Source: Adhaeribacter aerolatus
Lineage (GTDB): Bacteria > Bacteroidota > Bacteroidia > Cytophagales > Hymenobacteraceae
Assembly (NCBI RefSeq): GCF_007991635.1
Contig: NZ_BJYS01000002.1
Span: 186,001 to 250,000 of the forward strand
Direction: 5' to 3'
Length of the DNA stretch: 64,000 nucleotides
Under the pieces are notes generated by a model. It did no database searches. It was not told the DNA's origin and saw only the letters and a list, made by a program, of their open reading frames with translations. How positions within the stretch are numbered: the stretch's first letter is position 1; every line of letters begins with the position of its first letter. A program made the translations under genes and the position numbers. Shown here piece by piece: positions 1 through 64,000 of this stretch.

Positions 1-15
1 GAAGTAGCCAAACAG

Positions 16-1425
16 ATGAACCGGCGCGAATTCCTGACTCGCACCAGCCTGGCTGGGGTAGGATTGGCTGCGTTATCGTCGCTGTTGCCCCAGCAATTGT
101 TTGGGGATACCAACCCCAAACCGGTGCTGCCGCACTTTGCCCCCAAGGTTAAACGGGTAATTTATTTGTTTCAGAGCGGGGCGCCGTCGCAACTAGAGCT
201 TTTCGATTACAAGCCCAAACTGAAGGAGCTATTCGGGCAGGAGTTGCCAGCCTCCATCCGGGGCAATCAGCGCTTAACCGGCATGACCTCGAACCAGAAA
301 TCGTTTCCGTTAGCCATGGGTAAATTTGAGTTTAAGCGGCACGGCAAAAGTGGGGCGGAGTTATCGGAATTATTGCCGCACATTGGTAAAGTGGCCGATG
401 AACTGTGCTTTATTAAATCGATGTTTACTGAAGCCATTAACCACGACCCGGCCGTTACTTTTTTCCAGACGGGCAGCCAGCAGGCGGGCCGGCCCAGTAT
501 GGGATCCTGGTTGAGCTACGGCTTGGGCAGCGAAAACCAGAATTTGCCGGCCTTTGTGGTATTATTGTCGCGGGGCCGCGAAGGCGACCAGCCGCTTTAT
601 GCTAAATTGTGGGGCAATGGTTTTCTGCCTTCGGAACACCAGGGGGTTATTTTTAGGTCGGGCGAGAACCCGGTATTTTACCTGAACAACCCCAACGGCA
701 TAGACAAAATGAGCCGCCGCCGGGTACTTGATCACCTGGCCAAACTGCACGAAGCGCAGTACCAGCACGTGTACGACGAAGAAATAAATTCGCGGATTGC
801 CCAGTACGAAATGGCTTACCGGATGCAATCGTCGGTGCCCGAAACGCTGGATATTAGCCGCGAACCGGATTATATTTATGATATGTACGGCGAAGATTCT
901 AAAAAGCCCGGCACCTTTGCCGCCAACTGCCTGCTGGCCCGCCGCTTAATTGAGAAAGACGTGCGTTTTGTGCAGCTTTACCACCAGGGCTGGGACCAGC
1001 ACGGCAACCTACCCAACGATATCCGGCACATGGCTAAATCGGTGGACCAACCATCGGCGGCGTTGATTAAAGATTTAAAGCAACGGGGTTTATTGGAAGA
1101 TACGCTGGTAATCTGGGGCGGCGAATTTGGCCGTACCAATTATTCGCAGGGCAAACTTACGCCCGATATGTACGGCCGCGACCACCACCCGCGGTGTTTT
1201 ACTATTTTCATGGCTGGCGCGGGCATCAAAAAAGGCATTACTTACGGCCAGACCGATGACTTCGGCTATAACATTGTAAAGAACCCGGTACACGTACATG
1301 ATTTCCAGGCTACCATGCTGCATTTAATGGGCATCGACCACGAGCAACTAATATTTAAGCACCAGGGCCGCCGCTACCGCCTGACGGATGTAGCCGGGAA
1401 AGTAGTAAAAGGGGTTCTGGCTTAA
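16..1425 (+). CDS. DUF1501 family protein, Tat-exported
   Basis: 469 residues. The N-terminus has the twin arginine at residues 3-4 (NRREFL) followed by a hydrophobic stretch to about residue 30, so export by the Tat pathway is likely. The rest matches the DUF1501 family, which belongs to the alkaline phosphatase/sulfatase-like fold: GWDQHGN near residue 329, WGGEFGRT near 368, GRDHHPRCF near 391 and a GxTDDFGY motif near the C-terminus. Its biochemical role is unknown. In Bacteroidota and Planctomycetes such genes usually follow a DUF1553/DUF1549 cytochrome-like gene; a TAG at 5-7 could be the end of that upstream gene, but too little is visible to say. It converges with the metallohydrolase gene on the minus strand. 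Family assignment is confident; function is not. Confidence 0.9.
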
Positions 1426-1504
1426 ATTGTTCTTGCATAAATATTCATTTATGACTTTAGAAAACCTTATGTAGCGGTAGAAAATTTTTGGCATCTGAAA
1501 TTCA

Positions 1505-1569
1505 AGTCTGTCATTCAGAAGGAAACTTGTTGGCTACCTGCTAAATAGGTTCCTCCTGAATGACCGACT
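1505..1569. repeat. Imperfect inverted repeat between converging genes
   Basis: Arms at 1505-1524 and 1550-1569 are complementary over 20 bases with two mismatches (core GTCATTCAG / CTGAATGAC), around a 25-base loop. It lies in the 205-base gap between two converging genes. It could act as a bidirectional terminator, although no T-tract follows, or be one copy of a dispersed REP-like element. I see no second copy in this window. Confidence 0.55.
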
Positions 1570-1630
1570 GGATTACTTAAACCTAGTGCTATCCGAGTAC
1601 TTCTTTTTATCAGAACATTCTAAATAACTT

Positions 1631-2839
1631 TCATTTGGTAACCGGTTGGGTCCAGGCGGTTTCCAAATCGCCTTCCTGAAAAGGATTCTTCTGGCGTTTA
1701 GAAGAAATAACTTTTGCCCGCACGTACAGGTCTTTTGCCTGAAGTTTGTAGGTGGCTTTGGTGCCTTTTACTTCTTTTAATACCCGGCCGGCCTGGCCAT
1801 TGCCAGATGCATTGGGCCCCCAGAACTGAATGGTGTAGTTGATGCCGGATTCTGGTTTTACCTGTACGGCCAGTTGGCCTTTTTTGTAGGTTACTTCTTC
1901 CAGTTCTACGCCCGTGGTGGCGTAAAAATCACCGGCTTCCATGGCTTCGATTAAGGCAGCGGGTGTAAGTTCTTTCGCCCGAACCATAATCCAGCCCCGG
2001 CCCGGATTGCTCAGCCCAACTTTTTGCTCCAGGTAATTATGCGAGTCGTCGGTGGCTAAGCCATAAAGCAGCGGTTTGCCTTGTTTCAAGTAATGGGTTA
2101 GCAGCCGGTCCCACAGTTCTTCCATGCCAATCGTTACCGAATCGCCGTAATTATGCACGTGTGGATGTCCGTTATATACCTCAAAAAAGCGTTCGCCTTT
2201 TAACTCCAGCATATCTTCTACTTTAATAGCCCAACCAAAATTAGGATGATTCAGGTGCGGGAACATGGGCTGGCCGGTACGTTGGCGCTGCTCGTAAACC
2301 TGGTTCAGGTTGTTTTGCATTACCTCCGCTACACTGTTGCCGCCCTGAGGTTTAATTAGTTCTTTCACATTTATAGCGTTCATGTGAATAGGCTTACCCT
2401 GGAAGCCGTCCGTAATTTCTTCCGCCTGAATAATCAGGAACTTGCCTTTTTCTTCAAATAAGGGCCGGTATTCGGCCAGGGTTTTCAGCTTCACACTAAT
2501 TTTACCCGCCGAATCGGTTTTGTAGGTAACCCATTTTTCGCCGTATTTGGTTAAATATTCCCGGAACCGCTGCTGCCGGAACGGGTGCGTTGGAATTTGC
2601 TTCCAGAATTCGCCCTGGGCCAGAATATTATGGTCCGACAGCGCAATAAAATCATAGCCGTTGGATTTATACCAATCCATGATCATCTCCGGGAAATCAT
2701 CGCCATCGCTCCAGTAAGAATGACTGTGCGTGTTGCCTTTATACCATTTGCCCTTGGCGTTCTGGGCCCAGGTTGTTGTTACCGACAGATAAAAGCATAA
2801 TATTAGGAAGCAGCCTATAAGTTGTTTTCGCTTTCGCAT
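1631..2839 (-). CDS. Exported PHP-domain metallohydrolase (CehA/McbA-like)
   Basis: 402 residues from the chosen ATG at 2839. The frame stays open upstream to 3010, but this start gives a clean Sec signal peptide (MRKRKQ, a hydrophobic core, then TWAQ). The mature part opens with NTHSHSYWSDG, the HxH metal motif of PHP phosphoesterases, then IALSDHN about 35 residues later. Further candidate metal ligands are QAEEI, HLNHPNFGW and ATDDSHNY. The family includes metal-dependent phosphoesterases and carbamate/ester hydrolases; the substrate is not evident. A C-terminal beta-rich part of about 100 residues (from TGVELEEV) probably forms a sandwich domain, as in other secreted PHP proteins. The gene stands alone, converging with the DUF1501 gene. 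Confidence 0.85.
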   Translation of the reverse strand: MRKRKQLIGCFLILCFYLSVTTTWAQNAKGKWYKGNTHSHSYWSDGDDFPEMIMDWYKSNGYDFIALSDHNILAQGEFWKQIPTHPFRQQRFREYLTKYGEKWVTYKTDSAGKISVKLKTLAEYRPLFEEKGKFLIIQAEEITDGFQGKPIHMNAINVKELIKPQGGNSVAEVMQNNLNQVYEQRQRTGQPMFPHLNHPNFGWAIKVEDMLELKGERFFEVYNGHPHVHNYGDSVTIGMEELWDRLLTHYLKQGKPLLYGLATDDSHNYLEQKVGLSNPGRGWIMVRAKELTPAALIEAMEAGDFYATTGVELEEVTYKKGQLAVQVKPESGINYTIQFWGPNASGNGQAGRVLKEVKGTKATYKLQAKDLYVRAKVISSKRQKNPFQEGDLETAWTQPVTK

Positions 2840-3313
2840 GGTTATGATTGGATTTAGTACAGCCAAGGCAGTTGACAGGTTAATATATAAATTCGGGAGG
2901 TAATTAGTTAAACTACCTAAAGTAAATCGCCTGAAATTTTTCTGCAACAGAAGCCAGGCAGTAATTATTACGGAAGTTAATGTAAGAATTAAAGTACCTG
3001 GCTTAAGCAAGAAATATAGACATTATGGGTGAATATCTTATTTATTGGTAGATAATTAACCGCATTTAACTGTTAATTTATAAATCAATATTTTAGACAG
3101 AATATTCAGCTTGATTTGTGAATGCTACCGAAATATTCTACCTTAAAATCAGAACCTGAAATATAAAGTATTTATTCTGGTTTGATTAACCCGGCCAATA
3201 TTTTCTGGTTCTCTTCGCCGCCGGTTAATTTTAAATAATGGCTATGCCTCTGAAATTTGGCCGCCATATTCAAAAATATTTATTTTAATTACTAATCTGT
3301 AAAAGCAATTGCC
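2840..3313. other. Intergenic region between divergent genes
   Basis: About 470 AT-rich bases separating the metallohydrolase gene (minus strand) from the FG-GAP gene (plus strand). It must contain both promoters, but I cannot pick out a clear -33/-7 pair. No RNA gene or open frame is convincing. Confidence 0.5.
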
Positions 3314-4480
3314 ATGGTGTATATTTTTATCTTAGTTGCCTTCGTGGTAAAATGGTTATTCCTGGCTGATCCCACGCCCCGCTTCGAAGCCCAGATCATT
3401 GATGCGAATATTGCCATTGGCTACGGTCTGGCCCTGGAAGACGTGGACGGCGACGGTAAAAAAGATATTTTGCTGGCCGATAAAAAACAATTTGTATGGT
3501 ACCGCAACGGCGACTGGAAGCGGTTTGTGATGGTAGAAAACCTCACCGAAAGTGACAATGTATGCCTGGCCGCCCGCGACCTGGATGGCGATGGTAAAGT
3601 AGAAATAGCGGTAGGCGCCCAATGGAACCCTGGTGAAACCAGCGATTTGGCTAAATCCGGTTCGGTTCATTATTTGATTCGGCCGCAGGATCCTACGCAA
3701 AAATGGGAAGCTGTAAAATTACCGCATGAGCCTACGGTGCATCGGATGCGCTGGGTAAAATCAGCCGAAGGTACTAATTACCTGGTGGTGTTACCGCTAC
3801 ACGGCCGGGGTAATAAGGGCGGCGAAGGAGCCGGCGTAAAAGTATTGGCCTATAAAATGCCGCAGAATCCCCGGAGTTCCTGGGCTACCGTTACCCTCGA
3901 CGATGCCCTGCACCTAACGCATAACCTGGACGTGGTAGAAACCAAATCACCGCAATGCACCGACCTGTACATTGCCAGTAAAGAAGGCGTTAGATTAATT
4001 TCGAATTTTAGCGATAAGAAAACGACCGGCAAAGCGGCTATAATAAGCGGAGTAGGACAGGGTACCGGTGAGGTGCGGGTGGGCAACCTGGGCGGCAACC
4101 AAAAGTTTTTAGCTACCATTGAGCCCATGCACGGCACCACTTTGGCAGTTTCCGTGCTCGGAAAAAATACTACCCGTAAGGTACTCGACGAAAATCTGAA
4201 AGAAGGTCACGGGCTGGCCACCGCTGATTTATTAGGTTTAGGCCGCGACCAGATTGTGGCCGGCTGGCGCGTTCCCAACGCTGAAAACAAAGTAGGCATA
4301 AAACTATATGTGCCCACCGACAAAGCCGGTACCCAATGGCAAGCACACTGGATAGACGATAACGGCATGGCCACCGAAGACCTAAGAGTGCAGGATTTAA
4401 ACAATGATGGTAAACCCGATATTGTAGCAGCCGGCCGGGCTACGAAGAATCTGAAAATCTACTGGAACCAATCTAAGTAG
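3314..4480 (+). CDS. FG-GAP/VCBS-repeat protein
   Basis: 388 residues with a short hydrophobic N-terminus (residues 2-17) that could be a signal peptide or anchor without an obvious cleavage site. Three calcium-binding-type repeats are visible: DVDGDGKKD near residue 44, DLDGDGKVE near 92 and DLNNDGKPD near 363. These mark the FG-GAP/VCBS family of seven-bladed propellers, usually exported proteins that bind ligands or surfaces. No catalytic motif is visible. The neighbours suggest a periplasmic or outer-membrane role in saccharide handling, but no specific function follows from the sequence. Confidence 0.85.
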   Translation: MVYIFILVAFVVKWLFLADPTPRFEAQIIDANIAIGYGLALEDVDGDGKKDILLADKKQFVWYRNGDWKRFVMVENLTESDNVCLAARDLDGDGKVEIAVGAQWNPGETSDLAKSGSVHYLIRPQDPTQKWEAVKLPHEPTVHRMRWVKSAEGTNYLVVLPLHGRGNKGGEGAGVKVLAYKMPQNPRSSWATVTLDDALHLTHNLDVVETKSPQCTDLYIASKEGVRLISNFSDKKTTGKAAIISGVGQGTGEVRVGNLGGNQKFLATIEPMHGTTLAVSVLGKNTTRKVLDENLKEGHGLATADLLGLGRDQIVAGWRVPNAENKVGIKLYVPTDKAGTQWQAHWIDDNGMATEDLRVQDLNNDGKPDIVAAGRATKNLKIYWNQSK

Positions 4481-4571
4481 CTTCTTTTAAGATGCAAATA
4501 TTCAGGTGCTTGCGAGACTAGGAACAGTGGGTAATAAAATTTGTTTGATGGTTGTATTTTCCTGAAAAATG

Positions 4572-4604
4572 GTTGTTTTAAATTAAGAAAATATAGTATT
4601 TTTG
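4572..4604 (+). promoter_or_regulatory. Bacteroidota-type -33/-7 promoter
   Basis: GTTG at 4572-4575 and TATTTTTG at 4597-4604 are separated by 21 bases, matching the TTG/TAnnTTTG consensus of the Bacteroidota primary sigma factor. Transcription would start near 4611, leaving a leader of about 58 bases before the ThuA-fusion gene. Confidence 0.55.
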
Positions 4605-4668
4605 GAAATTGTAAAACCAACAATAAGGCAGTTACCGGTTCACTAAATATTATCCATCTATTCCACCC

Positions 4669-7600
4669 ATGTCTACTTCTAAATTTACCGCGCGGGTATG
4701 GCTTTATCTGCTATGTCTGACCGGCGTTTCGGTGGGCTTATATTCCTGCTTAAGCTCCAAAGGTACCAGTGCCCGTGCCAAAACACCCCGTATCTTAGTG
4801 TTTTCTAAAACCGCCGGCTGGAAACACAGTTCTATTCCTAACGGCATTGCTGCCCTACAGAAGCTGGGCCATGAAAATAACATCCGGGTAGATACCACCA
4901 AAAACGCCCGTTACTTTACCCAGGACAGTCTGCAAAACTACCAGGCGGTAATATTTTTAAGTACTACCATGAACGTGCTGAATGCCCAGCAGCAGGTAGC
5001 CTTTGAGCGCTACATCCAGGCGGGTGGGGGCTTTGTAGGAATTCATGCTGCCGCCGATACCGAATACGAGTGGCCTTGGTACAACAAACTCGTAGGCGCT
5101 TATTTTGCGAGCCATCCGCATAACCAAACGGCTACCGTTAACGTGCTGGATAAAAGCCACCCGGCTACGGCCGCCTTGCCCGATAAATGGCAGCGTCTGG
5201 ACGAGTGGTACAACTACAAATCCATCAACCCTAACATAAAAGTACTTGCCAACCTCGACGAAACTACTTACCAGGGCGGCATTAACGGCGAAAACCACCC
5301 CATAATCTGGTACCACGAGTACGATGGTGGCCGTTCTTTTTACACCGGTTTAGGCCACACCGAAGAAAGCTATGTCGATCCGGTTTTTCTGGGCCACCTG
5401 TTGGGCGGCCTAAAATATGCTATTGGCGATGGCAAGCCGCTGGATTACCGCAAATCTTACGCTGTGCAGGTTCCCGAAGAAAACCGGTTTGTGCGGACCA
5501 CTTTGGTAAACGACCTTAACGAGCCGATGGAATTAGCCGTAGCCCCCGATGGGCGGGTATTTTACGGCGAACGGAACGGGAAATTATCGATTTATAGCCC
5601 AACTACCCGCCAAGCCAGTCTGGTGCGGCAGTTCCCCGTGGAAACGAAAGAAGGTTTAGGCTTACTGGGTTTAACCCTGGACCCAAATTTTGGGCAGAAT
5701 AATTTTATTTACGTTTTCTACTCGCCGGAAAAAGAAAAATACAAGCACTACATTTCCCGGTTTGTCGTGAAAGCCGATAATACGCTGGATGTAGCTACCG
5801 AAAAAGTTCTAATTCAGATTCCGGTAGAATTGGAAGCTAGTGCCCACCACGGCGGCTCCCTGGCTTTCGATAAAGATAAAAACCTGATTATTGCCACCGG
5901 CGACAATACGGTTCCTTTCCAGTCGAACGGCCACGCGCCGATTGATGAGATTCCAGGCCGGATAATTTACGATGCCCAGCGTTCGGCGGGTAACACCAAT
6001 GATTTACGCGGCAAAATATTGCGCATTCACCCGAAAACCGACGGCTCTTACACCATTCCGGCCGGTAATTTATTCCCGAAAGGCACTGCCAACACCCGTC
6101 CCGAAATTTATACCATGGGTTTGCGTAATCCGTACCGCCTGGCGGTACACCCGGTTTCTGGTGGCATTTATTGGGGTGAAATTGGTCCGGACTCTGGTAA
6201 AGACAGCGAAGTGCAGGGGCCTAAAGGTTATGATGAATTTAACCAGGCTAAAAAGCCCGGCAACTACGGCTGGCCTTATTTCATCGGGGATACTAAGCCC
6301 TATAACGATTATGACTTTGCCGCCAAAACCGCCGCTGGTCCTTTTAATGCAACTGCCCCGGTAAATAATTCTCCCAACAACACGGGTTTAAAAAACCTGC
6401 CGCCCGCGCAGAAAGCCATGATCTGGTACCCGTATGATGTTTCGCCGGAGTTTCCGGAACTGGGCAATGGTGGCCGCAGTGCAATGGCCGGTGAGTTTTT
6501 TCAGTTCAATAAAAATGCTACCTCCGCTTTCAAGTTTCCCGAATATTACGACAAAGGCTTGTTTGTTTTTGATTGGATGCGCAACTGGGTAAAAGTAATT
6601 CGCCTCGACGAAAACGAGAGCTACAAACGTACCGAAGATTTTCTGCCATTTACCGGCAACTTCAAACGTCCCATTGATTTGGCTTTCGGCCAGGATGGCG
6701 TAATGTACATGCTGGAATACGGTTCGGTGTATGGTATCGATAACGAAGATGCCCGCTTGGTAAAGTTCGAGTTTAATCCGGGTAACCGGGCACCGGTAGC
6801 CAAAGCCGCCGCTTCCGATTCAATTGGTGTTGCACCTTTTAAAGTAACTTTCTCCAGCAAAAAGACCTACGATTTCGACGAAGAAGACAAAGTAATGTAT
6901 AAGTGGTTATTCGATGGCAAAACCGTTGGTTCTACCGAGGCTAACCCCGCCTTTACCTACGCAAACAATGGCATTTATCAGGCCATTTTAAAAGTAACCG
7001 ACAAAACAGGTGCCGTAGGTGCCGATACCATTGAAGTAAAAGTAGGTAACTCACTGCCGCAAGTGGCCATTACTACCACGGGCAACCAAACTTTTTATTG
7101 GGATAATACCCCGCTGAAATATTCCGTTAAAATAAACGATAAGGAAGATGTAAAAATCGACCCGAAAAAAGTACAGGTATATTTTGATTATAACGAACAG
7201 CCCGCGAAAAACGAAGCTTTGGTAGGCCACCAGATTTTAAGTACGCAGGAAACAAATACTTTAGGTAAAACCCTGATTGCCGGCAGCGACTGCAAAGCCT
7301 GCCATACGCTAGATAAAGTTTCGGTGGGGCCGTCGTTTACGGCAGTGGCGCAACGGTACAAAGGCGATGGGGGTGCGGTAGATCGGTTGGCGAAGAAAAT
7401 TATTCAGGGTGGCGGCGGCAACTGGGGCGAGCACGCCATGAGTGCGCATCCGCAGGTATCTAACCAGGATGCTTCCGAAATGGTAAAGTATATTTTATCG
7501 CTGGCCCAAGCCAAAAAACAACGGAATAATTTACCAACCGAAGGCACCGTGAATTTCACCCAACATGTAGGCAAGCGTCAGCGGGGCCAGTATGTGTTGC

Positions 7601-8043
7601 TCGCGGCGTATACCGATAAAGGTGGCAAGGCAGTAGGGCTTTTAACCAACAGCCAGGTAGTGGCATTGCGGCCGGCCCGCCTGAGTGGCTGGGAAGCTGA
7701 CCGGTTGAATAATATTGATCGCTGGGGAAATAGCTTGGGCAATGCCCATAACGGTTCTTTCCTGCTGTTTAAAAACGTAGACTTAACAGGAATTAGCGGC
7801 TTAACTTACCGTTTGGGTACCACGGGCCGCGACGGACAAATTGAAGTACACCTGGGTTCGCCAAAAGGTCCGGTAATAAGCACTACCGCTTTTACGGCCG
7901 CTGCCGCTAAAGATAAACGGCTGGAGGCTACCGCCGCCCTGACGCCTACCACTGGTAAACACGATTTGTACTTTGTAATAACTAAAAAAGATGGCGCTAA
8001 CGATAATTTGGTTAACGTGAATGCCATTCAGTTTAACAAATAA
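4669..8043 (+). CDS. ThuA / sugar dehydrogenase / PKD / cytochrome c fusion lipoprotein
   Basis: 1124 residues. A lipobox (GLYSC, Cys27) marks a lipoprotein. Residues about 38-265 are a ThuA-like domain, of the glutamine-amidotransferase fold linked to disaccharide use (GGGFVGIHAAADTEYEWPW). Residues about 275-700 are a glucose/sorbosone dehydrogenase-type propeller (NEPMELAVAPDG, LLGLTLDPNF, SAHHGGSLAF, MGLRNPYRL). A PKD domain follows at about 706-795. A c-type cytochrome module has its haem site at Cys875-Cys878-His879 (CKACH) and probable axial Met924. The last 160 residues resemble a CBM6-like sandwich. The inferred role is periplasmic sugar or glycoside oxidation, with electrons passing to the haem. 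Such fusions are known in Bacteroidota; the substrate is not known. Confidence 0.9.
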   Translation: MSTSKFTARVWLYLLCLTGVSVGLYSCLSSKGTSARAKTPRILVFSKTAGWKHSSIPNGIAALQKLGHENNIRVDTTKNARYFTQDSLQNYQAVIFLSTTMNVLNAQQQVAFERYIQAGGGFVGIHAAADTEYEWPWYNKLVGAYFASHPHNQTATVNVLDKSHPATAALPDKWQRLDEWYNYKSINPNIKVLANLDETTYQGGINGENHPIIWYHEYDGGRSFYTGLGHTEESYVDPVFLGHLLGGLKYAIGDGKPLDYRKSYAVQVPEENRFVRTTLVNDLNEPMELAVAPDGRVFYGERNGKLSIYSPTTRQASLVRQFPVETKEGLGLLGLTLDPNFGQNNFIYVFYSPEKEKYKHYISRFVVKADNTLDVATEKVLIQIPVELEASAHHGGSLAFDKDKNLIIATGDNTVPFQSNGHAPIDEIPGRIIYDAQRSAGNTNDLRGKILRIHPKTDGSYTIPAGNLFPKGTANTRPEIYTMGLRNPYRLAVHPVSGGIYWGEIGPDSGKDSEVQGPKGYDEFNQAKKPGNYGWPYFIGDTKPYNDYDFAAKTAAGPFNATAPVNNSPNNTGLKNLPPAQKAMIWYPYDVSPEFPELGNGGRSAMAGEFFQFNKNATSAFKFPEYYDKGLFVFDWMRNWVKVIRLDENESYKRTEDFLPFTGNFKRPIDLAFGQDGVMYMLEYGSVYGIDNEDARLVKFEFNPGNRAPVAKAAASDSIGVAPFKVTFSSKKTYDFDEEDKVMYKWLFDGKTVGSTEANPAFTYANNGIYQAILKVTDKTGAVGADTIEVKVGNSLPQVAITTTGNQTFYWDNTPLKYSVKINDKEDVKIDPKKVQVYFDYNEQPAKNEALVGHQILSTQETNTLGKTLIAGSDCKACHTLDKVSVGPSFTAVAQRYKGDGGAVDRLAKKIIQGGGGNWGEHAMSAHPQVSNQDASEMVKYILSLAQAKKQRNNLPTEGTVNFTQHVGKRQRGQYVLLAAYTDKGGKAVGLLTNSQVVALRPARLSGWEADRLNNIDRWGNSLGNAHNGSFLLFKNVDLTGISGLTYRLGTTGRDGQIEVHLGSPKGPVISTTAFTAAAAKDKRLEATAALTPTTGKHDLYFVITKKDGANDNLVNVNAIQFNK

Positions 8044-8065
8044 GCCGAAAGTTTAATGCAAATAC

Positions 8066-8103
8066 AGAAAGCCATAATCTGCCGGGTTATGGCTTTCTTT
8101 TAT
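8066..8103 (+). terminator. Rho-independent terminator
   Basis: A perfect 12-bp stem (8066-8077 with 8087-8098) with a 9-base loop, running into a short T-rich stretch, 23 bases after the stop of the ThuA-fusion gene. Confidence 0.8.
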
Positions 8104-8176
8104 TATTACCAGAACGCTTTTTTAGTGCCGTTGAATAATATAATTTTGAATAATTTATTAGTTAAAGTTTAATGCT

Positions 8177-10066
8177 TTGAAAAGAATAGCAGTTTTTTTA
8201 ATCTTCTTACTTCTCGGTTCAGGCCAGTTGCTGCCGCTCCGGGCGCAGGAAAATAGCTTTCCGGCCACTACCATTCCCCTTACCGACCTAAGCGCTTTTA
8301 AACCCGTTACTAACAACTGGAAACTGGTAAGCGATGTTTATTTTGATGCCTTAAAAGCCGGTAAAACTAAAACTACACCGGGTACCGGCGTTTTGCTCAA
8401 TACGCCCACCAAAAACGATAAAGGCCATTTGTTTACCAACCTGGAGCACGGCGATATAGAACTGGAGCTCGATTTTATGATGGCGAAAGGTTCTAACGCC
8501 GGGGTATATTTACAAGGCCGCTACGAAGTGCAAATGTTCGATTCGTGGGGCGAGCAAAACCCGAAAGTAACCGATGTAGGGGCTATTTACGAGCGCTGGG
8601 ACGAGAACCGGCCCTCCGGCAAGAAAGGGTACGAAGGCCATGCCCCCGCCCAGAATGTAGGCAAAGCACCGGGTTTGTGGCAGCATTACCGCATTGTGTT
8701 TCGTGCACCCCGCTTTAATGCCCAGGGTCAAAAAACCGAAAATGCCCGATTTGTAGAAATTATACTAAATGGTGTTACCCTGCACAAAAACGTGGAAATT
8801 GGCGGCCCTACCCGGTCAAGCGCTTTTGAAGACGAGAAGCCGCTGGGTCCGCTTATGATTCAGGGCGACCACGGCGCGGTAGCCATCCGGAATATTAAAT
8901 ACATTAGCTATGGCACCGAAGTGGTAACCTTATCGGACCTGAAATTGCAGTCTTATGAAGGCAATATTAAAACCCTGGAAGATTTTAACAAAATTCAGCC
9001 AAAGGCCGAAATGGATGTGAATGTGCTGGCGCATTTAGCGCCCGCCAACCGCGATAAATTTGCCGGCAAAATATTGGGTACTATCAATATTCCGGTTTCC
9101 GGCGAATATCTATTTAACCTGAACCTAGCCTGGATTCCGATGGATACCAACCCAAACTATATTAACGGAGCCGGCGAATTAACCATAGGCAATAACAAAG
9201 TGTTAACGGTTACCGGCCGTACCGGCATTGCTTCGGGCCGGATTAAGCTCGAAAAAGGCACGCACCCCATAGTGCTTACTTATTTTAAAAGTTCGGCTTA
9301 CTGGTACGCCCGCAGCAACGATATTACATTATCGGTAGGTGGCCCCGGGGTAGCTTACAATGCCCTGAATACGCCTTTACGCGCCGAAGAGCCGGTAAGC
9401 CCTATCCTGGTAAAAGCGCCAAACGAACCGGTTATGCTGAGAGGCTTTGTCGAGCACCAAGGCCGGAAAAGAACCCACGTGATTTCGGTAGGCGAGCCAG
9501 TTGGTACCAATTATACGGTAGACCTGCGCCGGGGCGATTTTCTGCAAATCTGGCGGGGTAATTTTATAGAAGCAACCCCGATGTGGCACGGCCGCGGTGA
9601 AACCCAATTATCGGTACCAATGGGGAGCGTTATCCAGTTTTCCGGAAAGCCATCCCTTTCTTTTTTAGCCGATGCGAATGCTGCCTGGCCCGATTCCAAT
9701 GCAGCTTATACCTACCAAGGTTATGATGTTACCAAAGCCGGTCGGCCAATATTTAAATACGCTTTAGGTAACGCCACCGTACGGGAAACTTTGGAACCGG
9801 AAGATGGTGGCCGCAAATTGACGCATAGTTTTACCGTAAATCCGGGTCAGGAAAAACAGGAAATCTGGTGCCGGGTAGCTGAAGGCAGTGATATTACCAA
9901 ACTGCCGAATGGCTTGTACGCCGTTAATGGTAAACAATATTACATAGAACTTCCCGGCAAAGTAAAACCAATTATTCGGAGTACTTCCCAAAACACGAAA
10001 GAAATGCTGCTGCCGGTTAAGGCAAAAGACAATACGAGCGTGGTAAAATATTCAATTGTGTGGTAA
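8177..10066 (+). CDS. DUF1080 (3-keto-disaccharide hydrolase-like) protein
   Basis: 629 residues with a Sec signal peptide (KRIAVFLIFLLLGSG, cleavage near LRAQE). The start is TTG: the nearby ATG at 8172 is out of frame and stops after two codons, and only the TTG gives a complete signal peptide. Residues about 35-245 form a DUF1080 domain (LTDLSAF, NLEHGDIELELDF, SNAGVYLQGRYEVQMFDS, GLWQHYRIVF), the concanavalin-like fold that in characterised Bacteroidota members cleaves 3-keto-glycosides. Residues about 280-400 look like a PA14-type beta domain; the remainder is beta-rich and unassigned. A -7-like TAATTTTG lies at 8141-8148. It is co-directional with the azurin-propeller gene 27 bases downstream, probably one operon. 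Confidence 0.85.
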   Translation: MKRIAVFLIFLLLGSGQLLPLRAQENSFPATTIPLTDLSAFKPVTNNWKLVSDVYFDALKAGKTKTTPGTGVLLNTPTKNDKGHLFTNLEHGDIELELDFMMAKGSNAGVYLQGRYEVQMFDSWGEQNPKVTDVGAIYERWDENRPSGKKGYEGHAPAQNVGKAPGLWQHYRIVFRAPRFNAQGQKTENARFVEIILNGVTLHKNVEIGGPTRSSAFEDEKPLGPLMIQGDHGAVAIRNIKYISYGTEVVTLSDLKLQSYEGNIKTLEDFNKIQPKAEMDVNVLAHLAPANRDKFAGKILGTINIPVSGEYLFNLNLAWIPMDTNPNYINGAGELTIGNNKVLTVTGRTGIASGRIKLEKGTHPIVLTYFKSSAYWYARSNDITLSVGGPGVAYNALNTPLRAEEPVSPILVKAPNEPVMLRGFVEHQGRKRTHVISVGEPVGTNYTVDLRRGDFLQIWRGNFIEATPMWHGRGETQLSVPMGSVIQFSGKPSLSFLADANAAWPDSNAAYTYQGYDVTKAGRPIFKYALGNATVRETLEPEDGGRKLTHSFTVNPGQEKQEIWCRVAEGSDITKLPNGLYAVNGKQYYIELPGKVKPIIRSTSQNTKEMLLPVKAKDNTSVVKYSIVW

Positions 10067-10093
10067 GGGTTTTAAATTTTGGATTACAATAGC

Positions 10094-12238
10094 ATGAACA
10101 TAAAAAATAAGTTTAACCATATAGCTAAGGCCTCTTTAATAGCCGCCGGACTGCTTTTCCTAAATAATGCACCGGTTTGGGCCCAGGCAAAAAAGATTAC
10201 CCCGGAAACCGGCAGCAAGCAACCGGCACCCGCTCCACAAGGCTTAGCCAAAATAGAACCCGCGCCGGAAAAAGAAGACGATTTTTACAAACTAATTTCC
10301 TTACCGGTACCCGAAGATATTATCTTGGAGGTGGGCGGTATGGCTACTTTGCCCGATGGCAGCCTGGCTGTTTGTACCCGCCGGGGAGAGGTGTGGCTGG
10401 TATCGAACCCAGCCATTTCGGGTAACGCAAGACCTACCTTTAAGCGGTTTGCCTACGGTTTACACGAACCTCTGGGCCTGGCTTACAAAGACGGCGATAT
10501 TTACGTAACGCAACGCAGCGAACTAACCCGTCTGCGCGATTCGGATGGCGATGGCCAAGCTGATTCGTATGATAAAATTTATTCCTGGCCGCTATCGGGT
10601 AATTACCACGAATATTCTTACGGACCTACTTTTCTGCCAAACGGCAATATGCTGGTTACGCTGAATGTGGGCTGGAGTAATAGTTTGGGGCACGGAGTAA
10701 GTTTGGTGCCCTGGCGCGGCTGGGCTTTAGAGATTACGCCAGATGGCCAGATGATACCTTTTGCTATGGGTATGCGTTCGCCGGCCGGTTATGGTTTTAA
10801 CGGCGCGGGCGATTTCTTCTACACCGAAAATCAGGGCGATTGGGTTGGTTCGGGCCGCATTACACACGTAGAAAAAGGCGATTTTGTGGGTAACGCCGAA
10901 AGCCTCCGCTGGACCAGTTTACCCGGATCTCCTATAAGATTAAAGCCCGAAGGTGTACCCAACACCGGCGAACCTTTGTACGATGTAGCTAAGCGCGTAC
11001 CCGAATTAAAAGCACCGGCAGTATGGCTGCCCCACGGAATTCTGGGTATTTCTACCTCCGGTTTACTCAACGACAATACCAAAGGTAAATTCGGACCTTT
11101 CCAGAACCAATTGTTTGTCGGCGACCAGGGACAGAGTAAAATAATGCGCGTAGACCTGGAAAAAGTTAAAGGCGAGTACCAGGGCGTGGTATTTCCTTTT
11201 CGCGAAGGTTTTTCATCGGGGATTCTGCGGCAGGTGTGGGGCAACGATGGCTCCATGTTTGTGGGGATGACGAGCCGGGGCTGGTCTTCTACCGGTAAAG
11301 AATTATTTAGCTTACAACGCTTGGTCTGGACCGGTAAAACGCCTTTCGAAATGAAAACCGTACGCGCTATGCCCGATGGTTTCGAAATAGAATTTACGCA
11401 CCCCGTTGATAAAGCTACCGCAGCCAACCCTGCTTCTTATAAAGTTACCGGCTTTAATTATAAGTACCATGCCAACTACGGTAGCCCGGTTATCAATAAT
11501 GCAGGGTGTCCTATCCGGGGCGTAGTGGTTTCGGAAGATGGCCGCAAAGTGCGCCTGGCAGTAGATGCGTTGCGCCTGGGGTATATTCATGAGATCACGG
11601 CTGAGGGTATAAAGTCTAATAATGGCAGGCCTTTGCTGCACAACGTAGGTTACTATACGCTGAACAACTTGCCAGATGGCGAAAAATTAACCCTAACAGC
11701 TTCTACGGCCGGTCACGACCATGCGGCTATGGTGGCAGCAGCCCGCAAGCCAGCACCGCAGAAAGCAGCTCCGGCAACAAACGCCAAATCTGCTGCCAGT
11801 AGCACTGCAACCCGCACCACCGCAAAACGCCTGACTTCACCCCCGGCTGCCTGGAACGGCGAAGCTGATTATACCATTAATATTGGTACTAAGCCAGGCC
11901 TCAAGTTTGAGCCGTCGCAGTTTCAGGTTAAAGCCGGCAGCAAAGTAAAAGTGGTTTTTATTAATGACGATGATATGCTGCACAACTTTGTGGTAGTAAT
12001 GCCCGGAACGGCCATTCAGGTAGGGGAGCAGGCCATGAAGTTAGGCCTAGAAGGCCAGCAGAAAAATTATATTCCCAACACGGATAAGGTGCTTTACCAT
12101 ACTATTCTGCTGCAACCTAATACCACCGAAACTATTTACTTCACGGCTCCGGATAAGCCCGGCGAATACACTTATGTATGTACCGTTCCCGGCCATTTTT
12201 ACGTGATGCAGGGCACGATGAAAGTAGTAGGTCGATAA
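10094..12238 (+). CDS. Propeller protein with C-terminal azurin-type copper domain
   Basis: 714 residues from the ATG at 10094; an in-frame TTG at 10079 is possible but would lengthen the n-region without need. A Sec signal peptide ends near VWAQA. Residues about 60-420 form a sugar-dehydrogenase/NHL-like beta-propeller (GGMATLPDGSLAVCTRRGE, WLPHGILGIS, FVGDQGQSKIMRV). An Ala/Thr-rich linker (about 545-585) leads to a cupredoxin domain with all four azurin ligands at the right spacing: His630 (LHNF), Cys696, His701 (CTVPGH) and Met705. The family role is blue-copper electron transfer. I infer that the propeller oxidises or binds a sugar-derived ligand and hands electrons to copper. It pairs with the DUF1080 gene upstream. 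Confidence 0.88.
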   Translation: MNIKNKFNHIAKASLIAAGLLFLNNAPVWAQAKKITPETGSKQPAPAPQGLAKIEPAPEKEDDFYKLISLPVPEDIILEVGGMATLPDGSLAVCTRRGEVWLVSNPAISGNARPTFKRFAYGLHEPLGLAYKDGDIYVTQRSELTRLRDSDGDGQADSYDKIYSWPLSGNYHEYSYGPTFLPNGNMLVTLNVGWSNSLGHGVSLVPWRGWALEITPDGQMIPFAMGMRSPAGYGFNGAGDFFYTENQGDWVGSGRITHVEKGDFVGNAESLRWTSLPGSPIRLKPEGVPNTGEPLYDVAKRVPELKAPAVWLPHGILGISTSGLLNDNTKGKFGPFQNQLFVGDQGQSKIMRVDLEKVKGEYQGVVFPFREGFSSGILRQVWGNDGSMFVGMTSRGWSSTGKELFSLQRLVWTGKTPFEMKTVRAMPDGFEIEFTHPVDKATAANPASYKVTGFNYKYHANYGSPVINNAGCPIRGVVVSEDGRKVRLAVDALRLGYIHEITAEGIKSNNGRPLLHNVGYYTLNNLPDGEKLTLTASTAGHDHAAMVAAARKPAPQKAAPATNAKSAASSTATRTTAKRLTSPPAAWNGEADYTINIGTKPGLKFEPSQFQVKAGSKVKVVFINDDDMLHNFVVVMPGTAIQVGEQAMKLGLEGQQKNYIPNTDKVLYHTILLQPNTTETIYFTAPDKPGEYTYVCTVPGHFYVMQGTMKVVGR

Positions 12239-12288
12239 TGGTTAAGTTAAAAGAAAAATTGCTTTAAGCAATTTCTGAGTTAAATAAT

Positions 12289-12335
12289 AAAAGGCATAAC
12301 TGGTATATTAATCCGGTTTATGCCTTTTCTTTTAA
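12289..12335 (+). terminator. Rho-independent terminator
   Basis: An 11-bp stem (12289-12299 with 12318-12328) followed by a T-rich run, about 50 bases after the azurin-propeller gene. It closes the DUF1080/azurin operon. Confidence 0.75.
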
Positions 12336-12416
12336 ATAAAGCTGCTGATAACCTCATTTTTGCTATTGTTTAAATGGGGGCATTTGTAAACAGGTGCTGC
12401 TTTTGTGATTACGATT

Positions 12417-12752
12417 TTAGCCGGTATAAATAATTACATTTACGCCGGCTATGGCTTTGTATTCCCAGGGTTTTACATCAGTTAAGCTGGTCAGGCGCAG
12501 GTCTATGCCGGCAACGGAACCTAAGGCATCCATTTGCTTCGCCAGTTCTATCAATTATTTATTTGCTTCAATGCCGTAGAAATAAGCCGAGCCCATCTCC
12601 ATGCCGGCGTCTTTGTCTATTGATTTTAGTTCCGAATTAACTTTTACGTTTTGGGCCAAGGTATCTGCGAAAGCAGTGTTTACGCCACCCACCGATAATG
12701 CTGCGGCCAGAGAAGCACTTCTCCTAATAAAATCCCTGCGGTTTTCCTTCAT
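12417..12752 (-). pseudogene. Tat-signal protein remnant split by an in-frame stop
   Basis: The ATG at 12752 opens a twin-arginine signal (NRRDFIRR) and 65 codons ending in TAA at 12555-12557. The same frame then continues for 45 protein-like residues (LIELAKQMDALG..., KPWEYKAIAGV) to a second TAA at 12417. A single C-to-T change (CAA to TAA) would explain the break. The joined product is only 110 residues and ends abruptly, so the 3' part of the gene is probably also lost. The AKQMDALG and KPWEYKAI pieces faintly recall TIM-barrel sugar isomerase/dehydratase families, which would fit the sugar-acid genes next door, but I cannot assign it. The short front frame could still be expressed as an exported peptide. 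Confidence 0.6.
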
Positions 12753-13148
12753 TCCTACTGGATTAATTTATTCTTAATACCTGTTTTACTTTCTGATTCT
12801 TCCGGAAAAAGATAAGAGTATATTTAAATTACCTGATTTTTAGAGTAACACCAGATAATTTGATTGTGTTTCTAAGATTTCAACTTTAAAATACGAATAT
12901 CTGCCATTCACCAAACGCTTTCATTTTTAGGTAATTAAACCATCATAAAAAAAATAGAGGTAGTTCTTGTTTAATTGACAAAAAGTATTCACCTTATAAG
13001 GAGTTTAATATTTAACATCCCACTTACTCTTATTTATTATTTATTAACCGGTTGGTAAATCTGTACTCAAACGTGGGATTTAACATTCCGCTTATTCTTG
13101 TTAATATCCACCAGGTTTAATTGTTTACCTCGCTTAATTATTGTTGAA
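12753..13148. other. AT-rich intergenic region with a degenerate direct repeat
   Basis: About 400 bases between the remnant and the first rraA-like gene. The stretch from 13011 (TTTAACATCCCACTTACTCT) recurs about 68 bases later from 13079 (TTTAACATTCCGCTTATTCT), with roughly 21 of 27 positions alike. The pair could be a regulator-binding repeat, but nothing else supports that. Confidence 0.4.
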
Positions 13149-14093
13149 ATGAACTATATAAATTATTGCCTCTTATTTTTTAGTCTTTTGGGAGCGGCTT
13201 TTCAGGCGCAGGCGCAGCAGATTTCGAAAGAAGAGCTTTTGTTTATGACCCCCGACTGGAAAGGCGAACGGTTTCCGGATGGCCGGCCTAAGGTGCCGGA
13301 TGCGCTGCTTAAACGCATGAAGCTGGTGACGCACGAGGAAGCCTGGGCAGTGATGAAAGGAGAGGGTTACCGCTATCAGTATGCCGAAGGCTGGCAGGTT
13401 ATAAACCCCGACAGTGTGCTGGTGGGCCGGGCCTTAACAGCCACTTTTATGCCGGGCCGGCCCGATTTGCACCGGGTAACCGACGAGAAAGGCCATAAGA
13501 AAGACGGTCGCGTAAAATCTCAGAATTCCTGGCCCATCGATATGCTGGTGAAAGGCGACGTGTACGTGGTAGATCAGTTTGGCGCACACCTGGATGGGCC
13601 TACTATTGGTGATAATCTGGGTAATTCTATTTATGCTAAAACGGGCAACGGCATTGTGTACGAAGGCGCCCTCCGGGATATTGCCGGCTTAAAGGAGTTA
13701 GGCTCTTTTACTTCTTTTTATCGGAGTTATCACCCATCGCACCATAACCCGCAAGGCGATTTGAATACTACGTTGGTAGGAATAAACCGGCCGACGCGCA
13801 TTGGCGGGGCAATGGTGCTGCCTGGCGACATTGTGCTGGGCCGCGACGGCGGCGTCTCTTTTATTCCCCCGTATTTGGTCGAGAAAGTAGTAAAAACCTC
13901 GGAAGTAGTAAGGCTGCGCGATATGTTCGGGCACCAGCGGTTGCGGGAACAAAAATATACCCCCGGCCAGATCGATACCCGCTGGTCCGATGAAATTGAA
14001 AAAGATTTCTCGAAATGGCTGAACGAGCACATTGATAAATTACCGGTGCCCAAAGCGCAGATTCAGGAGCTTTTAAAAACCCGAACCTGGTAA
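13149..14093 (+). CDS. Exported RraA/HMG-aldolase-family protein 1
   Basis: 314 residues from the ATG at 13149, which opens a Sec signal peptide (NYINYCLLFFSLLGAA, cleavage near AQAQQ); an upstream TTG would mask it. The centre matches the RraA family, which includes 4-hydroxy-4-methyl-2-oxoglutarate and oxaloacetate-type aldolases: KGDVYVVDQFG, GDNLGNSIYAKTGNGIVYEG and the Arg-Asp pair at 176-177 that binds substrate and metal in aldolases of this family. Compared with the usual 160-220 residues it carries an N-terminal block (TPDWKGERFPDGRPKVPD) and a C-terminal tail, both shared with two paralogues downstream. The signal peptide is odd for a family that is normally cytoplasmic. I infer a periplasmic lyase acting on the product of the adjacent enolase-family dehydratase. 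Confidence 0.85.
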   Translation: MNYINYCLLFFSLLGAAFQAQAQQISKEELLFMTPDWKGERFPDGRPKVPDALLKRMKLVTHEEAWAVMKGEGYRYQYAEGWQVINPDSVLVGRALTATFMPGRPDLHRVTDEKGHKKDGRVKSQNSWPIDMLVKGDVYVVDQFGAHLDGPTIGDNLGNSIYAKTGNGIVYEGALRDIAGLKELGSFTSFYRSYHPSHHNPQGDLNTTLVGINRPTRIGGAMVLPGDIVLGRDGGVSFIPPYLVEKVVKTSEVVRLRDMFGHQRLREQKYTPGQIDTRWSDEIEKDFSKWLNEHIDKLPVPKAQIQELLKTRTW

Positions 14094-14169
14094 TCTTTAA
14101 ATATAGTACCCAACTACACTGTTTTTAATTTCCACCCAATAGTCGCTTCACTAAACTAAATTCAAACTT

Positions 14170-15453
14170 ATGTCAGATAAATTTACTCGTCGTTCCTTCC
14201 TCTCCAAAGCTGCTTTAACCGGAGCATTAGGTGCTTCTGCTCTATCTGGCTATGGCCAGGGTTTGGTTAATGCCGTAGGAAACGCGCCCCGTTTATCGGC
14301 CCCCACCGACCTGAAAATTACCGATGTAAAATGCGGCTACTTGCAGAACCGGGGCAGTATGTTTGTGAAAATACATACCAACCAGGGCATTTGGGGTTGC
14401 GGCGAAGGGGTAGATGCTATTGCCGGAACATACCACTTAGTTAAGCGGTTTGGCGAGCGACTCCGGGGGCAAAGTCCGCTGAATGTGCACCGTTTATTCG
14501 AAGATATCCGGAAATCAGGTTTTTTTGCCGGTGCGCAATCCGGGGTATATATTGCCGTATTGTCGGCTATAGAAACCGCTTTGTGGGATTTGGCGGGCAA
14601 GGCCCTGAACATGCCAGTTTACCAGTTGCTGGGCGGAAAATTCCGTGATCGAATCCGGGTTTATTGCGATACTGCTCTTTACACGGCCCGGAACCCCAAG
14701 CCGGAAGATTATGCTAAAGCCGCCCGGGGAGCGGTTAAAATGGGGTTTAACGCCGTAAAATTTGATATTGACCAGGGCAACGACCCCAATAAATACGACA
14801 CCTTTAACTGGACGGCCAACCCAGCGGAACTAAAGCGGATGTACGATTCTATTGCAGCAGTCCGGAAAGAAGTAGGGCCCAATATTGATATTTGCGTGGA
14901 TATGCACGGGCGCTACGATTTACCCACCGGCCACAAAGTAGCCCAAATGATGGAGCCTTTAAATCTGATGTGGCTGGAAGAACCGGTACCAGCCGAGAAT
15001 GTAGAAGCCTATAAATTAATCGCCGATTCCACTACCACGCCCATTTGTGCCGGCGAAAACCAATATTTAGCTTATGGCTTCCGGCGGATGCTGGAAATTG
15101 GGGCCGTAGATATTGTAATGCCCGATTTACAAAAGGCTGGTGGTTTAGGAGAAGGTCAGCGCATTGCCAACCTGGCCAATTTGTATTATGTTCCTTTTGC
15201 ACCCCACATGGTGGCTTCTTACTTAGGCGCTATGGCCGCCTGTCACGTATGCGCCTCGGTTCCTAATTTTTTAATTCTGGAGTGGCAGATTTATTTCCAT
15301 ACCGACCCGATGTTTAAAGAAATTGTAACTTTTGAGGGTGAGATGGTGAAGGACGGCTTCATTCGCTTATCGGAAAAACCGGGCATCGGGGTGGAAATTA
15401 ACGAAGAAGGTATGCGAAAGTATGCCGCCAAGGATATTCCTTTCTTTGTTTAA
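14170..15453 (+). CDS. Tat-exported enolase-superfamily dehydratase 1
   Basis: 427 residues. The twin arginine at residues 7-8 (TRRSFLSK) and a hydrophobic segment to about residue 30 indicate Tat export. The rest is a mandelate racemase/muconate lactonizing enzyme barrel: metal ligands Asp244 (CVDMHG), Glu270 (WLEEP) and Glu296 (CAGEN), with His246 two residues after the first ligand and His346 (FAPHM). That His/His layout is the one used by D-galactonate dehydratase and other sugar-acid dehydratases of the superfamily, so dehydration of an aldonic or uronic acid is the best guess. The KxK of racemases reads Lys197-Phe-Asp199 here. It sits 76 bases after rraA-like gene 1, fitting a dehydratase-aldolase pair. 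Confidence 0.88.
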   Translation: MSDKFTRRSFLSKAALTGALGASALSGYGQGLVNAVGNAPRLSAPTDLKITDVKCGYLQNRGSMFVKIHTNQGIWGCGEGVDAIAGTYHLVKRFGERLRGQSPLNVHRLFEDIRKSGFFAGAQSGVYIAVLSAIETALWDLAGKALNMPVYQLLGGKFRDRIRVYCDTALYTARNPKPEDYAKAARGAVKMGFNAVKFDIDQGNDPNKYDTFNWTANPAELKRMYDSIAAVRKEVGPNIDICVDMHGRYDLPTGHKVAQMMEPLNLMWLEEPVPAENVEAYKLIADSTTTPICAGENQYLAYGFRRMLEIGAVDIVMPDLQKAGGLGEGQRIANLANLYYVPFAPHMVASYLGAMAACHVCASVPNFLILEWQIYFHTDPMFKEIVTFEGEMVKDGFIRLSEKPGIGVEINEEGMRKYAAKDIPFFV

Positions 15454-15637
15454 AGGTTAGCTGCTCTTTGGCGGCCAGCCGGTAATTTTATAAAGGCAGC
15501 CAGGCAAAATAGATACCCTGTGCAAGCTTCTTATTATTGTCTGGTATAAGAAAGCATATTTTGTAAATACCGCTGTAAAAATAAAAAAAATGTATTGATA
15601 ATCAATCTGTTATATAGTAATAAATTATGTAAAAATT

Positions 15638-15668
15638 GTTGTGTAAACAATATAATATTTTATATTTG
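15638..15668 (+). promoter_or_regulatory. Strong -33/-7 promoter for the SusC/SusD operon
   Basis: GTTG at 15638-15641, a 19-base spacer, then TATATTTG at 15661-15668, a full match to the Bacteroidota -7 consensus. The predicted start near 15675 lies about 300 bases upstream of the susC ATG. Confidence 0.65.
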
Positions 15669-15765
15669 GTGAGTATTAATTTGTATAGAAACCAAGTAGT
15701 ATTATAAGCGATGTTACCGGCTAACAATACTATATAAAGAGTAACTTAACCCTGAGTTGTTTTTT

Positions 15766-15790
15766 TGAATAAACACGACCTGTTTATTCA
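15766..15790 (+). promoter_or_regulatory. Leader hairpin upstream of SusC
   Basis: A perfect 9-bp stem with a 7-base loop, preceded by a run of seven T and followed by TTTATCTTTT. It lies about 90 bases after the predicted transcription start. It could work as an attenuator or as a terminator of a short leader RNA; function is unproven. Confidence 0.4.
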
Positions 15791-15981
15791 TTTATCTTTT
15801 AATTATTGCTTCTATCTGTGGTTTCTTATTACCTGTGCAGTAAATTCTGATTACGGTCATAAGAAACAGAAATTCAATATTTAAATAAATCATGATTGTA
15901 TAACTAATTAGTTATTAATTATTTACTTAAATAAAATCGCTGATTACACTTTATCCACCCAAAATTAATTCATTAAAACTT

Positions 15982-18900
15982 ATGAGAAACCTCCGACTCA
16001 TTTTCTGTTTGCTTTCCATTTGGCTAGGCTTGCTGCAAGCAATAAACGCCCAAGCACAGAATCAGATAACAGGTAAAGTAACTTCTGCTGCCGGAGAAGT
16101 GCTTCCTGGGGTAACTGTACTTTTAAAAGGCACCAGCAATGGTACCACCACCAATGCCAATGGTACTTATACCTTAAGTGTTCCGGTTACCAGCGGTACC
16201 CTGGTATTTTCGTTTATTGGGTATACCACCCTCGAAAGAAATTTTTCCCAACCCGGCACCTTGAATGTAACTTTAGCGACCGATGTTAAAGCTCTTGATG
16301 AAGTAGTTGTAACGGCACTGGGCATTAAGCGGGAAGCTAAGAAGCTGGGTTATGCCACCTCCACCGTAAGTACCGAGCAAATAACAACCACCCGTACCAC
16401 CAACGTAGGCAATAGTCTGGTTGGGAAAGTAGCCGGGTTAAACGTGCAGGCGCCGCCAACCGGGGCCGGCGGTTCCTCTAAAATCCGGATTCGTGGGCAA
16501 TCGTCGTTTGGCGGTAATAATTCGCCTTTAATTATTGTAAACGGTGTTCCGATAAATAACTCGGCGGGCGGTTTAGCCAACAATGCCGGAGTGGGTTTTG
16601 CTGGTGAAGCCAGAACCGATACCGGGGATGGATTACAGAGTATCAACCCTGATGATATTGAATCGATGACCGTACTGAAAGGAGCTGCGGCGGCTGCACT
16701 ATATGGTTTCCGGGCAAAAGACGGAGCTATTATTATTACTACCAAATCCGGCAAAGGCCAGGTTGGTATCGGGGTTGAACTTAATTCTAATTTCCAGGCC
16801 GACGAAGCCTTAGATTATACAGATTTTCAGTATGTGTATGGCCAGGGTGAAGGAGGCAAACGCCCGGCAACCGTGAGTGACGCGCGCAGTTCCGGGGTTT
16901 TTAGTTTTGGTGAAAAGTTTGATGGACAGCCAACGATTGCCCACGACGGTGAGCTGCACCCTTACAGCCCTAATAAAAACCGGGTAAAAGATTTTTACCG
17001 GACCGGCACCACCTGGACCAATTCCGTTGCTTTATCTGGCGGCAGCGAAAAAGGAAATTTCCGGTTATCGTTTGCCAATACCGATGCTAATGGTATTATT
17101 CCCAACTCCGACTTCCATAAGAAAATATTAAACTTCGGTTTAAATTATAACCTGAGTGAAAAGTTATCGGCCCAGTTAAATGCCAATTATTCAAATGAAT
17201 ACAGTAAAAACCCACCCGTTGTGGTGCAGCAGGATTATAACATAAACCAGACACTTTATACCTTGGCCAACAGCATTGATGTAAAATGGCTGGAAGCGGC
17301 TTATGTTAACCCTGCTACGGGTAACGAAATAAACCCGGCCCGTTTTACCAACCGTACCAACCCCTACTGGACCATTAACAAACGCCTGGAAGAAAACCGT
17401 AGGGACCGGATTTTTGGTAATGCTTCGGTTCGGTACCAGTTTGCTCCTTGGTTATATGCCCAGGGCCGCATTGGTCAGGATTATTTTACCAATCCTTATA
17501 ATGCTAACCGCCCCACCGGTACGGCCTTTTTAGGAGGGGCCACTACCGGTTTTAACGGCAATTTTTATCAGAGTGCCAGTACATTCCGGGAGCGGAACCT
17601 GGACTTCCTGGTAGGTGCCAATAAAACTTTTGGCGATTTTGGCATTGATGCCACCTTTGGCGGCAACACCATGGACCAGAAAGCAGACCGCTTAGGTACT
17701 TCGGTTACTAATTTCTATGTGCGCGATTTGTATACCATTGGTAACGGACAGATAAAGGAACCTAATTATAGTTTTTCGCATAAGCGGGTAAATTCGCTCT
17801 ACGGTACCGTCGATTTCTCTTTCCGGAATTTTTTGTTTTTGAACGTAACCGGCCGCAACGATTGGTTCTCAACCCTGAACCCGGAGTCGAACAGTTATTT
17901 GTACCCTTCTGTTAGTTCCAGCTTTGTGTTCAGCCAGGCTTTCGGTACGTTGCCAGCCTGGTTAAACTATGGTAAAGTACGTGCGGCTTATGCCGAAGTG
18001 GGAGGTGATACGGATCCGTATACCAATGCCCTTTTTTATTCTTTGAATGCTAATCCGTTCGGCCCTAATAATATAGCTTTAGGTAATATTTCCGGCTCGG
18101 TTAGTCCTAATCCAAATCTGCGACCTTTAAAAGTAAAAGAGGCAGAGGCCGGTCTGGAATTAAAAACCCTGGATAACCGGATTAACCTGGACTTGGCGGT
18201 TTACCGCAAAAACACGGTAGACGAAATTCTGAACGTAGATATTTCCAATGCCTCGGGATATAGCCAAACCAAAGTAAACGTAGGTAAATTAAGAAACCAG
18301 GGGGTAGAAATGCTGTTAAGCCTGGTGCCCGTACGTACCGAAAACTTAAACTGGGAAAGTGCCTTTAACTTAACCGTTAATAAGAGCAAGGTAATACAAC
18401 TGGCTAATAACCAGCAACGGTTCGATACCGGTACCGGCGAGTTTATAGGTATTGTTTCACACGAAGTAGGTCAGCCGCTGGCTTCGGTGCGCGGTTTCGA
18501 TTACAAGCGCGATGAGCAGGGCCGGATTATTACCTCGGCAGGTCGTTTTTTACAAGGTGACCTGGTAACTTACGGCAGTGCCGTTCCTACCCATACCGGC
18601 GGCTGGCTTAATACGCTTACCTATAAAGGTATCCGGCTGTTTGCCCAAATCGATTTCAAAGCAGGTCATAAACTGATTTCAAACTCCAATTTTAACTGGT
18701 ATCGTCACGGTCTGCACCAGGCTTCTTTAGTAGGTCGCGAAGAAGGGGTGGTAATGGATGCGGTTAATGCCAATGGGTCCCCCAATACCACGTCGGTTCC
18801 GGTTCAGGATTTTTATACCTTATACCGGGGTACCAGCGTAGCCACGCCTTTTGTGTATAATGCCAGCTTCGTAAGGTGGCGTACCGTTTCGTTAGGTTAT

Positions 18901-19104
18901 GACTTGTCGCGGTTTGTAAATAAATCCTTTGTTAAAGGATTAAGTATGAATCTGTTTGTAAACAATGTACTGATTATCAAAAAATATGTTGACAATCTTG
19001 ATCCGGAATCGCAGTATTCTGCTTCTGACGCCCTGAACGGTCTGGAATCGCATTCGCTTCCTACTACCCGCAGCTACGGATTAAATGTTAATGTTAAGTT
19101 ATAA
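15982..19104 (+). CDS. SusC/RagA-family TonB-dependent receptor
   Basis: 1040 residues. A Sec signal peptide (ending near NAQAQ) is followed by a carboxypeptidase-regulatory-like domain at about 28-112 (ITGKVTSAAGEVLPGVTVLLKG), the sequence LDEVVVTALGI, which is typical of the SusC TonB-box/plug junction, the plug domain (about 120-260; KIRIRGQSSFGG, VLKGAAAAALYG) and a 22-strand barrel ending in a short aromatic/hydrophobic strand (NVNVKL). The protein imports a ligand across the outer membrane together with the SusD-like lipoprotein encoded 20 bases downstream. The flanking enolase and RraA-like genes suggest an acidic sugar or a related oligomer. There is no anti-sigma/ECF sigma pair nearby, so regulation probably acts at the promoter and long leader. 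Confidence 0.95.
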   Translation: MRNLRLIFCLLSIWLGLLQAINAQAQNQITGKVTSAAGEVLPGVTVLLKGTSNGTTTNANGTYTLSVPVTSGTLVFSFIGYTTLERNFSQPGTLNVTLATDVKALDEVVVTALGIKREAKKLGYATSTVSTEQITTTRTTNVGNSLVGKVAGLNVQAPPTGAGGSSKIRIRGQSSFGGNNSPLIIVNGVPINNSAGGLANNAGVGFAGEARTDTGDGLQSINPDDIESMTVLKGAAAAALYGFRAKDGAIIITTKSGKGQVGIGVELNSNFQADEALDYTDFQYVYGQGEGGKRPATVSDARSSGVFSFGEKFDGQPTIAHDGELHPYSPNKNRVKDFYRTGTTWTNSVALSGGSEKGNFRLSFANTDANGIIPNSDFHKKILNFGLNYNLSEKLSAQLNANYSNEYSKNPPVVVQQDYNINQTLYTLANSIDVKWLEAAYVNPATGNEINPARFTNRTNPYWTINKRLEENRRDRIFGNASVRYQFAPWLYAQGRIGQDYFTNPYNANRPTGTAFLGGATTGFNGNFYQSASTFRERNLDFLVGANKTFGDFGIDATFGGNTMDQKADRLGTSVTNFYVRDLYTIGNGQIKEPNYSFSHKRVNSLYGTVDFSFRNFLFLNVTGRNDWFSTLNPESNSYLYPSVSSSFVFSQAFGTLPAWLNYGKVRAAYAEVGGDTDPYTNALFYSLNANPFGPNNIALGNISGSVSPNPNLRPLKVKEAEAGLELKTLDNRINLDLAVYRKNTVDEILNVDISNASGYSQTKVNVGKLRNQGVEMLLSLVPVRTENLNWESAFNLTVNKSKVIQLANNQQRFDTGTGEFIGIVSHEVGQPLASVRGFDYKRDEQGRIITSAGRFLQGDLVTYGSAVPTHTGGWLNTLTYKGIRLFAQIDFKAGHKLISNSNFNWYRHGLHQASLVGREEGVVMDAVNANGSPNTTSVPVQDFYTLYRGTSVATPFVYNASFVRWRTVSLGYDLSRFVNKSFVKGLSMNLFVNNVLIIKKYVDNLDPESQYSASDALNGLESHSLPTTRSYGLNVNVKL

Positions 19105-19124
19105 TCACCTTTAAGCTAAATTTC

Positions 19125-20690
19125 ATGAAGAAGAAATATATATATCCGGCGCTTGCTTGTTTGCTTTTAGGCGTGAGCAGCTGCGACAAGGATTTTGAGG
19201 AAATTAATACCAACCCGATTCAGGCAACGGCCCTGGATCCTATTTATTTGTTTTCAAACGCCCAGTTCGGTTCGGCCCTGCAAACCAATAATTACGAAGG
19301 CGAAATCGTGCAGCAAATAATAACCCCATTTACCGGGGTTGTAGAAGGCGGTAATCATAATGTAGTAATAGAAGCAAATGCTAATGCTACCTTTAATGCC
19401 CTGTACCAGGGGCCAATCCGGAATTTGATTGATGTTATAGCCAAAACAAAGGATAATCCGGAGCGGAGCAATCTCTACAACATGGCTCGCATCTGGAAAG
19501 CTTATGACTTTATGGTGTTGGTTGATACCTACGGCGATGTTCCCTATTTTGAAGCCGGAAAAGGTTTTCTGGAAAGCACTTATCTGCCCAAGTACGATGA
19601 TCAGAAAGCGATTTACGAGGACATTCTGAAGGAATTAGAGGATGCCACCAATAAACTGGATGCCTCTAAAGATAAAGTTACCGGCGATTTATTTTATGGC
19701 GGCGATATACCTAAATGGAAAAAGCTTGGTAATTCGCTTTTATTGCGGGCTGGTATGCGCTACACCGAATTAGAGCCGGCTGCAGGTGGTAAAGCAGACC
19801 AGCTGGTTGACAAAGCCCTTGATCCGGCCCGGGGTGGCGTATTAGCTTCCAATGATGATAATGCCTTACTTCGGTTTACGGCAACCTATACCAATGCTAC
19901 CTCCAACCAGTTAACTGCTACGGAGCGGCAAAACTTCTTTGTAGGCAAGCCATTCGTCGATTTTCTTAAAACTAATAATGATCCGCGTCTGCCTTATATA
20001 GCGGTCAGGTATTCTAATTCTTCCACACCCGCTGGTGGCACCATGAATGCGGATCCGGCCGCGCAGGTAGGCATGCCTTACGGGTATTCTGATGTTACGC
20101 TGGTTAATGCACCTGGTTATCCGGGCAAAGAAAACGGTACTTTTGCTTATTCCCAGTTCCGGCGGAATACAGTTCTGAAGCTCGAAGCTCCGGAGTACTT
20201 TGTTACCCATGCCCAAACCCAATTATTGCTGGCCGAAGCAGCTAAGCGCGGTTATATAGCCGGTGGTGATGCGGCGGCAGCTACCTACTACGAAAATGGC
20301 ATCAGAGCGCACCTGAACCAGATGAAGGATTATGATGCTACTATTATAAATATTACTCCGGAGCAGCAGCAGGCTTACCTGCTTCAGCCCGGCGTGGCTT
20401 ATAATTCCGGCACCGCATTAAAACAAATTAATGAGCAATATTGGGTAGCTTCCTTTCGGAGTTGGTCCGAAGCCTGGGCAAACTTCCGCCGCAGTGGTTA
20501 TCCGCAATTAGCGCCCATTAATTATCCCGGCGAAGACCCATCGGTGAAGACCCAGAGTGCAGGTGGTTTTATCCGGCGGTTACCTTATCCGGCCCGGGAA
20601 AAGTCGGTTAATAGCGCAAATGTTGCGGAAGCCACTACCCGGATGGGCGGCGATAACCTGGGCGTACGGGTGTTCTGGGACAAACAGTAA
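19125..20690 (+). CDS. SusD/RagB-family surface lipoprotein
   Basis: 521 residues with a lipobox at VSSC (Cys20), followed by DKDFEEINTNP, a signature of the SusD-like_2 subfamily. The body is alpha-helical TPR-like in pattern (YNMARIWKAYDFMVLVDTYGDVPYF near 119-143, FVTHAQTQLLLAEAAKRGY near 356) and ends in the usual GGDNLGVRVFW segment. SusD proteins form the lid over the SusC barrel and capture the substrate at the cell surface. It directly follows susC (20 bases) and ends at a strong hairpin, so the pair form one transcription unit, possibly reading on into the enolase gene. Confidence 0.93.
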   Translation: MKKKYIYPALACLLLGVSSCDKDFEEINTNPIQATALDPIYLFSNAQFGSALQTNNYEGEIVQQIITPFTGVVEGGNHNVVIEANANATFNALYQGPIRNLIDVIAKTKDNPERSNLYNMARIWKAYDFMVLVDTYGDVPYFEAGKGFLESTYLPKYDDQKAIYEDILKELEDATNKLDASKDKVTGDLFYGGDIPKWKKLGNSLLLRAGMRYTELEPAAGGKADQLVDKALDPARGGVLASNDDNALLRFTATYTNATSNQLTATERQNFFVGKPFVDFLKTNNDPRLPYIAVRYSNSSTPAGGTMNADPAAQVGMPYGYSDVTLVNAPGYPGKENGTFAYSQFRRNTVLKLEAPEYFVTHAQTQLLLAEAAKRGYIAGGDAAAATYYENGIRAHLNQMKDYDATIINITPEQQQAYLLQPGVAYNSGTALKQINEQYWVASFRSWSEAWANFRRSGYPQLAPINYPGEDPSVKTQSAGGFIRRLPYPAREKSVNSANVAEATTRMGGDNLGVRVFWDKQ

Positions 20691-20739
20691 CCGGAAAACT
20701 GCCAATTCAGACCTTATCCATTTCAGGAATTAATTATTT

Positions 20740-20790
20740 TTATAAAATCGCCTGCTTAGCATACAAGCAGATAAGCAGGTGATTTTATAA
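20740..20790 (+). terminator. Long hairpin after the SusD gene
   Basis: A 19-bp stem with one G-U pair (20740-20758 with 20772-20790) around a 13-base loop, 50 bases after the susD stop. The A/T outer half supplies a T-rich flank. It is probably a terminator or mRNA-stabilising end structure separating susCD from the next enolase gene. Confidence 0.65.
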
Positions 20791-20856
20791 ATTAAACCGG
20801 CACCTGAATGGTTTAAAAAATTATCCACTATTATTTATTACCCAAATTTAATTTCT

Positions 20857-22356
20857 ATGAAAAGCATTCTACAACAAATTATTGCCCAAACCAAAAAACA
20901 AGAACAAGCGGAAGCAACAGCCCGGCAACAAGAAATAAATAATCCTCATACGCAGGATAGTCGTCGTGATTTTCTGAAAAAAACGGCTTTGGGCGGTATT
21001 GCCTTGGGTGGTTTTATGTCGGCTTCCATTGAAGATACCCTTGCCCAGACTACTTCTAAAGTTAAACGGGCTTCTAACCCTTCAGCTTTAAAAATTACCG
21101 ATATGCGCTATGCGCTCACCAATGTAATGGGTGGTACGGCCATTATCCGGATAGATACCAACCAGGGTATTTATGGCTTGGGTGAGGTAAGAGACGCGGC
21201 AGATGTTAGGTACGCGCTTTTTCTGAAAAGCCGCATCTTGGGCGATAACCCGTGTAACGTAGAAATGATTTTTAAAAAAATAAGGCAGTTCGGCGGGCAA
21301 AGCCGGGCCGCGGGTGGTGTGTGTGCCGTGGAAATGGCGCTCTGGGATTTATGCGGCAAAGCTTACAATGTACCGGCCTGGCAGTTACTGGGCGGCCGCT
21401 ACCGCGATAAAGTACGATTGTATGCCGATACGCCCGAAGCGGGTTCGGTGGAAGAACAAACCAAGTTGATAAACTACCGGGTAAACGACCAAGGCTATAC
21501 CTGGCTCAAAATGGACGTTTCAATTGGGGAACTGAAAGGCAAACCTGGTACGCTGGTAAATTCTAAATTCTGGGAAGATACCAAAGGAAACTTAGCCCAG
21601 TGGGGCGATCAGGCTAATCCCATGTCTTACGCCAACGCAGTGCATCCATTCACCCAGATTCAAATAACCGAGAAAGGATTAGAAGAACTAGCCAATATTG
21701 TGGATCACACCCGCAAACTGATTGGCTACGATATTCCGCTCTCCACCGACCACTACGGCCATTTCGACTTAAATAACGGCATCCGGTTGGGCAAAGCCCT
21801 GGACAAATACCGCCTGGCCTGGTTCGAAGATATGGTTTCGTGGGAATATACCAACCAGTGGAAAACTATAACCGATGCCTTGGAAACCCCAACTACAACC
21901 GGTGAAGATATTTATTTGCTTAAATATTTTAAACCGCTGATCGATATTCACGCCGTTGATATTATTCACCCGGATTTGGCTAGTTCGGGCGGGCTGCTGG
22001 AAACGAAGCGCATTGCTGATTACGCCGAAGAAAACGGCATTGCCATGGCCATGCACCAGGCCGGTACCCCTGTTTCTTTTATGGCTTGCGTGCATTGTGC
22101 CGCTGCTACCCAAAACTTTTTAGCGCTGGAGCACCATTCCGTGGATATACCGTGGTGGGAAAGTTTGGTGAGAACCACCGATGGCCGGCAATTAATTACC
22201 AAAGGCTACGCCAATATACCGCTTTCCGCGCCGGGTTTGGGTATTGAGTTAAACGAAGATGTGGTGCGGCAACACCTGCACCCCCGCGATAAAAGCTTTT
22301 TTGCTCCTACCAAAGAATGGGACGAAAGACGCTCTGTAGACCGTATTTTTAGTTAA
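20857..22356 (+). CDS. Tat-exported enolase-superfamily enzyme 2
   Basis: 499 residues. The twin arginine (SRRDFLKK, residues 36-37) comes after an unusually long charged n-region of 35 residues, then a hydrophobic stretch, so Tat export is likely. The barrel belongs to the mandelate racemase group: Asp298 (STDHYGHFD), Glu324 (WFED), Glu350 (TGED) and His400 (AMHQAG). Where enolase protein 1 has His two residues after the first metal ligand, this one has Tyr300, with His299 and His302 nearby. An insertion of about 60 residues (about 222-282) follows the Lys218-x-Asp220 motif. The acid catalyst therefore differs, and I infer a different sugar acid or stereochemistry. It sits between susD and the SBF transporter. 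Confidence 0.87.
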   Translation: MKSILQQIIAQTKKQEQAEATARQQEINNPHTQDSRRDFLKKTALGGIALGGFMSASIEDTLAQTTSKVKRASNPSALKITDMRYALTNVMGGTAIIRIDTNQGIYGLGEVRDAADVRYALFLKSRILGDNPCNVEMIFKKIRQFGGQSRAAGGVCAVEMALWDLCGKAYNVPAWQLLGGRYRDKVRLYADTPEAGSVEEQTKLINYRVNDQGYTWLKMDVSIGELKGKPGTLVNSKFWEDTKGNLAQWGDQANPMSYANAVHPFTQIQITEKGLEELANIVDHTRKLIGYDIPLSTDHYGHFDLNNGIRLGKALDKYRLAWFEDMVSWEYTNQWKTITDALETPTTTGEDIYLLKYFKPLIDIHAVDIIHPDLASSGGLLETKRIADYAEENGIAMAMHQAGTPVSFMACVHCAAATQNFLALEHHSVDIPWWESLVRTTDGRQLITKGYANIPLSAPGLGIELNEDVVRQHLHPRDKSFFAPTKEWDERRSVDRIFS

Positions 22357-22360
22357 TAAA

Positions 22361-22397
22361 ATTTAGGCGGTGTGCTTTTGCTTTCCGCCTTAATTTT
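22361..22397 (+). terminator. Weak Rho-independent terminator
   Basis: A short GC-rich stem (AGGCGG 22365-22370 with CCGCCT 22385-22390) followed by TAATTTTTAT, directly after the stop of the second enolase gene. Confidence 0.55.
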
Positions 22398-22473
22398 TAT
22401 CTTTTGGTGCCCTTAGCGGCAGCAAACTGGCAAGTGTCATTTATTCAGATTTTATAAGATTTAATATTTTACT

Positions 22474-23604
22474 TTGAAACAGTTAAGCGTTTATAAAATA
22501 GCCTTGGGATTGGCGGCCTTATGTTTCCTGGCTGCCCTCGTGTTAATTCTGATTGGGCAGATTGCCTTGGCCGGACCTTTGTTGATTATTTTCTTTATCG
22601 CGCTGGCCATTGGTTTTCGGGGCTACGATCACCTGAAAGGATATTCTTATACCACCACTATATTTGCGGCCGTTACCACCGCCTTGTATTACCCGGGGTA
22701 TTTTTTAGAGGTAAATGGCTTTAAATTAACAGGGCTTATTACGCCCCTCATTCAGCTTATTATGTTTGGCATGGGAACCTCTATGAGTGTGAAAGATTTT
22801 GTAGGGGTTATAAAAATGCCAAAAGCCGTAGGTATAGGGGTGGCAAGCCAATTTATAATTATGCCGGTTCTGGGTTTTGCGTTAGCCAACCTGAGCGGCT
22901 TTCCGGCAGAAATTGCCGCCGGCATTATCCTGATTGGCTGTTCGCCCAGCGGTTTGGCTTCTAACGTCATGAACTACCTGGCTAAGGCTAATCTTGCTTT
23001 GTCTATTACTATTACCTCGGTTACTACCTTATTGGCTCCCCTGATAACGCCTTTGCTGATGAAGTTTCTGGCCGGAGCTTTTGTACAGATAGATGCAGTG
23101 GCGATGATGTGGGATATTTGTAAAATGGTAATTGTGCCCATTGGCGCCGGCCTCTTGTTTAACAAACTTTTAAGCGGTAAAGCCAAATGGCTCGACGATG
23201 CCATGCCCTTGGTTTCGATGTTTGGTATTGCCTTTATTATTACCATTATTACGGCTGCCGGTCGCGATAGCTTGCTCGATATAGGTGGGGTATTAATATT
23301 AATTGTATTGGTGCATAACTTATTCGGTTATATGCTGGGTTATTGGTCGGGGCGGTTATTCCGGATGCCCGAACGAGATTGCCGAACCATTGCCATTGAG
23401 GTAGGTATGCAGAATGGTGGCTTGGCCTCCGGCATTGCCAAAGAAATGGGTAAAATAGCTACCGTGGGTTTAGCGGCGGCCGTGTTCGGACCTTTGATGA
23501 ATATAACCGGTTCTATCCTGGCGTCTTACTGGCACCGCCGGCCGCCCCAGGATAGCGGCGAGCCTATAGGTAATGAAGTTAACGAACTGGCCGTAAAGCA
23601 TTAA
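22474..23604 (+). CDS. Bile acid:sodium symporter family transporter
   Basis: 376 residues with about ten hydrophobic segments. The start is TTG; no in-frame ATG occurs until far inside the conserved core. Family signatures include FGMGTSMSVKDF near residue 96, GCSPSGLASNVMNYLAKANLALS near 154 and IEVGMQNGGLASGIA near 306, the broken-helix regions that bind sodium and substrate in this family. Members carry bile acids, pyruvate, pantothenate or other organic anions with sodium. Placed among sugar-acid enzymes that appear to be periplasmic, I infer uptake of an organic acid product (a keto acid such as pyruvate) across the inner membrane. The C-terminal 20 residues are polar and cytoplasmic. 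Confidence 0.9.
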   Translation: MKQLSVYKIALGLAALCFLAALVLILIGQIALAGPLLIIFFIALAIGFRGYDHLKGYSYTTTIFAAVTTALYYPGYFLEVNGFKLTGLITPLIQLIMFGMGTSMSVKDFVGVIKMPKAVGIGVASQFIIMPVLGFALANLSGFPAEIAAGIILIGCSPSGLASNVMNYLAKANLALSITITSVTTLLAPLITPLLMKFLAGAFVQIDAVAMMWDICKMVIVPIGAGLLFNKLLSGKAKWLDDAMPLVSMFGIAFIITIITAAGRDSLLDIGGVLILIVLVHNLFGYMLGYWSGRLFRMPERDCRTIAIEVGMQNGGLASGIAKEMGKIATVGLAAAVFGPLMNITGSILASYWHRRPPQDSGEPIGNEVNELAVKH

Positions 23605-23694
23605 TATTTATTTTCTGCTTTTTAGAAGAAAACTGTTGCCGGCATTCTGCTAATGTCATAATAATTAAGAAGGAATTAAATATCAAAAATAAGA

Positions 23695-24624
23695 ATGAGC
23701 AAAAGAATATTACTGATAGGTACCTTTATTTTATTTGGATTTCTGGCCCAAGCCCAGCGGGTTGGATCTTCGCCGGAGTACGTGAAAACATTAACCGCTA
23801 ACTGGAAAGGAGAACGCACGCCGGATGGCCGCCCGAAAGTGCCGGATTTGGTATTGGAGAGGCTGCAACATTGTACCCTGGAGCAAATTTGGGGTTACTT
23901 GGGCAACAAAGGATACCGCAACCAGGTCGAGAAAAACTGGGTAATATTAAAACCCGGCGAAACCATGACCGGCCGGGTAGTAACGGCGCAGTTTATGCCC
24001 ACTCGCCCCGACTTGGATAGCTTGGTAAGAGCCCAAGGCAAAGCCGAAGGCCGTTCCCAAAAAGGTGGTATCAATATCTGGCCCATCGATATTTTAACCA
24101 AAGGCGATGTGTATGTAGCCGATGGTTATGGGAAAATAAAAGATGGTACGCTCATCGGCTCCAGCCTGGGCAACGCTATTTATGGTAAAACCGGTAAAGG
24201 CGTAATATTTTACGGCTCGGTCCGGGATATGCAGGAACTAAAAGATACCAAAGGCTTTAACGCTTGGGTAAAAGGCCACGACCCGTCTTACATCAAAGAC
24301 ATGACCCCAACTTCTATTAACGCACCCATTCGTATCGGTGAGGTTACGGTATTTCCGGGCGATGTGGTATTCGCAAACGAGTACGGCGTGGTTTTTATTC
24401 CGGCCCATTTAGTTGAAGGATTGGTATCGGCTTCGGAAATGACGGCCCTGCGCGATGAGTTTGAAAGAGTACTGCTGCAACAAGGCAAATATCCATCCGG
24501 CGAAATCCACGGCGATTGGTCCGACAAAATAAAAGATGATTTCCGGAAATGGGTAGCCAAATACCCCAAGAAGTTGGCCATAACCCAAAAAGACATAGAA
24601 GCTTACTTAGCCAAAGGTCATTAA
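23695..24624 (+). CDS. Exported RraA/HMG-aldolase-family protein 2
   Basis: 309 residues with a Sec signal peptide (SKRILLIGTFILFGF, cleavage near LAQAQ). It shares with the other two copies the N-terminal block LTANWKGERTPDGRPKVPD, the central RraA core (KGDVYVADGYG, GSSLGNAIYGKTGKGVIFYG, then Arg-Asp in VRDMQEL) and GDVVFANEYGVVFIPAHLVEG, plus a C-terminal WSDKIKDDFRKW tail. The acidic residue normally preceding Gly in the aldolase motif is Tyr here (FYGSVRD), while the Arg-Asp pair is kept. It is followed at 219 bases by a third copy. The inferred role is a periplasmic lyase for a 2-keto acid; a non-catalytic role remains possible given the altered motif. Confidence 0.85.
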   Translation: MSKRILLIGTFILFGFLAQAQRVGSSPEYVKTLTANWKGERTPDGRPKVPDLVLERLQHCTLEQIWGYLGNKGYRNQVEKNWVILKPGETMTGRVVTAQFMPTRPDLDSLVRAQGKAEGRSQKGGINIWPIDILTKGDVYVADGYGKIKDGTLIGSSLGNAIYGKTGKGVIFYGSVRDMQELKDTKGFNAWVKGHDPSYIKDMTPTSINAPIRIGEVTVFPGDVVFANEYGVVFIPAHLVEGLVSASEMTALRDEFERVLLQQGKYPSGEIHGDWSDKIKDDFRKWVAKYPKKLAITQKDIEAYLAKGH

Positions 24625-24717
24625 GTTAACTCCTGAAAAATCTTAGTTATATCTGTTTTATTAATGCTATCAGAAGATTAAGGGCAATTTATCAACATAA
24701 GTCAGTAACTGAGAAGG

Positions 24718-24744
24718 TCCCCCTTCGGAGGGGTAGGGGGAGGA
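24718..24744. repeat. GC-rich intergenic hairpin, probable dispersed repeat
   Basis: A C5-TTCGGAGGGG hairpin followed by TAGGGGGAGG lies in an otherwise AT-rich 219-base spacer between two rraA-like genes. Its composition is unlike its surroundings, which suggests an inserted small repeat element. No second copy is visible in this window. Confidence 0.4.
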
Positions 24745-24843
24745 TTTATACTTATTAATAAATTTTGGAAGCGCTAAATACAGCTCCTCTATCACCATCT
24801 TAAACCATTTTAAATTTTATTTCTTTTAATTCAACTTTACCAA

Positions 24844-25776
24844 ATGAAATTTAAATTCGCTTTTTTTCCCCTGCTAGTCGTCTGCCTTCTTTCCCCAAGC
24901 TTGCTATTTGCCCAAACTATTCCCAAAGACGAATTAATATTTCTAACATCGGAGTGGAAGGGCGAACGCTTTCCGGATGGGCGGCCTAAAATCCCGGATA
25001 ACTTACTCGAAAGAGCCAAAAAAGTAGGAATTGCCGATGCCTGGACGGTATTAAAAAATGAAGGTTACACCAATCAGTACGAAGGCAACTGGAAAACGGT
25101 AAACGACGAGGTGCCGGTAGTGGGCCGGGCGGTTACGGCCATGTTTATGCCCAGCCGTCCCGATGTAGAAAAAAATATCAGAGAGCGGGGCACTACCAAG
25201 CAAGGCCGCAAGGGCGCTACTAACTCCTGGCCGATTGATGTTTTAACCAAAGGCGATGTGTATGTGGCCGATGGCTTCGGAAAAATTGGCGGTGGCACTT
25301 TGATGGGGGCTACTTTGGCCAATTCTATTTTTACTAAATCCGGCAACGGCGTGGTCTTTAATGCGGCCGCCCGCGATTTAGAAGAAATACAAACCATTAA
25401 AGGGTTTAACGCTTTTGTGCGCGATTGGCACCCATCGTTTTTAGAAGAAAGTGTTTTAATGGGTTTAAATACGCCTATCCGGATTGGTATGGCCATGGTA
25501 TTGCCGGGCGATTTGGTAATGGCCAAACGCGAGGGCGTTCTTTTTGTTCCGGCGCATTTAGCCGACCAGGTTATCAGTACCGCCGAATTTGTGACCCGCA
25601 AAGACAAGTTTGGCTTCGAAATGGTTAGGACCGGAAAATATACCGCCGGCCAGATAGATAGCCAGTGGAACGACCAGTTAAAAAACGATTTTCTGAAATG
25701 GTTGGGCAGTCATCCCGAAATGGGAACCATGACCAAAGCAGAACTGGATAAAGTGATGAGCAAAAGAACCTGGTAA
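24844..25776 (+). CDS. Exported RraA/HMG-aldolase-family protein 3
   Basis: 310 residues with a Sec signal peptide (KFKFAFFPLLVVCLLS, cleavage near LFAQT). It is closest in layout to copy 1 in the opening block (IPKDELIFLTSEWKGERFPDGRPKIPD). The core has KGDVYVADGFG, GATLANSIFTKSGNGVVFNA and the Arg-Asp pair in AARDLEEI, with Asn-Ala in place of the usual Asp-Gly. The C-terminal GQIDSQWNDQLKNDFLKWL tail is shared with the others. Three secreted paralogues with variable residues around a fixed Arg-Asp pair suggest different substrate preferences within one pathway. I see no terminator after it. Confidence 0.85.
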   Translation: MKFKFAFFPLLVVCLLSPSLLFAQTIPKDELIFLTSEWKGERFPDGRPKIPDNLLERAKKVGIADAWTVLKNEGYTNQYEGNWKTVNDEVPVVGRAVTAMFMPSRPDVEKNIRERGTTKQGRKGATNSWPIDVLTKGDVYVADGFGKIGGGTLMGATLANSIFTKSGNGVVFNAAARDLEEIQTIKGFNAFVRDWHPSFLEESVLMGLNTPIRIGMAMVLPGDLVMAKREGVLFVPAHLADQVISTAEFVTRKDKFGFEMVRTGKYTAGQIDSQWNDQLKNDFLKWLGSHPEMGTMTKAELDKVMSKRTW

Positions 25777-26177
25777 AGTATACCAACACTTTTACTATTA
25801 ATTTTATAAGTAATTTAAAGAGGCAGATTTAGGTTTGCTCTTATTCTTATGGGCTTGGTTCAACCTTTATCAAACCTGAATTAAACTTTACATTTATTAA
25901 CTTAATTCTCATCGGCCTAAATTTTAAGGTTGACTGCTCAATATAAATAGCAGAAAGGTTGCTAATTAGCTGGTATTTTAAATTTTGCATTCCGACCAAG
26001 GCTTATCGATAATAGACCACAACTATATTAAATAATCAAACCGGCAACTAGAAGATTTAAATATTCAAACCAAAATGCCTGCGGAACTCATTCAGCGCCC
26101 CCGTTGTATTGAGGAAATACTTTTTATTTACATCTTTACGTTTTCTCAGAGGAGCGGAAATCAACCCGGATAGCTTA
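25777..26177. other. Intergenic region, nothing recognised
   Basis: About 400 AT-rich bases between the third rraA-like gene and the YwqK-like gene. I find no convincing gene, hairpin or promoter pair. An in-frame TTG at 26109 extends the next frame but yields no sensible signal peptide. Confidence 0.5.
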
Positions 26178-27092
26178 ATGTTTTTTACCAGAAAAGTATT
26201 TCTGATTTGTTTTAGCCTGGTATGGCTTTTTTCGTGCAGCAAGCGCAACTACAACGTAGATGCCGAAACCGCCATGGAATTGCCGGACGAAAAATCGGGA
26301 TTGTTTAAAAAAAGACTGGAACCCGTAGCCCTCGCCGATACGGCTAAACCCGAACTGAACGTAGCCATTGATACCACGGCGCTGGCCAACGTTAAGCACA
26401 AAAACAAAAAGCGCAAAAAGAAGAAAAAAGAGTTTCTGGGTTACCAAGTAAAGAAAGGATTTACCAAGTCGGGTAGCGGTAAAAATGCGACCATCGAGAT
26501 TTTTTATTACCTGCCCAAGTACGTGGAGCCCAGCCAATATGCCCCGGCCAAATATTATTATAATATTCGTCGCAAACGCATTTACCGGGGTACGCCGGCC
26601 AAACCAACCGAAGCCCGCATTCCGCATGGCCCTTACAAAAAGCTGGTGGGTAAGCAGGTTGTTACCGAGGGCTATTTTTATTTAGGCACCCGGCACTTGC
26701 GCTGGGAAACCTATAACCGCAATAATATTTTACTTACCAAAACGCACTACGAAAAAGGTTTTCAGCGCGATGCTATCATTAATTATTATGATGCAGCCAA
26801 AACCAAGATAAAAGAAGTGATACCTTACTCCGAAGGTAAAATCCATGGCGAGTACGTTTCGTTTCTGGAGAACGGCCTAAAAGCTTGGGAGGGACAGTAC
26901 GAAAATGGCAAGAAAGTAGGTGTTTGGATAGAATTCTGGCCTTTCCGGAACCGCAAGCATTTTGAATACCAGTACCCTGAGTCGGCTGATGCGGAACAGT
27001 TTGAGCCCTATTTGCTACGGGAGTACGACCGCCACAGCACCCTCATTTACGAACACGGCAAATTAGATAAACGCCCGGCCGCCAAACAATAA
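26178..27092 (+). CDS. YwqK/MORN-repeat-like lipoprotein
   Basis: 304 residues from the ATG at 26178, chosen because it starts a lipoprotein signal (FTRKVFLICFSLVWLFSCS, lipobox LFSC). A Lys-rich stretch (KHKNKKRKKKKKEF) lies near residue 75. The C-terminal half carries repeated Tyr/Gly-rich units (GYFYLGTRHLRWETYN, GKIHGEYVSFLENGLKAWEGQYENGKKVGVWIEFW) of the MORN-like YwqK type, which in Bacteroidota occur in many surface or periplasmic proteins. No enzymatic motif is seen. The YwqK antitoxin label used in databases should not be taken as function here, because no toxin partner is present. Confidence 0.8.
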   Translation: MFFTRKVFLICFSLVWLFSCSKRNYNVDAETAMELPDEKSGLFKKRLEPVALADTAKPELNVAIDTTALANVKHKNKKRKKKKKEFLGYQVKKGFTKSGSGKNATIEIFYYLPKYVEPSQYAPAKYYYNIRRKRIYRGTPAKPTEARIPHGPYKKLVGKQVVTEGYFYLGTRHLRWETYNRNNILLTKTHYEKGFQRDAIINYYDAAKTKIKEVIPYSEGKIHGEYVSFLENGLKAWEGQYENGKKVGVWIEFWPFRNRKHFEYQYPESADAEQFEPYLLREYDRHSTLIYEHGKLDKRPAAKQ

Positions 27093-27144
27093 TTTCGTTA
27101 ATTCTAATCTCACTTATTTGTAATAGATAGCTATTAATAGCTAT

Positions 27145-27498
27145 TTAATGAAAAGCATCTTCGATGTGGTGGCAGGTGTAGGCGCCTTGATTTACCGTAA
27201 TGGCCACAATATCGAACCGGATATCGTGCTGCCAGTTTATTCGGCTAATATATTCTTCGGCAGCTAACTGAAATAATTCTATTTTACGCCGGCTCACAAA
27301 TTCTTCCGGATACCCGTGTTTCAGCGAGGAGCGGGTTTTTACTTCTATAAACACCAGTAAATTATCTAGCTGGGAAATTAAATCTACTTCGGCCCTTTGG
27401 TAGCGAAAATTCCTGGCCAGCACGGTATAACCTTTTGCGGTTAAATATTGTGCTGCCACTTCCTCGCCGGCTAACCCCGTTTGGTTATGTTTTGCCAT
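27145..27498 (-). CDS. YraN family protein (UPF0102, endonuclease-like fold)
   Basis: 117 residues, the usual length. Family motifs are GLAGEEVAAQYL near residue 8, ARNFRYQRAEVDLI at 28-41 and LVFIEVKTRSS at 48-58. The Glu-Asp and Glu-Val-Lys residues form the restriction-endonuclease-like PD-(D/E)xK core. The biological role of YraN proteins is still unclear; a nuclease or recombination role is suspected from the fold. It converges with the YwqK-like gene (52 bases) and is divergent from pgi. Confidence 0.9.
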   Translation of the reverse strand: MAKHNQTGLAGEEVAAQYLTAKGYTVLARNFRYQRAEVDLISQLDNLLVFIEVKTRSSLKHGYPEEFVSRRKIELFQLAAEEYISRINWQHDIRFDIVAITVNQGAYTCHHIEDAFH

Positions 27499-27623
27499 AG
27501 ATTTAACGTTTGTTTAGCGCCCTGCCAAACCTACCATACGGTTGAAAACCATATATTTTAACAAGAGGTAACTTTTATTTTAATATATGTTGTTAATTTT
27601 ACCCGATTATTAAAATAAGCGCC

Positions 27624-29276
27624 ATGTTACAAAATATTAATCCGGTTACGACTAACGCCTGGAAAACCCTGGAACAGCACTACGAGGTAATGAAAAGCAA
27701 GCACATGATAGATATGTTTGCTGTTGATCCGGGCCGTTTTTCTAAGTATTCGCTGCAGTTCCGGAATATGCTGGTCGATTATTCAAAGAATATTATAAAC
27801 GATCAAACCCTGGAGGCGTTGCTGGCTTTGGCCGAAGAATCGCAGTTGAAAGATGCCATTGAGCAAATGTTTAACGGCGAAAAAATAAATTTGCGCGAGA
27901 ACCGGGCCGTGCTGCACGTAGCCTTACGGAATTGCTCCAACGATCCGGTTTACGAAGACGGTGAAGACGTAATGCCGGCCGTGAACCAGGTGCTGGACCA
28001 GATGAAAGCTTTCTCCGATAAAATAGGAGCCGGCGAATTATTGGGGTATACGGGCAAACCCATCGAACATATTGTAAATATTGGCATCGGCGGTTCTGAT
28101 TTGGGACCCTACATGGTTACTGAGGCTTTAAAACCTTATCAGCGTGAAAACCTGAAATTATATTTTGTTTCGAACGTGGACGGTACCCACATTGCCGAAA
28201 CCCTGAAAAAGGTAGACCCAGAGACGACCCTTTTCATGATTGCCTCTAAAACCTTTACCACCCAGGAAACCATGACTAACGCCGAAACCGCCAAAAAGTG
28301 GTTTCTGGAACATGCTAAAAACGAAGCCGAAGTAGCGAAACATTTTGTGGCTATTTCTACGAACCTAGCGGCGGTTAAAAAGTTTGGGATTGCCGAAGAA
28401 AACATGTTTGTTTTCTGGGATTGGGTAGGCGGCCGTTATTCGCTTTGGTCCTCCATCGGGCTTTCCATTGCCTGTGCCATTGGTTTCGACCGGTACAAAG
28501 AATTACTGGAAGGTGCCCATGCCATGGATCAGCATTTCCGGATGACGCACTTTGATAAAAATATTCCAGTGCTGCTGGCTTTAATTGGTATCTGGTACGT
28601 AAATTTTTTTGGCGCGCACACCGAAGCCATTTTGCCTTACGACCAGTATATGCACCGTTTCCCGGCTTATTTCCAGCAGGGCAACATGGAAAGCAACGGT
28701 AAATATATTGATCGTGCCGGCAACCAGGTTACCTACAGTACGGGTCCGGTAATCTGGGGTGAGCCCGGTACCAACGGTCAGCACGCTTTTTACCAGCTTA
28801 TCCATCAGGGTACGCAATTAATTCCCTGCGATTTTCTGGCACCCGCCATCAGCCAAAATCCTATCGGCGATCATCACGCCAAACTACTTTCTAACTTTTT
28901 CGCGCAAACAGAAGCTTTAATGAATGGCAAAACCTTGCAGGATGTAATTGCAGAGTTAAAGGACGACGGGTTAACGGATGAGGAAATTCAGGAATTAGCT
29001 CCCTTTAAAGTATTTACCGGTAACCGGCCTACCAATTCTATTCTGTTCAAAAAACTCGACCCTTTTACGCTTGGCAGCTTAATTGCCATGTACGAGCACA
29101 AAATATTTGTGCAGGGCGTTATCTGGAATATTTTCAGCTTCGACCAATGGGGCGTAGAGCTCGGCAAACAACTGGCCAAGAAAGTATTACCCGAGTTAAT
29201 TAACGAAGACGAAATCCAGGCGCACGATTCTTCTACCAACGGCCTTATTAATGCGTATAAGGAGATGCGAAAATAA
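27624..29276 (+). CDS. pgi: Glucose-6-phosphate isomerase
   Basis: 550 residues, full length for the bacterial/eukaryotic-type enzyme that interconverts glucose 6-phosphate and fructose 6-phosphate in the cytoplasm. Motifs are [16 protein letters not shown] near 155, [14 protein letters not shown] near 183, [14 protein letters not shown] near 209 and [27 protein letters not shown] near 381, which holds the catalytic Glu and His; Lys near the C-terminus sits in [23 protein letters not shown]. The gene stands alone, divergent from yraN, with no repeat or mobile element nearby. Confidence 0.97.
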
Positions 29277-29422
29277 TTTGAATTAATTAACCAGGTTAGC
29301 TGCCGTAAATTGCCCTTATTCTTTTGTTGAAGCTGCTGTAAATGCAAGCGAAACTATCCGGGATAGAGCATAATTATTATACGGCCGCCAACCTGGTACT
29401 TTTTACCGCTATCTTATTATAA

Positions 29423-30163
29423 GTGAATAACAGATTAAATAAAGAAATTACCTTTATCCAGTTAAACCAGGTAGATTACCAGCAAGCCTGGGATTATCAG
29501 GAAAGGTTATTTTCCGGCATTATAGATATTAAAATAGCCAACCGGAAATTACCACTCACCGAACAAAAGCTAACCCCTAATTATTTGCTATTTTGCCAGC
29601 ATCCGCATGTATTTACCCTGGGTAAAAGCGGTTCGGAAGAACATTTGCTGCTTAACCCTACAGCTCTGGCGGAGAAAGAAGCTACATTCTATAAAATAAA
29701 CCGCGGCGGCGATATTACTTATCACGGGCCGGGTCAGGTGGTAGGTTATCCTATTCTGGACCTCGATAACTTTTTTACCGATATTCATAAGTACTTGCGC
29801 TACCTGGAAGAAGCCGTAATTTTAACCTTAGCGGAGTACGGCATTGTTTCCGGAAGAATTGAGGGTTTAACGGGTGTTTGGCTGGATTACGAAAAACAGG
29901 AAAATCCCCGGAAAATTTGTGCCCTAGGCGTAAAGTGCAGCCGGTGGGTAACCATGCACGGCTTTGCCCTGAACGTAAACACCAATTTAGATTATTTTAA
30001 TTATATCGTGCCCTGCGGTATTCCGGATAAAGCCGTTACTTCTATGGAAAAAGAACTGGGGCAGCCGGTTGCATTACCCGAAGTTGAACAAAAGCTGCTG
30101 AAACACCTGGCACAACTTTTTGAGGCAGCTATTAAGGTAGGAGCAAATGAAAAAGGATATTGA
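29423..30163 (+). CDS. lipB: Octanoyltransferase
   Basis: 246 residues from a GTG start; no in-frame ATG precedes the conserved core. LipB moves the octanoyl group from acyl carrier protein to lipoyl domains, the first step of lipoate synthesis. The family signature GGDITYHGPGQVVGYPILDL is at about 93-112. The catalytic Lys is in CALGVKCSRWVTMHGFALNV and the catalytic Cys in VPCGIPDKAVTSM. The gene overlaps the following small gene by 17 bases, so the two are probably translated from one message. Confidence 0.95.
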   Translation: MNNRLNKEITFIQLNQVDYQQAWDYQERLFSGIIDIKIANRKLPLTEQKLTPNYLLFCQHPHVFTLGKSGSEEHLLLNPTALAEKEATFYKINRGGDITYHGPGQVVGYPILDLDNFFTDIHKYLRYLEEAVILTLAEYGIVSGRIEGLTGVWLDYEKQENPRKICALGVKCSRWVTMHGFALNVNTNLDYFNYIVPCGIPDKAVTSMEKELGQPVALPEVEQKLLKHLAQLFEAAIKVGANEKGY

Positions 30164-30551
30164 TTTTGAACCCGTAGAAGGGGTATCTATTGCCATCGCC
30201 ACTTCCAAAGATGAATTTGGGCAACCCATCTGGAATGTATACCTGCTAAACAACAACAACGATTATCTGGATAATGTGCTGGTAACTTCCAAAGGATACG
30301 GAACTTTCCAGGATGAGGAAATTAAAACGTCGGTGCTACGGCACATGTTTGAACAAATTGAGCCAAAAAGCTTTGTAAAAATTGAACCTATCGACCCCGG
30401 TATCTTTCATATCTATAATGAGTATTGGATTAGCTATTACATTGGCCGGAAAATTTACGACAAGAAATTTATTTTTGTGCCGGATTCCATCGTAGAAAGC
30501 AACCTGATTGATATTGGTATGCTAAATATGCGCGGTGTTTTGCACAATTAA
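30147..30551 (+). CDS. Conserved Bacteroidota hypothetical protein next to lipB
   Basis: 134 residues, starting inside the end of lipB. There is no signal peptide or membrane segment, so it is probably cytoplasmic. The sequence is acidic and mixed alpha/beta (WNVYLLNNNNDYLDNVLVTSKGYG, then RHMFEQIEPKSFVKIEPIDPGIFHIYNEYWISYYIG). Homologues of this size with this pattern are common in Cytophagales, sometimes carrying misleading tRNA-synthetase labels, but I know of no assigned function. The overlap with lipB suggests translational coupling. Confidence 0.75.
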   Translation: MKKDIDFEPVEGVSIAIATSKDEFGQPIWNVYLLNNNNDYLDNVLVTSKGYGTFQDEEIKTSVLRHMFEQIEPKSFVKIEPIDPGIFHIYNEYWISYYIGRKIYDKKFIFVPDSIVESNLIDIGMLNMRGVLHN

Positions 30552-30781
30552 AAGACGGTGCATTCTTATTTTGTAAATTTTAGAAGAAGTAAACATATAA
30601 TAATTATTATTTTAAGATTTTGTTTTAAATTGGACTTTTAAAAGGAGGCCCCGGCTTAAGCAAAGACAAAATATTATATAACGTCAGGGTTTTAAGTTTA
30701 TTTTAATTTTTTGGCATATTTTTTTCTTGACGTAAAGTATTCTTAAACCACAGTAGGTAAAATACTTTTGTAATAATATTT

Positions 30782-31813
30782 ATGATTCAACTGGTACTTT
30801 CTTTTTGCTGGTCTTTTCTGGTGGCCTTGTTTGCGGTTCCTTCTATTATATACGTAGCTCATTTAAAAAATATTTTGGATCAGCCCAACATGCGGACCGT
30901 GCACGAGTCCTTAACACCTCGCTTAGGGGGGCTGGCGGTGTTCGCCGGGTTTATGTCGGCGCTTACTATTTTTGGTGATTTAGATAACGGCGTACAGCAG
31001 CTCTTAGCCGGCTGCATTATTTTGTTTTTTATTGGTTTAAAAGACGACTTGGTAACCATCTCGGCCTTCAAGAAATTTATTGTGCAGTTACTGGCTTCGG
31101 GCGTGGTAATGGTTATCGCGGATATCCGGATTACCAGCTTTCAGGGAATATTTGGTATAGATGAACTCCCGGTGGGTGTGAGTTATGCCTTTTCGTTTTT
31201 AGTAATTGTAGGCATTACCAATGCCATAAACTTAATAGACGGGCTCGATGGTTTGGCCGGTACCATGGTGCTGATTATTGCTTCTACGTTTGGCTGGTTC
31301 TTCTATCAATATGGCGGTCCGCTTTTCCAGAATTTTGCTTTTGTCTCGGTTTGCCTGTTGGGTGGTATTATGGGTTTTCTGCGGTATAACTTTCATAAAG
31401 CCACTATTTTTATGGGCGATACCGGTTCGCTGGTGTGCGGGTTTATTATTTCTATTCTCACCATCCAGTTTATCGAAATGCGGGCAGTACCTTCTTCGCC
31501 TTCAGTGGCTTTAGGTATTTTGTTTGTGCCCTTGTTCGATACCCTGCGCGTTTCTTTAATTCGCATCTCTAAAGGTATATCTCCTTTTTCGCCGGATAAA
31601 AATCACATTCACCACTGCATACTGGGTATGGGTTTCCGGCAAATAAGTACAGTGGTTATCCTGGCTTTAATTAATATATTTGTAATATTATTTGTAATTA
31701 CTTTTGCCGACCTAGGCAATCAGTACATAATTACGGGGCTGTTGGTTTTCTCGGTTATTTTAAGCTTAATTTTAGGTGTTTACAGATTTAGAAGAACACA
31801 AAGCGTTACTTAA
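30782..31813 (+). CDS. WecA/MraY-family undecaprenyl-phosphate sugar-1-P transferase
   Basis: 343 residues with about ten membrane segments. Conserved cytoplasmic motifs of the family are RLGGLAVFAG near 47, the Asp pair in FFIGLKDDLV (near 85), NAINLIDGLDGLAG near 146, FMGDTGSLVCG near 209 and the His-rich DKNHIHHCILGMG near 273, which is typical of WecA-type rather than MraY-type enzymes. It would transfer a HexNAc-1-phosphate from UDP-sugar to undecaprenyl phosphate to start polysaccharide synthesis. No other glycan genes adjoin it. A -7-like TACTTTTG lies only 11 bases before the ATG. Confidence 0.9.
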   Translation: MIQLVLSFCWSFLVALFAVPSIIYVAHLKNILDQPNMRTVHESLTPRLGGLAVFAGFMSALTIFGDLDNGVQQLLAGCIILFFIGLKDDLVTISAFKKFIVQLLASGVVMVIADIRITSFQGIFGIDELPVGVSYAFSFLVIVGITNAINLIDGLDGLAGTMVLIIASTFGWFFYQYGGPLFQNFAFVSVCLLGGIMGFLRYNFHKATIFMGDTGSLVCGFIISILTIQFIEMRAVPSSPSVALGILFVPLFDTLRVSLIRISKGISPFSPDKNHIHHCILGMGFRQISTVVILALINIFVILFVITFADLGNQYIITGLLVFSVILSLILGVYRFRRTQSVT

Positions 31814-32993
31814 GATAAAACCGGCACTTGGGCTGGGTGGTTTATTTATTCTTTTAATTTTCTCCTTAAATACCTTTGGGCAGGCTAAACTACCGCCGGT
31901 TAAGTTTAGCTATACTAACCAGCTTAATTCCGACTGGCTGATTTACCAGCCCCAAACCAGTGAGTTTTCTTTATATATTCCGGAATATCACGGGCGGGTA
32001 GGGGCGCTTTACCAATGGGTAAATATCCGGCCAGATAAACCTTTTCGCATAAATTTTACCGCCAAAAAAGATTTGTGTATTTTCCTGAACAATAAACTTA
32101 TCTTCTCGGCCGATTCGGCGGCTACCTACGGTTTAGATTTATCGCAGGCCGTAAAAGCTTATAAAGTAGGTAATAAGCCAACCAACCGTTACCTGCTCTG
32201 CCTTTGGCACCCCACCGAGCAGCCTAACTTAAACTCTTTCCGGAACGAAGCGGATATTAAACTGCCAACAGTAGCGGGGCAGCAAAAAAAATCCATCGTT
32301 AACAAATACCGGGGTAGCCTTAACTACAATGCCTTTATTATATTTTTATTATTAATCGGGCTGGTTTACGGTTGGCTGCGCACCACTTACACTTCCGATT
32401 TTAGAAGTTTATTTAGCTTAAGTAATTTTCTTCGCCACTCGGCACTGGAAGAAGGATTTCTAGCCAAACCCATTAGCAGTTGGTCGAGTGTAATTTTTGT
32501 GATTGCTTTTGCGCTATCATTTGCCTTGCTTATTGTGGCCATTCACACCAATATTCAGAATATTGTAATATTCAACCGGTTGTTTTCTGTGTCTGAAGCT
32601 GATATTACCTCTAAAATTCTATTTTATACCATTCTTATATTTTCATTTATCTTATTCAAATATTTATTTCTTAGTTTAATCGGCTATATTTTTGATTTAA
32701 CAGCCTTGGTTTCCCTGCAATACCGCGAGTTTATTCGTACTTTGTTATTCCTGGGTATGTTCTTACCCTTAATTATGGTGCTTTATCTGGCCTTTAATAC
32801 CACCATGCCCCAAACCGTTTTGTTAATTTCTACCCTGGCTGTATCGGGTATTCTGATTATAACCGTTTTAAGAATATTCTATACTTTAAATAAAAAAGTC
32901 TCTCTAAAAAATCTCCATTTATTTTCGTACATTTGCGCCACGGAAATAATACCTTTAATCATTTTACTAAAACTTATAGTATTTAATTACTAA
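31776..32993 (+). CDS. DUF4271 membrane protein
   Basis: 405 residues from a GTG that overlaps the preceding gene by 38 bases; the true start may be slightly later, near the signal-like LLKIKPALGLGGLFILLIFS. An N-terminal extracytoplasmic part (about 35-185) is followed by a membrane domain with about six or seven helices from residue 190 on, matching DUF4271. In Bacteroidota this family is repeatedly found directly before hemD, as here (54 bases). Its function is unknown. The overlap upstream and tight spacing downstream suggest one operon with the WecA-like gene and hemD. Confidence 0.82.
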   Translation: MFTDLEEHKALLKIKPALGLGGLFILLIFSLNTFGQAKLPPVKFSYTNQLNSDWLIYQPQTSEFSLYIPEYHGRVGALYQWVNIRPDKPFRINFTAKKDLCIFLNNKLIFSADSAATYGLDLSQAVKAYKVGNKPTNRYLLCLWHPTEQPNLNSFRNEADIKLPTVAGQQKKSIVNKYRGSLNYNAFIIFLLLIGLVYGWLRTTYTSDFRSLFSLSNFLRHSALEEGFLAKPISSWSSVIFVIAFALSFALLIVAIHTNIQNIVIFNRLFSVSEADITSKILFYTILIFSFILFKYLFLSLIGYIFDLTALVSLQYREFIRTLLFLGMFLPLIMVLYLAFNTTMPQTVLLISTLAVSGILIITVLRIFYTLNKKVSLKNLHLFSYICATEIIPLIILLKLIVFNY

Positions 32994-33047
32994 AACGATA
33001 GCTTAATAAAAGTTAAGTGCGGTTTTAGTTTGATACCCAAGTAGAAT

Positions 33048-33824
33048 ATGGCTGCGAATCCAGATCGGCATAACAGAAAAATAACCAGTATCCTGGTTAC
33101 TCAACCTAAACCAACCAACGATAATTCTCCTTATTTAGCCATTGCCGAGAAGTATGGTATTAAGGTTGATTTCCGGGAGTTTATTCAGGTTGATCCAGTG
33201 CCTTATAAAGAATTCCGGAAAGATAAAATAAATATTCTCGATCATACCGCCATTATCTTTACCAGCCGGAATGCTGTAGATCATTTTTTCCGTATTTGCC
33301 AGGAAAGTAAGATCGAAATGCCGGCCGAGATGAAGTATTTCTGTATCTCGGAACAAACTGCCCATTATCTGCAAAAATACATTGTGCTACGCAAGCGCAA
33401 GCTATTTACCGGCGAAAGAACAGCTACCGATCTATTTGATGTAATTAAAAAACACAAAAACGAGAAATTCCTTTTTCCGTGCTCTAATATCCGTAAAAAC
33501 GATATTCCGGATTTTATGCGGAGCAATAACCTGCATTTTACCGAAGCCGTTATTTATAAAACTGTAGCAGCCGATTTGTCAGATTTGGCTGAAGTAAAAT
33601 ACGACTGCCTGGCCTTTTTCAGCCCATCTGGTATTCATTCCTTGTTTATGAACTTCCCGGACTTTGTGCAGGAAAATACCCGTATTGCGGCATTTGGTCC
33701 CACTACTGCGCAGGCGGTAATAGATGCCGGATTAGAACTGGATATTGTTGCCCCCATGCCCAACGCCCCTTCTATGACTGGTGCTATAGAGATGTACATT
33801 AAAAAACATTTCCCGAATAAATAG
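33048..33824 (+). CDS. hemD: Uroporphyrinogen-III synthase
   Basis: 258 residues. HemD closes hydroxymethylbilane to uroporphyrinogen III in the cytoplasm. The sequence shows the weakly conserved two-lobed pattern: ILVTQPKPTNDNSPYLAIAEKYG at the start, HTAIIFTSRNAVDHFF near residue 67, FPCSNIRKNDIPDFM near 144, VIYKTV near 166, and CLAFFSPSGIHSLF with RIAAFGPTTAQAVIDAGL in the second lobe. Its place after DUF4271 is the common Bacteroidota arrangement. A perfect hairpin lies 79 bases after the stop. Confidence 0.9.
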   Translation: MAANPDRHNRKITSILVTQPKPTNDNSPYLAIAEKYGIKVDFREFIQVDPVPYKEFRKDKINILDHTAIIFTSRNAVDHFFRICQESKIEMPAEMKYFCISEQTAHYLQKYIVLRKRKLFTGERTATDLFDVIKKHKNEKFLFPCSNIRKNDIPDFMRSNNLHFTEAVIYKTVAADLSDLAEVKYDCLAFFSPSGIHSLFMNFPDFVQENTRIAAFGPTTAQAVIDAGLELDIVAPMPNAPSMTGAIEMYIKKHFPNK

Positions 33825-33902
33825 TATCATACTTAGTTTTTTTTCGTACCGTTGCTAAGTAAAGGATATTACGCTGGTGTGTGTAGATAAGAGAATCCGG
33901 TT

Positions 33903-33930
33903 ACCTTTCTAATATAATTATTAGAAAGGT
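33903..33930. repeat. Perfect 12-bp inverted repeat between hemD and porP
   Basis: ACCTTTCTAATA at 33903-33914 pairs exactly with 33919-33930 around a 4-base loop. No T-tract follows, so it is not a classic terminator. It may be an operator or an RNA end structure upstream of the type IX secretion genes. Confidence 0.5.
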
Positions 33931-33994
33931 ATACCAATGGAAGCGTTTGTATCGTTACCCAAAAGAATCTTATTTATATACATTTAGGTAGTAA

Positions 33995-34960
33995 ATGAAG
34001 AAAACTTTTTACGCACTTTTTTTTATTTTATTATTTACGGGCACCGCCTCGCTGGCGCAGCAGTTACCACAATTTAGCCATTATGGCTTTAACGGTATGT
34101 ATCTGAGCCCTGGTTATGCCGGTATAACCGGCCAAACAGAATTAAACGGGTTGTTTCGGTACCAATGGGCTGGCTACCAGGGTAGTTTTGATGCTGGCGG
34201 TGCACCCCGGACCGGGTTGTTTAGTATTTCGATGCCGGTATATGCCCTAAGAGGTGGCGTTGGTGCGTATGTGGTGCAAGATCAATTGGGCGCTACCAAA
34301 ATAACAAATGCGGCCTTGTCTTATTCGCAGCACATTAAAATTGGGGCGGGTAAATTGGGTATTGGGGTGCAAGGAATTATGATGCGGATACGCAAAGGCG
34401 AATACCGGGCAAATGACCCCGGAGACCCCAGTGTACCCGAAAATAGTGCAGACCGGAAATTTGATGCCGGCGCCGGGATTTGGTATCATTCAGAAAAATT
34501 TTATTTTGGCGCCGGAATAAACAATCTTTTGCGGTCGAAATACGTTTTTGAAGATAGTTTAGGAGTAGAAACGCCTGATGCAGGCAATATTACAGCGGAA
34601 AACCATTTGCATGTTACCGGCGGATACAATTACGAAGTAAATCCGGGGTTGATTCTGACACCAACAGCAATAGTAAAGTATGATTTTAATAAAGTGTCGT
34701 TTGAAGGAGGAATAAGAGGAACCTTAAACCAGAAATTTTGGTTAGGCGTAGGCTATCGGTATCAGGAGGCAATAACAGGTATGGGAGGCGCTTATTTGTT
34801 AAAAGATAATACCCTGCGATTGGGATATGCACTAGATTTAACTAATTTTGGAGTGGAAGCGAAAGCACGTACGTCCCACGAAATTATGCTATCTTATATA
34901 TTCCCCAAACCCGCTAATATTGTAAAACCCCCGGTAAAAACACCACGTTATAGCTTTTAA
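33995..34960 (+). CDS. PorP/SprF-family type IX secretion protein
   Basis: 321 residues with a Sec signal peptide (KKTFYALFFILLFTG, cleavage near SLAQQ). The mature start QLPQFSHYGFNGMYLSPGYAG is the PorP/SprF family hallmark. The rest alternates in a beta-strand pattern consistent with an outer-membrane barrel (GAGIWYHSEKFYFGAGINNLL, KFWLGVGYRYQEAITG, LRLGYALDLT), and the family is known to sit in the outer membrane. PorP proteins anchor substrates or link the PorK/N ring to the outer membrane in type IX secretion and gliding. It precedes gldKLMN in the canonical order. Confidence 0.92.
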   Translation: MKKTFYALFFILLFTGTASLAQQLPQFSHYGFNGMYLSPGYAGITGQTELNGLFRYQWAGYQGSFDAGGAPRTGLFSISMPVYALRGGVGAYVVQDQLGATKITNAALSYSQHIKIGAGKLGIGVQGIMMRIRKGEYRANDPGDPSVPENSADRKFDAGAGIWYHSEKFYFGAGINNLLRSKYVFEDSLGVETPDAGNITAENHLHVTGGYNYEVNPGLILTPTAIVKYDFNKVSFEGGIRGTLNQKFWLGVGYRYQEAITGMGGAYLLKDNTLRLGYALDLTNFGVEAKARTSHEIMLSYIFPKPANIVKPPVKTPRYSF

Positions 34961-35071
34961 TAAATAGGGTAAATACTTGTTTTATGGTATTTTATTTTAG
35001 TAAAAAACTGTAAAATGTTAAATATCATGGGTGTTTCTCTATAGAAGTTAAATTATTCGGAGATTTGTAGT

Positions 35072-35103
35072 ATTGTTTTTAAAATCTAATTGGTATATAT
35101 TTG
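35072..35103 (+). promoter_or_regulatory. -33/-7 promoter upstream of gldK
   Basis: ATTG at 35072-35075, a 20-base spacer and a perfect TATATTTG at 35096-35103. Transcription would start near 35110, about 45 bases before the gldK ATG, driving gldKLMN separately from porP. Confidence 0.6.
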
Positions 35104-35154
35104 CTTGTCTTTAAAAAGTAATAAATCTTTAAAAAAAATATCTTGTAATAGATC

Positions 35155-36180
35155 ATGAATAAGTTTATCAAATTGTTCTCTTTGGCTCTTGCTGCGGGTT
35201 ATTTAAGCAGTTGCGGATTGCTGGGAAGGGGTAATGAAGACACCGGCGATTTGTATGGTACGCTGGACCGTCCGGAGTTTAATCCGCAGGAAGTACCCTT
35301 TGGAATGGTGCCATGCCCGGGAGGTACATTTCATATGGGCCAGACGGACGAAGACGTGGCAGCCTCCATGTCTAACCTGAACAAGCAGGTTACTATTCGT
35401 GGTTTTTACATGGATGAGACCGAAATTACCAACAACGAGTACCGGCAGTTTATGGATGCTATTAAACAAGACTCCATGGATGTGCTGACGCCGGAATATG
35501 TAATGACGGAACTCTATCCGGATACAACTGTCTGGATGCGGGACTTTACTTATTCGATGGGTGACCCGATGATGCAGTATTATTATTCTCACCCGGCTTT
35601 CGACGAGTATCCGGTAGTAGGAGTTGACTGGTTTGCAGCCAAATATTTCTGTGACTGGCGGACTAAATTGAAAACTGCCAGAAACATCGAAAACGAACTG
35701 GCTGCCAGCGTAAACTTCCGGTTGCCTTCCGAAGCCGAATGGGAGTATGCCGCGCGGGGTGGCCGCGACTTAGCTACTTATCCGTGGGGCGGACCATATA
35801 TGCGCAATGCCAAAGGTTGTATGTTAGCTAACTTTAAACCTGGTCGCGGCGATTATTACAGCGATGGCTACAGTTACACCGCACCAGTAGGAAAATATTT
35901 GCCAAACGATTTTGGTTTATATGATATGGCCGGTAACGTATCGGAGTGGTGCGAAGATGCTTACAACGAAGCTGCCATGCCCGTGGTGTGGGATTTGAAC
36001 CCTACCTATTATAATGACGAAGAACCGCGTAAAGTAGTGCGTGGTGGCTCCTGGAAAGATATTGCATATTACCTGGAAACAGGTACCCGTAACTTTGAAT
36101 ATCAGGACTCTGCCCGTTCTTATATTGGATTCCGCTGCGCCATGATTATGTTGGGTGATACTGAAAGCGGTCGCAGATAA
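35155..36180 (+). CDS. gldK: Type IX secretion lipoprotein GldK/PorK
   Basis: 341 residues with a lipoprotein signal (SLALAAGYLSSCG, lipobox LSSC). The mature part is a formylglycine-generating-enzyme-like (SUMF1) fold: MVPCPGGTFHMG near 50, GFYMDETEITNNEYRQFMD near 82, YPVVGVDWFAAKYFCDWR, FRLPSEAEWEYAARGG near 180, and GLYDMAGNVSEWCED and VVRGGSWKD near the end. In this family the fold is structural: GldK forms a periplasmic ring with GldN under the outer membrane. Gene order with gldL, gldM and gldN identifies it as GldK rather than GldJ. It is shorter than Flavobacterium GldK (about 460), lacking some C-terminal sequence. Confidence 0.93.
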   Translation: MNKFIKLFSLALAAGYLSSCGLLGRGNEDTGDLYGTLDRPEFNPQEVPFGMVPCPGGTFHMGQTDEDVAASMSNLNKQVTIRGFYMDETEITNNEYRQFMDAIKQDSMDVLTPEYVMTELYPDTTVWMRDFTYSMGDPMMQYYYSHPAFDEYPVVGVDWFAAKYFCDWRTKLKTARNIENELAASVNFRLPSEAEWEYAARGGRDLATYPWGGPYMRNAKGCMLANFKPGRGDYYSDGYSYTAPVGKYLPNDFGLYDMAGNVSEWCEDAYNEAAMPVVWDLNPTYYNDEEPRKVVRGGSWKDIAYYLETGTRNFEYQDSARSYIGFRCAMIMLGDTESGRR

Positions 36181-36273
36181 AAAAAAAGTAATTTGTATTT
36201 TTTTTATAAATATAAATTTTCTTATTTTTACAGCACTAATAAAAAAACAAAAACCAAAAAACAGTAAAAAACA

Positions 36274-37083
36274 ATGAGTACAGCAAAAGGTGGCAACTTC
36301 TTTTTTGATAAAGTAATGCCAAAAGTTTATGGTATCGGAGCCGCAGTGGTAATTATCGGTGCCCTTTTTAAAATTCTGCACTGGAAAGGTGCAAACGAAA
36401 TGTTAATGGTTGGTCTGGGAACAGAGGCATTAATATTTTTCCTGAGTGCTTTCCAACCAACCGGCCACGATGTAGACTGGACCCGGGTTTATCCGGAATT
36501 GGCCGATGATTATGATGGCCCGAAAAGAAAAGTGCCGCAAATTGCCGCTTCCGGCCCATCGCTTACTGATGATTTAGACAAAATGCTGCGCGATGCTAAT
36601 GTAACGCCCGCTACCATCAACTCATTAGGCCAAGGCCTGAACCGTTTAAGTGAAACTACTGCGCAAATGGCCGATTTAAGCAATGCAACTGTGGCCACCC
36701 AGGAGTATACTACAAAAGTTAAAACAGCCGCCAACTCCTTAGAAAAAATCAACCAGGCTTATTCAACTACGGTAGAAGCGATTTCGGCTATGGCCGGTGC
36801 AACCGCCGATGCCCGCCAGTACCATGAGCAGGTGCAGAATGTAACCAAGAATTTAGGCGCATTAAATGCCGTTTACGAAATGGAATTGCAGGATGCTAAT
36901 AACCACCTGAAATCTATGAACAGATTCTATGGCAGCTTAGCTTTGGCAATGGATAATTTAACCGATGCTACCAAAGATACCGAACAGTTTAAAAATGAAG
37001 TTGGTCGCTTAACGCAGAACTTACATTCTTTAAATACTGTTTACGGTAATATGCTAAACGCCATGCGGGCACCTTCTGCCTAA
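36274..37083 (+). CDS. gldL: Type IX secretion motor protein GldL/PorL
   Basis: 269 residues. Two N-terminal membrane helices (about residues 14-30 and 42-58; KVYGIGAAVVIIGALFKIL, then LMVGLGTEALIFFLSAF) are followed by a long coiled-coil-like cytoplasmic region with repeated NLxxLNxxYxxxLxxM patterns. GldL forms the inner-membrane pentamer around GldM and converts the proton gradient into rotation; the Glu in the second helix (TEAL) is the likely conserved acidic residue. It lies 93 bases after gldK and 50 before gldM. Confidence 0.95.
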   Translation: MSTAKGGNFFFDKVMPKVYGIGAAVVIIGALFKILHWKGANEMLMVGLGTEALIFFLSAFQPTGHDVDWTRVYPELADDYDGPKRKVPQIAASGPSLTDDLDKMLRDANVTPATINSLGQGLNRLSETTAQMADLSNATVATQEYTTKVKTAANSLEKINQAYSTTVEAISAMAGATADARQYHEQVQNVTKNLGALNAVYEMELQDANNHLKSMNRFYGSLALAMDNLTDATKDTEQFKNEVGRLTQNLHSLNTVYGNMLNAMRAPSA

Positions 37084-37133
37084 TTTGCATAGCCTAATAT
37101 AAAACATCAAAAACATAATTTATTAATTAGTAT

Positions 37134-38720
37134 ATGGCTGGACTAAAAGAGACCCCGAGGCAGAAGATGATCGGTATGATGTACCTGGTACTGACCGCAC
37201 TTCTCGCCCTTCAGGTAAGCTCAGCAATCATTTTGAAATTTAAATACCTGGATGACAGTTTAATGACTGTTAACAACAAAACCGTAGGAGATAATACGGG
37301 CTTGGTAAAAGGTATTGCCAAAGCAGTTGCCGAAGGTGGTAACCGGGCGAACGACCAAAAAGTAGTGGCGCAGGCGAATGAGGTGCGCACCAAAACGGCC
37401 GAAATGGTATCGTACATTCACGAGCTACGCGAAACGATAATTACAAAATCGGGTGGCCGCGAAGGTGAAGGTTATAAAAATGCCGGCGAAGAAGAAGCAA
37501 TTGCGGTGACTATGATTGGTGGTAAACGCAATGGCAAAGCTTACGAACTGGAGAAAAAGCTGAACGAGTATGCGGCTTTTATGCGGCAACACAATGCCAA
37601 CGTACCGGCTAAATTAGCTTTAGGTGGTTCAGAAGACCCAACTGCCCGGAAAGACCCGGATCAGCGTAAGAAGGATTTTGCCCATTTAAACTTTGAGGCT
37701 ACCCCATTGGTAGCAGCTTTAGCTGTAATGGCGCAAAAAGAAACCGAAATTCTGAAGTACGAAGCAGATGCGTTAGCATCATTAGCTAGCAAAGTTGGTG
37801 CTGATATTATCAAGTTTGATAAAATATTAGCAACAGCCAGTGCTGAGTCGAAGACTGTTGCTGCTGGTACCAAGTACCGCGCCGAAATGTTCTTAACTGC
37901 TTTCTCTGATGCGATTTCGCCTAAAATGTCTTCCAGTGCCGGACCGGTAAAAGTAGTAAACGGCCGTGGCCAGATAGAATTTACCGCTGCTGCCGGTGGT
38001 GCTAAAAACAAAGACGGCTTAATTGAAAAACAGTGGACTGGTAAAATTACTTTAAACAATAATGGCCGCGATACTACGTTTAATGTATCACAGAAGTATT
38101 TTGTAGTAGAACCGGAATTGCAAATACAATCGGCTTCGGTAAATGCGCTGTATTTTAAGTGTGGTAATCGTTTAAATGCCCAGGTACCTGCTTTAGGCGC
38201 TTTATACGACCCGGTATTCTCCGGTTCTGGTGCAAGCTTTACCAAAGGCAGCAAAAAAGGTGAAGTGTTAATTAACCCAACTGCCAAGCAGGTAACCATG
38301 AATGTTAGCAGCGGCGGCGTTAAGATAGGTTCACAAACCTTTGATGTCCGGAAAACGCCAAAGCCCGATGTAGTAGTATTGGTAAACGGTCGTCCGGTAG
38401 ATCCAATGAGAGGTTTACCTGCCAGTTCACCGCGTCAGGTTTCTGTTAGAGTAGAACCGGATGAAGATTTTGCCCGTTCTTTTAGAGAAGATGCCCGCTA
38501 CCAGGCTACGCAAGTAAAAGTAACTTTGGGTAGAGGTACCGATAAAATTGGGGAGCAAGTATTCCCGACCGGTATGGCCAATATCTCTGGTTTAATGGCA
38601 AAAGCAAGACCCGGCGATAAATTGGTAATTCAGGTTGGAGAAGTGGTTCGTTTAAACTATAAAAACGATATCGAAGAAATTCCGAACGCTTCCAAGCCAA
38701 CTATCGTAACATTGAATTAA
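37134..38720 (+). CDS. gldM: Type IX secretion protein GldM/PorM
   Basis: 528 residues. One N-terminal membrane helix (MIGMMYLVLTALLALQV, about residues 12-28) is preceded by ETPRQKM, the family hallmark. The large periplasmic part comprises a helical domain (about 40-225) and beta domains (about 225-528), ending with VVRLNYKNDIEEIPN. GldM dimers span the periplasm, linking the GldL motor to the GldK/N ring. It is full length for the family and in the expected operon position, 14 bases before gldN. Confidence 0.95.
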   Translation: MAGLKETPRQKMIGMMYLVLTALLALQVSSAIILKFKYLDDSLMTVNNKTVGDNTGLVKGIAKAVAEGGNRANDQKVVAQANEVRTKTAEMVSYIHELRETIITKSGGREGEGYKNAGEEEAIAVTMIGGKRNGKAYELEKKLNEYAAFMRQHNANVPAKLALGGSEDPTARKDPDQRKKDFAHLNFEATPLVAALAVMAQKETEILKYEADALASLASKVGADIIKFDKILATASAESKTVAAGTKYRAEMFLTAFSDAISPKMSSSAGPVKVVNGRGQIEFTAAAGGAKNKDGLIEKQWTGKITLNNNGRDTTFNVSQKYFVVEPELQIQSASVNALYFKCGNRLNAQVPALGALYDPVFSGSGASFTKGSKKGEVLINPTAKQVTMNVSSGGVKIGSQTFDVRKTPKPDVVVLVNGRPVDPMRGLPASSPRQVSVRVEPDEDFARSFREDARYQATQVKVTLGRGTDKIGEQVFPTGMANISGLMAKARPGDKLVIQVGEVVRLNYKNDIEEIPNASKPTIVTLN

Positions 38721-38734
38721 TATTTTAGAATGTC

Positions 38735-39703
38735 ATGAACAGAGTTTATTTAATAGTTTTGTTTATTGCGGGTATGTCTGTTCAGGCAATTAGCCAGACC
38801 AGAACCCCGGCTGCAGGTGGTACCCAGCCCAGACAAGCAGCGCCTACGCAGACAAGACAAGCAACGGCTACCCAAACCACTACTCCCGCGCCAGCGGCTC
38901 CGGCCAATACTGCTTATAGCGGTACGCCATCCGTCCGGCCAATTCCAGAGAGTGATATGATGTATCGTCGTACTGTTTGGCGGGTGATAGATTTACGCGA
39001 AAAGCAAAACCGGCCGCTTTACTCTGTTAACCATGAGATTACTAAGATAATAATGGATGCGGTAAAACGGGGCGAGCTAACGGTTTATAAAGACGACTCT
39101 TTGAACAAATCTATGACGCCCGAGGAGTACCGTAAGGTTCTGGTAAAGCCTGGCGAAGAGATAGAAGAGACTGAAGAGGATAAACAAGCCAGACTCGAAG
39201 CCGAAAAGCAACTGGCACAAATTAATGCCGCCAGAAGACGCCAAGGTGGTGCTGTTGAGGCAGCGCCGGTGGAAGCAGCGCCCATGGGCCCGATTGAGTA
39301 TAATCCACGGGATATTAAGAAGCTGGAGTTGAAGGAGGACGTAATATTTGATAAAAAACGTTCCCGGATGTATTACGATATTCATGCCATCACACTGAAA
39401 GTACCGAATGCGGTAACCGGCTTTGATGATGTTATTGGGGCATTTGCTTACAAAGATTTAGTGAAAGTTTTCCGGAACCATCCAAAAGATGCAATCTGGT
39501 ATAACATGCAAAACAATGCTACTCACCTGAATCTGGCCGATGCTTTTGACTTAAGAATGTTTGGTTCTTATATCAAGAAGGTATCTAATCCGAATGACGA
39601 CGATTTGAAAACTATTCATGGTGGTTCGGAACAAGCCATTCTGGCGGCACAACGAGCACTGGAAGAAATGATAGAGTTTGAATACAGTCTATGGAGTTAT
39701 TAA
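38735..39703 (+). CDS. gldN: Type IX secretion protein GldN/PorN
   Basis: 322 residues with a Sec signal peptide (NRVYLIVLFIAGMSV, cleavage near AISQT). A Pro/Gln/Ala/Thr-rich linker at about 22-65 precedes the GldN domain (MYRRTVWRVIDLREKQNRPLY near 75, then KLELKEDVIFDKKRSRMYYDIHAI, and DDDLKTIHGGSEQAILAAQRALEEMIEFEYSLWSY at the C-terminus). GldN complexes with GldK at the outer-membrane ring. A short ATG-TCA-TGA overlaps the start region in another frame. It is the last gene of the operon, directly followed by a strong terminator. Confidence 0.94.
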   Translation: MNRVYLIVLFIAGMSVQAISQTRTPAAGGTQPRQAAPTQTRQATATQTTTPAPAAPANTAYSGTPSVRPIPESDMMYRRTVWRVIDLREKQNRPLYSVNHEITKIIMDAVKRGELTVYKDDSLNKSMTPEEYRKVLVKPGEEIEETEEDKQARLEAEKQLAQINAARRRQGGAVEAAPVEAAPMGPIEYNPRDIKKLELKEDVIFDKKRSRMYYDIHAITLKVPNAVTGFDDVIGAFAYKDLVKVFRNHPKDAIWYNMQNNATHLNLADAFDLRMFGSYIKKVSNPNDDDLKTIHGGSEQAILAAQRALEEMIEFEYSLWSY

Positions 39704-39721
39704 GCACTTAAGAATTAAAAT

Positions 39722-39749
39722 AAAAAAGGAGCCTTTTGGCTCCTTTTTT
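39722..39749 (+). terminator. Strong Rho-independent terminator of gldKLMN
   Basis: AAAAAAGGAGCC, a TTTT loop, then GGCTCCTTTTTT: a perfect 12-bp stem running into six T, 18 bases after the gldN stop. Confidence 0.93.
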
Positions 39750-40148
39750 ATTTTAACGATTAGTAGAAACGCCCATTCAAATAATAATTATAAGAAAATC
39801 AGGACGAATTTGAACTAACTGAAAGCTGGAACAAAATTTTGCCAATAACACCCGCTTTTGCTATTCCTTTGCAGGGGTATTTTGCGCTACCAAATACCAA
39901 ATAGTTTAAACTATATTCCATAGGAAAATACCGGAAAGATGCCTTTGTGAGCTTTTAAAATATTTGTTAGTTAGCTAGAGGAGGTGTAATTGCGATTTGG
40001 TATGAGTCCCTTAGATCAACATCAGGAGGATAAAACTCATTTAAGCACAGTATTTATTTTATAGATTACTTCGTGAGAATTTTAGTGGCTGCTTAAATAG
40101 TTACTGCTTGGAGTTTAGGAATGCCTGCAAAAAGAAGAGCCTTAATTT
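39750..40148. other. Intergenic region between converging units, nothing recognised
   Basis: About 400 AT-rich bases between the gldKLMN terminator and the end of the FUSC gene on the minus strand. No open frame, RNA gene or further hairpin of note is visible. Confidence 0.5.
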
Positions 40149-42353
40149 TTACAGTTGATTCAGATTATAAGCCAGCCGGTGTAAATGCAGAATAGCGTCA
40201 GCTATTTTATTTAGCTGCTCGTGCACAATTTCGGTTTGAAGAATAGCGGTATCGAGATGGAGATCGGTACTATTGGCTTGAGAAACCGCCGCTGTTTTAA
40301 ATTCCAGGTTTAAAGTATAAGCCGGAAAAGGCTGCCCTGGTAGATTGGTGTTTGCCGAATTCTTTTCGGTAATTAGTGCCGTAATAATGTCTTCCAGTTG
40401 TTCGGCTGCCTGGCGCAAATAAGTTTCGGCTTCCGTGTAAGTAGGATTATCGGTTTTTATTTGGGGCAGCAAAGCAGCTAAAGAAAGCAGCTCCCGCGAT
40501 AGACGAACGTTGTAAAAGGCCAAGTTTTGGGCTATTTTCTGTTTTTGCTTCTTAGTGCCGGGTTCTAGCTGTAATCTTTTCACAGATTCGGCAATATCAA
40601 TATTGGCGCTCTCAGCTTTCCGGCGGTCGGCTATAATGCGGGCATGAAATCCGGTTTGAGCCACTAATTCGTGGTGGAGCTGATGTAATAAATTTAAGTT
40701 AGCCCGCAACCCACGCGCCATTACAAAACGGACTTTGGTCCTTTCCCAATCCGGCCATAATACAAATGCGGCTGTTACCGACAGAATTACGCCTAAAACC
40801 GTAGCAAATAGCCGGTATGCCGCCAAATGCCAATCTATCGGCCCTGTAACTTCAAACATAGCCACCAGCAACATGGTTAAAAACGTTACCGAAATGGTAT
40901 AGTTGCGTTCTTGGAAGTAAATGAATAAAAACGAAAAAGTAGCAATAGCCAGAATAATGATAACGGGCGAAAAAGGATGAATAAGTAACAACGTGCCCAA
41001 TATTCCGCCCAGAAAGGTACCCAGTACCCGTTGCATAGATTTCTGTTGTGTTGTGCCAAAATCGGGCTGCAGTACCACCATAACGGTTAACGGAATCCAG
41101 TAGCCCCGTGGGATCTGGAAGCCCAGGTAAAGCGCCACCCCCACGGAGGTAACCAGCATGAGCCGAAAGGTATGCTTCAGGGGAACGTTTTTAAACCGAA
41201 AGAGCGCCCGGAGCGGTGGTAATAACCTGGTCTGGTTCTGAGATGCTACATTGGTAGTCGGCAGCTTTTTATTCTGGTGGATGCGGCTTAACAGAAAATG
41301 GGCATCTTCGAGATAATGAATGGCTGAATCCAGCAAAGTAATAAACCGGTGTAAATCTAGCTGAACGTTAAAATCTTTTTGATGGCTACTATCTAATTGT
41401 TGTAGTTCTCCGGAGGACGCTTTTAGCTGGTTTATCTTTATTTTTAGATTATCCAGTTCCTGTGGACGTGCCAACACCAAGGCGTTTACAATAATTTTAG
41501 CGGCTGCGGCTGCCAGAAACAATCGTTCCTGAATGGCCGGCATAAACAAATGCTTTTTCGGATGCTCCCGTAAATGTTCCAGGGCATGGTTCATGGCCAT
41601 AATGGTTGCGCCAAACCGGGAGGAAGCCCGGACTAGTTTGAGCAAATCGCGGCGGACAAAAAAGTAACGGACATGGTGAAGACGTAAGTAGGGCAATACT
41701 TGGTTAATGGCCTGCCGCAGCGATATTTCTTTTTCCTGTACCCGTTCAGCATAATCTTTTTGGGTGTTGGTAGAAGCTAAAAAGATGGCCAGATTACTAC
41801 TCAGTTCCCAAGGCCGCGCAAGGTTGGTATAATAAGGCAGATCCGGCAAGAAAAACCAGAAAAATAAAGATATAAAGGCTGCCCACAAGCCGCCCAGCCA
41901 AATAGCTAGATAACGATCCAGGCCGACCTCTAAGGAGTGCGGCGGCGGTAAGGCTAATAAGAATATGATAACCGCACAAAAGCCAATAACCTGCCCAAAA
42001 GAACCAAACTCTTTCAGCAAGGAAGAAATGCTAGCCAGCAGGGCCATAATAAAGATGGCCAGCCAGAAATAAGTACCCAACATGGTGCCAACCAATACGG
42101 CAGCCGAAATGAATAGCAAACCAAACAATAATATGAGGGCCCGCTGCGGATAGGTATGCTGATACTTAATTACCAGGAGGGTCTGGCCGGTAATTGCAGC
42201 AAAACTGCCTATTAATGGCTTATTGAGGTAATAACCAACTGCCAGCGGTACAACCAAACCTAAAGTAACAATAAAGGCGTACAGTAAATCCGGGTTAAAA
42301 TATTCCTGACGGGCAAACGCTTTTAGGCTATTTATTAAACCGGGACTAAACAT
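40149..42353 (-). CDS. FUSC-family (YccS/YhfK-like) inner-membrane protein
   Basis: 734 residues with the duplicated layout of the family: an N-terminal cluster of about six membrane segments (residues 25-170), a cytoplasmic helical region, and a second cluster (about 400-530; GYWIPLTVMVVLQPDFGTTQQKSMQRVLGTFLGG is the FUSC signature), followed by a helical C-terminal region. FUSC proteins are related to aromatic-acid exporters; physiological substrates are mostly unknown. It follows uvrC at 149 bases on the minus strand. Confidence 0.88.
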   Translation of the reverse strand: MFSPGLINSLKAFARQEYFNPDLLYAFIVTLGLVVPLAVGYYLNKPLIGSFAAITGQTLLVIKYQHTYPQRALILLFGLLFISAAVLVGTMLGTYFWLAIFIMALLASISSLLKEFGSFGQVIGFCAVIIFLLALPPPHSLEVGLDRYLAIWLGGLWAAFISLFFWFFLPDLPYYTNLARPWELSSNLAIFLASTNTQKDYAERVQEKEISLRQAINQVLPYLRLHHVRYFFVRRDLLKLVRASSRFGATIMAMNHALEHLREHPKKHLFMPAIQERLFLAAAAAKIIVNALVLARPQELDNLKIKINQLKASSGELQQLDSSHQKDFNVQLDLHRFITLLDSAIHYLEDAHFLLSRIHQNKKLPTTNVASQNQTRLLPPLRALFRFKNVPLKHTFRLMLVTSVGVALYLGFQIPRGYWIPLTVMVVLQPDFGTTQQKSMQRVLGTFLGGILGTLLLIHPFSPVIIILAIATFSFLFIYFQERNYTISVTFLTMLLVAMFEVTGPIDWHLAAYRLFATVLGVILSVTAAFVLWPDWERTKVRFVMARGLRANLNLLHQLHHELVAQTGFHARIIADRRKAESANIDIAESVKRLQLEPGTKKQKQKIAQNLAFYNVRLSRELLSLAALLPQIKTDNPTYTEAETYLRQAAEQLEDIITALITEKNSANTNLPGQPFPAYTLNLEFKTAAVSQANSTDLHLDTAILQTEIVHEQLNKIADAILHLHRLAYNLNQL

Positions 42354-42502
42354 AGGCGCTGAATTTGACCCAAGCTACGAAAGATTTATTATAAAGATTA
42401 AAGCCAATATTTTAGACGCATAATTGGCGCAAAGCTGATAAAATAATTAAGCAAAATGTAGCAAAATAATTCAAGCAGTTTGTAAACGGCTAGGCCGGAA
42501 AA

Positions 42503-44359
42503 TTAAATGGCGGCAGGAGCCGAGCGATTGGTTTGGTTGCCGAAATATTCGAGCAGGATACGGGCTTTGCTTTTGCCTATTTCGGCGGTTAGTTCACCTT
42601 CGCTTAGTTCTCTTATTTTCTTCACCGATTTAAACTTGGCCAGTAATTTATCGGCGGTGGCTTTGCCCAAACCTTTTACTTCGGTTATTTCGGTTTTAAG
42701 GGTGCCGGCATCGCGCTTGCTGCGGTGGAAAGTAATGGCAAACCGGTGGGCTTCGTTCCGGATGCGCTGAATTAGTCGTAACGACTCAGATTTTTTATCA
42801 ATATACAAAGGCAGGGTATCGCCGGGGTAAAATATTTCTTCCAGGCGTTTGGCTATGCCTACTACCGCCATGCGGCCATAAATACCTAAATCTTTTAGGG
42901 CCTTCACCGCCATTCCCAACTGACCTTTGCCACCATCAATAATAATTAACTGGGGCAGGGGTGTGCCTTCATCTAATAACCGGCGGTAGCGGCGGGTAAC
43001 AATTTCGTACATCGAGGCAAAATCGTCAGGGCCAACAACGGTTTTAATATTAAAGTGGCGGTAATCTTTTTTAGAGGCCTTGGCATTCCGGAAACAAACC
43101 ATCGAGGCCACCGGATTATCGCCCTGAAAGTTGGAGTTATCGAAACACTCAATGTGCTTGGGTAACTCGGCTAACTTTAAATCTTTTTTCATGGTTTCCA
43201 TTATACGCACCTCGTTGGTATCCTTGGCTTTTTCGTTCATGCTTTCTTTCTCTTTACGCAGGTACATGGCATTTTTCAAAGAAAGGTTCAGCAGTTTACG
43301 TTTGTCACCAATCTGAGGTACGGTTATAGTTAGTCCATCCAGGGGCAAAGTCAGCTCAATATTTACTAATATTTCTTTGGAGTCGCTTTCGAATTCATGG
43401 CGAAGCTGGACAACCATAGAAGCCAATATTTCCTCGTCGGTTTCGTCCAGCTTTTTCTGAATTTCCAAGGATTGCGTCTGAATAATAGAGCCATTTACTA
43501 CTTTCAGGTAGTTTACAAAGGCACACTTCTCGTTCGAGGTAATTGAAAAGACATCAATATTGGTGAGCGTATTGCTTACCACAGTAGATTTGGCCTGGAA
43601 GTCTTCGAGTATATCCAACTTCTGCTTAAAGCTATGCGCCAGTTCGTACTGCATTTCCTGGGCGGCTTCCATCATCTTATCTTTAAAATAGTTTTTGGCA
43701 GTGCCTAAATTACCCGATAAGATGCTGCGGATTTGCTGGATGTGCAGGTTGTAAGATTCTTCGTCGATCAGGTCTTCGCAGGGGCCTTTGCAGTTGCCAA
43801 TGTGGTATTCCAGGCATACTTTAAATTTACCTTTGGCGATATTTTCGGGCGATAAATTATACGTGCAGGTGCGCAGCGGATACAAGCTCCGGACCATTTC
43901 GAGTAGCACATTCATGGCAGTAATACTGGCGTATGGGCCGAAATATTTAGAGCCGTCGGCAATTTTATTGCGCGTACTGATTACCCGCGGAAAACGCTCG
44001 TTGGTAATACAGATATAGGGGTAAGTTTTGCCGTCTTTTAAAAGAATATTGTACTTGGGCTGGTGCTGCTTAATCAGGCTGTTTTCCAGCAAAAAAGCAT
44101 CCGACTCGGTATCGACAATGGTAAACTCAATATTCCGGATGTTGGAAATGAGCTTCAGCGTTTTTTTGTTGTGCTGATTAGATTTATTAAAATAGCTGCT
44201 TACCCGTTTCCGAATGTCAACGGCTTTACCCACATAAATAATTTGGTGATCGTCGAAGAATTTATAAATGCCGGGTTTATGCGGCAAATGGCTTATAATA
44301 TCTTTTAAACGGTCATTGGCAGGCATAGCTGGCTCCTCTTCTCCGGCAAAGGTTGGCAT
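42503..44359 (-). CDS. uvrC: UvrABC system protein C
   Basis: 618 residues from the outer ATG; an alternative ATG 11 codons in (44326, MPANDRL) is equally plausible. UvrC makes both incisions in nucleotide excision repair. An N-terminal GIY-YIG nuclease (KPGIYKFFDDHQIIYVGKAVDIRKRV) is followed by a central Cys-containing region (LEYHIGNCKGPCEDLI), a UVR-type helical segment, the RNase H-like nuclease (IECFDNSNFQGDNPVASMVCF near 403, IDGGKGQLG near 474) and helix-hairpin-helix motifs (VKGLGKATADKLLAKF near 574). Full length. It lies 75 bases after the penicillin-binding protein gene. Confidence 0.97.
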   Translation of the reverse strand: MPTFAGEEEPAMPANDRLKDIISHLPHKPGIYKFFDDHQIIYVGKAVDIRKRVSSYFNKSNQHNKKTLKLISNIRNIEFTIVDTESDAFLLENSLIKQHQPKYNILLKDGKTYPYICITNERFPRVISTRNKIADGSKYFGPYASITAMNVLLEMVRSLYPLRTCTYNLSPENIAKGKFKVCLEYHIGNCKGPCEDLIDEESYNLHIQQIRSILSGNLGTAKNYFKDKMMEAAQEMQYELAHSFKQKLDILEDFQAKSTVVSNTLTNIDVFSITSNEKCAFVNYLKVVNGSIIQTQSLEIQKKLDETDEEILASMVVQLRHEFESDSKEILVNIELTLPLDGLTITVPQIGDKRKLLNLSLKNAMYLRKEKESMNEKAKDTNEVRIMETMKKDLKLAELPKHIECFDNSNFQGDNPVASMVCFRNAKASKKDYRHFNIKTVVGPDDFASMYEIVTRRYRRLLDEGTPLPQLIIIDGGKGQLGMAVKALKDLGIYGRMAVVGIAKRLEEIFYPGDTLPLYIDKKSESLRLIQRIRNEAHRFAITFHRSKRDAGTLKTEITEVKGLGKATADKLLAKFKSVKKIRELSEGELTAEIGKSKARILLEYFGNQTNRSAPAAI

Positions 44360-44434
44360 TGGTACTTAAGCAGGTAAAAAGAGGCCGAATGAAGTACCAT
44401 TACTAACTAAAATATTTACCGGTTTTAGCTTATT

Positions 44435-46762
44435 TTATATCTCCTCTTCAATATCGGGCTTAGCCGGCATTATCAATATCTGGTCCTGGCTAATCGTATC
44501 GCTGATTACACTGTTGTTGTATTTACTGCAATCTATCTCAACGGTTAAAGGCTGTTCTGGTTTAGGAAAAGGTGCTTTAGATACACTCAGATTTTTATCG
44601 GCGTAAACTTTTTGCATAAATAAGCCATATATGGGCATGGCCAGTTTATTTCCCTGCCCTAAATTGGCGCTCCGGAAGTGAATACTCCGGTCTTCGCCGC
44701 CAACCCACATACCGCATACCAAGTCGGGCGTAACGCCCATAAACCAAGCATCAGAAAAGTTCTGTGTTGTACCGGTTTTTGCGCCAATTTCGTTCTTCAG
44801 TTTATACCGGTTGCGCAAGCCGTGCCAGGCAGAAGCCAGCCGGATATCGGCAGCCCCTTTCAGCATGTGAATCATCAGGTAAGCCGTTTGTTCGCTTAGC
44901 ACTTCGCGGGACCGCGGTACGTTCGTAAACAACGTATTTCCATTCTTGTCTTCGATGCGGGTAATATAAATCGGTTCGGTCCAGACACCATGGTTCACGA
45001 AAGTGCCGTAAGCGCCGGCCATTTCGTACACCGATACATCACTGGAACCAAAGCCAATAGATGGCACCGGTTCAATATCAGATACCAACCCCAAATTTTT
45101 GGCGTAGGTTACAATTGTTTCAGGCGTTAACTGCTTAACCAGGAAAGCCGTAACTGTGTTTATCGAATGCGCCAAAGCTTCGCGTAGAGTATAATTACGG
45201 CCTGAATATTTACCGTCGGAGTTTTGAGGCGTATAAGCCGCTCTGCCTTTTTCGGCAGGAAAAGTTACCGGAATATCGGGTACCTGGTAACAAGGCGAAA
45301 AGCCCCGGTCGATGGCAGCCGTATAAACCACGGGCTTAAACGTAGAACCGGGTTGCCGGCGTCCTTGTTTTACGTGGTCGTATTTAAAGTATTTGAAATC
45401 AGTACCGCCCACCCAGGCTTTAATGTTGCCGTCTAAGGGGTTAACCGCTATAAAGCCGGTATGTAAGAAATGTTTGTAATAGGCCAGTGAATCCATCGGG
45501 CTCATCACTACTTCTTTTTCGCCGGGGGCTTCCCAGGTAAATACCGTCATCGGTATTTTTTTATTCAGGTAATAATTAATAGAATCTTTATTGCCTTCAA
45601 AGCGGCTATTCAGGCTAATGTAGCGTTCTGTTCGCTTAATAGCCGATTCCAGAAAACCTTTGATGGTCTTTCCGTTTTCATCTACCCAGGGTTTACGTCC
45701 TTTCCAGTGATCATAAAACAGCTTCTGCATGGTTTTCATGTGTTCCCGTACGGCCGCTTCGGCATGTTGCTGCATTCGGGAGTCGATGGTGGTGTATATT
45801 TTTAAGCCACCGGCGTACAGGTCATGACCATTGTCGCGGGCCCATCTTAGCAGCCATTTACCGGCTTCTGCGCGTAAGTAAGGGGCAATACCCGTATTCT
45901 GGTTTTCTACCTGAAACTTTAGTTTGATATCTTTGGCTACGGCCGTGGCATAGGTAGGCTCATCAATAAAGCCGTATTTACGCATTTGTGAGAGTACCCA
46001 GTCGCGGCGTTTCTGCGAACGCTCTTTGGCAGTTACCGGGCTAAACCGCGAAGGCGCATTGACAATACCCACCAGCAGGGCCGATTCTTCCAGGGTAAGG
46101 TCTTTAGGTGCTTTGCTGAAAAAAGTTTTGGCCGCCGATTTAATACCGTAAGCGTTACTGCCGAATTCTACGGTGTTCAGGTACATTTCCAGAATCTCTT
46201 TTTTCGAGTAAGCTCTTTCTAGCCGTATCGCGACAATCCACTCTTTGGTTTTAATAATCAGCATGCGCAGACCCGGAATATCGGCTAGTAAGCCTTCGCG
46301 GCTGGTGCCGGCCCGGGTGCGGAATAAATTTTTGGCTACCTGCTGGGTAAGCGTACTGGCTCCCCGGCTCCGGCCGCTCAGGCCGTAGTACCCAACCGCT
46401 AACAAACCCTTAAAGTCAATGCCCGAGTGTTCTTCAAACCGAACATCTTCAGTAGCAATTAAAGCATCAACTAAATTCTGGGGTAAATCGCGGTATTTTA
46501 CGGGCGAGCGGTTTTCCCGGTAGTATTTCCCCATCAGCACACCATCAGCCGAATACATTTCGGAAGCTACTTCACTTTGGGGGTTTTCTAAGGTCTTAAA
46601 GTCGGGCAGCTCGCCGAAAAGATTCAGAAAATTAATGCTAACCGCAAACACAAACAACACAAACCCCAGCAAGCCGGCTATAAAAGCCAGCCAGATACCT
46701 CCCACAATTTTAGAATACTTCTTGGAGGGCGCAACAAGCTTTTTAGAACGGGCAACAGACAT
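44435..46762 (-). CDS. Class A penicillin-binding protein (PBP1A-like)
   Basis: 775 residues with one N-terminal membrane helix (about 19-45). The GT51 glycosyltransferase domain shows ATEDVRFEEHSGID near 88, RGASTLTQQVAKNLF near 112 and KKEILEMYLNTVEFG near 160. The transpeptidase domain has the SxxK serine in QPGSTFKPVVYTAA near 470, an SIN motif (AHSINTVTAF) and KTGTTQNFSDAWFMG near 670. It polymerises and crosslinks peptidoglycan on the outer face of the inner membrane. Its start is 6 bases after the sprE stop, so the two are co-transcribed, a pairing seen in other Cytophagales. Confidence 0.95.
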   Translation of the reverse strand: MSVARSKKLVAPSKKYSKIVGGIWLAFIAGLLGFVLFVFAVSINFLNLFGELPDFKTLENPQSEVASEMYSADGVLMGKYYRENRSPVKYRDLPQNLVDALIATEDVRFEEHSGIDFKGLLAVGYYGLSGRSRGASTLTQQVAKNLFRTRAGTSREGLLADIPGLRMLIIKTKEWIVAIRLERAYSKKEILEMYLNTVEFGSNAYGIKSAAKTFFSKAPKDLTLEESALLVGIVNAPSRFSPVTAKERSQKRRDWVLSQMRKYGFIDEPTYATAVAKDIKLKFQVENQNTGIAPYLRAEAGKWLLRWARDNGHDLYAGGLKIYTTIDSRMQQHAEAAVREHMKTMQKLFYDHWKGRKPWVDENGKTIKGFLESAIKRTERYISLNSRFEGNKDSINYYLNKKIPMTVFTWEAPGEKEVVMSPMDSLAYYKHFLHTGFIAVNPLDGNIKAWVGGTDFKYFKYDHVKQGRRQPGSTFKPVVYTAAIDRGFSPCYQVPDIPVTFPAEKGRAAYTPQNSDGKYSGRNYTLREALAHSINTVTAFLVKQLTPETIVTYAKNLGLVSDIEPVPSIGFGSSDVSVYEMAGAYGTFVNHGVWTEPIYITRIEDKNGNTLFTNVPRSREVLSEQTAYLMIHMLKGAADIRLASAWHGLRNRYKLKNEIGAKTGTTQNFSDAWFMGVTPDLVCGMWVGGEDRSIHFRSANLGQGNKLAMPIYGLFMQKVYADKNLSVSKAPFPKPEQPLTVEIDCSKYNNSVISDTISQDQILIMPAKPDIEEEI

Positions 46763-46768
46763 GTATAC

Positions 46769-49732
46769 TTAGTAATTATTCTTATAAAATGTAAGATACT
46801 CTTCCAGGTTACCTTCTTGTAAGAAAACAGGTAAATTATCGGCAGAGATCACAAAGGTAGCAAATTCTATACCTCTTATCTTACTCAGCGGCGATTGTGG
46901 TGATTTTTGTTTGATGGTGTAGGTTTTGGCTTTCGGGCCGTTGGTAAATTGCCGGATGACAACCATATCCTGCGTGGTGTTAAAGGATGCTGTTTCTACG
47001 GTTAAGTTATCGGACCCATTATATTTACTGTTATAGGATTGCATTTTTTCGGCAATACCGGTAAAAGCAGCGTGGCCCTTCGGATAAATAATTAGTACCA
47101 CCTGGGGCGCCTGCAAGTTAGCCGTATATTTGGCAGGAACTGGTGCCGGTGCAACCGGGGTAGCTCCAGGTGTACCAGCCGGAGCATTATTGGCCGGGGT
47201 GTTCTCTTTTGGCGTGTTATTAACTTGCGGCGTATTGGCCGTACTAGCCGGCGTATTAGCAGGAGTTTTTTCGGGAGCCTTATTTTCCGGAGTGGCATTG
47301 GCTACAACCGGATTCTGAGGGGCTTGATTATTTGCCGCCTGGGTTTTATTACCCGCATTACCGCTACTCGGCGTAACTTCTGCGGGTTTATTGGTTAATG
47401 CAGCCGGCTTTTGGGTAGCTGAGGCAGCTGGGGTTACCGGGGTATTTACCCCAACTACCCGCTTTGGCTGGTTCGGGTGCGTTCGGTCAAATTCTGCTTC
47501 CGATAACTTACCGCTCTCGTATAAAGCAAAGGCATCCAGGTATTGCTGGGCTTTGGGCAGCAGGTTGCTGCTGGGGTAGGTTTTAATAAATTTCTGCAGC
47601 GCTAATTTAAACAAGCTGGGTTGCTCGGTTTTGGCTATTATCAGTACATTCAGAAAGGCAACCCGGTCCATCAATTCGGCATCCGGGTAATCCCGGCGAA
47701 TGGTATTTATCGTTTCGTTGGCTTCTTTAAATTTCTGTTCCTCGTATAAAGCAAAAGCCTGATCGTAGAGTTGCCGTACTTTGGCATTGCCGGCCGAAAC
47801 CTCAGCCAGGTAGTTAGGATTATCAATCAGTTTGGCGTAGCGGCTATTGGGGTATTGTTGCTTAAGGCGTGCGGCGTAGGTTTGCTGTTTAGGGTCGTTA
47901 GCCGCTTTATAAAGCAGGTAAAGCGCATAATAGGCTTCCGGAGTATTTTTCGAGTTCGGAAAACGGGAGACAAATTTTTCGTAGGTTTCGATGGCGTGGG
48001 CCGGCTCTTGCAGCCGCTCGCGGTAAATATTGCCCAAAGTAAACAGGCTGGTTTCTATTTTCTGGTTAGAGGCCGCGCGCATTTCGGGCGTAAGCGGAAT
48101 ATCCTGGAGCAATGCTTTGCGCACATCCTCCGGACTGGCCGCGCTATCAGGTGAAGCTCCGGGTGAGTCGCCGGGCGAGATGGCCGCTAAATTCTGCTGC
48201 GATCCGGTAGGTTGCTGCGTACTAATCCGCCAGTTGTCCTGGAGCGGCCGGTTACCCCACCGCCGGGTAAACTCGGCTTTGGCCGAGCCAATAGTGGCCG
48301 GGTTATCGAAATACCAGACGCCGCCCGGGCCGGGTGGCGTACCCATAGGGGTATCGCCGGCACCAGCCCGATTGTTATTGCCAAAAATATTATTGCGGTT
48401 ATTTCCGGAGTTATTAGCGGCGCCTTTTGCAGCGGCTTCAGCGGCTCTTTTAGCTTCAGCAACCTTTTTTTCTTCGGCAGCTTTTATAATGGCATCCAGG
48501 CGGGTATCCAAAGTAGCTTTATCCAGGCTGGCCAGCAACTGCAAACTGTCTTCGCGGGTTACAACCGTATAGTGGCTTACAAAATCGTTCAGCACATCGC
48601 GGCGTTCGGCGGCGGCAGCATATTCGGCGGCCGTAGGCGGTAAAACCTGGACGGCACTGTCGTAATAAGCCTGGGCCAGATTATATTTCTGGAGTTTATC
48701 GTAATAAATTTGCCCGGCCAGTAAATACGAGTAACCTTTTTGGGTAGTATTTACCGTTGAATTCTTAACCGATTGGGTTAAATATTGCAGGGCTAGTTCC
48801 GGCCTGTTTTGTTTTAATTCAAAACGTGCCATTTCGTAATAAATCTTATCGCGGTATTCTTTGTTTTTGGCATCGCGCAGCAGCTTCCGGAAATATTTAT
48901 CTACGGTTTCTTTGCTGCTGGCATCGGTTATTTCGGTTACCTGGCCCAAATGCAACTTGCTCTGGAAGCCTAATTCGTAAGGCGGATTTTTGCGGAGTAT
49001 GCGGTTAAACTGCTGCCGGGCTAGTTTTTCCTCATCGTTCCGTTGGTAAAGCTGCCCCAGTATAAAACGGATGCGGGCTTCTTCGTCCCGCTTTTGGATG
49101 AGCGGAATGGCCAGCCTTAAGTTCTGAATGGCCAGTTTATCATCTTTTAACAACAGGTAATATTGCGCCCGCGTCAGAAACAGAAGCCGGGCATTTTCCT
49201 TCGTCAGGAATTGCTTTTTCATGATATCCGACACGGCTTTGGCACTTTCCAGGTCTTCGGTTTGCAGGAAGCTGCGCATGAGCCAAACCAAAGCCTCGTG
49301 GCGGGTTACTTCGTTTTGGCTGGTGCTGTTTACGTACTTAAAAGTTTTAATGGCTTCGTCGTACTCCAGGCCATAAAAGCGGGCTTTGCCAATTAGCAAA
49401 TAACTGTCGTCGGTCCAGTCGCTGGTGGCGTGTTTCTGAATCGGGTATGAAGCTTTCTTTATTATCTCTTCGAGTTCCTTTTTATAACCAGCTGCCGTGG
49501 TAGAATCTATCACCGGAAATATAGGCAGCAGGCGGTTGTAATCGGGCGTGGCTTTAGCCGCTACTTCGGCCTCCATGGTTTTCAGGCGCTCGTTGCTCAG
49601 GAAATAAGCATTGTAACGGGCAGTAGTGTTCTGGTAGGCTTTGCTGAAAAAGTTACGGCGTTCGGCCGAACAACCAGCCAACCAAACGATTGCCAGACAC
49701 AGACACGAAGTATAGATGAATATTTTGTTCAA
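46769..49732 (-). CDS. sprE: Type IX secretion / gliding TPR lipoprotein SprE (PorW)
   Basis: 987 residues. The lipobox LAGC is followed by SAERRNFFSKAYQNTTARYNAYFLSNE, the N-terminal hallmark of SprE/PorW. A long array of TPR-type helices covers about 75-400 and 540-760 (YDEAIKTFKYVNS, RLAIPLIQKRDEEARIRFILGQLYQRNDEEKLARQQF, EPAHAIETYEKFVSRFPNSKNTPEAYYALYLLY). Low-complexity stretches rich in Asn/Gly (about 430-480) and Pro/Ala/Asn/Thr (about 780-885) separate it from a compact C-terminal domain. PorW/SprE lipoproteins link the PorK/N ring to the translocon. It completes the secretion set with gldKLMN, which lie separately and on the other strand. Confidence 0.9.
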   Translation of the reverse strand: MNKIFIYTSCLCLAIVWLAGCSAERRNFFSKAYQNTTARYNAYFLSNERLKTMEAEVAAKATPDYNRLLPIFPVIDSTTAAGYKKELEEIIKKASYPIQKHATSDWTDDSYLLIGKARFYGLEYDEAIKTFKYVNSTSQNEVTRHEALVWLMRSFLQTEDLESAKAVSDIMKKQFLTKENARLLFLTRAQYYLLLKDDKLAIQNLRLAIPLIQKRDEEARIRFILGQLYQRNDEEKLARQQFNRILRKNPPYELGFQSKLHLGQVTEITDASSKETVDKYFRKLLRDAKNKEYRDKIYYEMARFELKQNRPELALQYLTQSVKNSTVNTTQKGYSYLLAGQIYYDKLQKYNLAQAYYDSAVQVLPPTAAEYAAAAERRDVLNDFVSHYTVVTREDSLQLLASLDKATLDTRLDAIIKAAEEKKVAEAKRAAEAAAKGAANNSGNNRNNIFGNNNRAGAGDTPMGTPPGPGGVWYFDNPATIGSAKAEFTRRWGNRPLQDNWRISTQQPTGSQQNLAAISPGDSPGASPDSAASPEDVRKALLQDIPLTPEMRAASNQKIETSLFTLGNIYRERLQEPAHAIETYEKFVSRFPNSKNTPEAYYALYLLYKAANDPKQQTYAARLKQQYPNSRYAKLIDNPNYLAEVSAGNAKVRQLYDQAFALYEEQKFKEANETINTIRRDYPDAELMDRVAFLNVLIIAKTEQPSLFKLALQKFIKTYPSSNLLPKAQQYLDAFALYESGKLSEAEFDRTHPNQPKRVVGVNTPVTPAASATQKPAALTNKPAEVTPSSGNAGNKTQAANNQAPQNPVVANATPENKAPEKTPANTPASTANTPQVNNTPKENTPANNAPAGTPGATPVAPAPVPAKYTANLQAPQVVLIIYPKGHAAFTGIAEKMQSYNSKYNGSDNLTVETASFNTTQDMVVIRQFTNGPKAKTYTIKQKSPQSPLSKIRGIEFATFVISADNLPVFLQEGNLEEYLTFYKNNY

Positions 49733-50195
49733 AATTTGGTAATAATCCTATAGTGATGATACCCGCAAATTGATTTCTAAGTATAACGCCGGTATTTGGG
49801 TTAATATTTTTACGTAGCTATTAGTTCCGGGGCTGCTTCAAAAACTACCGGTAACTAATCTGTAAAAATAGCTTTTTATTTCGCGGTTTTAAAATCAACC
49901 AACCCGATTAACAAAGTTAACGAAATAATATTTTTCAGGCATAGCCCAGTTCACCAGCCAGCTTGTTATATATTATTTATGCTGCAGGTAAACTATGCTG
50001 TTATAGCCTTAGATATTTAAAAGAGCAATGGCTGTTCTATAGATTATTTTAACAGCCGTTTTGGTTTTGTTGCAAAACAGCAAGCTTTATTTTGAAGATA
50101 AAATAACTCTTTAAAGCTTAATTAAAAGGCAACTAGCCTTAGAAGTGCCCGGCAAATTAATTATATTTGTTTTTACGCGTTAATGTCTGCCGGTC
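49733..50195. other. Divergent promoter region of sprE and the secreted gene
   Basis: 463 bases between divergent genes. A TATATTTG at 50162-50169 is a clear -7 element for the plus-strand gene. TTAGTTCCGG at 49821-49830 and CCGGTAACTAA at 49848-49858 form an imperfect inverted repeat. Nothing else is recognised. Confidence 0.45.
50162..50169 (+). promoter_or_regulatory. -7 promoter element
   Basis: A perfect TATATTTG 26 bases before the ATG at 50196; the -33 region has only CTTA at the right distance. The leader would be about 20 bases. Confidence 0.45.
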
Positions 50196-51461
50196 ATGAA
50201 AAGACGCTTTCTTTTTTGCCTTACCTTTGCGGTGCTGCTCGCTTATAGAGCGGTGGCCGCCGAAATTCTGATACCCATGGATGGGGCGCAGAAAGACCAC
50301 CTGAAAGCTTACGGCGTTGCCTACTGGATATTACAAAATCAGCAGGAAGTAGACTGGTTGCTCAATTACCGGGGCGGCAGTTTTGCTTTTAAGCACGAAG
50401 CTAATTTCGAAAAAGAACTGCTGGTGCGCGGAGTAAGTTATTCGGTAATATCCGATGCCGCCTACACCGCTATTTTAACCCAGATTGCCAGCCCCGAAGT
50501 AAACATGGAGGTAATGAAACTGGAGAAAGCCCCCAAAATTGCCGTTTACTCGCCTAAAACCAAACAGCCCTGGGATGATGCCGTTACGCTGGTGCTCACC
50601 TACGCCGAAATACCTTTTGATGTGATATTTGATGAAGAGGTTCTGGACCAGAAACTCCTCAAATACGACTGGCTGCACCTGCACCACGAAGATTTTACGG
50701 GCCAGTACGGTAAAAGCATCCGTAACTTCCGGGGGCAGGATTGGTTCAGGCAAGCTCAGGAGGAAGCCGAAGGTATTGCCAAGAAATACGGGTATGCCAA
50801 GGTGTCGCAAATGAAACTGGCGGTGGTGAAAAAAATAAAAGCTTTTGTAGCCGGTGGGGGCTTTATGTTTGCCATGTGCTCGGCTACCGATACTTACGAT
50901 ATTGCCCTGGCCGCCGATGGTGTAGATATTGTGGATGTTATGTTTGACGGAGACGGCGTAGATGCGAATGCCCAGCAAAAACTGGATTTTAACAAAACCT
51001 TTGCTTTTAAAAACTTCAATGTAAACCTGAACCCTTACGACGGCGAGTTTTCCAGCATCGATAACCAGCGCCGTGAGCGCAACCTCTACGAGCACAACGA
51101 CTTTTTTTCTTTGTTTACATTCTCGGCCAAATGGGATCAGATTCCGGCTATGCTTACGCAAAACCACGAAAAAACCATTAAAGGCTTTATGGGCCAGACC
51201 ACCGCTTTTAAAAAAGACCAGGTAAAAGCCGACGTAATAATTATGGGCGAAACCAAATCGGCGGGTGAAGTGCGGTACATAAACGGCACCGCCGGTAAAG
51301 GTACCTGGACTTTCTACGGTGGCCATGACCCGGAAGATTACCTGCACATGCCCGGCGAAGAACCCACCGATTTAGCTTTGCATCCTAATTCGCCGGGTTA
51401 CCGGCTGATCCTGAACAATATTTTGTTCCCGGCCGCCAAAAAGAAAAAGCAGAAAACCTGA
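50196..51461 (+). CDS. Conserved exported protein, often labelled asparagine synthetase B
   Basis: 421 residues with a Sec signal peptide (KRRFLFCLTFAVLLAYRA, cleavage near AVAAE). The mature protein opens with ILIPMDGAQKDHLKAYGVAYW and later has KIAVYSPKTKQPWDDAVTLVLTYAEIPFDVIFDEEVL, WLHLHHEDFTGQ and FVAGGGFMFAMCSATDTYDIAL. This recalls the alpha/beta class I amidotransferase-like fold with a Cys at a nucleophile-elbow position (MCSATD). Homologues in Bacteroidota carry the asparagine synthetase B name, but none of the N-terminal Cys amidotransferase or ATP-pyrophosphatase motifs of real AsnB is present, and export argues against it. Function unknown; it is divergent from sprE. Confidence 0.78.
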   Translation: MKRRFLFCLTFAVLLAYRAVAAEILIPMDGAQKDHLKAYGVAYWILQNQQEVDWLLNYRGGSFAFKHEANFEKELLVRGVSYSVISDAAYTAILTQIASPEVNMEVMKLEKAPKIAVYSPKTKQPWDDAVTLVLTYAEIPFDVIFDEEVLDQKLLKYDWLHLHHEDFTGQYGKSIRNFRGQDWFRQAQEEAEGIAKKYGYAKVSQMKLAVVKKIKAFVAGGGFMFAMCSATDTYDIALAADGVDIVDVMFDGDGVDANAQQKLDFNKTFAFKNFNVNLNPYDGEFSSIDNQRRERNLYEHNDFFSLFTFSAKWDQIPAMLTQNHEKTIKGFMGQTTAFKKDQVKADVIIMGETKSAGEVRYINGTAGKGTWTFYGGHDPEDYLHMPGEEPTDLALHPNSPGYRLILNNILFPAAKKKKQKT

Positions 51462-51773
51462 GTAGCCGTAGAAGTAAAGTTTCATCAAAGTTGCGTACCC
51501 AAACCTATTGCAGCATTAAAAATAATATTTATGGTTCGGTTTTTGGGTTAATAAATCAGGCAGGAGCCACAAACTTAATATTTAATAGGTCTTGTTGGTG
51601 AACTTCATCAGCCCAATAACGGATTAACCGGATTGCCGTAAGTTCTAAATATTCCCGGCTGTTCTGTAGGTATTTAACCGGACCTGCCGCAGATTGTCCG
51701 AAATAATATTTTAACAAAGCCTACTTTTGTGTTATTGTTCAAAGCATATCTTATTTAAATTTATTAACACCTG
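51462..51773. other. Intergenic region with promoter element
   Basis: 312 bases. TACTTTTG at 51722-51729 fits the -7 consensus for the M3 peptidase gene; no well-spaced -33 partner is seen. No terminator is evident after the upstream gene. Confidence 0.4.
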
Positions 51774-54011
51774 ATGCCAAGTTTAAAGAATAAAATTACC
51801 GTGCTGTTAATGGCACCCACTATCATTTTTACTACTACTAATTGCGTGAATACGAATAAAAGTACCAGTACCAACACAACCACTCCGCCAACGGTCAGCA
51901 CTCCGGAACCAGCCAAACCAAACCCGCTTCTGGCTACATGGGAAGGTCCTTACGGCGGGGTGCCGCCGTTTGATAAAGTAGAAATTCCTTTTTTTAAACC
52001 GGCCCTGGAAGCCGCCATGGCCGAGAACCTGGCCGAAATAGATAAAATTGCAAATAATGCAGCCGCGCCCACCTTTGGCAACACGCTGGAAGCTATGGAA
52101 CGTGCCGGGGAAACCCTCGACCGCGTTCAGACTATTTATGGGATCTGGGGTTCTACCATGAATAATCCGGAGTTTCAGAATGTACAGCGGGAAATGGCAC
52201 CTAAACTAGCGGCTTTTTCCGATAAAATAACGCAGAACGAAGCCCTCTTCCGGCGCATCGAAGCAGTTTACAATTCGCCGGAGAAAGCCCGTTTAACCCC
52301 GGAACAGCAACGGCTGGCCTGGCGGTACTACACCAATTTTGTGCGGGCCGGTGCCAAATTAGATGCTACTGCCAAAGCCCGTCTCTCCCAAATTAATCAG
52401 CAACTGGCCGGTTTGTTTACCCGCTTCAGCCAGAATGTACTCGCCGACGAAACCGACCAGGTGCTGGTATTAAAATCCGAAGCCGAACTGGCCGGATTAC
52501 CCCAATCGTTGCGGGATGCTGCGGCAGCCGCAGCTACTACTAAAAATATGCCCGGCGCGTGGGTAATTACAAATACCCGTTCCTCCGTCGATCCTTTTCT
52601 GACGTACTCAGACCGGCGCGAACTCCGCGAAAAAGCCTGGCGCATGTTTGTAAACCGCGGCGACAACGGCGGGTCTCACGATAATAATACCATTATAACC
52701 GAAATATTACAGCTCCGGGCCGAACGCGCAAAATTGCTTGGCTACCCCACGCATGCACACTGGCGCTTAGAAAACGCAATGGCCAAAACTCCCGAACGGG
52801 CAGTTGAACTAATGGAAGCCGTATGGAAGCCAGCCGTGAAGCGGGTAGGGGAGGAAGTAGCCGATATGCAGGCTTTGGCCAAAAAAGAGGGCGCCAATAT
52901 TAAGATTGAACCTTGGGATTACCGCTACTACGCTGAAAAAGTCAGAAAAGCCAAGTACGACCTGGACCAGAACGAAGTAAAGCAATATTTACAACTCGAA
53001 AAGCTGCGTGAAGGTATGTTTTGGGTAGCCGGCGAACTCTTAAACTTTAATTTTACCCAGGTTACCAACGTGCCCGTTTACCACCCCGACGTGCGCGTTT
53101 GGGAAGTGAAAGATAAAACCAACGGCCAGCACGTGGGTTTGTGGTATTTCGATGCTTTTGCCCGGGCCGGCAAGCGTTCCGGCGCCTGGATGAATGCTTA
53201 CCGCAGCCAGCAGCGGCTCGATAAAAATATTACCACCATTGTTTCAAATAACTCCAACTTTGTAAAAGGCAAAGCCGGGGAGCCCACGCTCATTTCCTGG
53301 GACGATGCCAACACGCTTTTCCACGAATTTGGGCACGCCCTGCATGGTCTTTCGTCTAATGTTACCTACCCGTCGTTGTCCGGAACGGCCGTGGTGCGCG
53401 ATTACGTAGAGTTTCCTTCGCAGCTATTAGAACACTGGCTTTCAACGCCCGAAGTACTGCAGCGCTTTGCGGTCCATTACCAAACCGGTAAACCTATTCC
53501 GCAGAACCTGGTGCAGCGCATCGAAAAGGCGGCTACGTTTAACGAAGGTTTTGAAACGGTAGAATATTTGGCCAGCGCCCTTGTGGATATGAAACTGCAC
53601 TTAGCCGGCGACCAAAAAATTGACCCGGATGCTTTTGAAAAACAAACCCTGCAGGAGTTAGGCATGCCTGCCCAAATTGTAATGCGCCACCGTACGCCCC
53701 AGTTTTTACACGTATTTGGCAGCGATGGGTATTCAGCGGGTTATTACAGCTACTTGTGGTCGGATGTGCTAACGGCCGATGCTTACGGCGCTTTTGTAGA
53801 AGCCGGCGGTCCCTATGACAAAGCCGTGGCCCAGCGCCTCCGGCAGCATATTTTTTCGGTGGGCAACACCATCGATCCGGCCGAAGGCTACCGTTCTTTC
53901 CGGGGCCGTGACCCTAAAACCGAAGCGCTGATGCGCAAACGGGGATTTTTAACCCCAGGAACCAAAACCCGTAAAGCCGTACCTGCGGGTGGAAAACGGA
54001 AAGCACAGTAA
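51774..54011 (+). CDS. M3-family metallopeptidase lipoprotein (peptidyl-dipeptidase type)
   Basis: 745 residues. The N-terminus is lipoprotein-like (VLLMAPTIIFTTTNC) with a Thr/Ser/Pro-rich linker to about residue 45. The mature part matches M3 zinc peptidases of the Dcp/oligopeptidase A group: the catalytic HEFGH at His517-Glu518-His521, the third zinc ligand Glu546 in YVEFPSQLLEHW, and HVFGSDGYSAGYYSYLWSDVLTADAYGAF near 645 with substrate-binding Tyr/His residues. It would cleave short peptides, here outside the cytoplasm. It has a basic C-terminal tail (KAVPAGGKRKAQ). It ends at a hairpin terminator and is not clearly part of the lanthipeptide cluster that follows after 700 bases. Confidence 0.93.
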   Translation: MPSLKNKITVLLMAPTIIFTTTNCVNTNKSTSTNTTTPPTVSTPEPAKPNPLLATWEGPYGGVPPFDKVEIPFFKPALEAAMAENLAEIDKIANNAAAPTFGNTLEAMERAGETLDRVQTIYGIWGSTMNNPEFQNVQREMAPKLAAFSDKITQNEALFRRIEAVYNSPEKARLTPEQQRLAWRYYTNFVRAGAKLDATAKARLSQINQQLAGLFTRFSQNVLADETDQVLVLKSEAELAGLPQSLRDAAAAAATTKNMPGAWVITNTRSSVDPFLTYSDRRELREKAWRMFVNRGDNGGSHDNNTIITEILQLRAERAKLLGYPTHAHWRLENAMAKTPERAVELMEAVWKPAVKRVGEEVADMQALAKKEGANIKIEPWDYRYYAEKVRKAKYDLDQNEVKQYLQLEKLREGMFWVAGELLNFNFTQVTNVPVYHPDVRVWEVKDKTNGQHVGLWYFDAFARAGKRSGAWMNAYRSQQRLDKNITTIVSNNSNFVKGKAGEPTLISWDDANTLFHEFGHALHGLSSNVTYPSLSGTAVVRDYVEFPSQLLEHWLSTPEVLQRFAVHYQTGKPIPQNLVQRIEKAATFNEGFETVEYLASALVDMKLHLAGDQKIDPDAFEKQTLQELGMPAQIVMRHRTPQFLHVFGSDGYSAGYYSYLWSDVLTADAYGAFVEAGGPYDKAVAQRLRQHIFSVGNTIDPAEGYRSFRGRDPKTEALMRKRGFLTPGTKTRKAVPAGGKRKAQ

Positions 54012-54059
54012 AATCTTTGAAATTATTCGTTCCGGAAAATTAGCCGGAAATATTCCGCT

Positions 54060-54112
54060 AAAAAGCCTGACTTTAGATAACGATGTTATACTAGAGCCAG
54101 GCCTTTTTATTT
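54060..54112 (+). terminator. Rho-independent terminator after the M3 peptidase
   Basis: A long imperfect stem (54060-54081 with 54085-54108) with a 3-base loop, its base AAAAAGCCTG pairing with CAGGCCTTTTT, followed by a T-run. Confidence 0.75.
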
Positions 54113-54717
54113 GTTAATATTTCCCTCATGCTGCTGTCGATACCAGGATAAACCGGTTTTTTTTTACCAAAGCTCTTGAACGCTCTTCCCTGACTGAACA
54201 ATGGTTATACCGGTTGCACAAACTTCACAGATCTTTAAGACCTGTGAGGTTTTAAGCTATGGCAGCTAGTTTAGGCGAGTTGGTATTATACCTGGTTAAT
54301 TTATTAAACTGGTAAAAGTAAAAGCGGCAAATGCCCCCACTTGTTTTTGTACTTCGCTCTCCGGCCTGCCAATCTTATTTTGACTCAACTAGGTCCTAAA
54401 AAATATTTAAAAAATTATTTCTTTTCTGCTGTTGACCTTTCCTTCTCTGAGCAATCAACTAATGAAAACCGGCTCAAAAGCTTATTCAAACCAATTCAGC
54501 TTTTAAAGTTAACAGGTAATAAAAGCACTCCCGATAGTTACAGAAGTTTGCTTTTGAATGCTTAAAACAAAGTTGAATGGAAGTTTAAAATGGTAAATGG
54601 CCGGTTTCTCCTGCAAAGCTTGCATTGATAATTTAATTATTCCGGGCGCGCCAATAATTAATAATTGCTGCAATTCAGGTGCACTTATTCAATTAATACA
54701 AAATCATTTTAAAAATC
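54113..54717. other. Intergenic region upstream of the lanthipeptide precursors
   Basis: About 600 bases without a convincing gene. It contains an inverted repeat at 54221-54253. A 74-codon open frame at 54341-54565 has no family resemblance and an unusual start. The leader upstream of the first precursor (CATTTTAAAAATC before the ATG) resembles that of the second, so the duplicated unit extends slightly upstream. No good -33/-7 pair was found. Confidence 0.45.
54221..54253. repeat. REP-like inverted repeat
   Basis: ACTTCACAGATCTT pairs with AAGACCTGTGAGGT (12 of 14 positions) around a tiny loop. Palindromes of this CACAGG/CCTGTG type recur between genes in several Bacteroidota genomes, so it may be a dispersed repeat. 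It lies just upstream of the peptide cluster. Confidence 0.45.
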
Positions 54718-55014
54718 ATGAAAAATCAAAAGCTAAAACTTGATGAGTTGAAAGTTCAGAGCTTTGTGACGGATTTCGACAAAGAGCAGGGCCAGACCCA
54801 GGAGATAAACGGGGGTACCGGCCGCGCCTATTGTATCGATCCTTCGCAACTAATTATTTGCCTCGGACCCCGGCTTACCATTACCCGCAATATTTCCTGT
54901 TTTGCGGCTACCTGCAATTACGCGCTCTGCAACCCCGAGCAGATTCCGACCAAAATACCAACCGATTTTCCGGTTACCACCACCACATGGGATGGCGGTA
55001 CCATCAGATTTTAA
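54718..55014 (+). CDS. Lanthipeptide precursor 1 (double-glycine leader, 5 Cys)
   Basis: 98 residues. The leader KLKLDELKVQSFVTDF is the type found on Bacteroidota class I lanthipeptide precursors; the LDEL and SFVT elements are probably read by the dehydratase. Cleavage by the C39 peptidase is expected after Gly32-Gly33 (EINGG). The predicted core of 65 residues has five Cys (AYC, IIC, ISC, ATC, ALC) and more than a dozen Ser/Thr, with TTTTWDGGTIRF at the end. That is long for a lanthipeptide. The first 33 residues match precursor 2 almost exactly while the cores differ completely. It is the first gene of the cluster. Confidence 0.85.
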   Translation: MKNQKLKLDELKVQSFVTDFDKEQGQTQEINGGTGRAYCIDPSQLIICLGPRLTITRNISCFAATCNYALCNPEQIPTKIPTDFPVTTTTWDGGTIRF

Positions 55015-55091
55015 GGTGAATCATTCGTCTTAAATCACTTAAGTATCAGTAATTTCTTAATTTTTTTTATCAACCTTAATATTTTAAAATC

Positions 55092-55331
55092 ATGAAAAAC
55101 CAAAAATTAAACCTCGATGAATTAAAAGTGCAAAGTTTTGTAACTGACTTTAACAAAGAGCAGGAACAAACCCAGGATGTGAATGGCGGCGGAACCGGTT
55201 ACAACTTCTGCTACTACGTGCCGGTAAATACTACCCGGTTTGTTGATATCTGGTCTTTACAATGCTCTTACGGCTGTGAATTCACCAGCAAACAAATTTC
55301 GGATGTTATTAACCCGGTAGTAAGATACTAA
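55092..55331 (+). CDS. Lanthipeptide precursor 2 (double-glycine leader, 3 Cys)
   Basis: 79 residues. The leader differs from that of precursor 1 at only five of the first 30 positions (KLNLDELKVQSFVTDFNKE) and ends in VNGGG, so cleavage follows Gly33 or Gly34. The core of about 45 residues has three Cys (NFC, LQC, YGC) and Thr/Ser at NTTR, WSL, CSY and FTSK, enough for up to three lanthionine rings. It is rich in aromatic residues (five Tyr, four Phe, one Trp). It lies 77 bases after precursor 1 and is followed by a perfect terminator hairpin, so precursor mRNA probably accumulates above the level of the modification genes. Confidence 0.85.
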   Translation: MKNQKLNLDELKVQSFVTDFNKEQEQTQDVNGGGTGYNFCYYVPVNTTRFVDIWSLQCSYGCEFTSKQISDVINPVVRY

Positions 55332-55343
55332 TAAACAACTGAG

Positions 55344-55380
55344 CTGCTGCCTGCATACACCTGCAGGCAGCAGTATTTTA
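55344..55380 (+). terminator. Hairpin terminator after the precursor genes
   Basis: A perfect 12-bp stem (CTGCTGCCTGCA 55344-55355 with 55362-55373), 6-base loop and a short T-rich tail. Placed between precursors and exporter, it probably acts as a partial terminator giving more precursor than enzyme message. Confidence 0.8.
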
Positions 55381-55540
55381 GGCTCCTTCCACCGAAAAGA
55401 TACCTTCCTGAATATTTGGTTGAAAGCTCATTTATCCCAATAATATAGTGGTTTAAACCGGCCGCACCTGGTTGCTTAACGGTTTGCCTCCCCCAATTGC
55501 AGCTAGCTCTGTTCCCTCATAACCCTTCTTGTCTATTAAA

Positions 55541-57733
55541 ATGAAGCAGTTCCCTTTTTACCGGCAACTAGATGCCATGGATTGCGGCCCCACCTGTTTG
55601 CGGATGGTGGCCAAACACTACGGTAAAATCTATTCGTTGCAGGCCCTGCGGCAGAAAAGCTACTTTACCCGCGAGGGCGTGTCGCTGCTGGGTATCAGCG
55701 ATGCCGCCGAAGCCATTGGTTTCCGGACGCTGATGGCTAAAATACCTTTCGAGAAGCTAAAGGCAGAAGCGCCTACCCCTTTTATCGCGCATTGGCGGCA
55801 GCGGCATTTTGTTGTGGTTTATGGCTTTAAAAAAGATCAGGTTCTGGTAGCCGACCCGAGCCACGGTTTAATCCAATATTCCCGGCAGGAATTTCTGGAT
55901 GGTTGGTTATACGGTCAGCCCAAAGAAGCCGAAGCTGGTATTGTCCTGTTCCTGGAAACCACACCGGCCTTTTATGCCCAGGTTGGTGAAGAAAGTACCG
56001 GTAAATTAAGTTTTAGTTTTTTGCTGGCTTACCTGAAGCCTTATAAACGGTTTTTGGTGCAGCTTTTTGTGGGCATGCTGGTGGGAAGTTTGCTGCAATT
56101 AATTTTTCCGCTGCTCACCCAATCTATTGTGGATGTAGGTATTAATACCCAGAATATAAATTTTGTGAACTTGGTACTGGCGGGACAACTTATGCTGTTT
56201 TTTAGCCGCACGGCTGTGGAAATGATCCGGAGCTGGATTTTGCTGCACATTGGTACCCGCATTAATATTTCTATCCTGTCGGATTTTTTAATTAAGCTGA
56301 TGAAGTTGCCACTTGGCTTCTTCGATACCAAAATGATCGGCGATTTATTGCAGCGCATCGGCGACCACAAACGCATCGAAAGCTTCCTGACTTCTTCTAC
56401 GCTGAGCGTGGTTTTTTCCTTCGTTAACCTGCTCATTTTTGGCCTGGTGCTGGCTTACTACGATCTGAAAATATTCGGTATTTTTTTGCTGGGAAGTGTG
56501 CTTTACGCCACCTGGGTGTTGGTTTTTATGCGCCGTCGCCGCGATTTGGATTACAAGTTGTTCGATCAGATGGCTGCTAACCAAAGCAATCTAATTCAAC
56601 TCATCAGTGGCATGCAGGAAATAAAACTCCAGAACTGCGAGCGGCAAAAGCGCTGGGAGTGGGAGCGCATACAAGCAGCCTTATTTAAAGTAAGTATTAA
56701 AACCCTGGCCCTGAACCAATACCAGGAAAGCGGCTCCATTTTTATCAACGAAGCCAAAAATATATTTATCACTTACATGGCGGCCAAGGCCGTGATTAAC
56801 GGTGAGATTACCCTGGGTATGATGCTGGCCGTGCAATCCATTATCGGGCAGTTAAATGCGCCCATTAACGAGATGATTAATTTTATCCGGGCTTCGCAGG
56901 ACGCTAAAATCAGCCTGGAACGCTTAGGCGAAATTCATCAGAAAAAGAACGAAGAAGACGATAAAGAACAAAAGTTAGTCCTGTTCCCCGAAGATGGCTC
57001 GCTTACCCTGCACCATATTGGTTTTAAGTACGAAGGGGCTCACTCGGAAAAAGTATTACGCAATATTTCCCTCACCATTCCGCAAGGCAAAACCACCGCT
57101 ATTGTGGGGGCCAGTGGCAGCGGCAAAACTACCCTCATAAAACTGCTTCTAAAATTTTACGAGCCTACGCAGGGCGAAATACGGTTGGGCGGTATGGGAT
57201 TCTCGCATTTCAGTAACCGCCACTGGCGGGAACGCTGCGGCGCCGTAATGCAGGACGGGTATATTTTTAACGATACCATTGCCCGCAACATTGCCATCGG
57301 CGACGATGAGATAGACCGCGAACGCCTGCTCTATGCCGTAAAGGTGGCCAATATTCAGGAATATATCGAATCGCTGGCCCTGAACTACAACACCAAAATT
57401 GGCGGCGACGGGCACGGCTTAAGCCAGGGACAACGGCAACGCATTTTAATTGCGCGGGCGGTATACAAAAATCCCGATTACATCTTCTTCGACGAAGCCA
57501 CCAATGCGCTGGATGCGAACAATGAGCGTACCATTATGGGTAACCTCAACAGTTTTCTGGATGGCAAAACGGTGGTGGTAGTAGCGCATCGCTTAAGTAC
57601 GGTGGTAAACGCCGACCAAATTATTGTGCTCGACAAAGGCCAGATTATTGAACGCGGCACCCACACGGAATTAGCAGGCCAACGCGGTGCTTATTTTCAA
57701 TTGGTCCGGAATCAGTTAGAACTCGGCACCTGA
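55541..57733 (+). CDS. C39-peptidase ABC exporter (LanT/PCAT type)
   Basis: 730 residues from the ATG at 55541; an in-frame TTG four codons earlier is less likely. The N-terminal C39 cysteine peptidase has Cys15 (DAMDCGPTCL), His89 (RHFVVVYG) and Asp105 (VADPSHG), the full catalytic set for cutting after double glycine. A six-helix transporter domain spans about 160-450. The nucleotide-binding domain has Walker A at about 523-530 (GASGSGKTT), the signature LSQGQRQR and Walker B (YIFFDEATNALD). It removes leaders and exports the matured peptides through the inner membrane, probably with the HlyD-family protein encoded two genes on. It lies 38 bases before the LanC gene. Confidence 0.95.
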   Translation: MKQFPFYRQLDAMDCGPTCLRMVAKHYGKIYSLQALRQKSYFTREGVSLLGISDAAEAIGFRTLMAKIPFEKLKAEAPTPFIAHWRQRHFVVVYGFKKDQVLVADPSHGLIQYSRQEFLDGWLYGQPKEAEAGIVLFLETTPAFYAQVGEESTGKLSFSFLLAYLKPYKRFLVQLFVGMLVGSLLQLIFPLLTQSIVDVGINTQNINFVNLVLAGQLMLFFSRTAVEMIRSWILLHIGTRINISILSDFLIKLMKLPLGFFDTKMIGDLLQRIGDHKRIESFLTSSTLSVVFSFVNLLIFGLVLAYYDLKIFGIFLLGSVLYATWVLVFMRRRRDLDYKLFDQMAANQSNLIQLISGMQEIKLQNCERQKRWEWERIQAALFKVSIKTLALNQYQESGSIFINEAKNIFITYMAAKAVINGEITLGMMLAVQSIIGQLNAPINEMINFIRASQDAKISLERLGEIHQKKNEEDDKEQKLVLFPEDGSLTLHHIGFKYEGAHSEKVLRNISLTIPQGKTTAIVGASGSGKTTLIKLLLKFYEPTQGEIRLGGMGFSHFSNRHWRERCGAVMQDGYIFNDTIARNIAIGDDEIDRERLLYAVKVANIQEYIESLALNYNTKIGGDGHGLSQGQRQRILIARAVYKNPDYIFFDEATNALDANNERTIMGNLNSFLDGKTVVVVAHRLSTVVNADQIIVLDKGQIIERGTHTELAGQRGAYFQLVRNQLELGT

Positions 57734-57770
57734 TAAAATATTTCTTTTCCAATCCCAATATCAACTTCCC

Positions 57771-59792
57771 GTGGAAACAAAATTAAAAGACCTGATTCGG
57801 AACGAAGCCATTCGGATTGGTGATGAATTGCTGGCGAAAGCCGAAGTAGCGCCTCAGGGCATGTCCTGGAAAACCATCGACCAGCAAGGCGAAATTATTC
57901 AATGGCGTACATCCGAAAGCATTTACAACGGGGTTTGCGGAATTATTCTATTCTTAGCGGAACTCTATAAGCAGACCCGGCAAAATAAATATTTGCACGG
58001 TGCGCTGGAAGGTGGCCGCTGGCTAGAGTGGTATTGCCGGGAACATCCCGCTACTAATTATACCTTTCTCACCGGCCGCATGTCGGTGCCTTATACTTAC
58101 CTGCAATTACACAATTTAACCCAAAATCCAGAATATCTGGACAAAGCGTTAGCCATTACCAAAACCGGTTTAAAAGATTGGGAGCCTGGGATAATGGAAT
58201 ATATCAATGGTTTGGCCGGAACCCTGTTATGCCTGGTGCATCTGCACGCTGCCACCCAGGAGGCCTGGTTGCTGGAATATATAGATAAATATGCCGGGCA
58301 ACTGCTCTCCCAGACGCATATGGGCAAAAAAGGAATTTATTGGGACCGCGTTCCGGTAAACGTGCACGGCTTATGCGGTTTTTCGCACGGGGCCTCGGGT
58401 GTGGGCTATGTGTTATTGGAACTGGGAAATTATTTAAAGAACCCCACTTTTTACTGGCTAGCCGAACAAGCCTTTACTTACGAGTCGCAGTACTACGATC
58501 CAGAGATAAATAACTGGTACGATTTCCGGAAGATGGTACTAACCCCAGCCGATGAACAGGCCCAGCAAGGAGCTTACGCCGCTGCCGATTACGGTTTCTT
58601 TACAAAAGGTACCAGCATGAATGCCTGGTGCCACGGTGCCGCCGGAATTGGTTTAGCCCGTTTACGGGCTTTTAAACTTTTGCAAAAGCCGGCGTACGCA
58701 ATGCAAGCGCTGCAAGCTATTGCGCATACCTGGGAAGATAGTCAGGAAATCGGTCGTACCACTTCTTTTACACTTTGCCACGGTGGGGCAGGCAATGCCG
58801 AAATATTCTTGAAAGCTTATGAGTTGTATAACAGACCGGATTATCTGGAGATGGCGGAATCGGTGGCCATTGCTGCCATTCAATCAAGAGCGCTTAACGG
58901 CGGTTACCGCTCCGGTACAAAATATGCCGGCGAAGATACCAGCCTGTTTATGGGCAACGCGGGTATTGGTTATTTTTATTTACGACTGCTGCAACCCCGG
59001 CAAGTGCCTTCTGTTTTAATGCCAATTATAAAAAATATTGCTCCACCAAAAGTAGGCACTTACGCCAATCTCTGCCTTTCGCCGGGAGCGGTACAGCGTA
59101 AATTAATAAGCAAAATATTCCCTTGTACGCTGCAACTGCTCCAGAACTTGCTACCCGAAGAGGTAGACAATTATTTCCGGCAGCGAGCGGGCGAAACTTC
59201 CCAAACCGGTTCTTTCCCGGACGATTTTGTTGCATGGGCGAAAGACCAAACGACTTTGCTGCCCCTATCGGAGAGCCATTTGCTGTACGAGGGATTACTG
59301 GTAGAATGGTTGAAATTACAGATGAATCAGGATATTTCGAGTGATGCCCTTTTATCCTACAAAAGCAAAAAGAAGGCGGAGCGAATAGCGGTGCTGGCTG
59401 CCCTGCCGGAGGTGGCATTAGCCAAAACCGTGCTAATGGTTGATCCGGATATGCAGTTGCTCAGTACCCAATATAAAGCCAGCCCGCCAACCGGCGAGTG
59501 CAATTTATTGCTCATGCCTTCTCTGCATTATACCCAGGAACTACTATTAACGGAATTTACCGCTACGGTACTGAAGGCTTTTGCGGAAGCAAAAACGGTA
59601 GCAACGGGCGTGCAGCATATCTTACATTGTTTTGAAGAACTGGCTGTTGCCCAGCAGGCCACAGTAGAAACTCTGGTTGTCGGGCAAATCCGGCAAGCCA
59701 TCCGGGCCGGCATCCTCCTGGAACCGGATCAGCATCCTTTACCAGTCATGGTCCAAACGGTTATTGCTGCGCCGGAAATCCTTGCCTCCTGA
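57771..59792 (+). CDS. LanC-type lanthionine cyclase with a long C-terminal extension
   Basis: 673 residues from a GTG start directly behind the exporter gene. Residues about 1-415 are a LanC toroid with all three zinc ligands: Cys287 (AWCHGAAGIG) and Cys336-His337 (TLCHGGAGN), matching nisin cyclase spacing, and CGFSHGASGVGYVLLELG earlier. LanC adds Cys thiols to dehydrated Ser/Thr to close the rings. The remaining 258 residues are not part of normal LanC (about 400-420). Around 550-655 they show two beta-rich stretches followed by three helices (LLLTEFTATVLKAF ... VETLVVGQIRQAIRAGILLE), a pattern reminiscent of PqqD-like RiPP recognition elements. That reading is an inference. Confidence 0.9.
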   Translation: METKLKDLIRNEAIRIGDELLAKAEVAPQGMSWKTIDQQGEIIQWRTSESIYNGVCGIILFLAELYKQTRQNKYLHGALEGGRWLEWYCREHPATNYTFLTGRMSVPYTYLQLHNLTQNPEYLDKALAITKTGLKDWEPGIMEYINGLAGTLLCLVHLHAATQEAWLLEYIDKYAGQLLSQTHMGKKGIYWDRVPVNVHGLCGFSHGASGVGYVLLELGNYLKNPTFYWLAEQAFTYESQYYDPEINNWYDFRKMVLTPADEQAQQGAYAAADYGFFTKGTSMNAWCHGAAGIGLARLRAFKLLQKPAYAMQALQAIAHTWEDSQEIGRTTSFTLCHGGAGNAEIFLKAYELYNRPDYLEMAESVAIAAIQSRALNGGYRSGTKYAGEDTSLFMGNAGIGYFYLRLLQPRQVPSVLMPIIKNIAPPKVGTYANLCLSPGAVQRKLISKIFPCTLQLLQNLLPEEVDNYFRQRAGETSQTGSFPDDFVAWAKDQTTLLPLSESHLLYEGLLVEWLKLQMNQDISSDALLSYKSKKKAERIAVLAALPEVALAKTVLMVDPDMQLLSTQYKASPPTGECNLLLMPSLHYTQELLLTEFTATVLKAFAEAKTVATGVQHILHCFEELAVAQQATVETLVVGQIRQAIRAGILLEPDQHPLPVMVQTVIAAPEILAS

Positions 59793-59831
59793 GCAATATT
59801 TATTTTTCCTCAAACCTAAATTTTAAAATAG

Positions 59832-61169
59832 ATGCCTACCTATCAATATTCTTTAAACGGAGCAGCCCAGACCACCGACCAATCGATTGAACTGCGTACC
59901 GAAGAAGTACAGGAACTATTAGGCCAGATGCCCAACTGGATGATCCGGTGGGGGATTACAGTGGTATTTGCCATTGTGAGTTTACTGCTCCTGGCCAGCT
60001 GGCTCGTAAAATATCCCGATGTGCTGACTTCCCGGGTAGTACTTACCACCCAAACGCCGCCGGTTAGCATGGTAGCCCGTGCCGAAGGACGTATTCAGTT
60101 TCTGGTAAAAGATAAGGAATACGTACAAAAAGGCGCTTACCTGGGAATAATCGAAAGTCCGGCCGATATAAAAGATGTGCAGTACCTCACCGCAGAAATC
60201 ACGCATATTAAACAGCAGATAAGCCAACCGCAGGAACCGGAGATAAATGATATCTCTTTGCCCGAAAACCTGCGTTTAGGCGAGTTACAGGATGCGTACC
60301 TGGCTTTGCTCACCAGCCTGCAGGAATATAAACGCAACCGGAGCACCAACTTAGCGGCGAAGCAAATTGTGGCAGTACAGCAGCGGATTCGGGGCTACGA
60401 AGCTTTAAATGCACAACTGGAAATCCAGCAGCAAATATTGTGGGAAGAACTGCAACTGGCGCAAAAACGCTACGCCATCGATTTTAAGCTGCTCTCGGAA
60501 AAGGTAATTGCCGACATTGATTTTGATCGCACCAACAATGCTTACCTGCAAGCGAAGCGAACTTTTGAATCGGCGCAGGGTCAGATTATAAACAACCAAC
60601 TGGTAATAGCGCAGCTCCAGGCCCAAATTACCGAGTACCAGACCAATGCGGCGGACCAGGAAGACCGCTTGCGTGCTAAGATCGAAACCGCTGTAAAACA
60701 ACTGGAAGGCCACCTGGATAGCTGGGAGCAGCAATACGTGTTTAAAGCACCCATTACCGGCGAAATAGCCTTTGTAAAATATTGGAGCAATAATCAGTTT
60801 ATCAAGGCCGGCGAGGCGGTTTTCACAATCGTGCCGCCCTCAAAGGATTTATTTGCCCAGGTGCAGTTGCCCATAACCGGTTCGGGTAAAGTAGCGCCCG
60901 GCCAGCGGGTAAATATTAAGTTTGATAATTATCCATCCCCCGAATTCGGCATAGTACAAGGTACTGTACAAACCATCTCGCCCATTCCGCAAAATAATGT
61001 TTACACCATTCAGATTGCCCTGCCCCAAGGATTAACCACTAGTTACCGCCGGGAATTACCGTTTCGGCAGGAAATGCAGGGTACCGCCGAAATTATTACA
61101 GAAGACTTACGGCTGCTTGAACGCATGTTGCACCAGTTCCGGGCGCTGCTGGATAACCCCAGAAGCTAG
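59832..61169 (+). CDS. HlyD-family membrane fusion protein
   Basis: 445 residues with one N-terminal membrane helix (WMIRWGITVVFAIVSLLLLASWLV, about 36-59), a split biotinyl/lipoyl-like domain (MVARAEGRIQFLVKDKEYVQKGAYLGIIESP near 78 and FKAPITGEIAFVKYWSNNQFIKAGEAVF near 300), a long coiled coil between (about 105-290) and a beta-barrel part (LPITGSGKVAPGQRVNIKFDNYP near 345). It would link the C39 ABC exporter to an outer-membrane channel for peptide release. The N-terminal ELRTEEVQELLGQMP segment is cytoplasmic. It lies 39 bases after LanC and 60 before the dehydratase, in one operon. Confidence 0.9.
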   Translation: MPTYQYSLNGAAQTTDQSIELRTEEVQELLGQMPNWMIRWGITVVFAIVSLLLLASWLVKYPDVLTSRVVLTTQTPPVSMVARAEGRIQFLVKDKEYVQKGAYLGIIESPADIKDVQYLTAEITHIKQQISQPQEPEINDISLPENLRLGELQDAYLALLTSLQEYKRNRSTNLAAKQIVAVQQRIRGYEALNAQLEIQQQILWEELQLAQKRYAIDFKLLSEKVIADIDFDRTNNAYLQAKRTFESAQGQIINNQLVIAQLQAQITEYQTNAADQEDRLRAKIETAVKQLEGHLDSWEQQYVFKAPITGEIAFVKYWSNNQFIKAGEAVFTIVPPSKDLFAQVQLPITGSGKVAPGQRVNIKFDNYPSPEFGIVQGTVQTISPIPQNNVYTIQIALPQGLTTSYRRELPFRQEMQGTAEIITEDLRLLERMLHQFRALLDNPRS

Positions 61170-61229
61170 TTATTTATCCTCGGTAGTAATGCACCCAAAC
61201 GCAATATCTAATCTTAATCTAAGAATATT

Positions 61230-64000
61230 ATGAGAGTTTTCCCTTACCTCCTGGCCCGTATTGGGGGCGGCTCCTACGAGCATTTAACCCAGGTAGATTA
61301 CCGCGAACTAAGCACCCGGACAGCCTGCCTGATTACGCGCAGGAACGAGAAACAACGGTTAAAAGAACAGTTGTGCGCGCATTTATTCGAATGCATCAAA
61401 AACTTGCCCGACCAGAAGATTCAGAACCAGGTGCAGAATTTACGGCGCGATATTTTTAACCAACGCCCGGTGAAACCCCAAGTTCTGGCAACAGCCAAAC
61501 CCCACTTACCGGCAGTATTAACTTCTGAGGTGGATGAATACCTGGTTTTTGCCGCAGAGCTGCAAGCCGAAACGGAAAGAGCAGCCGCCATCTACGAGCA
61601 GTTCTTGTACACCGGTCGCCGGCATTTGCAGCAATTGGCCCACGACGAAAACTTGCAAAAAGGGCTGGTGCTATCGAGCCAGTCTTTGCTGAATGCTTTA
61701 AAAGATTACGCCCGGCAAGACCCCGACAGCTTTCGGAAGAAAGAATTTCAGACTGAACAAAGCCTGCTGAAATATATTACCCGCATGTATACCAAAACCT
61801 CGCCCTTTAGCACGTTTAATAACCTGGCGCTGGGTACGCTTGGCTCCTTGCCCGGCAAAGCTATTCAGATCGATGCTAACCCGGATACTGAAAATTCGGT
61901 AGTGGGGCACATTCGGTTAAACAACAATCTGTTTAAATATTTAAAAGATTTATTTACCGCGAGTAAAGAAATTTACCCCCATCTGTTGCTACGCGCCAAT
62001 CCCACCATCGCGCAAGAACAAGACCAGTATGTTTACCTAACCAATCATAATAATGTAGACGCTTTTCAGCGGATTCCGGCCTCGCCGGTGCTGGGGTTGG
62101 TTTTACAATTGGTGCAGGCCAATCCGGCTGGTATTCGGTTTGGCGCTTTGGCCGAAGAAATTTGTGAGTATGTGGATGCCCCGGCCGAAAATATCCAAAG
62201 TTATCTCCGACAATTAACCGGCTACGGTTTTCTGGAGTTTGACCTGGGTGTTTCGGGTACCGACCCGGATTGGGATTTAAAGCTGTTAGATCAGTTAGCC
62301 TATTTAGCGCAGCAGCAGGTTAGCCACATGGCTGCCCTAACCGAAACGCTGCAGTACATCCGTCAGCAATCCAGCCAATATGCCCAGGCAACCGTGCCGG
62401 AACGCCAGCGCATACTGAACGAGGTTTATCAGCGGTTCCGGAATATTTGTATGAAACTGCACGAAGCAGCCGGTCTGCCCGAAATAGAACGGAAAACTCC
62501 CGAAGAATTACAGGCCGAATGGCTGAACTCTCAGAAAGAAGCCGCGCACCAGCAAAAGGAAAACGGTCGGCAAGCCGGGGAAACTGTGTTGGTAGTAGAA
62601 AAAGTAGGACCCGCCAAATCCAAAGAAGTAATATTTGAACATAAGTCCTCTACTTACTTTAGCTTTAAGCCCGAGCAGCTATTTTACGAAGATAGCATTC
62701 GGGAAGCGGCGGTGCAGGTAGATGCCGAAAAGTTAAGTCAGTTGGTACAAAACCTGTTTGGCCTGCTACAGGAAATGCGCCCCTTCCGGGGAATGGCCGA
62801 TGAGCAGGAGTTGATGTTTAGTTATTTTAAGAAAAAGTATGGAGCCGGTAGCCGGGTTAACCTGCTGCAATTTTACGAAGATTTTTACCGGGAAATTAAA
62901 AAACCGGAAGCAGAATGGCTGGCGAAAAAACAACAGGCGTTAACCGGGAAAGACAACAATCTGCTTCAAACAAACCCGGATGAAGGAGTTGACAATTCAG
63001 CGCAGGCAGAGTTGAATAAAGAATTAAATCCGGGTCTTTTAACTTCAGAACAACTCAGCCAGTCCGGCCAAAAAAATAAAGCATGGTTTCAGAAAATGGT
63101 GGCGGCTTTGCCGGAAATTTCTTCGGAAGGAATTAACCAGGTAGATTTATCGCTCGATTTTATCCGGCAAGTTAACCAAACCCCGTTTATTCCGGCACCA
63201 GAATCTGTTGGAGCTAATTCTTACGGGGCTTTTGTGCAGTTGTACCAGGAGCAAGATGAAACCGGTGAATGGCAGTTAAAAGGTGTGCTCAACGCTTCGC
63301 TGGCGGGTTATGGCAAAATGCTGAGCCGGTTTCTGTATATTTTACCTAAAGAAGTAACCCAAACCGTCCGGGGCTGGAACAGCGCTTTACAACCCCAAAA
63401 CAGTTTATTTATAGAAAACGGCGATGCTTCTTATTTTAATGCCAACCTGCATCCGCCCTTAATGCCTGCCGAAATAAGAATACCCGGTGGCCACAACAGC
63501 TTACCCGTAGCCCAACAATTCCCTGTTTCGGATTTTGAGGTAAGGGTAGATGAGCCGGCCGGTGAAATTCAGTTATTTCATAAAGAAACGGGCCAGCGAA
63601 GCTATGTCTTTGATTTGGGTTTCCAGGGGCATAGTGGGCGTTCGCAGCTCTTCCAACTCCTCGATAAATTTACCCGGGCCGAATATTTGTTTTCTTACCC
63701 GGTAGTTTCGGCAGTGAACGCGGCTGTTGAGCCAAACACCGTTAACATAAATACGGAAGCTGCTAATCCGGAGCCCCAGCTCATTATCCGGCCCCGCATT
63801 GTGTACCAAAACCAACTCGTTTTGCAGCGGAAGGGCTGGTATGTTCCAAAAGAATTAATACCAAAGCGGCAGCCCGATATGTCGGACTGGAGTTACTTTT
63901 TAGCAATAAACGAATGGCGCCAAAGTCACGGCATTGCAGATGAGGTATACGTTACCATTTCGCAAAACCGGCAGCAAACCGGCATCGATCCCGAACTTAC
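61230..64000 (+). CDS. LanB-type lantibiotic dehydratase (cut by window end)
   Basis: At least 923 residues, still open at the window end. The N-terminal dehydratase (glutamylation) domain is clear: RVFPYLLARIGG-type start, KYITRMYTKTSPFSTFNNLALG around 180-200 (the conserved RxxTPFGxF region), GYGFLEFDLGV, and in the C-terminal part FNANLHPPLMP, PQLIIRPRIVYQNQLVLQRKGWYVPKEL and WRQSHGIADEVYVTISQNR, which normally lies at the end of that domain. These enzymes activate Ser/Thr as glutamyl esters from Glu-tRNA and eliminate them to dehydro residues. Charged, low-complexity inserts (about 415-460 and 565-610) enlarge it. Whether the SpaB_C elimination domain is fused or encoded separately cannot be seen. 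It lies last in the visible operon. Confidence 0.9.
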   Translation, partial: MRVFPYLLARIGGGSYEHLTQVDYRELSTRTACLITRRNEKQRLKEQLCAHLFECIKNLPDQKIQNQVQNLRRDIFNQRPVKPQVLATAKPHLPAVLTSEVDEYLVFAAELQAETERAAAIYEQFLYTGRRHLQQLAHDENLQKGLVLSSQSLLNALKDYARQDPDSFRKKEFQTEQSLLKYITRMYTKTSPFSTFNNLALGTLGSLPGKAIQIDANPDTENSVVGHIRLNNNLFKYLKDLFTASKEIYPHLLLRANPTIAQEQDQYVYLTNHNNVDAFQRIPASPVLGLVLQLVQANPAGIRFGALAEEICEYVDAPAENIQSYLRQLTGYGFLEFDLGVSGTDPDWDLKLLDQLAYLAQQQVSHMAALTETLQYIRQQSSQYAQATVPERQRILNEVYQRFRNICMKLHEAAGLPEIERKTPEELQAEWLNSQKEAAHQQKENGRQAGETVLVVEKVGPAKSKEVIFEHKSSTYFSFKPEQLFYEDSIREAAVQVDAEKLSQLVQNLFGLLQEMRPFRGMADEQELMFSYFKKKYGAGSRVNLLQFYEDFYREIKKPEAEWLAKKQQALTGKDNNLLQTNPDEGVDNSAQAELNKELNPGLLTSEQLSQSGQKNKAWFQKMVAALPEISSEGINQVDLSLDFIRQVNQTPFIPAPESVGANSYGAFVQLYQEQDETGEWQLKGVLNASLAGYGKMLSRFLYILPKEVTQTVRGWNSALQPQNSLFIENGDASYFNANLHPPLMPAEIRIPGGHNSLPVAQQFPVSDFEVRVDEPAGEIQLFHKETGQRSYVFDLGFQGHSGRSQLFQLLDKFTRAEYLFSYPVVSAVNAAVEPNTVNINTEAANPEPQLIIRPRIVYQNQLVLQRKGWYVPKELIPKRQPDMSDWSYFLAINEWRQSHGIADEVYVTISQNRQQTGIDPEL

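Follow-up and report, generated by a model that had tools for sequence, protein, structure and literature searches.

The window, a stretch of 64,000 nucleotides from Adhaeribacter aerolatus, closes on a group of lanthipeptide genes, which raises two questions: is a whole class I pathway encoded here, and what brings its enzymes to the same precursor? The contig was extended beyond position 64000 and the operon was found to run on intact past the window end, comprising two precursors, a C39-ABC exporter, a LanC cyclase, a HlyD protein and a split LanB (Table 1). The locus probably encodes a class I lanthipeptide pathway that is intact and has leaders of the pinensin type, with a LanC tail that resembles the partner proteins of MNIO enzymes and most likely holds the leader.

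Gene content and integrity of the operon

All genes named in an earlier sequence-only reading (a LanB-type dehydratase, LanC, HlyD, the C39-ABC exporter and two precursors with NGG leaders) were recovered by Pfam and NCBIfam matches, on the plus strand and close to where that reading had placed them. It had counted a single LanB and raised the possibility of its inactivation downstream. LanB is in fact split over two proteins (PF04738 and PF14028), the second encoded outside the window, and both are intact. The remainder of the operon, expected past position 64000, was recovered with intact frames and included this separate elimination gene. The glutamylation frame continues uninterrupted for 199 bases past the window end, and a gap of 436 bases lies between the two LanB genes. 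The same gene order is present in Adhaeribacter rhizoryzae and dN/dS (NG86) was 0.05 to 0.18 across the nine genes compared, so the cluster is not a product of chance.

Table 1. Position of the operon features in window coordinates, with the supporting matches (E-values).
Feature	Position	Strand	Support
LanA1 precursor, 98 aa	54718–55014	+	Leader 54718–54816, ending INGG
LanA2 precursor, 79 aa	55092–55331	+	Leader 55092–55190, ending VNGG, third G next
C39-peptidase ABC exporter (PCAT)	55541–57733	+	Peptidase_C39 5.8e-33, ABC_membrane 2.3e-29, ABC_tran 1.1e-30
LanC cyclase, 673 aa, with C-terminal tail	57771–59792	+	PF05147 5.7e-60, residues 48–417
Helical part of the LanC tail, residues 438–551 (DUF2063-like in fold alone)	59082–59423	+	AF2; VIA
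LanC tail, RRE-like winged helix, residues 554–645	59430–59705	+	Four strands then three helices; AF2, VIA, hhalign
HlyD-type periplasmic adaptor, 445 aa	59832–61169	+	HlyD_3 1.5e-15
LanB glutamylation protein, 989 aa	61230–64199 (window ends 64000)	+	PF04738 2.5e-40
LanB elimination protein, 339 aa	Window-equivalent 64636–65655 (L002:14636–15655), outside the window		PF14028 2.5e-45

The LanA1 core of 65 aa contains 5 Cys and 13 Ser/Thr, and the precursor is 84% identical to its homologue in A. rhizoryzae; the LanA2 core of 45–46 aa has 3 Cys and 8 Ser/Thr. If each Cys is paired with one dehydration, the predicted monoisotopic mass is 7057.50 for the LanA1 core and, for that of LanA2, 5277.48 upon cleavage after GG or 5220.46 after GGG. 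Both leaders, of 33 residues each, match NF038180 (leader_pinensin) with 47.2 and 48.9 bits, about twice the cut-off of 24, and by this profile are members of the pinensin leader family, so a lack of relation to pinensins does not hold for the leaders. Only these two precursors were detected when the leader profile was run on the extended locus, and none of the short ORFs between and after the LanB genes had a leader upon inspection by eye. Whether a relative has a C39 or an S8 protease tracks whether its leader ends in GG.

Class I is indicated by the glutamylation and elimination domains of LanB together with the zinc ligands and catalytic His of LanC (H206, C287, C336 and H337), which are invariant in 23 aligned LanCs of the 26 found. 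For the glutamylation protein (22 alignment rows, 28 in the tree) the best profile match was TbtB (6ec7, 5.6e-43). The stretch that aligns with TbtB as far as 353 is retained, and the protein should itself hold an RRE, so a second leader site may exist there. Of the 26 elimination proteins found, this one among them, 23 were aligned (all but L050, L065 and L067). R59, R61, R124 and H307 do not vary across this alignment and correspond to the HIRLR, ERYGG and H-x-x-NNR motifs of NisB, the stretch with the catalytic His aligning weakly (i-Evalue 0.27). Arg/Arg/Arg/His is the residue set of anti-type glutamyl lyases (PMC9486935, PMC9011353), here two carboxylate-binding Arg, a backbone Arg and the catalytic His in that weakly aligned stretch. 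Syn-type elimination, with unusual methyllanthionine, is not favoured because these anti-type residues are conserved.

The exporter keeps the Cys, His and Asp motifs of its peptidase and is assigned to the PCATs on the C39 domain fused to an ABC exporter and the GG leaders. Its listed ORF starts at TTG 55529; the homologue begins at an ATG equivalent to 55541. The HlyD protein matched TIGR01843 at 1.3e-30, under that model's cut-off. No outer-membrane channel was seen within the cluster; genome-wide, OEP domains were matched 46 times, frequently twice in one protein. Export across the whole envelope is plausible. Among the ten proteins scanned, neither a regulator nor a dedicated immunity gene was recognised. 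Promoter and terminator scans gave 5 and 4 hits, against 4.2 and 2.5 in shuffles, no tandem repeats were found, and the TAnnTTTG word is absent from the 420 bases upstream.

The C-terminal tail of LanC

The cyclase domain takes up about the first 417 of the 673 LanC residues, and the remainder had gone unmentioned in the sequence-only reading. The best NCBIfam row for the protein was TIGR03897, whose cut-off of 304 bits was not reached (246 bits). The tail was modelled by AF2 as a helical part followed by an RRE-like winged helix (pLDDT 84.3); the model of full-length LanC had a pLDDT of 91.5 and a pTM of 0.91. A strict RRE has three strands and then three helices (PMC12710340), and the predicted model follows this order with four strands and then three helices in tail residues 143–234.

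The best structural matches of the tail were TglI and NGO1945, partner proteins of MNIO enzymes, with VIA Z-scores of 11.6 over 182 residues and 11.3 over 190 of 200; both matches span the helical part, and by VIA's own note a Z of up to about 13 can reflect a common arrangement in helical folds. The known RREs of MccB, NisB, MibB, TbiB1, TbtB and PqqD followed at Z 5.0–6.7. Foldseek with the tail gave nothing at E ≤ 0.001 (best 3.2e-3). In hhalign, the tail matched five BufC proteins, each DUF2063-positive and encoded beside a PF05114 MNIO enzyme, with a probability of 83.3 and an E-value of 8.6e-6; the score was 43.8 versus 19.1 for the best of 100 column shuffles and 17.7 for the reversed profile. 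The RRE part alone gave 90.8 and 1.2e-6, and the helical half by itself gave no sequence signal. Computed in this way, the second half of the tail is a distant sequence relative of BufC. Pfam PqqD was matched by 3 of 22 tails (best 1.9e-5), the own tail not among them, and NGO1945_C by one of the 22 (0.0037); the own tail had no Pfam match. Profile search of PDB sequences returned chance-level rows, and a divergent piece of LanB was rejected as the tail's identity (hhalign 0.8% versus the elimination protein and 1.1% versus the glutamylation protein). The latter figure also counts against the RRE reading of the tail, since an RRE is expected in the glutamylation profile.

The occurrence of the tail was assessed in 26 LanC ORFs: the own protein, those of 24 of 31 relatives, and L033. 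Since L049 is truncated by a contig end, 25 were complete, and 24 of these have a tail of about 210–360 residues after the cyclase; the exception, L067 within the wider group, is a 498-aa LanC without it. Tail-bearing LanCs of the group come from several phyla, and their tails are 13–62% identical to the own tail. The count excludes a partial second LanC tail located where L040 begins. L033, L049 and L067 were left out of the LanC alignment (A5), and also L063 from alignment A4 (22 rows), its motif having escaped the automatic selection although its tail is visible; the members of the pairs L029/L038 and L030/L064 are identical contigs, and one per pair was used in A3–A5 and A7. A sample of 395 genomes of the phylum gave 35 LANC_like rows; of these, 11 fragments were set aside and 24, spanning the greater part of the 350 positions, were counted. 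Eighteen of the 24 lie in ORFs of 369–460 aa, too short for a tail, three are of LanM size and three are extended; the last, from the own genome, G031 and G582, share the group's leader or its LanB glutamylation protein.

Proposed route and rival readings

In the proposed pathway, the glutamylation protein would esterify core Ser/Thr with glutamate donated by glutamyl-tRNA, and the separate elimination protein would take the glutamate off by the usual anti route. LanC would add Cys thiols, giving up to five rings in peptide 1 and three in peptide 2. The C39 domain would cleave after GG, and export would proceed from the ABC exporter via HlyD to an outer-membrane channel whose gene lies elsewhere in the genome. 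LanC would be a cyclase that brings its own module for binding the leader: with the leader held by the tail, the cyclase and possibly also both split dehydratase proteins would share one bound precursor.

That the cluster is instead a silent or decaying remnant is highly unlikely. The lack of a recognised regulator or immunity gene among the scanned proteins and the spacing of the two dehydratase genes would fit such a remnant, but the frames are all intact, the catalytic residues are kept, and the dN/dS values and the repeated gene order in a second species argue against it. The tail could also be a scaffold without contact to the leader, docking LanC to the exporter or to the two LanB proteins. 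It does occur in clusters with split LanBs, full-length LanC was modelled as a single compact unit, and the helical half is without a sequence relative; however, the RRE-like part matches leader-binding domains in fold and the BufC RRE by profile. This alternative is considered rather unlikely, and docking and leader binding are compatible with each other.

It is improbable that the winged helix, as an RRE-like fold, is vestigial and without a current function. There is a precedent, as vestigial status was suggested for some thiopeptide LanB RREs (PMC7470986), and tail identity to the own one spans 13–62%, but the fold is kept in all but one of the complete LanCs, across several phyla, and the dN/dS of LanC is 0.16 between two Adhaeribacter-group genomes.

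Leader binding by the tail is the preferred reading. A wider form of it can be put forward tentatively, with the balance somewhat against it: in pinensin-type systems the cyclase, and not the dehydratase, would bear the main leader-holding module, an MNIO-partner-type DUF2063/RRE fused to LanC that coordinates the split dehydratase on one precursor, while the end of the leader could change from C39 to S8 processing or back. If the cyclase has its own RRE-like module, this would help explain how three enzymes act on one substrate in split-LanB systems, and the tail would be a detachable part for pairing lanthipeptide enzymes with other leaders. It would also serve as a sequence mark for the branch, if the reading holds.

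Comparison with known systems

Pinensins were reportedly described by Mohr in 2015 as class I lanthipeptides of Bacteroidetes, and Bothwell is said to have described class I lanthipeptides of Pedobacter in 2021. Systems of the nisin type (NisB, NisC, NisT, NisP) have a stand-alone protease, and their transporter lacks a peptidase. The present locus shares their reaction logic and catalytic residues, whereas nisin has a full-length LanB and a NisC chain of 409 residues without such a tail. Leader binding is known for class I cyclases: MadC binds its leader through an FxLx motif, and neither RRE nor recognition element is used as a term in the available text of that paper (PMC9889658).

Walker et al. 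2020 describe, for Bacteroidetes, class I leaders that frequently finish in Gly-Gly in clusters that encode a C39 protease, LanBs split as in pinensin, and LanCs near LanM cyclase domains in the pinensin-containing family (I 17) (PMC7268733). The mix of class I enzymes, GG leaders, C39 and HlyD was correctly recognised in the sequence-only reading, but its supposed unusualness does not stand, as the combination had already been published there. With the pinensin type the locus shares the NF038180 leader family, the split LanB, a LanC near LanM cyclase domains (TIGR03897) and, in related clusters, GG leaders with C39 (PMC7268733); it differs in its two long cores. The overall plan of the cluster is already known, and the less expected part is the LanC tail, which is unmentioned in the available text of Walker et al. 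No published LanC-RRE fusion was found among the matches listed for PMC12710340, PMC7470986, PMC12452194, PMC10352776 and PMC9889658, a search that left aside supplements and most subscription papers and does not establish absence from print. CHAT together with lanthipeptides gave one paper, by its title concerned with picocyanobacterial genomes.

Glutamylation and elimination are on separate proteins in SapT/spt and TbtB as well, the latter also being the best match of the glutamylation protein. SptBb of spt is described as a divergent lyase without the catalytic His, whereas the anti-type Arg/Arg/Arg/His is kept here. As no PF05114 MNIO enzyme was among the matches listed for the ten cluster proteins scanned, the tail is not classed as an MNIO partner protein (PME), but it may work like one. 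With TglI, NGO1945 and BufC (DUF2063 + RRE) it shares the fold across the helical and RRE-like parts and, for BufC, the profile match of the RRE part; unlike in those partner proteins, the module is here fused to the C-terminus of LanC.

Cluster content, constraint and neighbouring genes

The genes stand in the order LanA1, LanA2, C39-ABC, LanC, HlyD and LanB N, all in the same direction, in a host genome of 6.68 Mb (window at contig C2, 186001-250000). Three further genes come after LanB N, beyond the window end: LanB C, one for a 374-aa protein that matches no family, and one for a TPR-CHAT protein. The genes named in the sequence-only reading are real, and both proteins of the split dehydratase, LanB N (glutamylation, 989 aa) and LanB C (elimination, 339 aa), are intact. 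Gene order is identical in Adhaeribacter rhizoryzae DK36, the nearest named relative also having the cluster, the 374-aa protein and TPR-CHAT genes included. Upon comparison with this relative, dN/dS was 0.05-0.18 at a dS of 0.6-1.6 across nine genes (NG86); the lanthipeptide cluster is therefore under constraint. The exporter shares 95% protein identity with its A. rhizoryzae counterpart (dS 0.59), versus 67-84% (dS 1.0-1.6) for the other eight genes, which points to stronger constraint on the exporter, to which gene conversion or a recent exchange may have added.

Coordinates of features in the window's genome (L002, L003, G000) and in related loci (other L numbers)
Feature	Coordinates	Window position or equivalent	Remarks
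C39-ABC exporter		55541-57733	
374-aa protein	L002:16180-17304		between LanB C and CHAT gene; no Pfam or NCBIfam match
TPR-CHAT (caspase-like) protein	L003:4391-7273	67391-70273	after cluster, past window end
Second LANC_like match	G000:C6:194328-195383		open frame 1121 aa, class II LanM size
Histidine kinase	L044:573-2564		upstream of cluster; TPRs
Histidine kinase	L058:4286-6977		upstream of cluster; TPRs
Histidine kinase	L055:4532-6251		upstream of cluster
S8-branch core	L063:13888-14235		T-C-G-S/A-T-C runs
S8-branch core	L065:13692-14030		T-C-G-S/A-T-C runs
S8-branch core	L033:41-334		T-C-G-S/A-T-C runs

A CHAT gene lies near the cluster in five of 31 relatives (L038, L041, L049, L068 and L039, in the last just outside the locus by matching coordinates in the genome). 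At the background rate of 66 matches in about 68 Mb (the genomes of 11 relatives), chance alone would put about 0.5 CHAT matches into the 0.53 Mb that the loci span, related loci being non-independent. Among the loci compared, homologues of the 374-aa protein were found only in L038 and L039, likewise adjoining CHAT/TPR genes. In L044, L058 and L055, response-regulator-type genes adjoin the upstream kinases (LuxR type confirmed in L058 only), which suggests two-component control of the cluster there; no two-component genes were recognised in the window's own cluster.

Distribution, leaders and protease type

The cluster is uncommon. The leader model matched in 3/296 phylum genomes, LanB N in 13/395 (mostly weakly), the LanC tail in 2/200 family genomes and LanB C in two of eight genus genomes. 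Scanning the genome collection once with the LanB N alignment yielded 143 pattern matches and 31 relatives. The titles of these relatives name Bacteroidota, Ignavibacteria, Acidobacteria, Gemmatimonadetes, KSB1, Aminicenantes, Phycisphaerae and other taxa, and many of the relatives are metagenome bins. As many contigs are short, gene counts are lower bounds: a separate LanB C in at least 25 of the 31, HlyD of the window's type in at least 17, a C39-ABC exporter in at least 15 (L054 has a fragment of an exporter besides) and an S8 subtilase in at least five.

In the LanB N tree, the 13 rows labelled C39 are separated from the five labelled S8 by one fully supported branch, ten rows being unlabelled. 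Leader type follows protease type. At C39 loci, GG occurs within 26 residues in 21 of 22 leaders and AG in one; at S8 loci (five relatives and L033), GG occurs in 1/10, by eye inside the core, and AG or SG in 3/10, by eye away from the conserved GTV-type end (GG leader versus protease type, Fisher p 3.4e-6, loci counted as independent despite kinship). L067 is an exception that fits this pairing: its long branch joins the S8 side of the tree (forks 90/90 and 89/85), yet it has a C39-ABC and a leader ending in ALASG. The first block of the leader was thus retained, and the cut site changed together with the protease. Positions L6, L8, L11, V13, S15, F16 and T18 (window numbering) are 86-100% kept in the final profile of 44 leader rows, two of which repeat the window's own. 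In some S8-branch precursors the core is built of near-identical T-C-G-S/A-T-C units in succession; cores of the C39 branch are irregular.

The C-terminal tail of LanC

In the 673-residue LanC, the cyclase domain extends to about residue 417; a helical part (438-551) and an RRE-like winged helix (554-645) are predicted after it. Of 26 LanC ORFs found, 25 were complete and 24 had the tail, L067 being without it. LANC_like matched in 22/395 phylum genomes; 24 rows span the greater part of the domain, with 18 in ORFs of 369-460 aa, three LanM-sized and three extended. The extended rows belong to the window's genome, to G031, with the leader of the window's group, and to G582, with that group's LanB N; within this sample the tail therefore marks this group and is not general.

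AlphaFold2 predicted a helix bundle, after which come four strands and then three helices (tail alone: pLDDT 84.3, pTM 0.76; whole LanC: 91.5 and 0.91). Foldseek with the tail gave no match under 0.001, TglI chains being best (E 3.2e-3 and 6.3e-3). With VIA, the tail superposed on TglI (Z 11.6, 182 residues, rmsd 4.8) and NGO1945 (Z 11.3, 190/200 residues, rmsd 5.3). Lower matches comprised the RREs of MccB (6.7), NisB (6.3), MibB (5.9), TbiB1 (5.7), TbtB (5.4) and PqqD (5.0), and TigE (5.9), which we take to be an RRE match, intermixed with non-RiPP proteins such as NO66 (6.6) and Rv2067c (6.3). Because Z up to about 13 may be common for helical folds, support was sought in sequence. Among 22 tails scanned, Pfam PqqD matched three (best 1.9e-5) and NGO1945_C one, neither matching the window's own. 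All of five BufC-like proteins compared contain DUF2063 and NGO1945_C stretches (the latter below cut-off in two) and adjoin a PF05114 MNIO enzyme gene. The tail aligned with the BufC profile over 157 columns (prob 83.3, E 8.6e-6; score 43.8 versus a maximum of 19.1 in 100 column shuffles and 17.7 reversed). Against this profile, the match was retained when only the RRE part was used (prob 90.8, E 1.2e-6) and lost with only the helical part (0.42%). Kinship of the tail with LanB C or LanB N was rejected, profile comparison with the two LanB alignments giving only 0.8% and 1.1%. According to the accessible text of PMC12452194, DUF2063 and RRE domain pairs are MNIO partners, including versions escaping the DUF2063 signature.

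Judging from TglI/BufC and other RREs, the tail most likely binds the leader. In LanB N, the stretch aligned to TbtB 19-353 is retained and takes in the region that VIA superposed on the tail's RRE (TbtB 257-354), so that there may be two sites for the leader in the pathway. No mention of a LanC-RRE fusion was found in the accessible text of the literature searched, including PMC12710340, PMC7470986, PMC12452194, PMC10352776 and PMC9889658. The tail is the part of the cluster worth following.

Predicted chemistry and relation to pinensin

Among the 26 LanB C sequences found, R59, R61, R124 and H307 are kept in the 23 that were aligned. Its profile aligns motifs with NisB over three stretches, the His-bearing one weakly (i-Evalue 0.27), and with MibB mainly over the first two motifs. 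By the criteria in the accessible parts of PMC9486935 and PMC9011353, LanB C is an anti-type lyase, on which basis ordinary DL-type rings are expected. H206, C287, C336 and H337 of LanC are kept in 23 sequences aligned.

The mixture of class I enzymes, GG leaders and C39, the headline of the sequence-only reading, is not new. The accessible text of Walker et al. 2020 (PMC7268733) reports that the leader motif differs in a number of Bacteroidetes class I precursors, many of whose leaders end in Gly-Gly, with the cluster often encoding a C39 protease; that split LanBs like that of pinensin occur in a number of class I clusters; and that some Bacteroidetes LanCs, of a family including pinensin's, are close to LanM cyclase domains. 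In the sequence-only reading the cores looked unrelated to the pinensins; the leaders, which end in GG, belong to the pinensin leader family. As in pinensin, the LanB is split, and as in the pinensin-family LanCs, the best NCBIfam score of the window's LanC is to a LanM model, though under cut-off.
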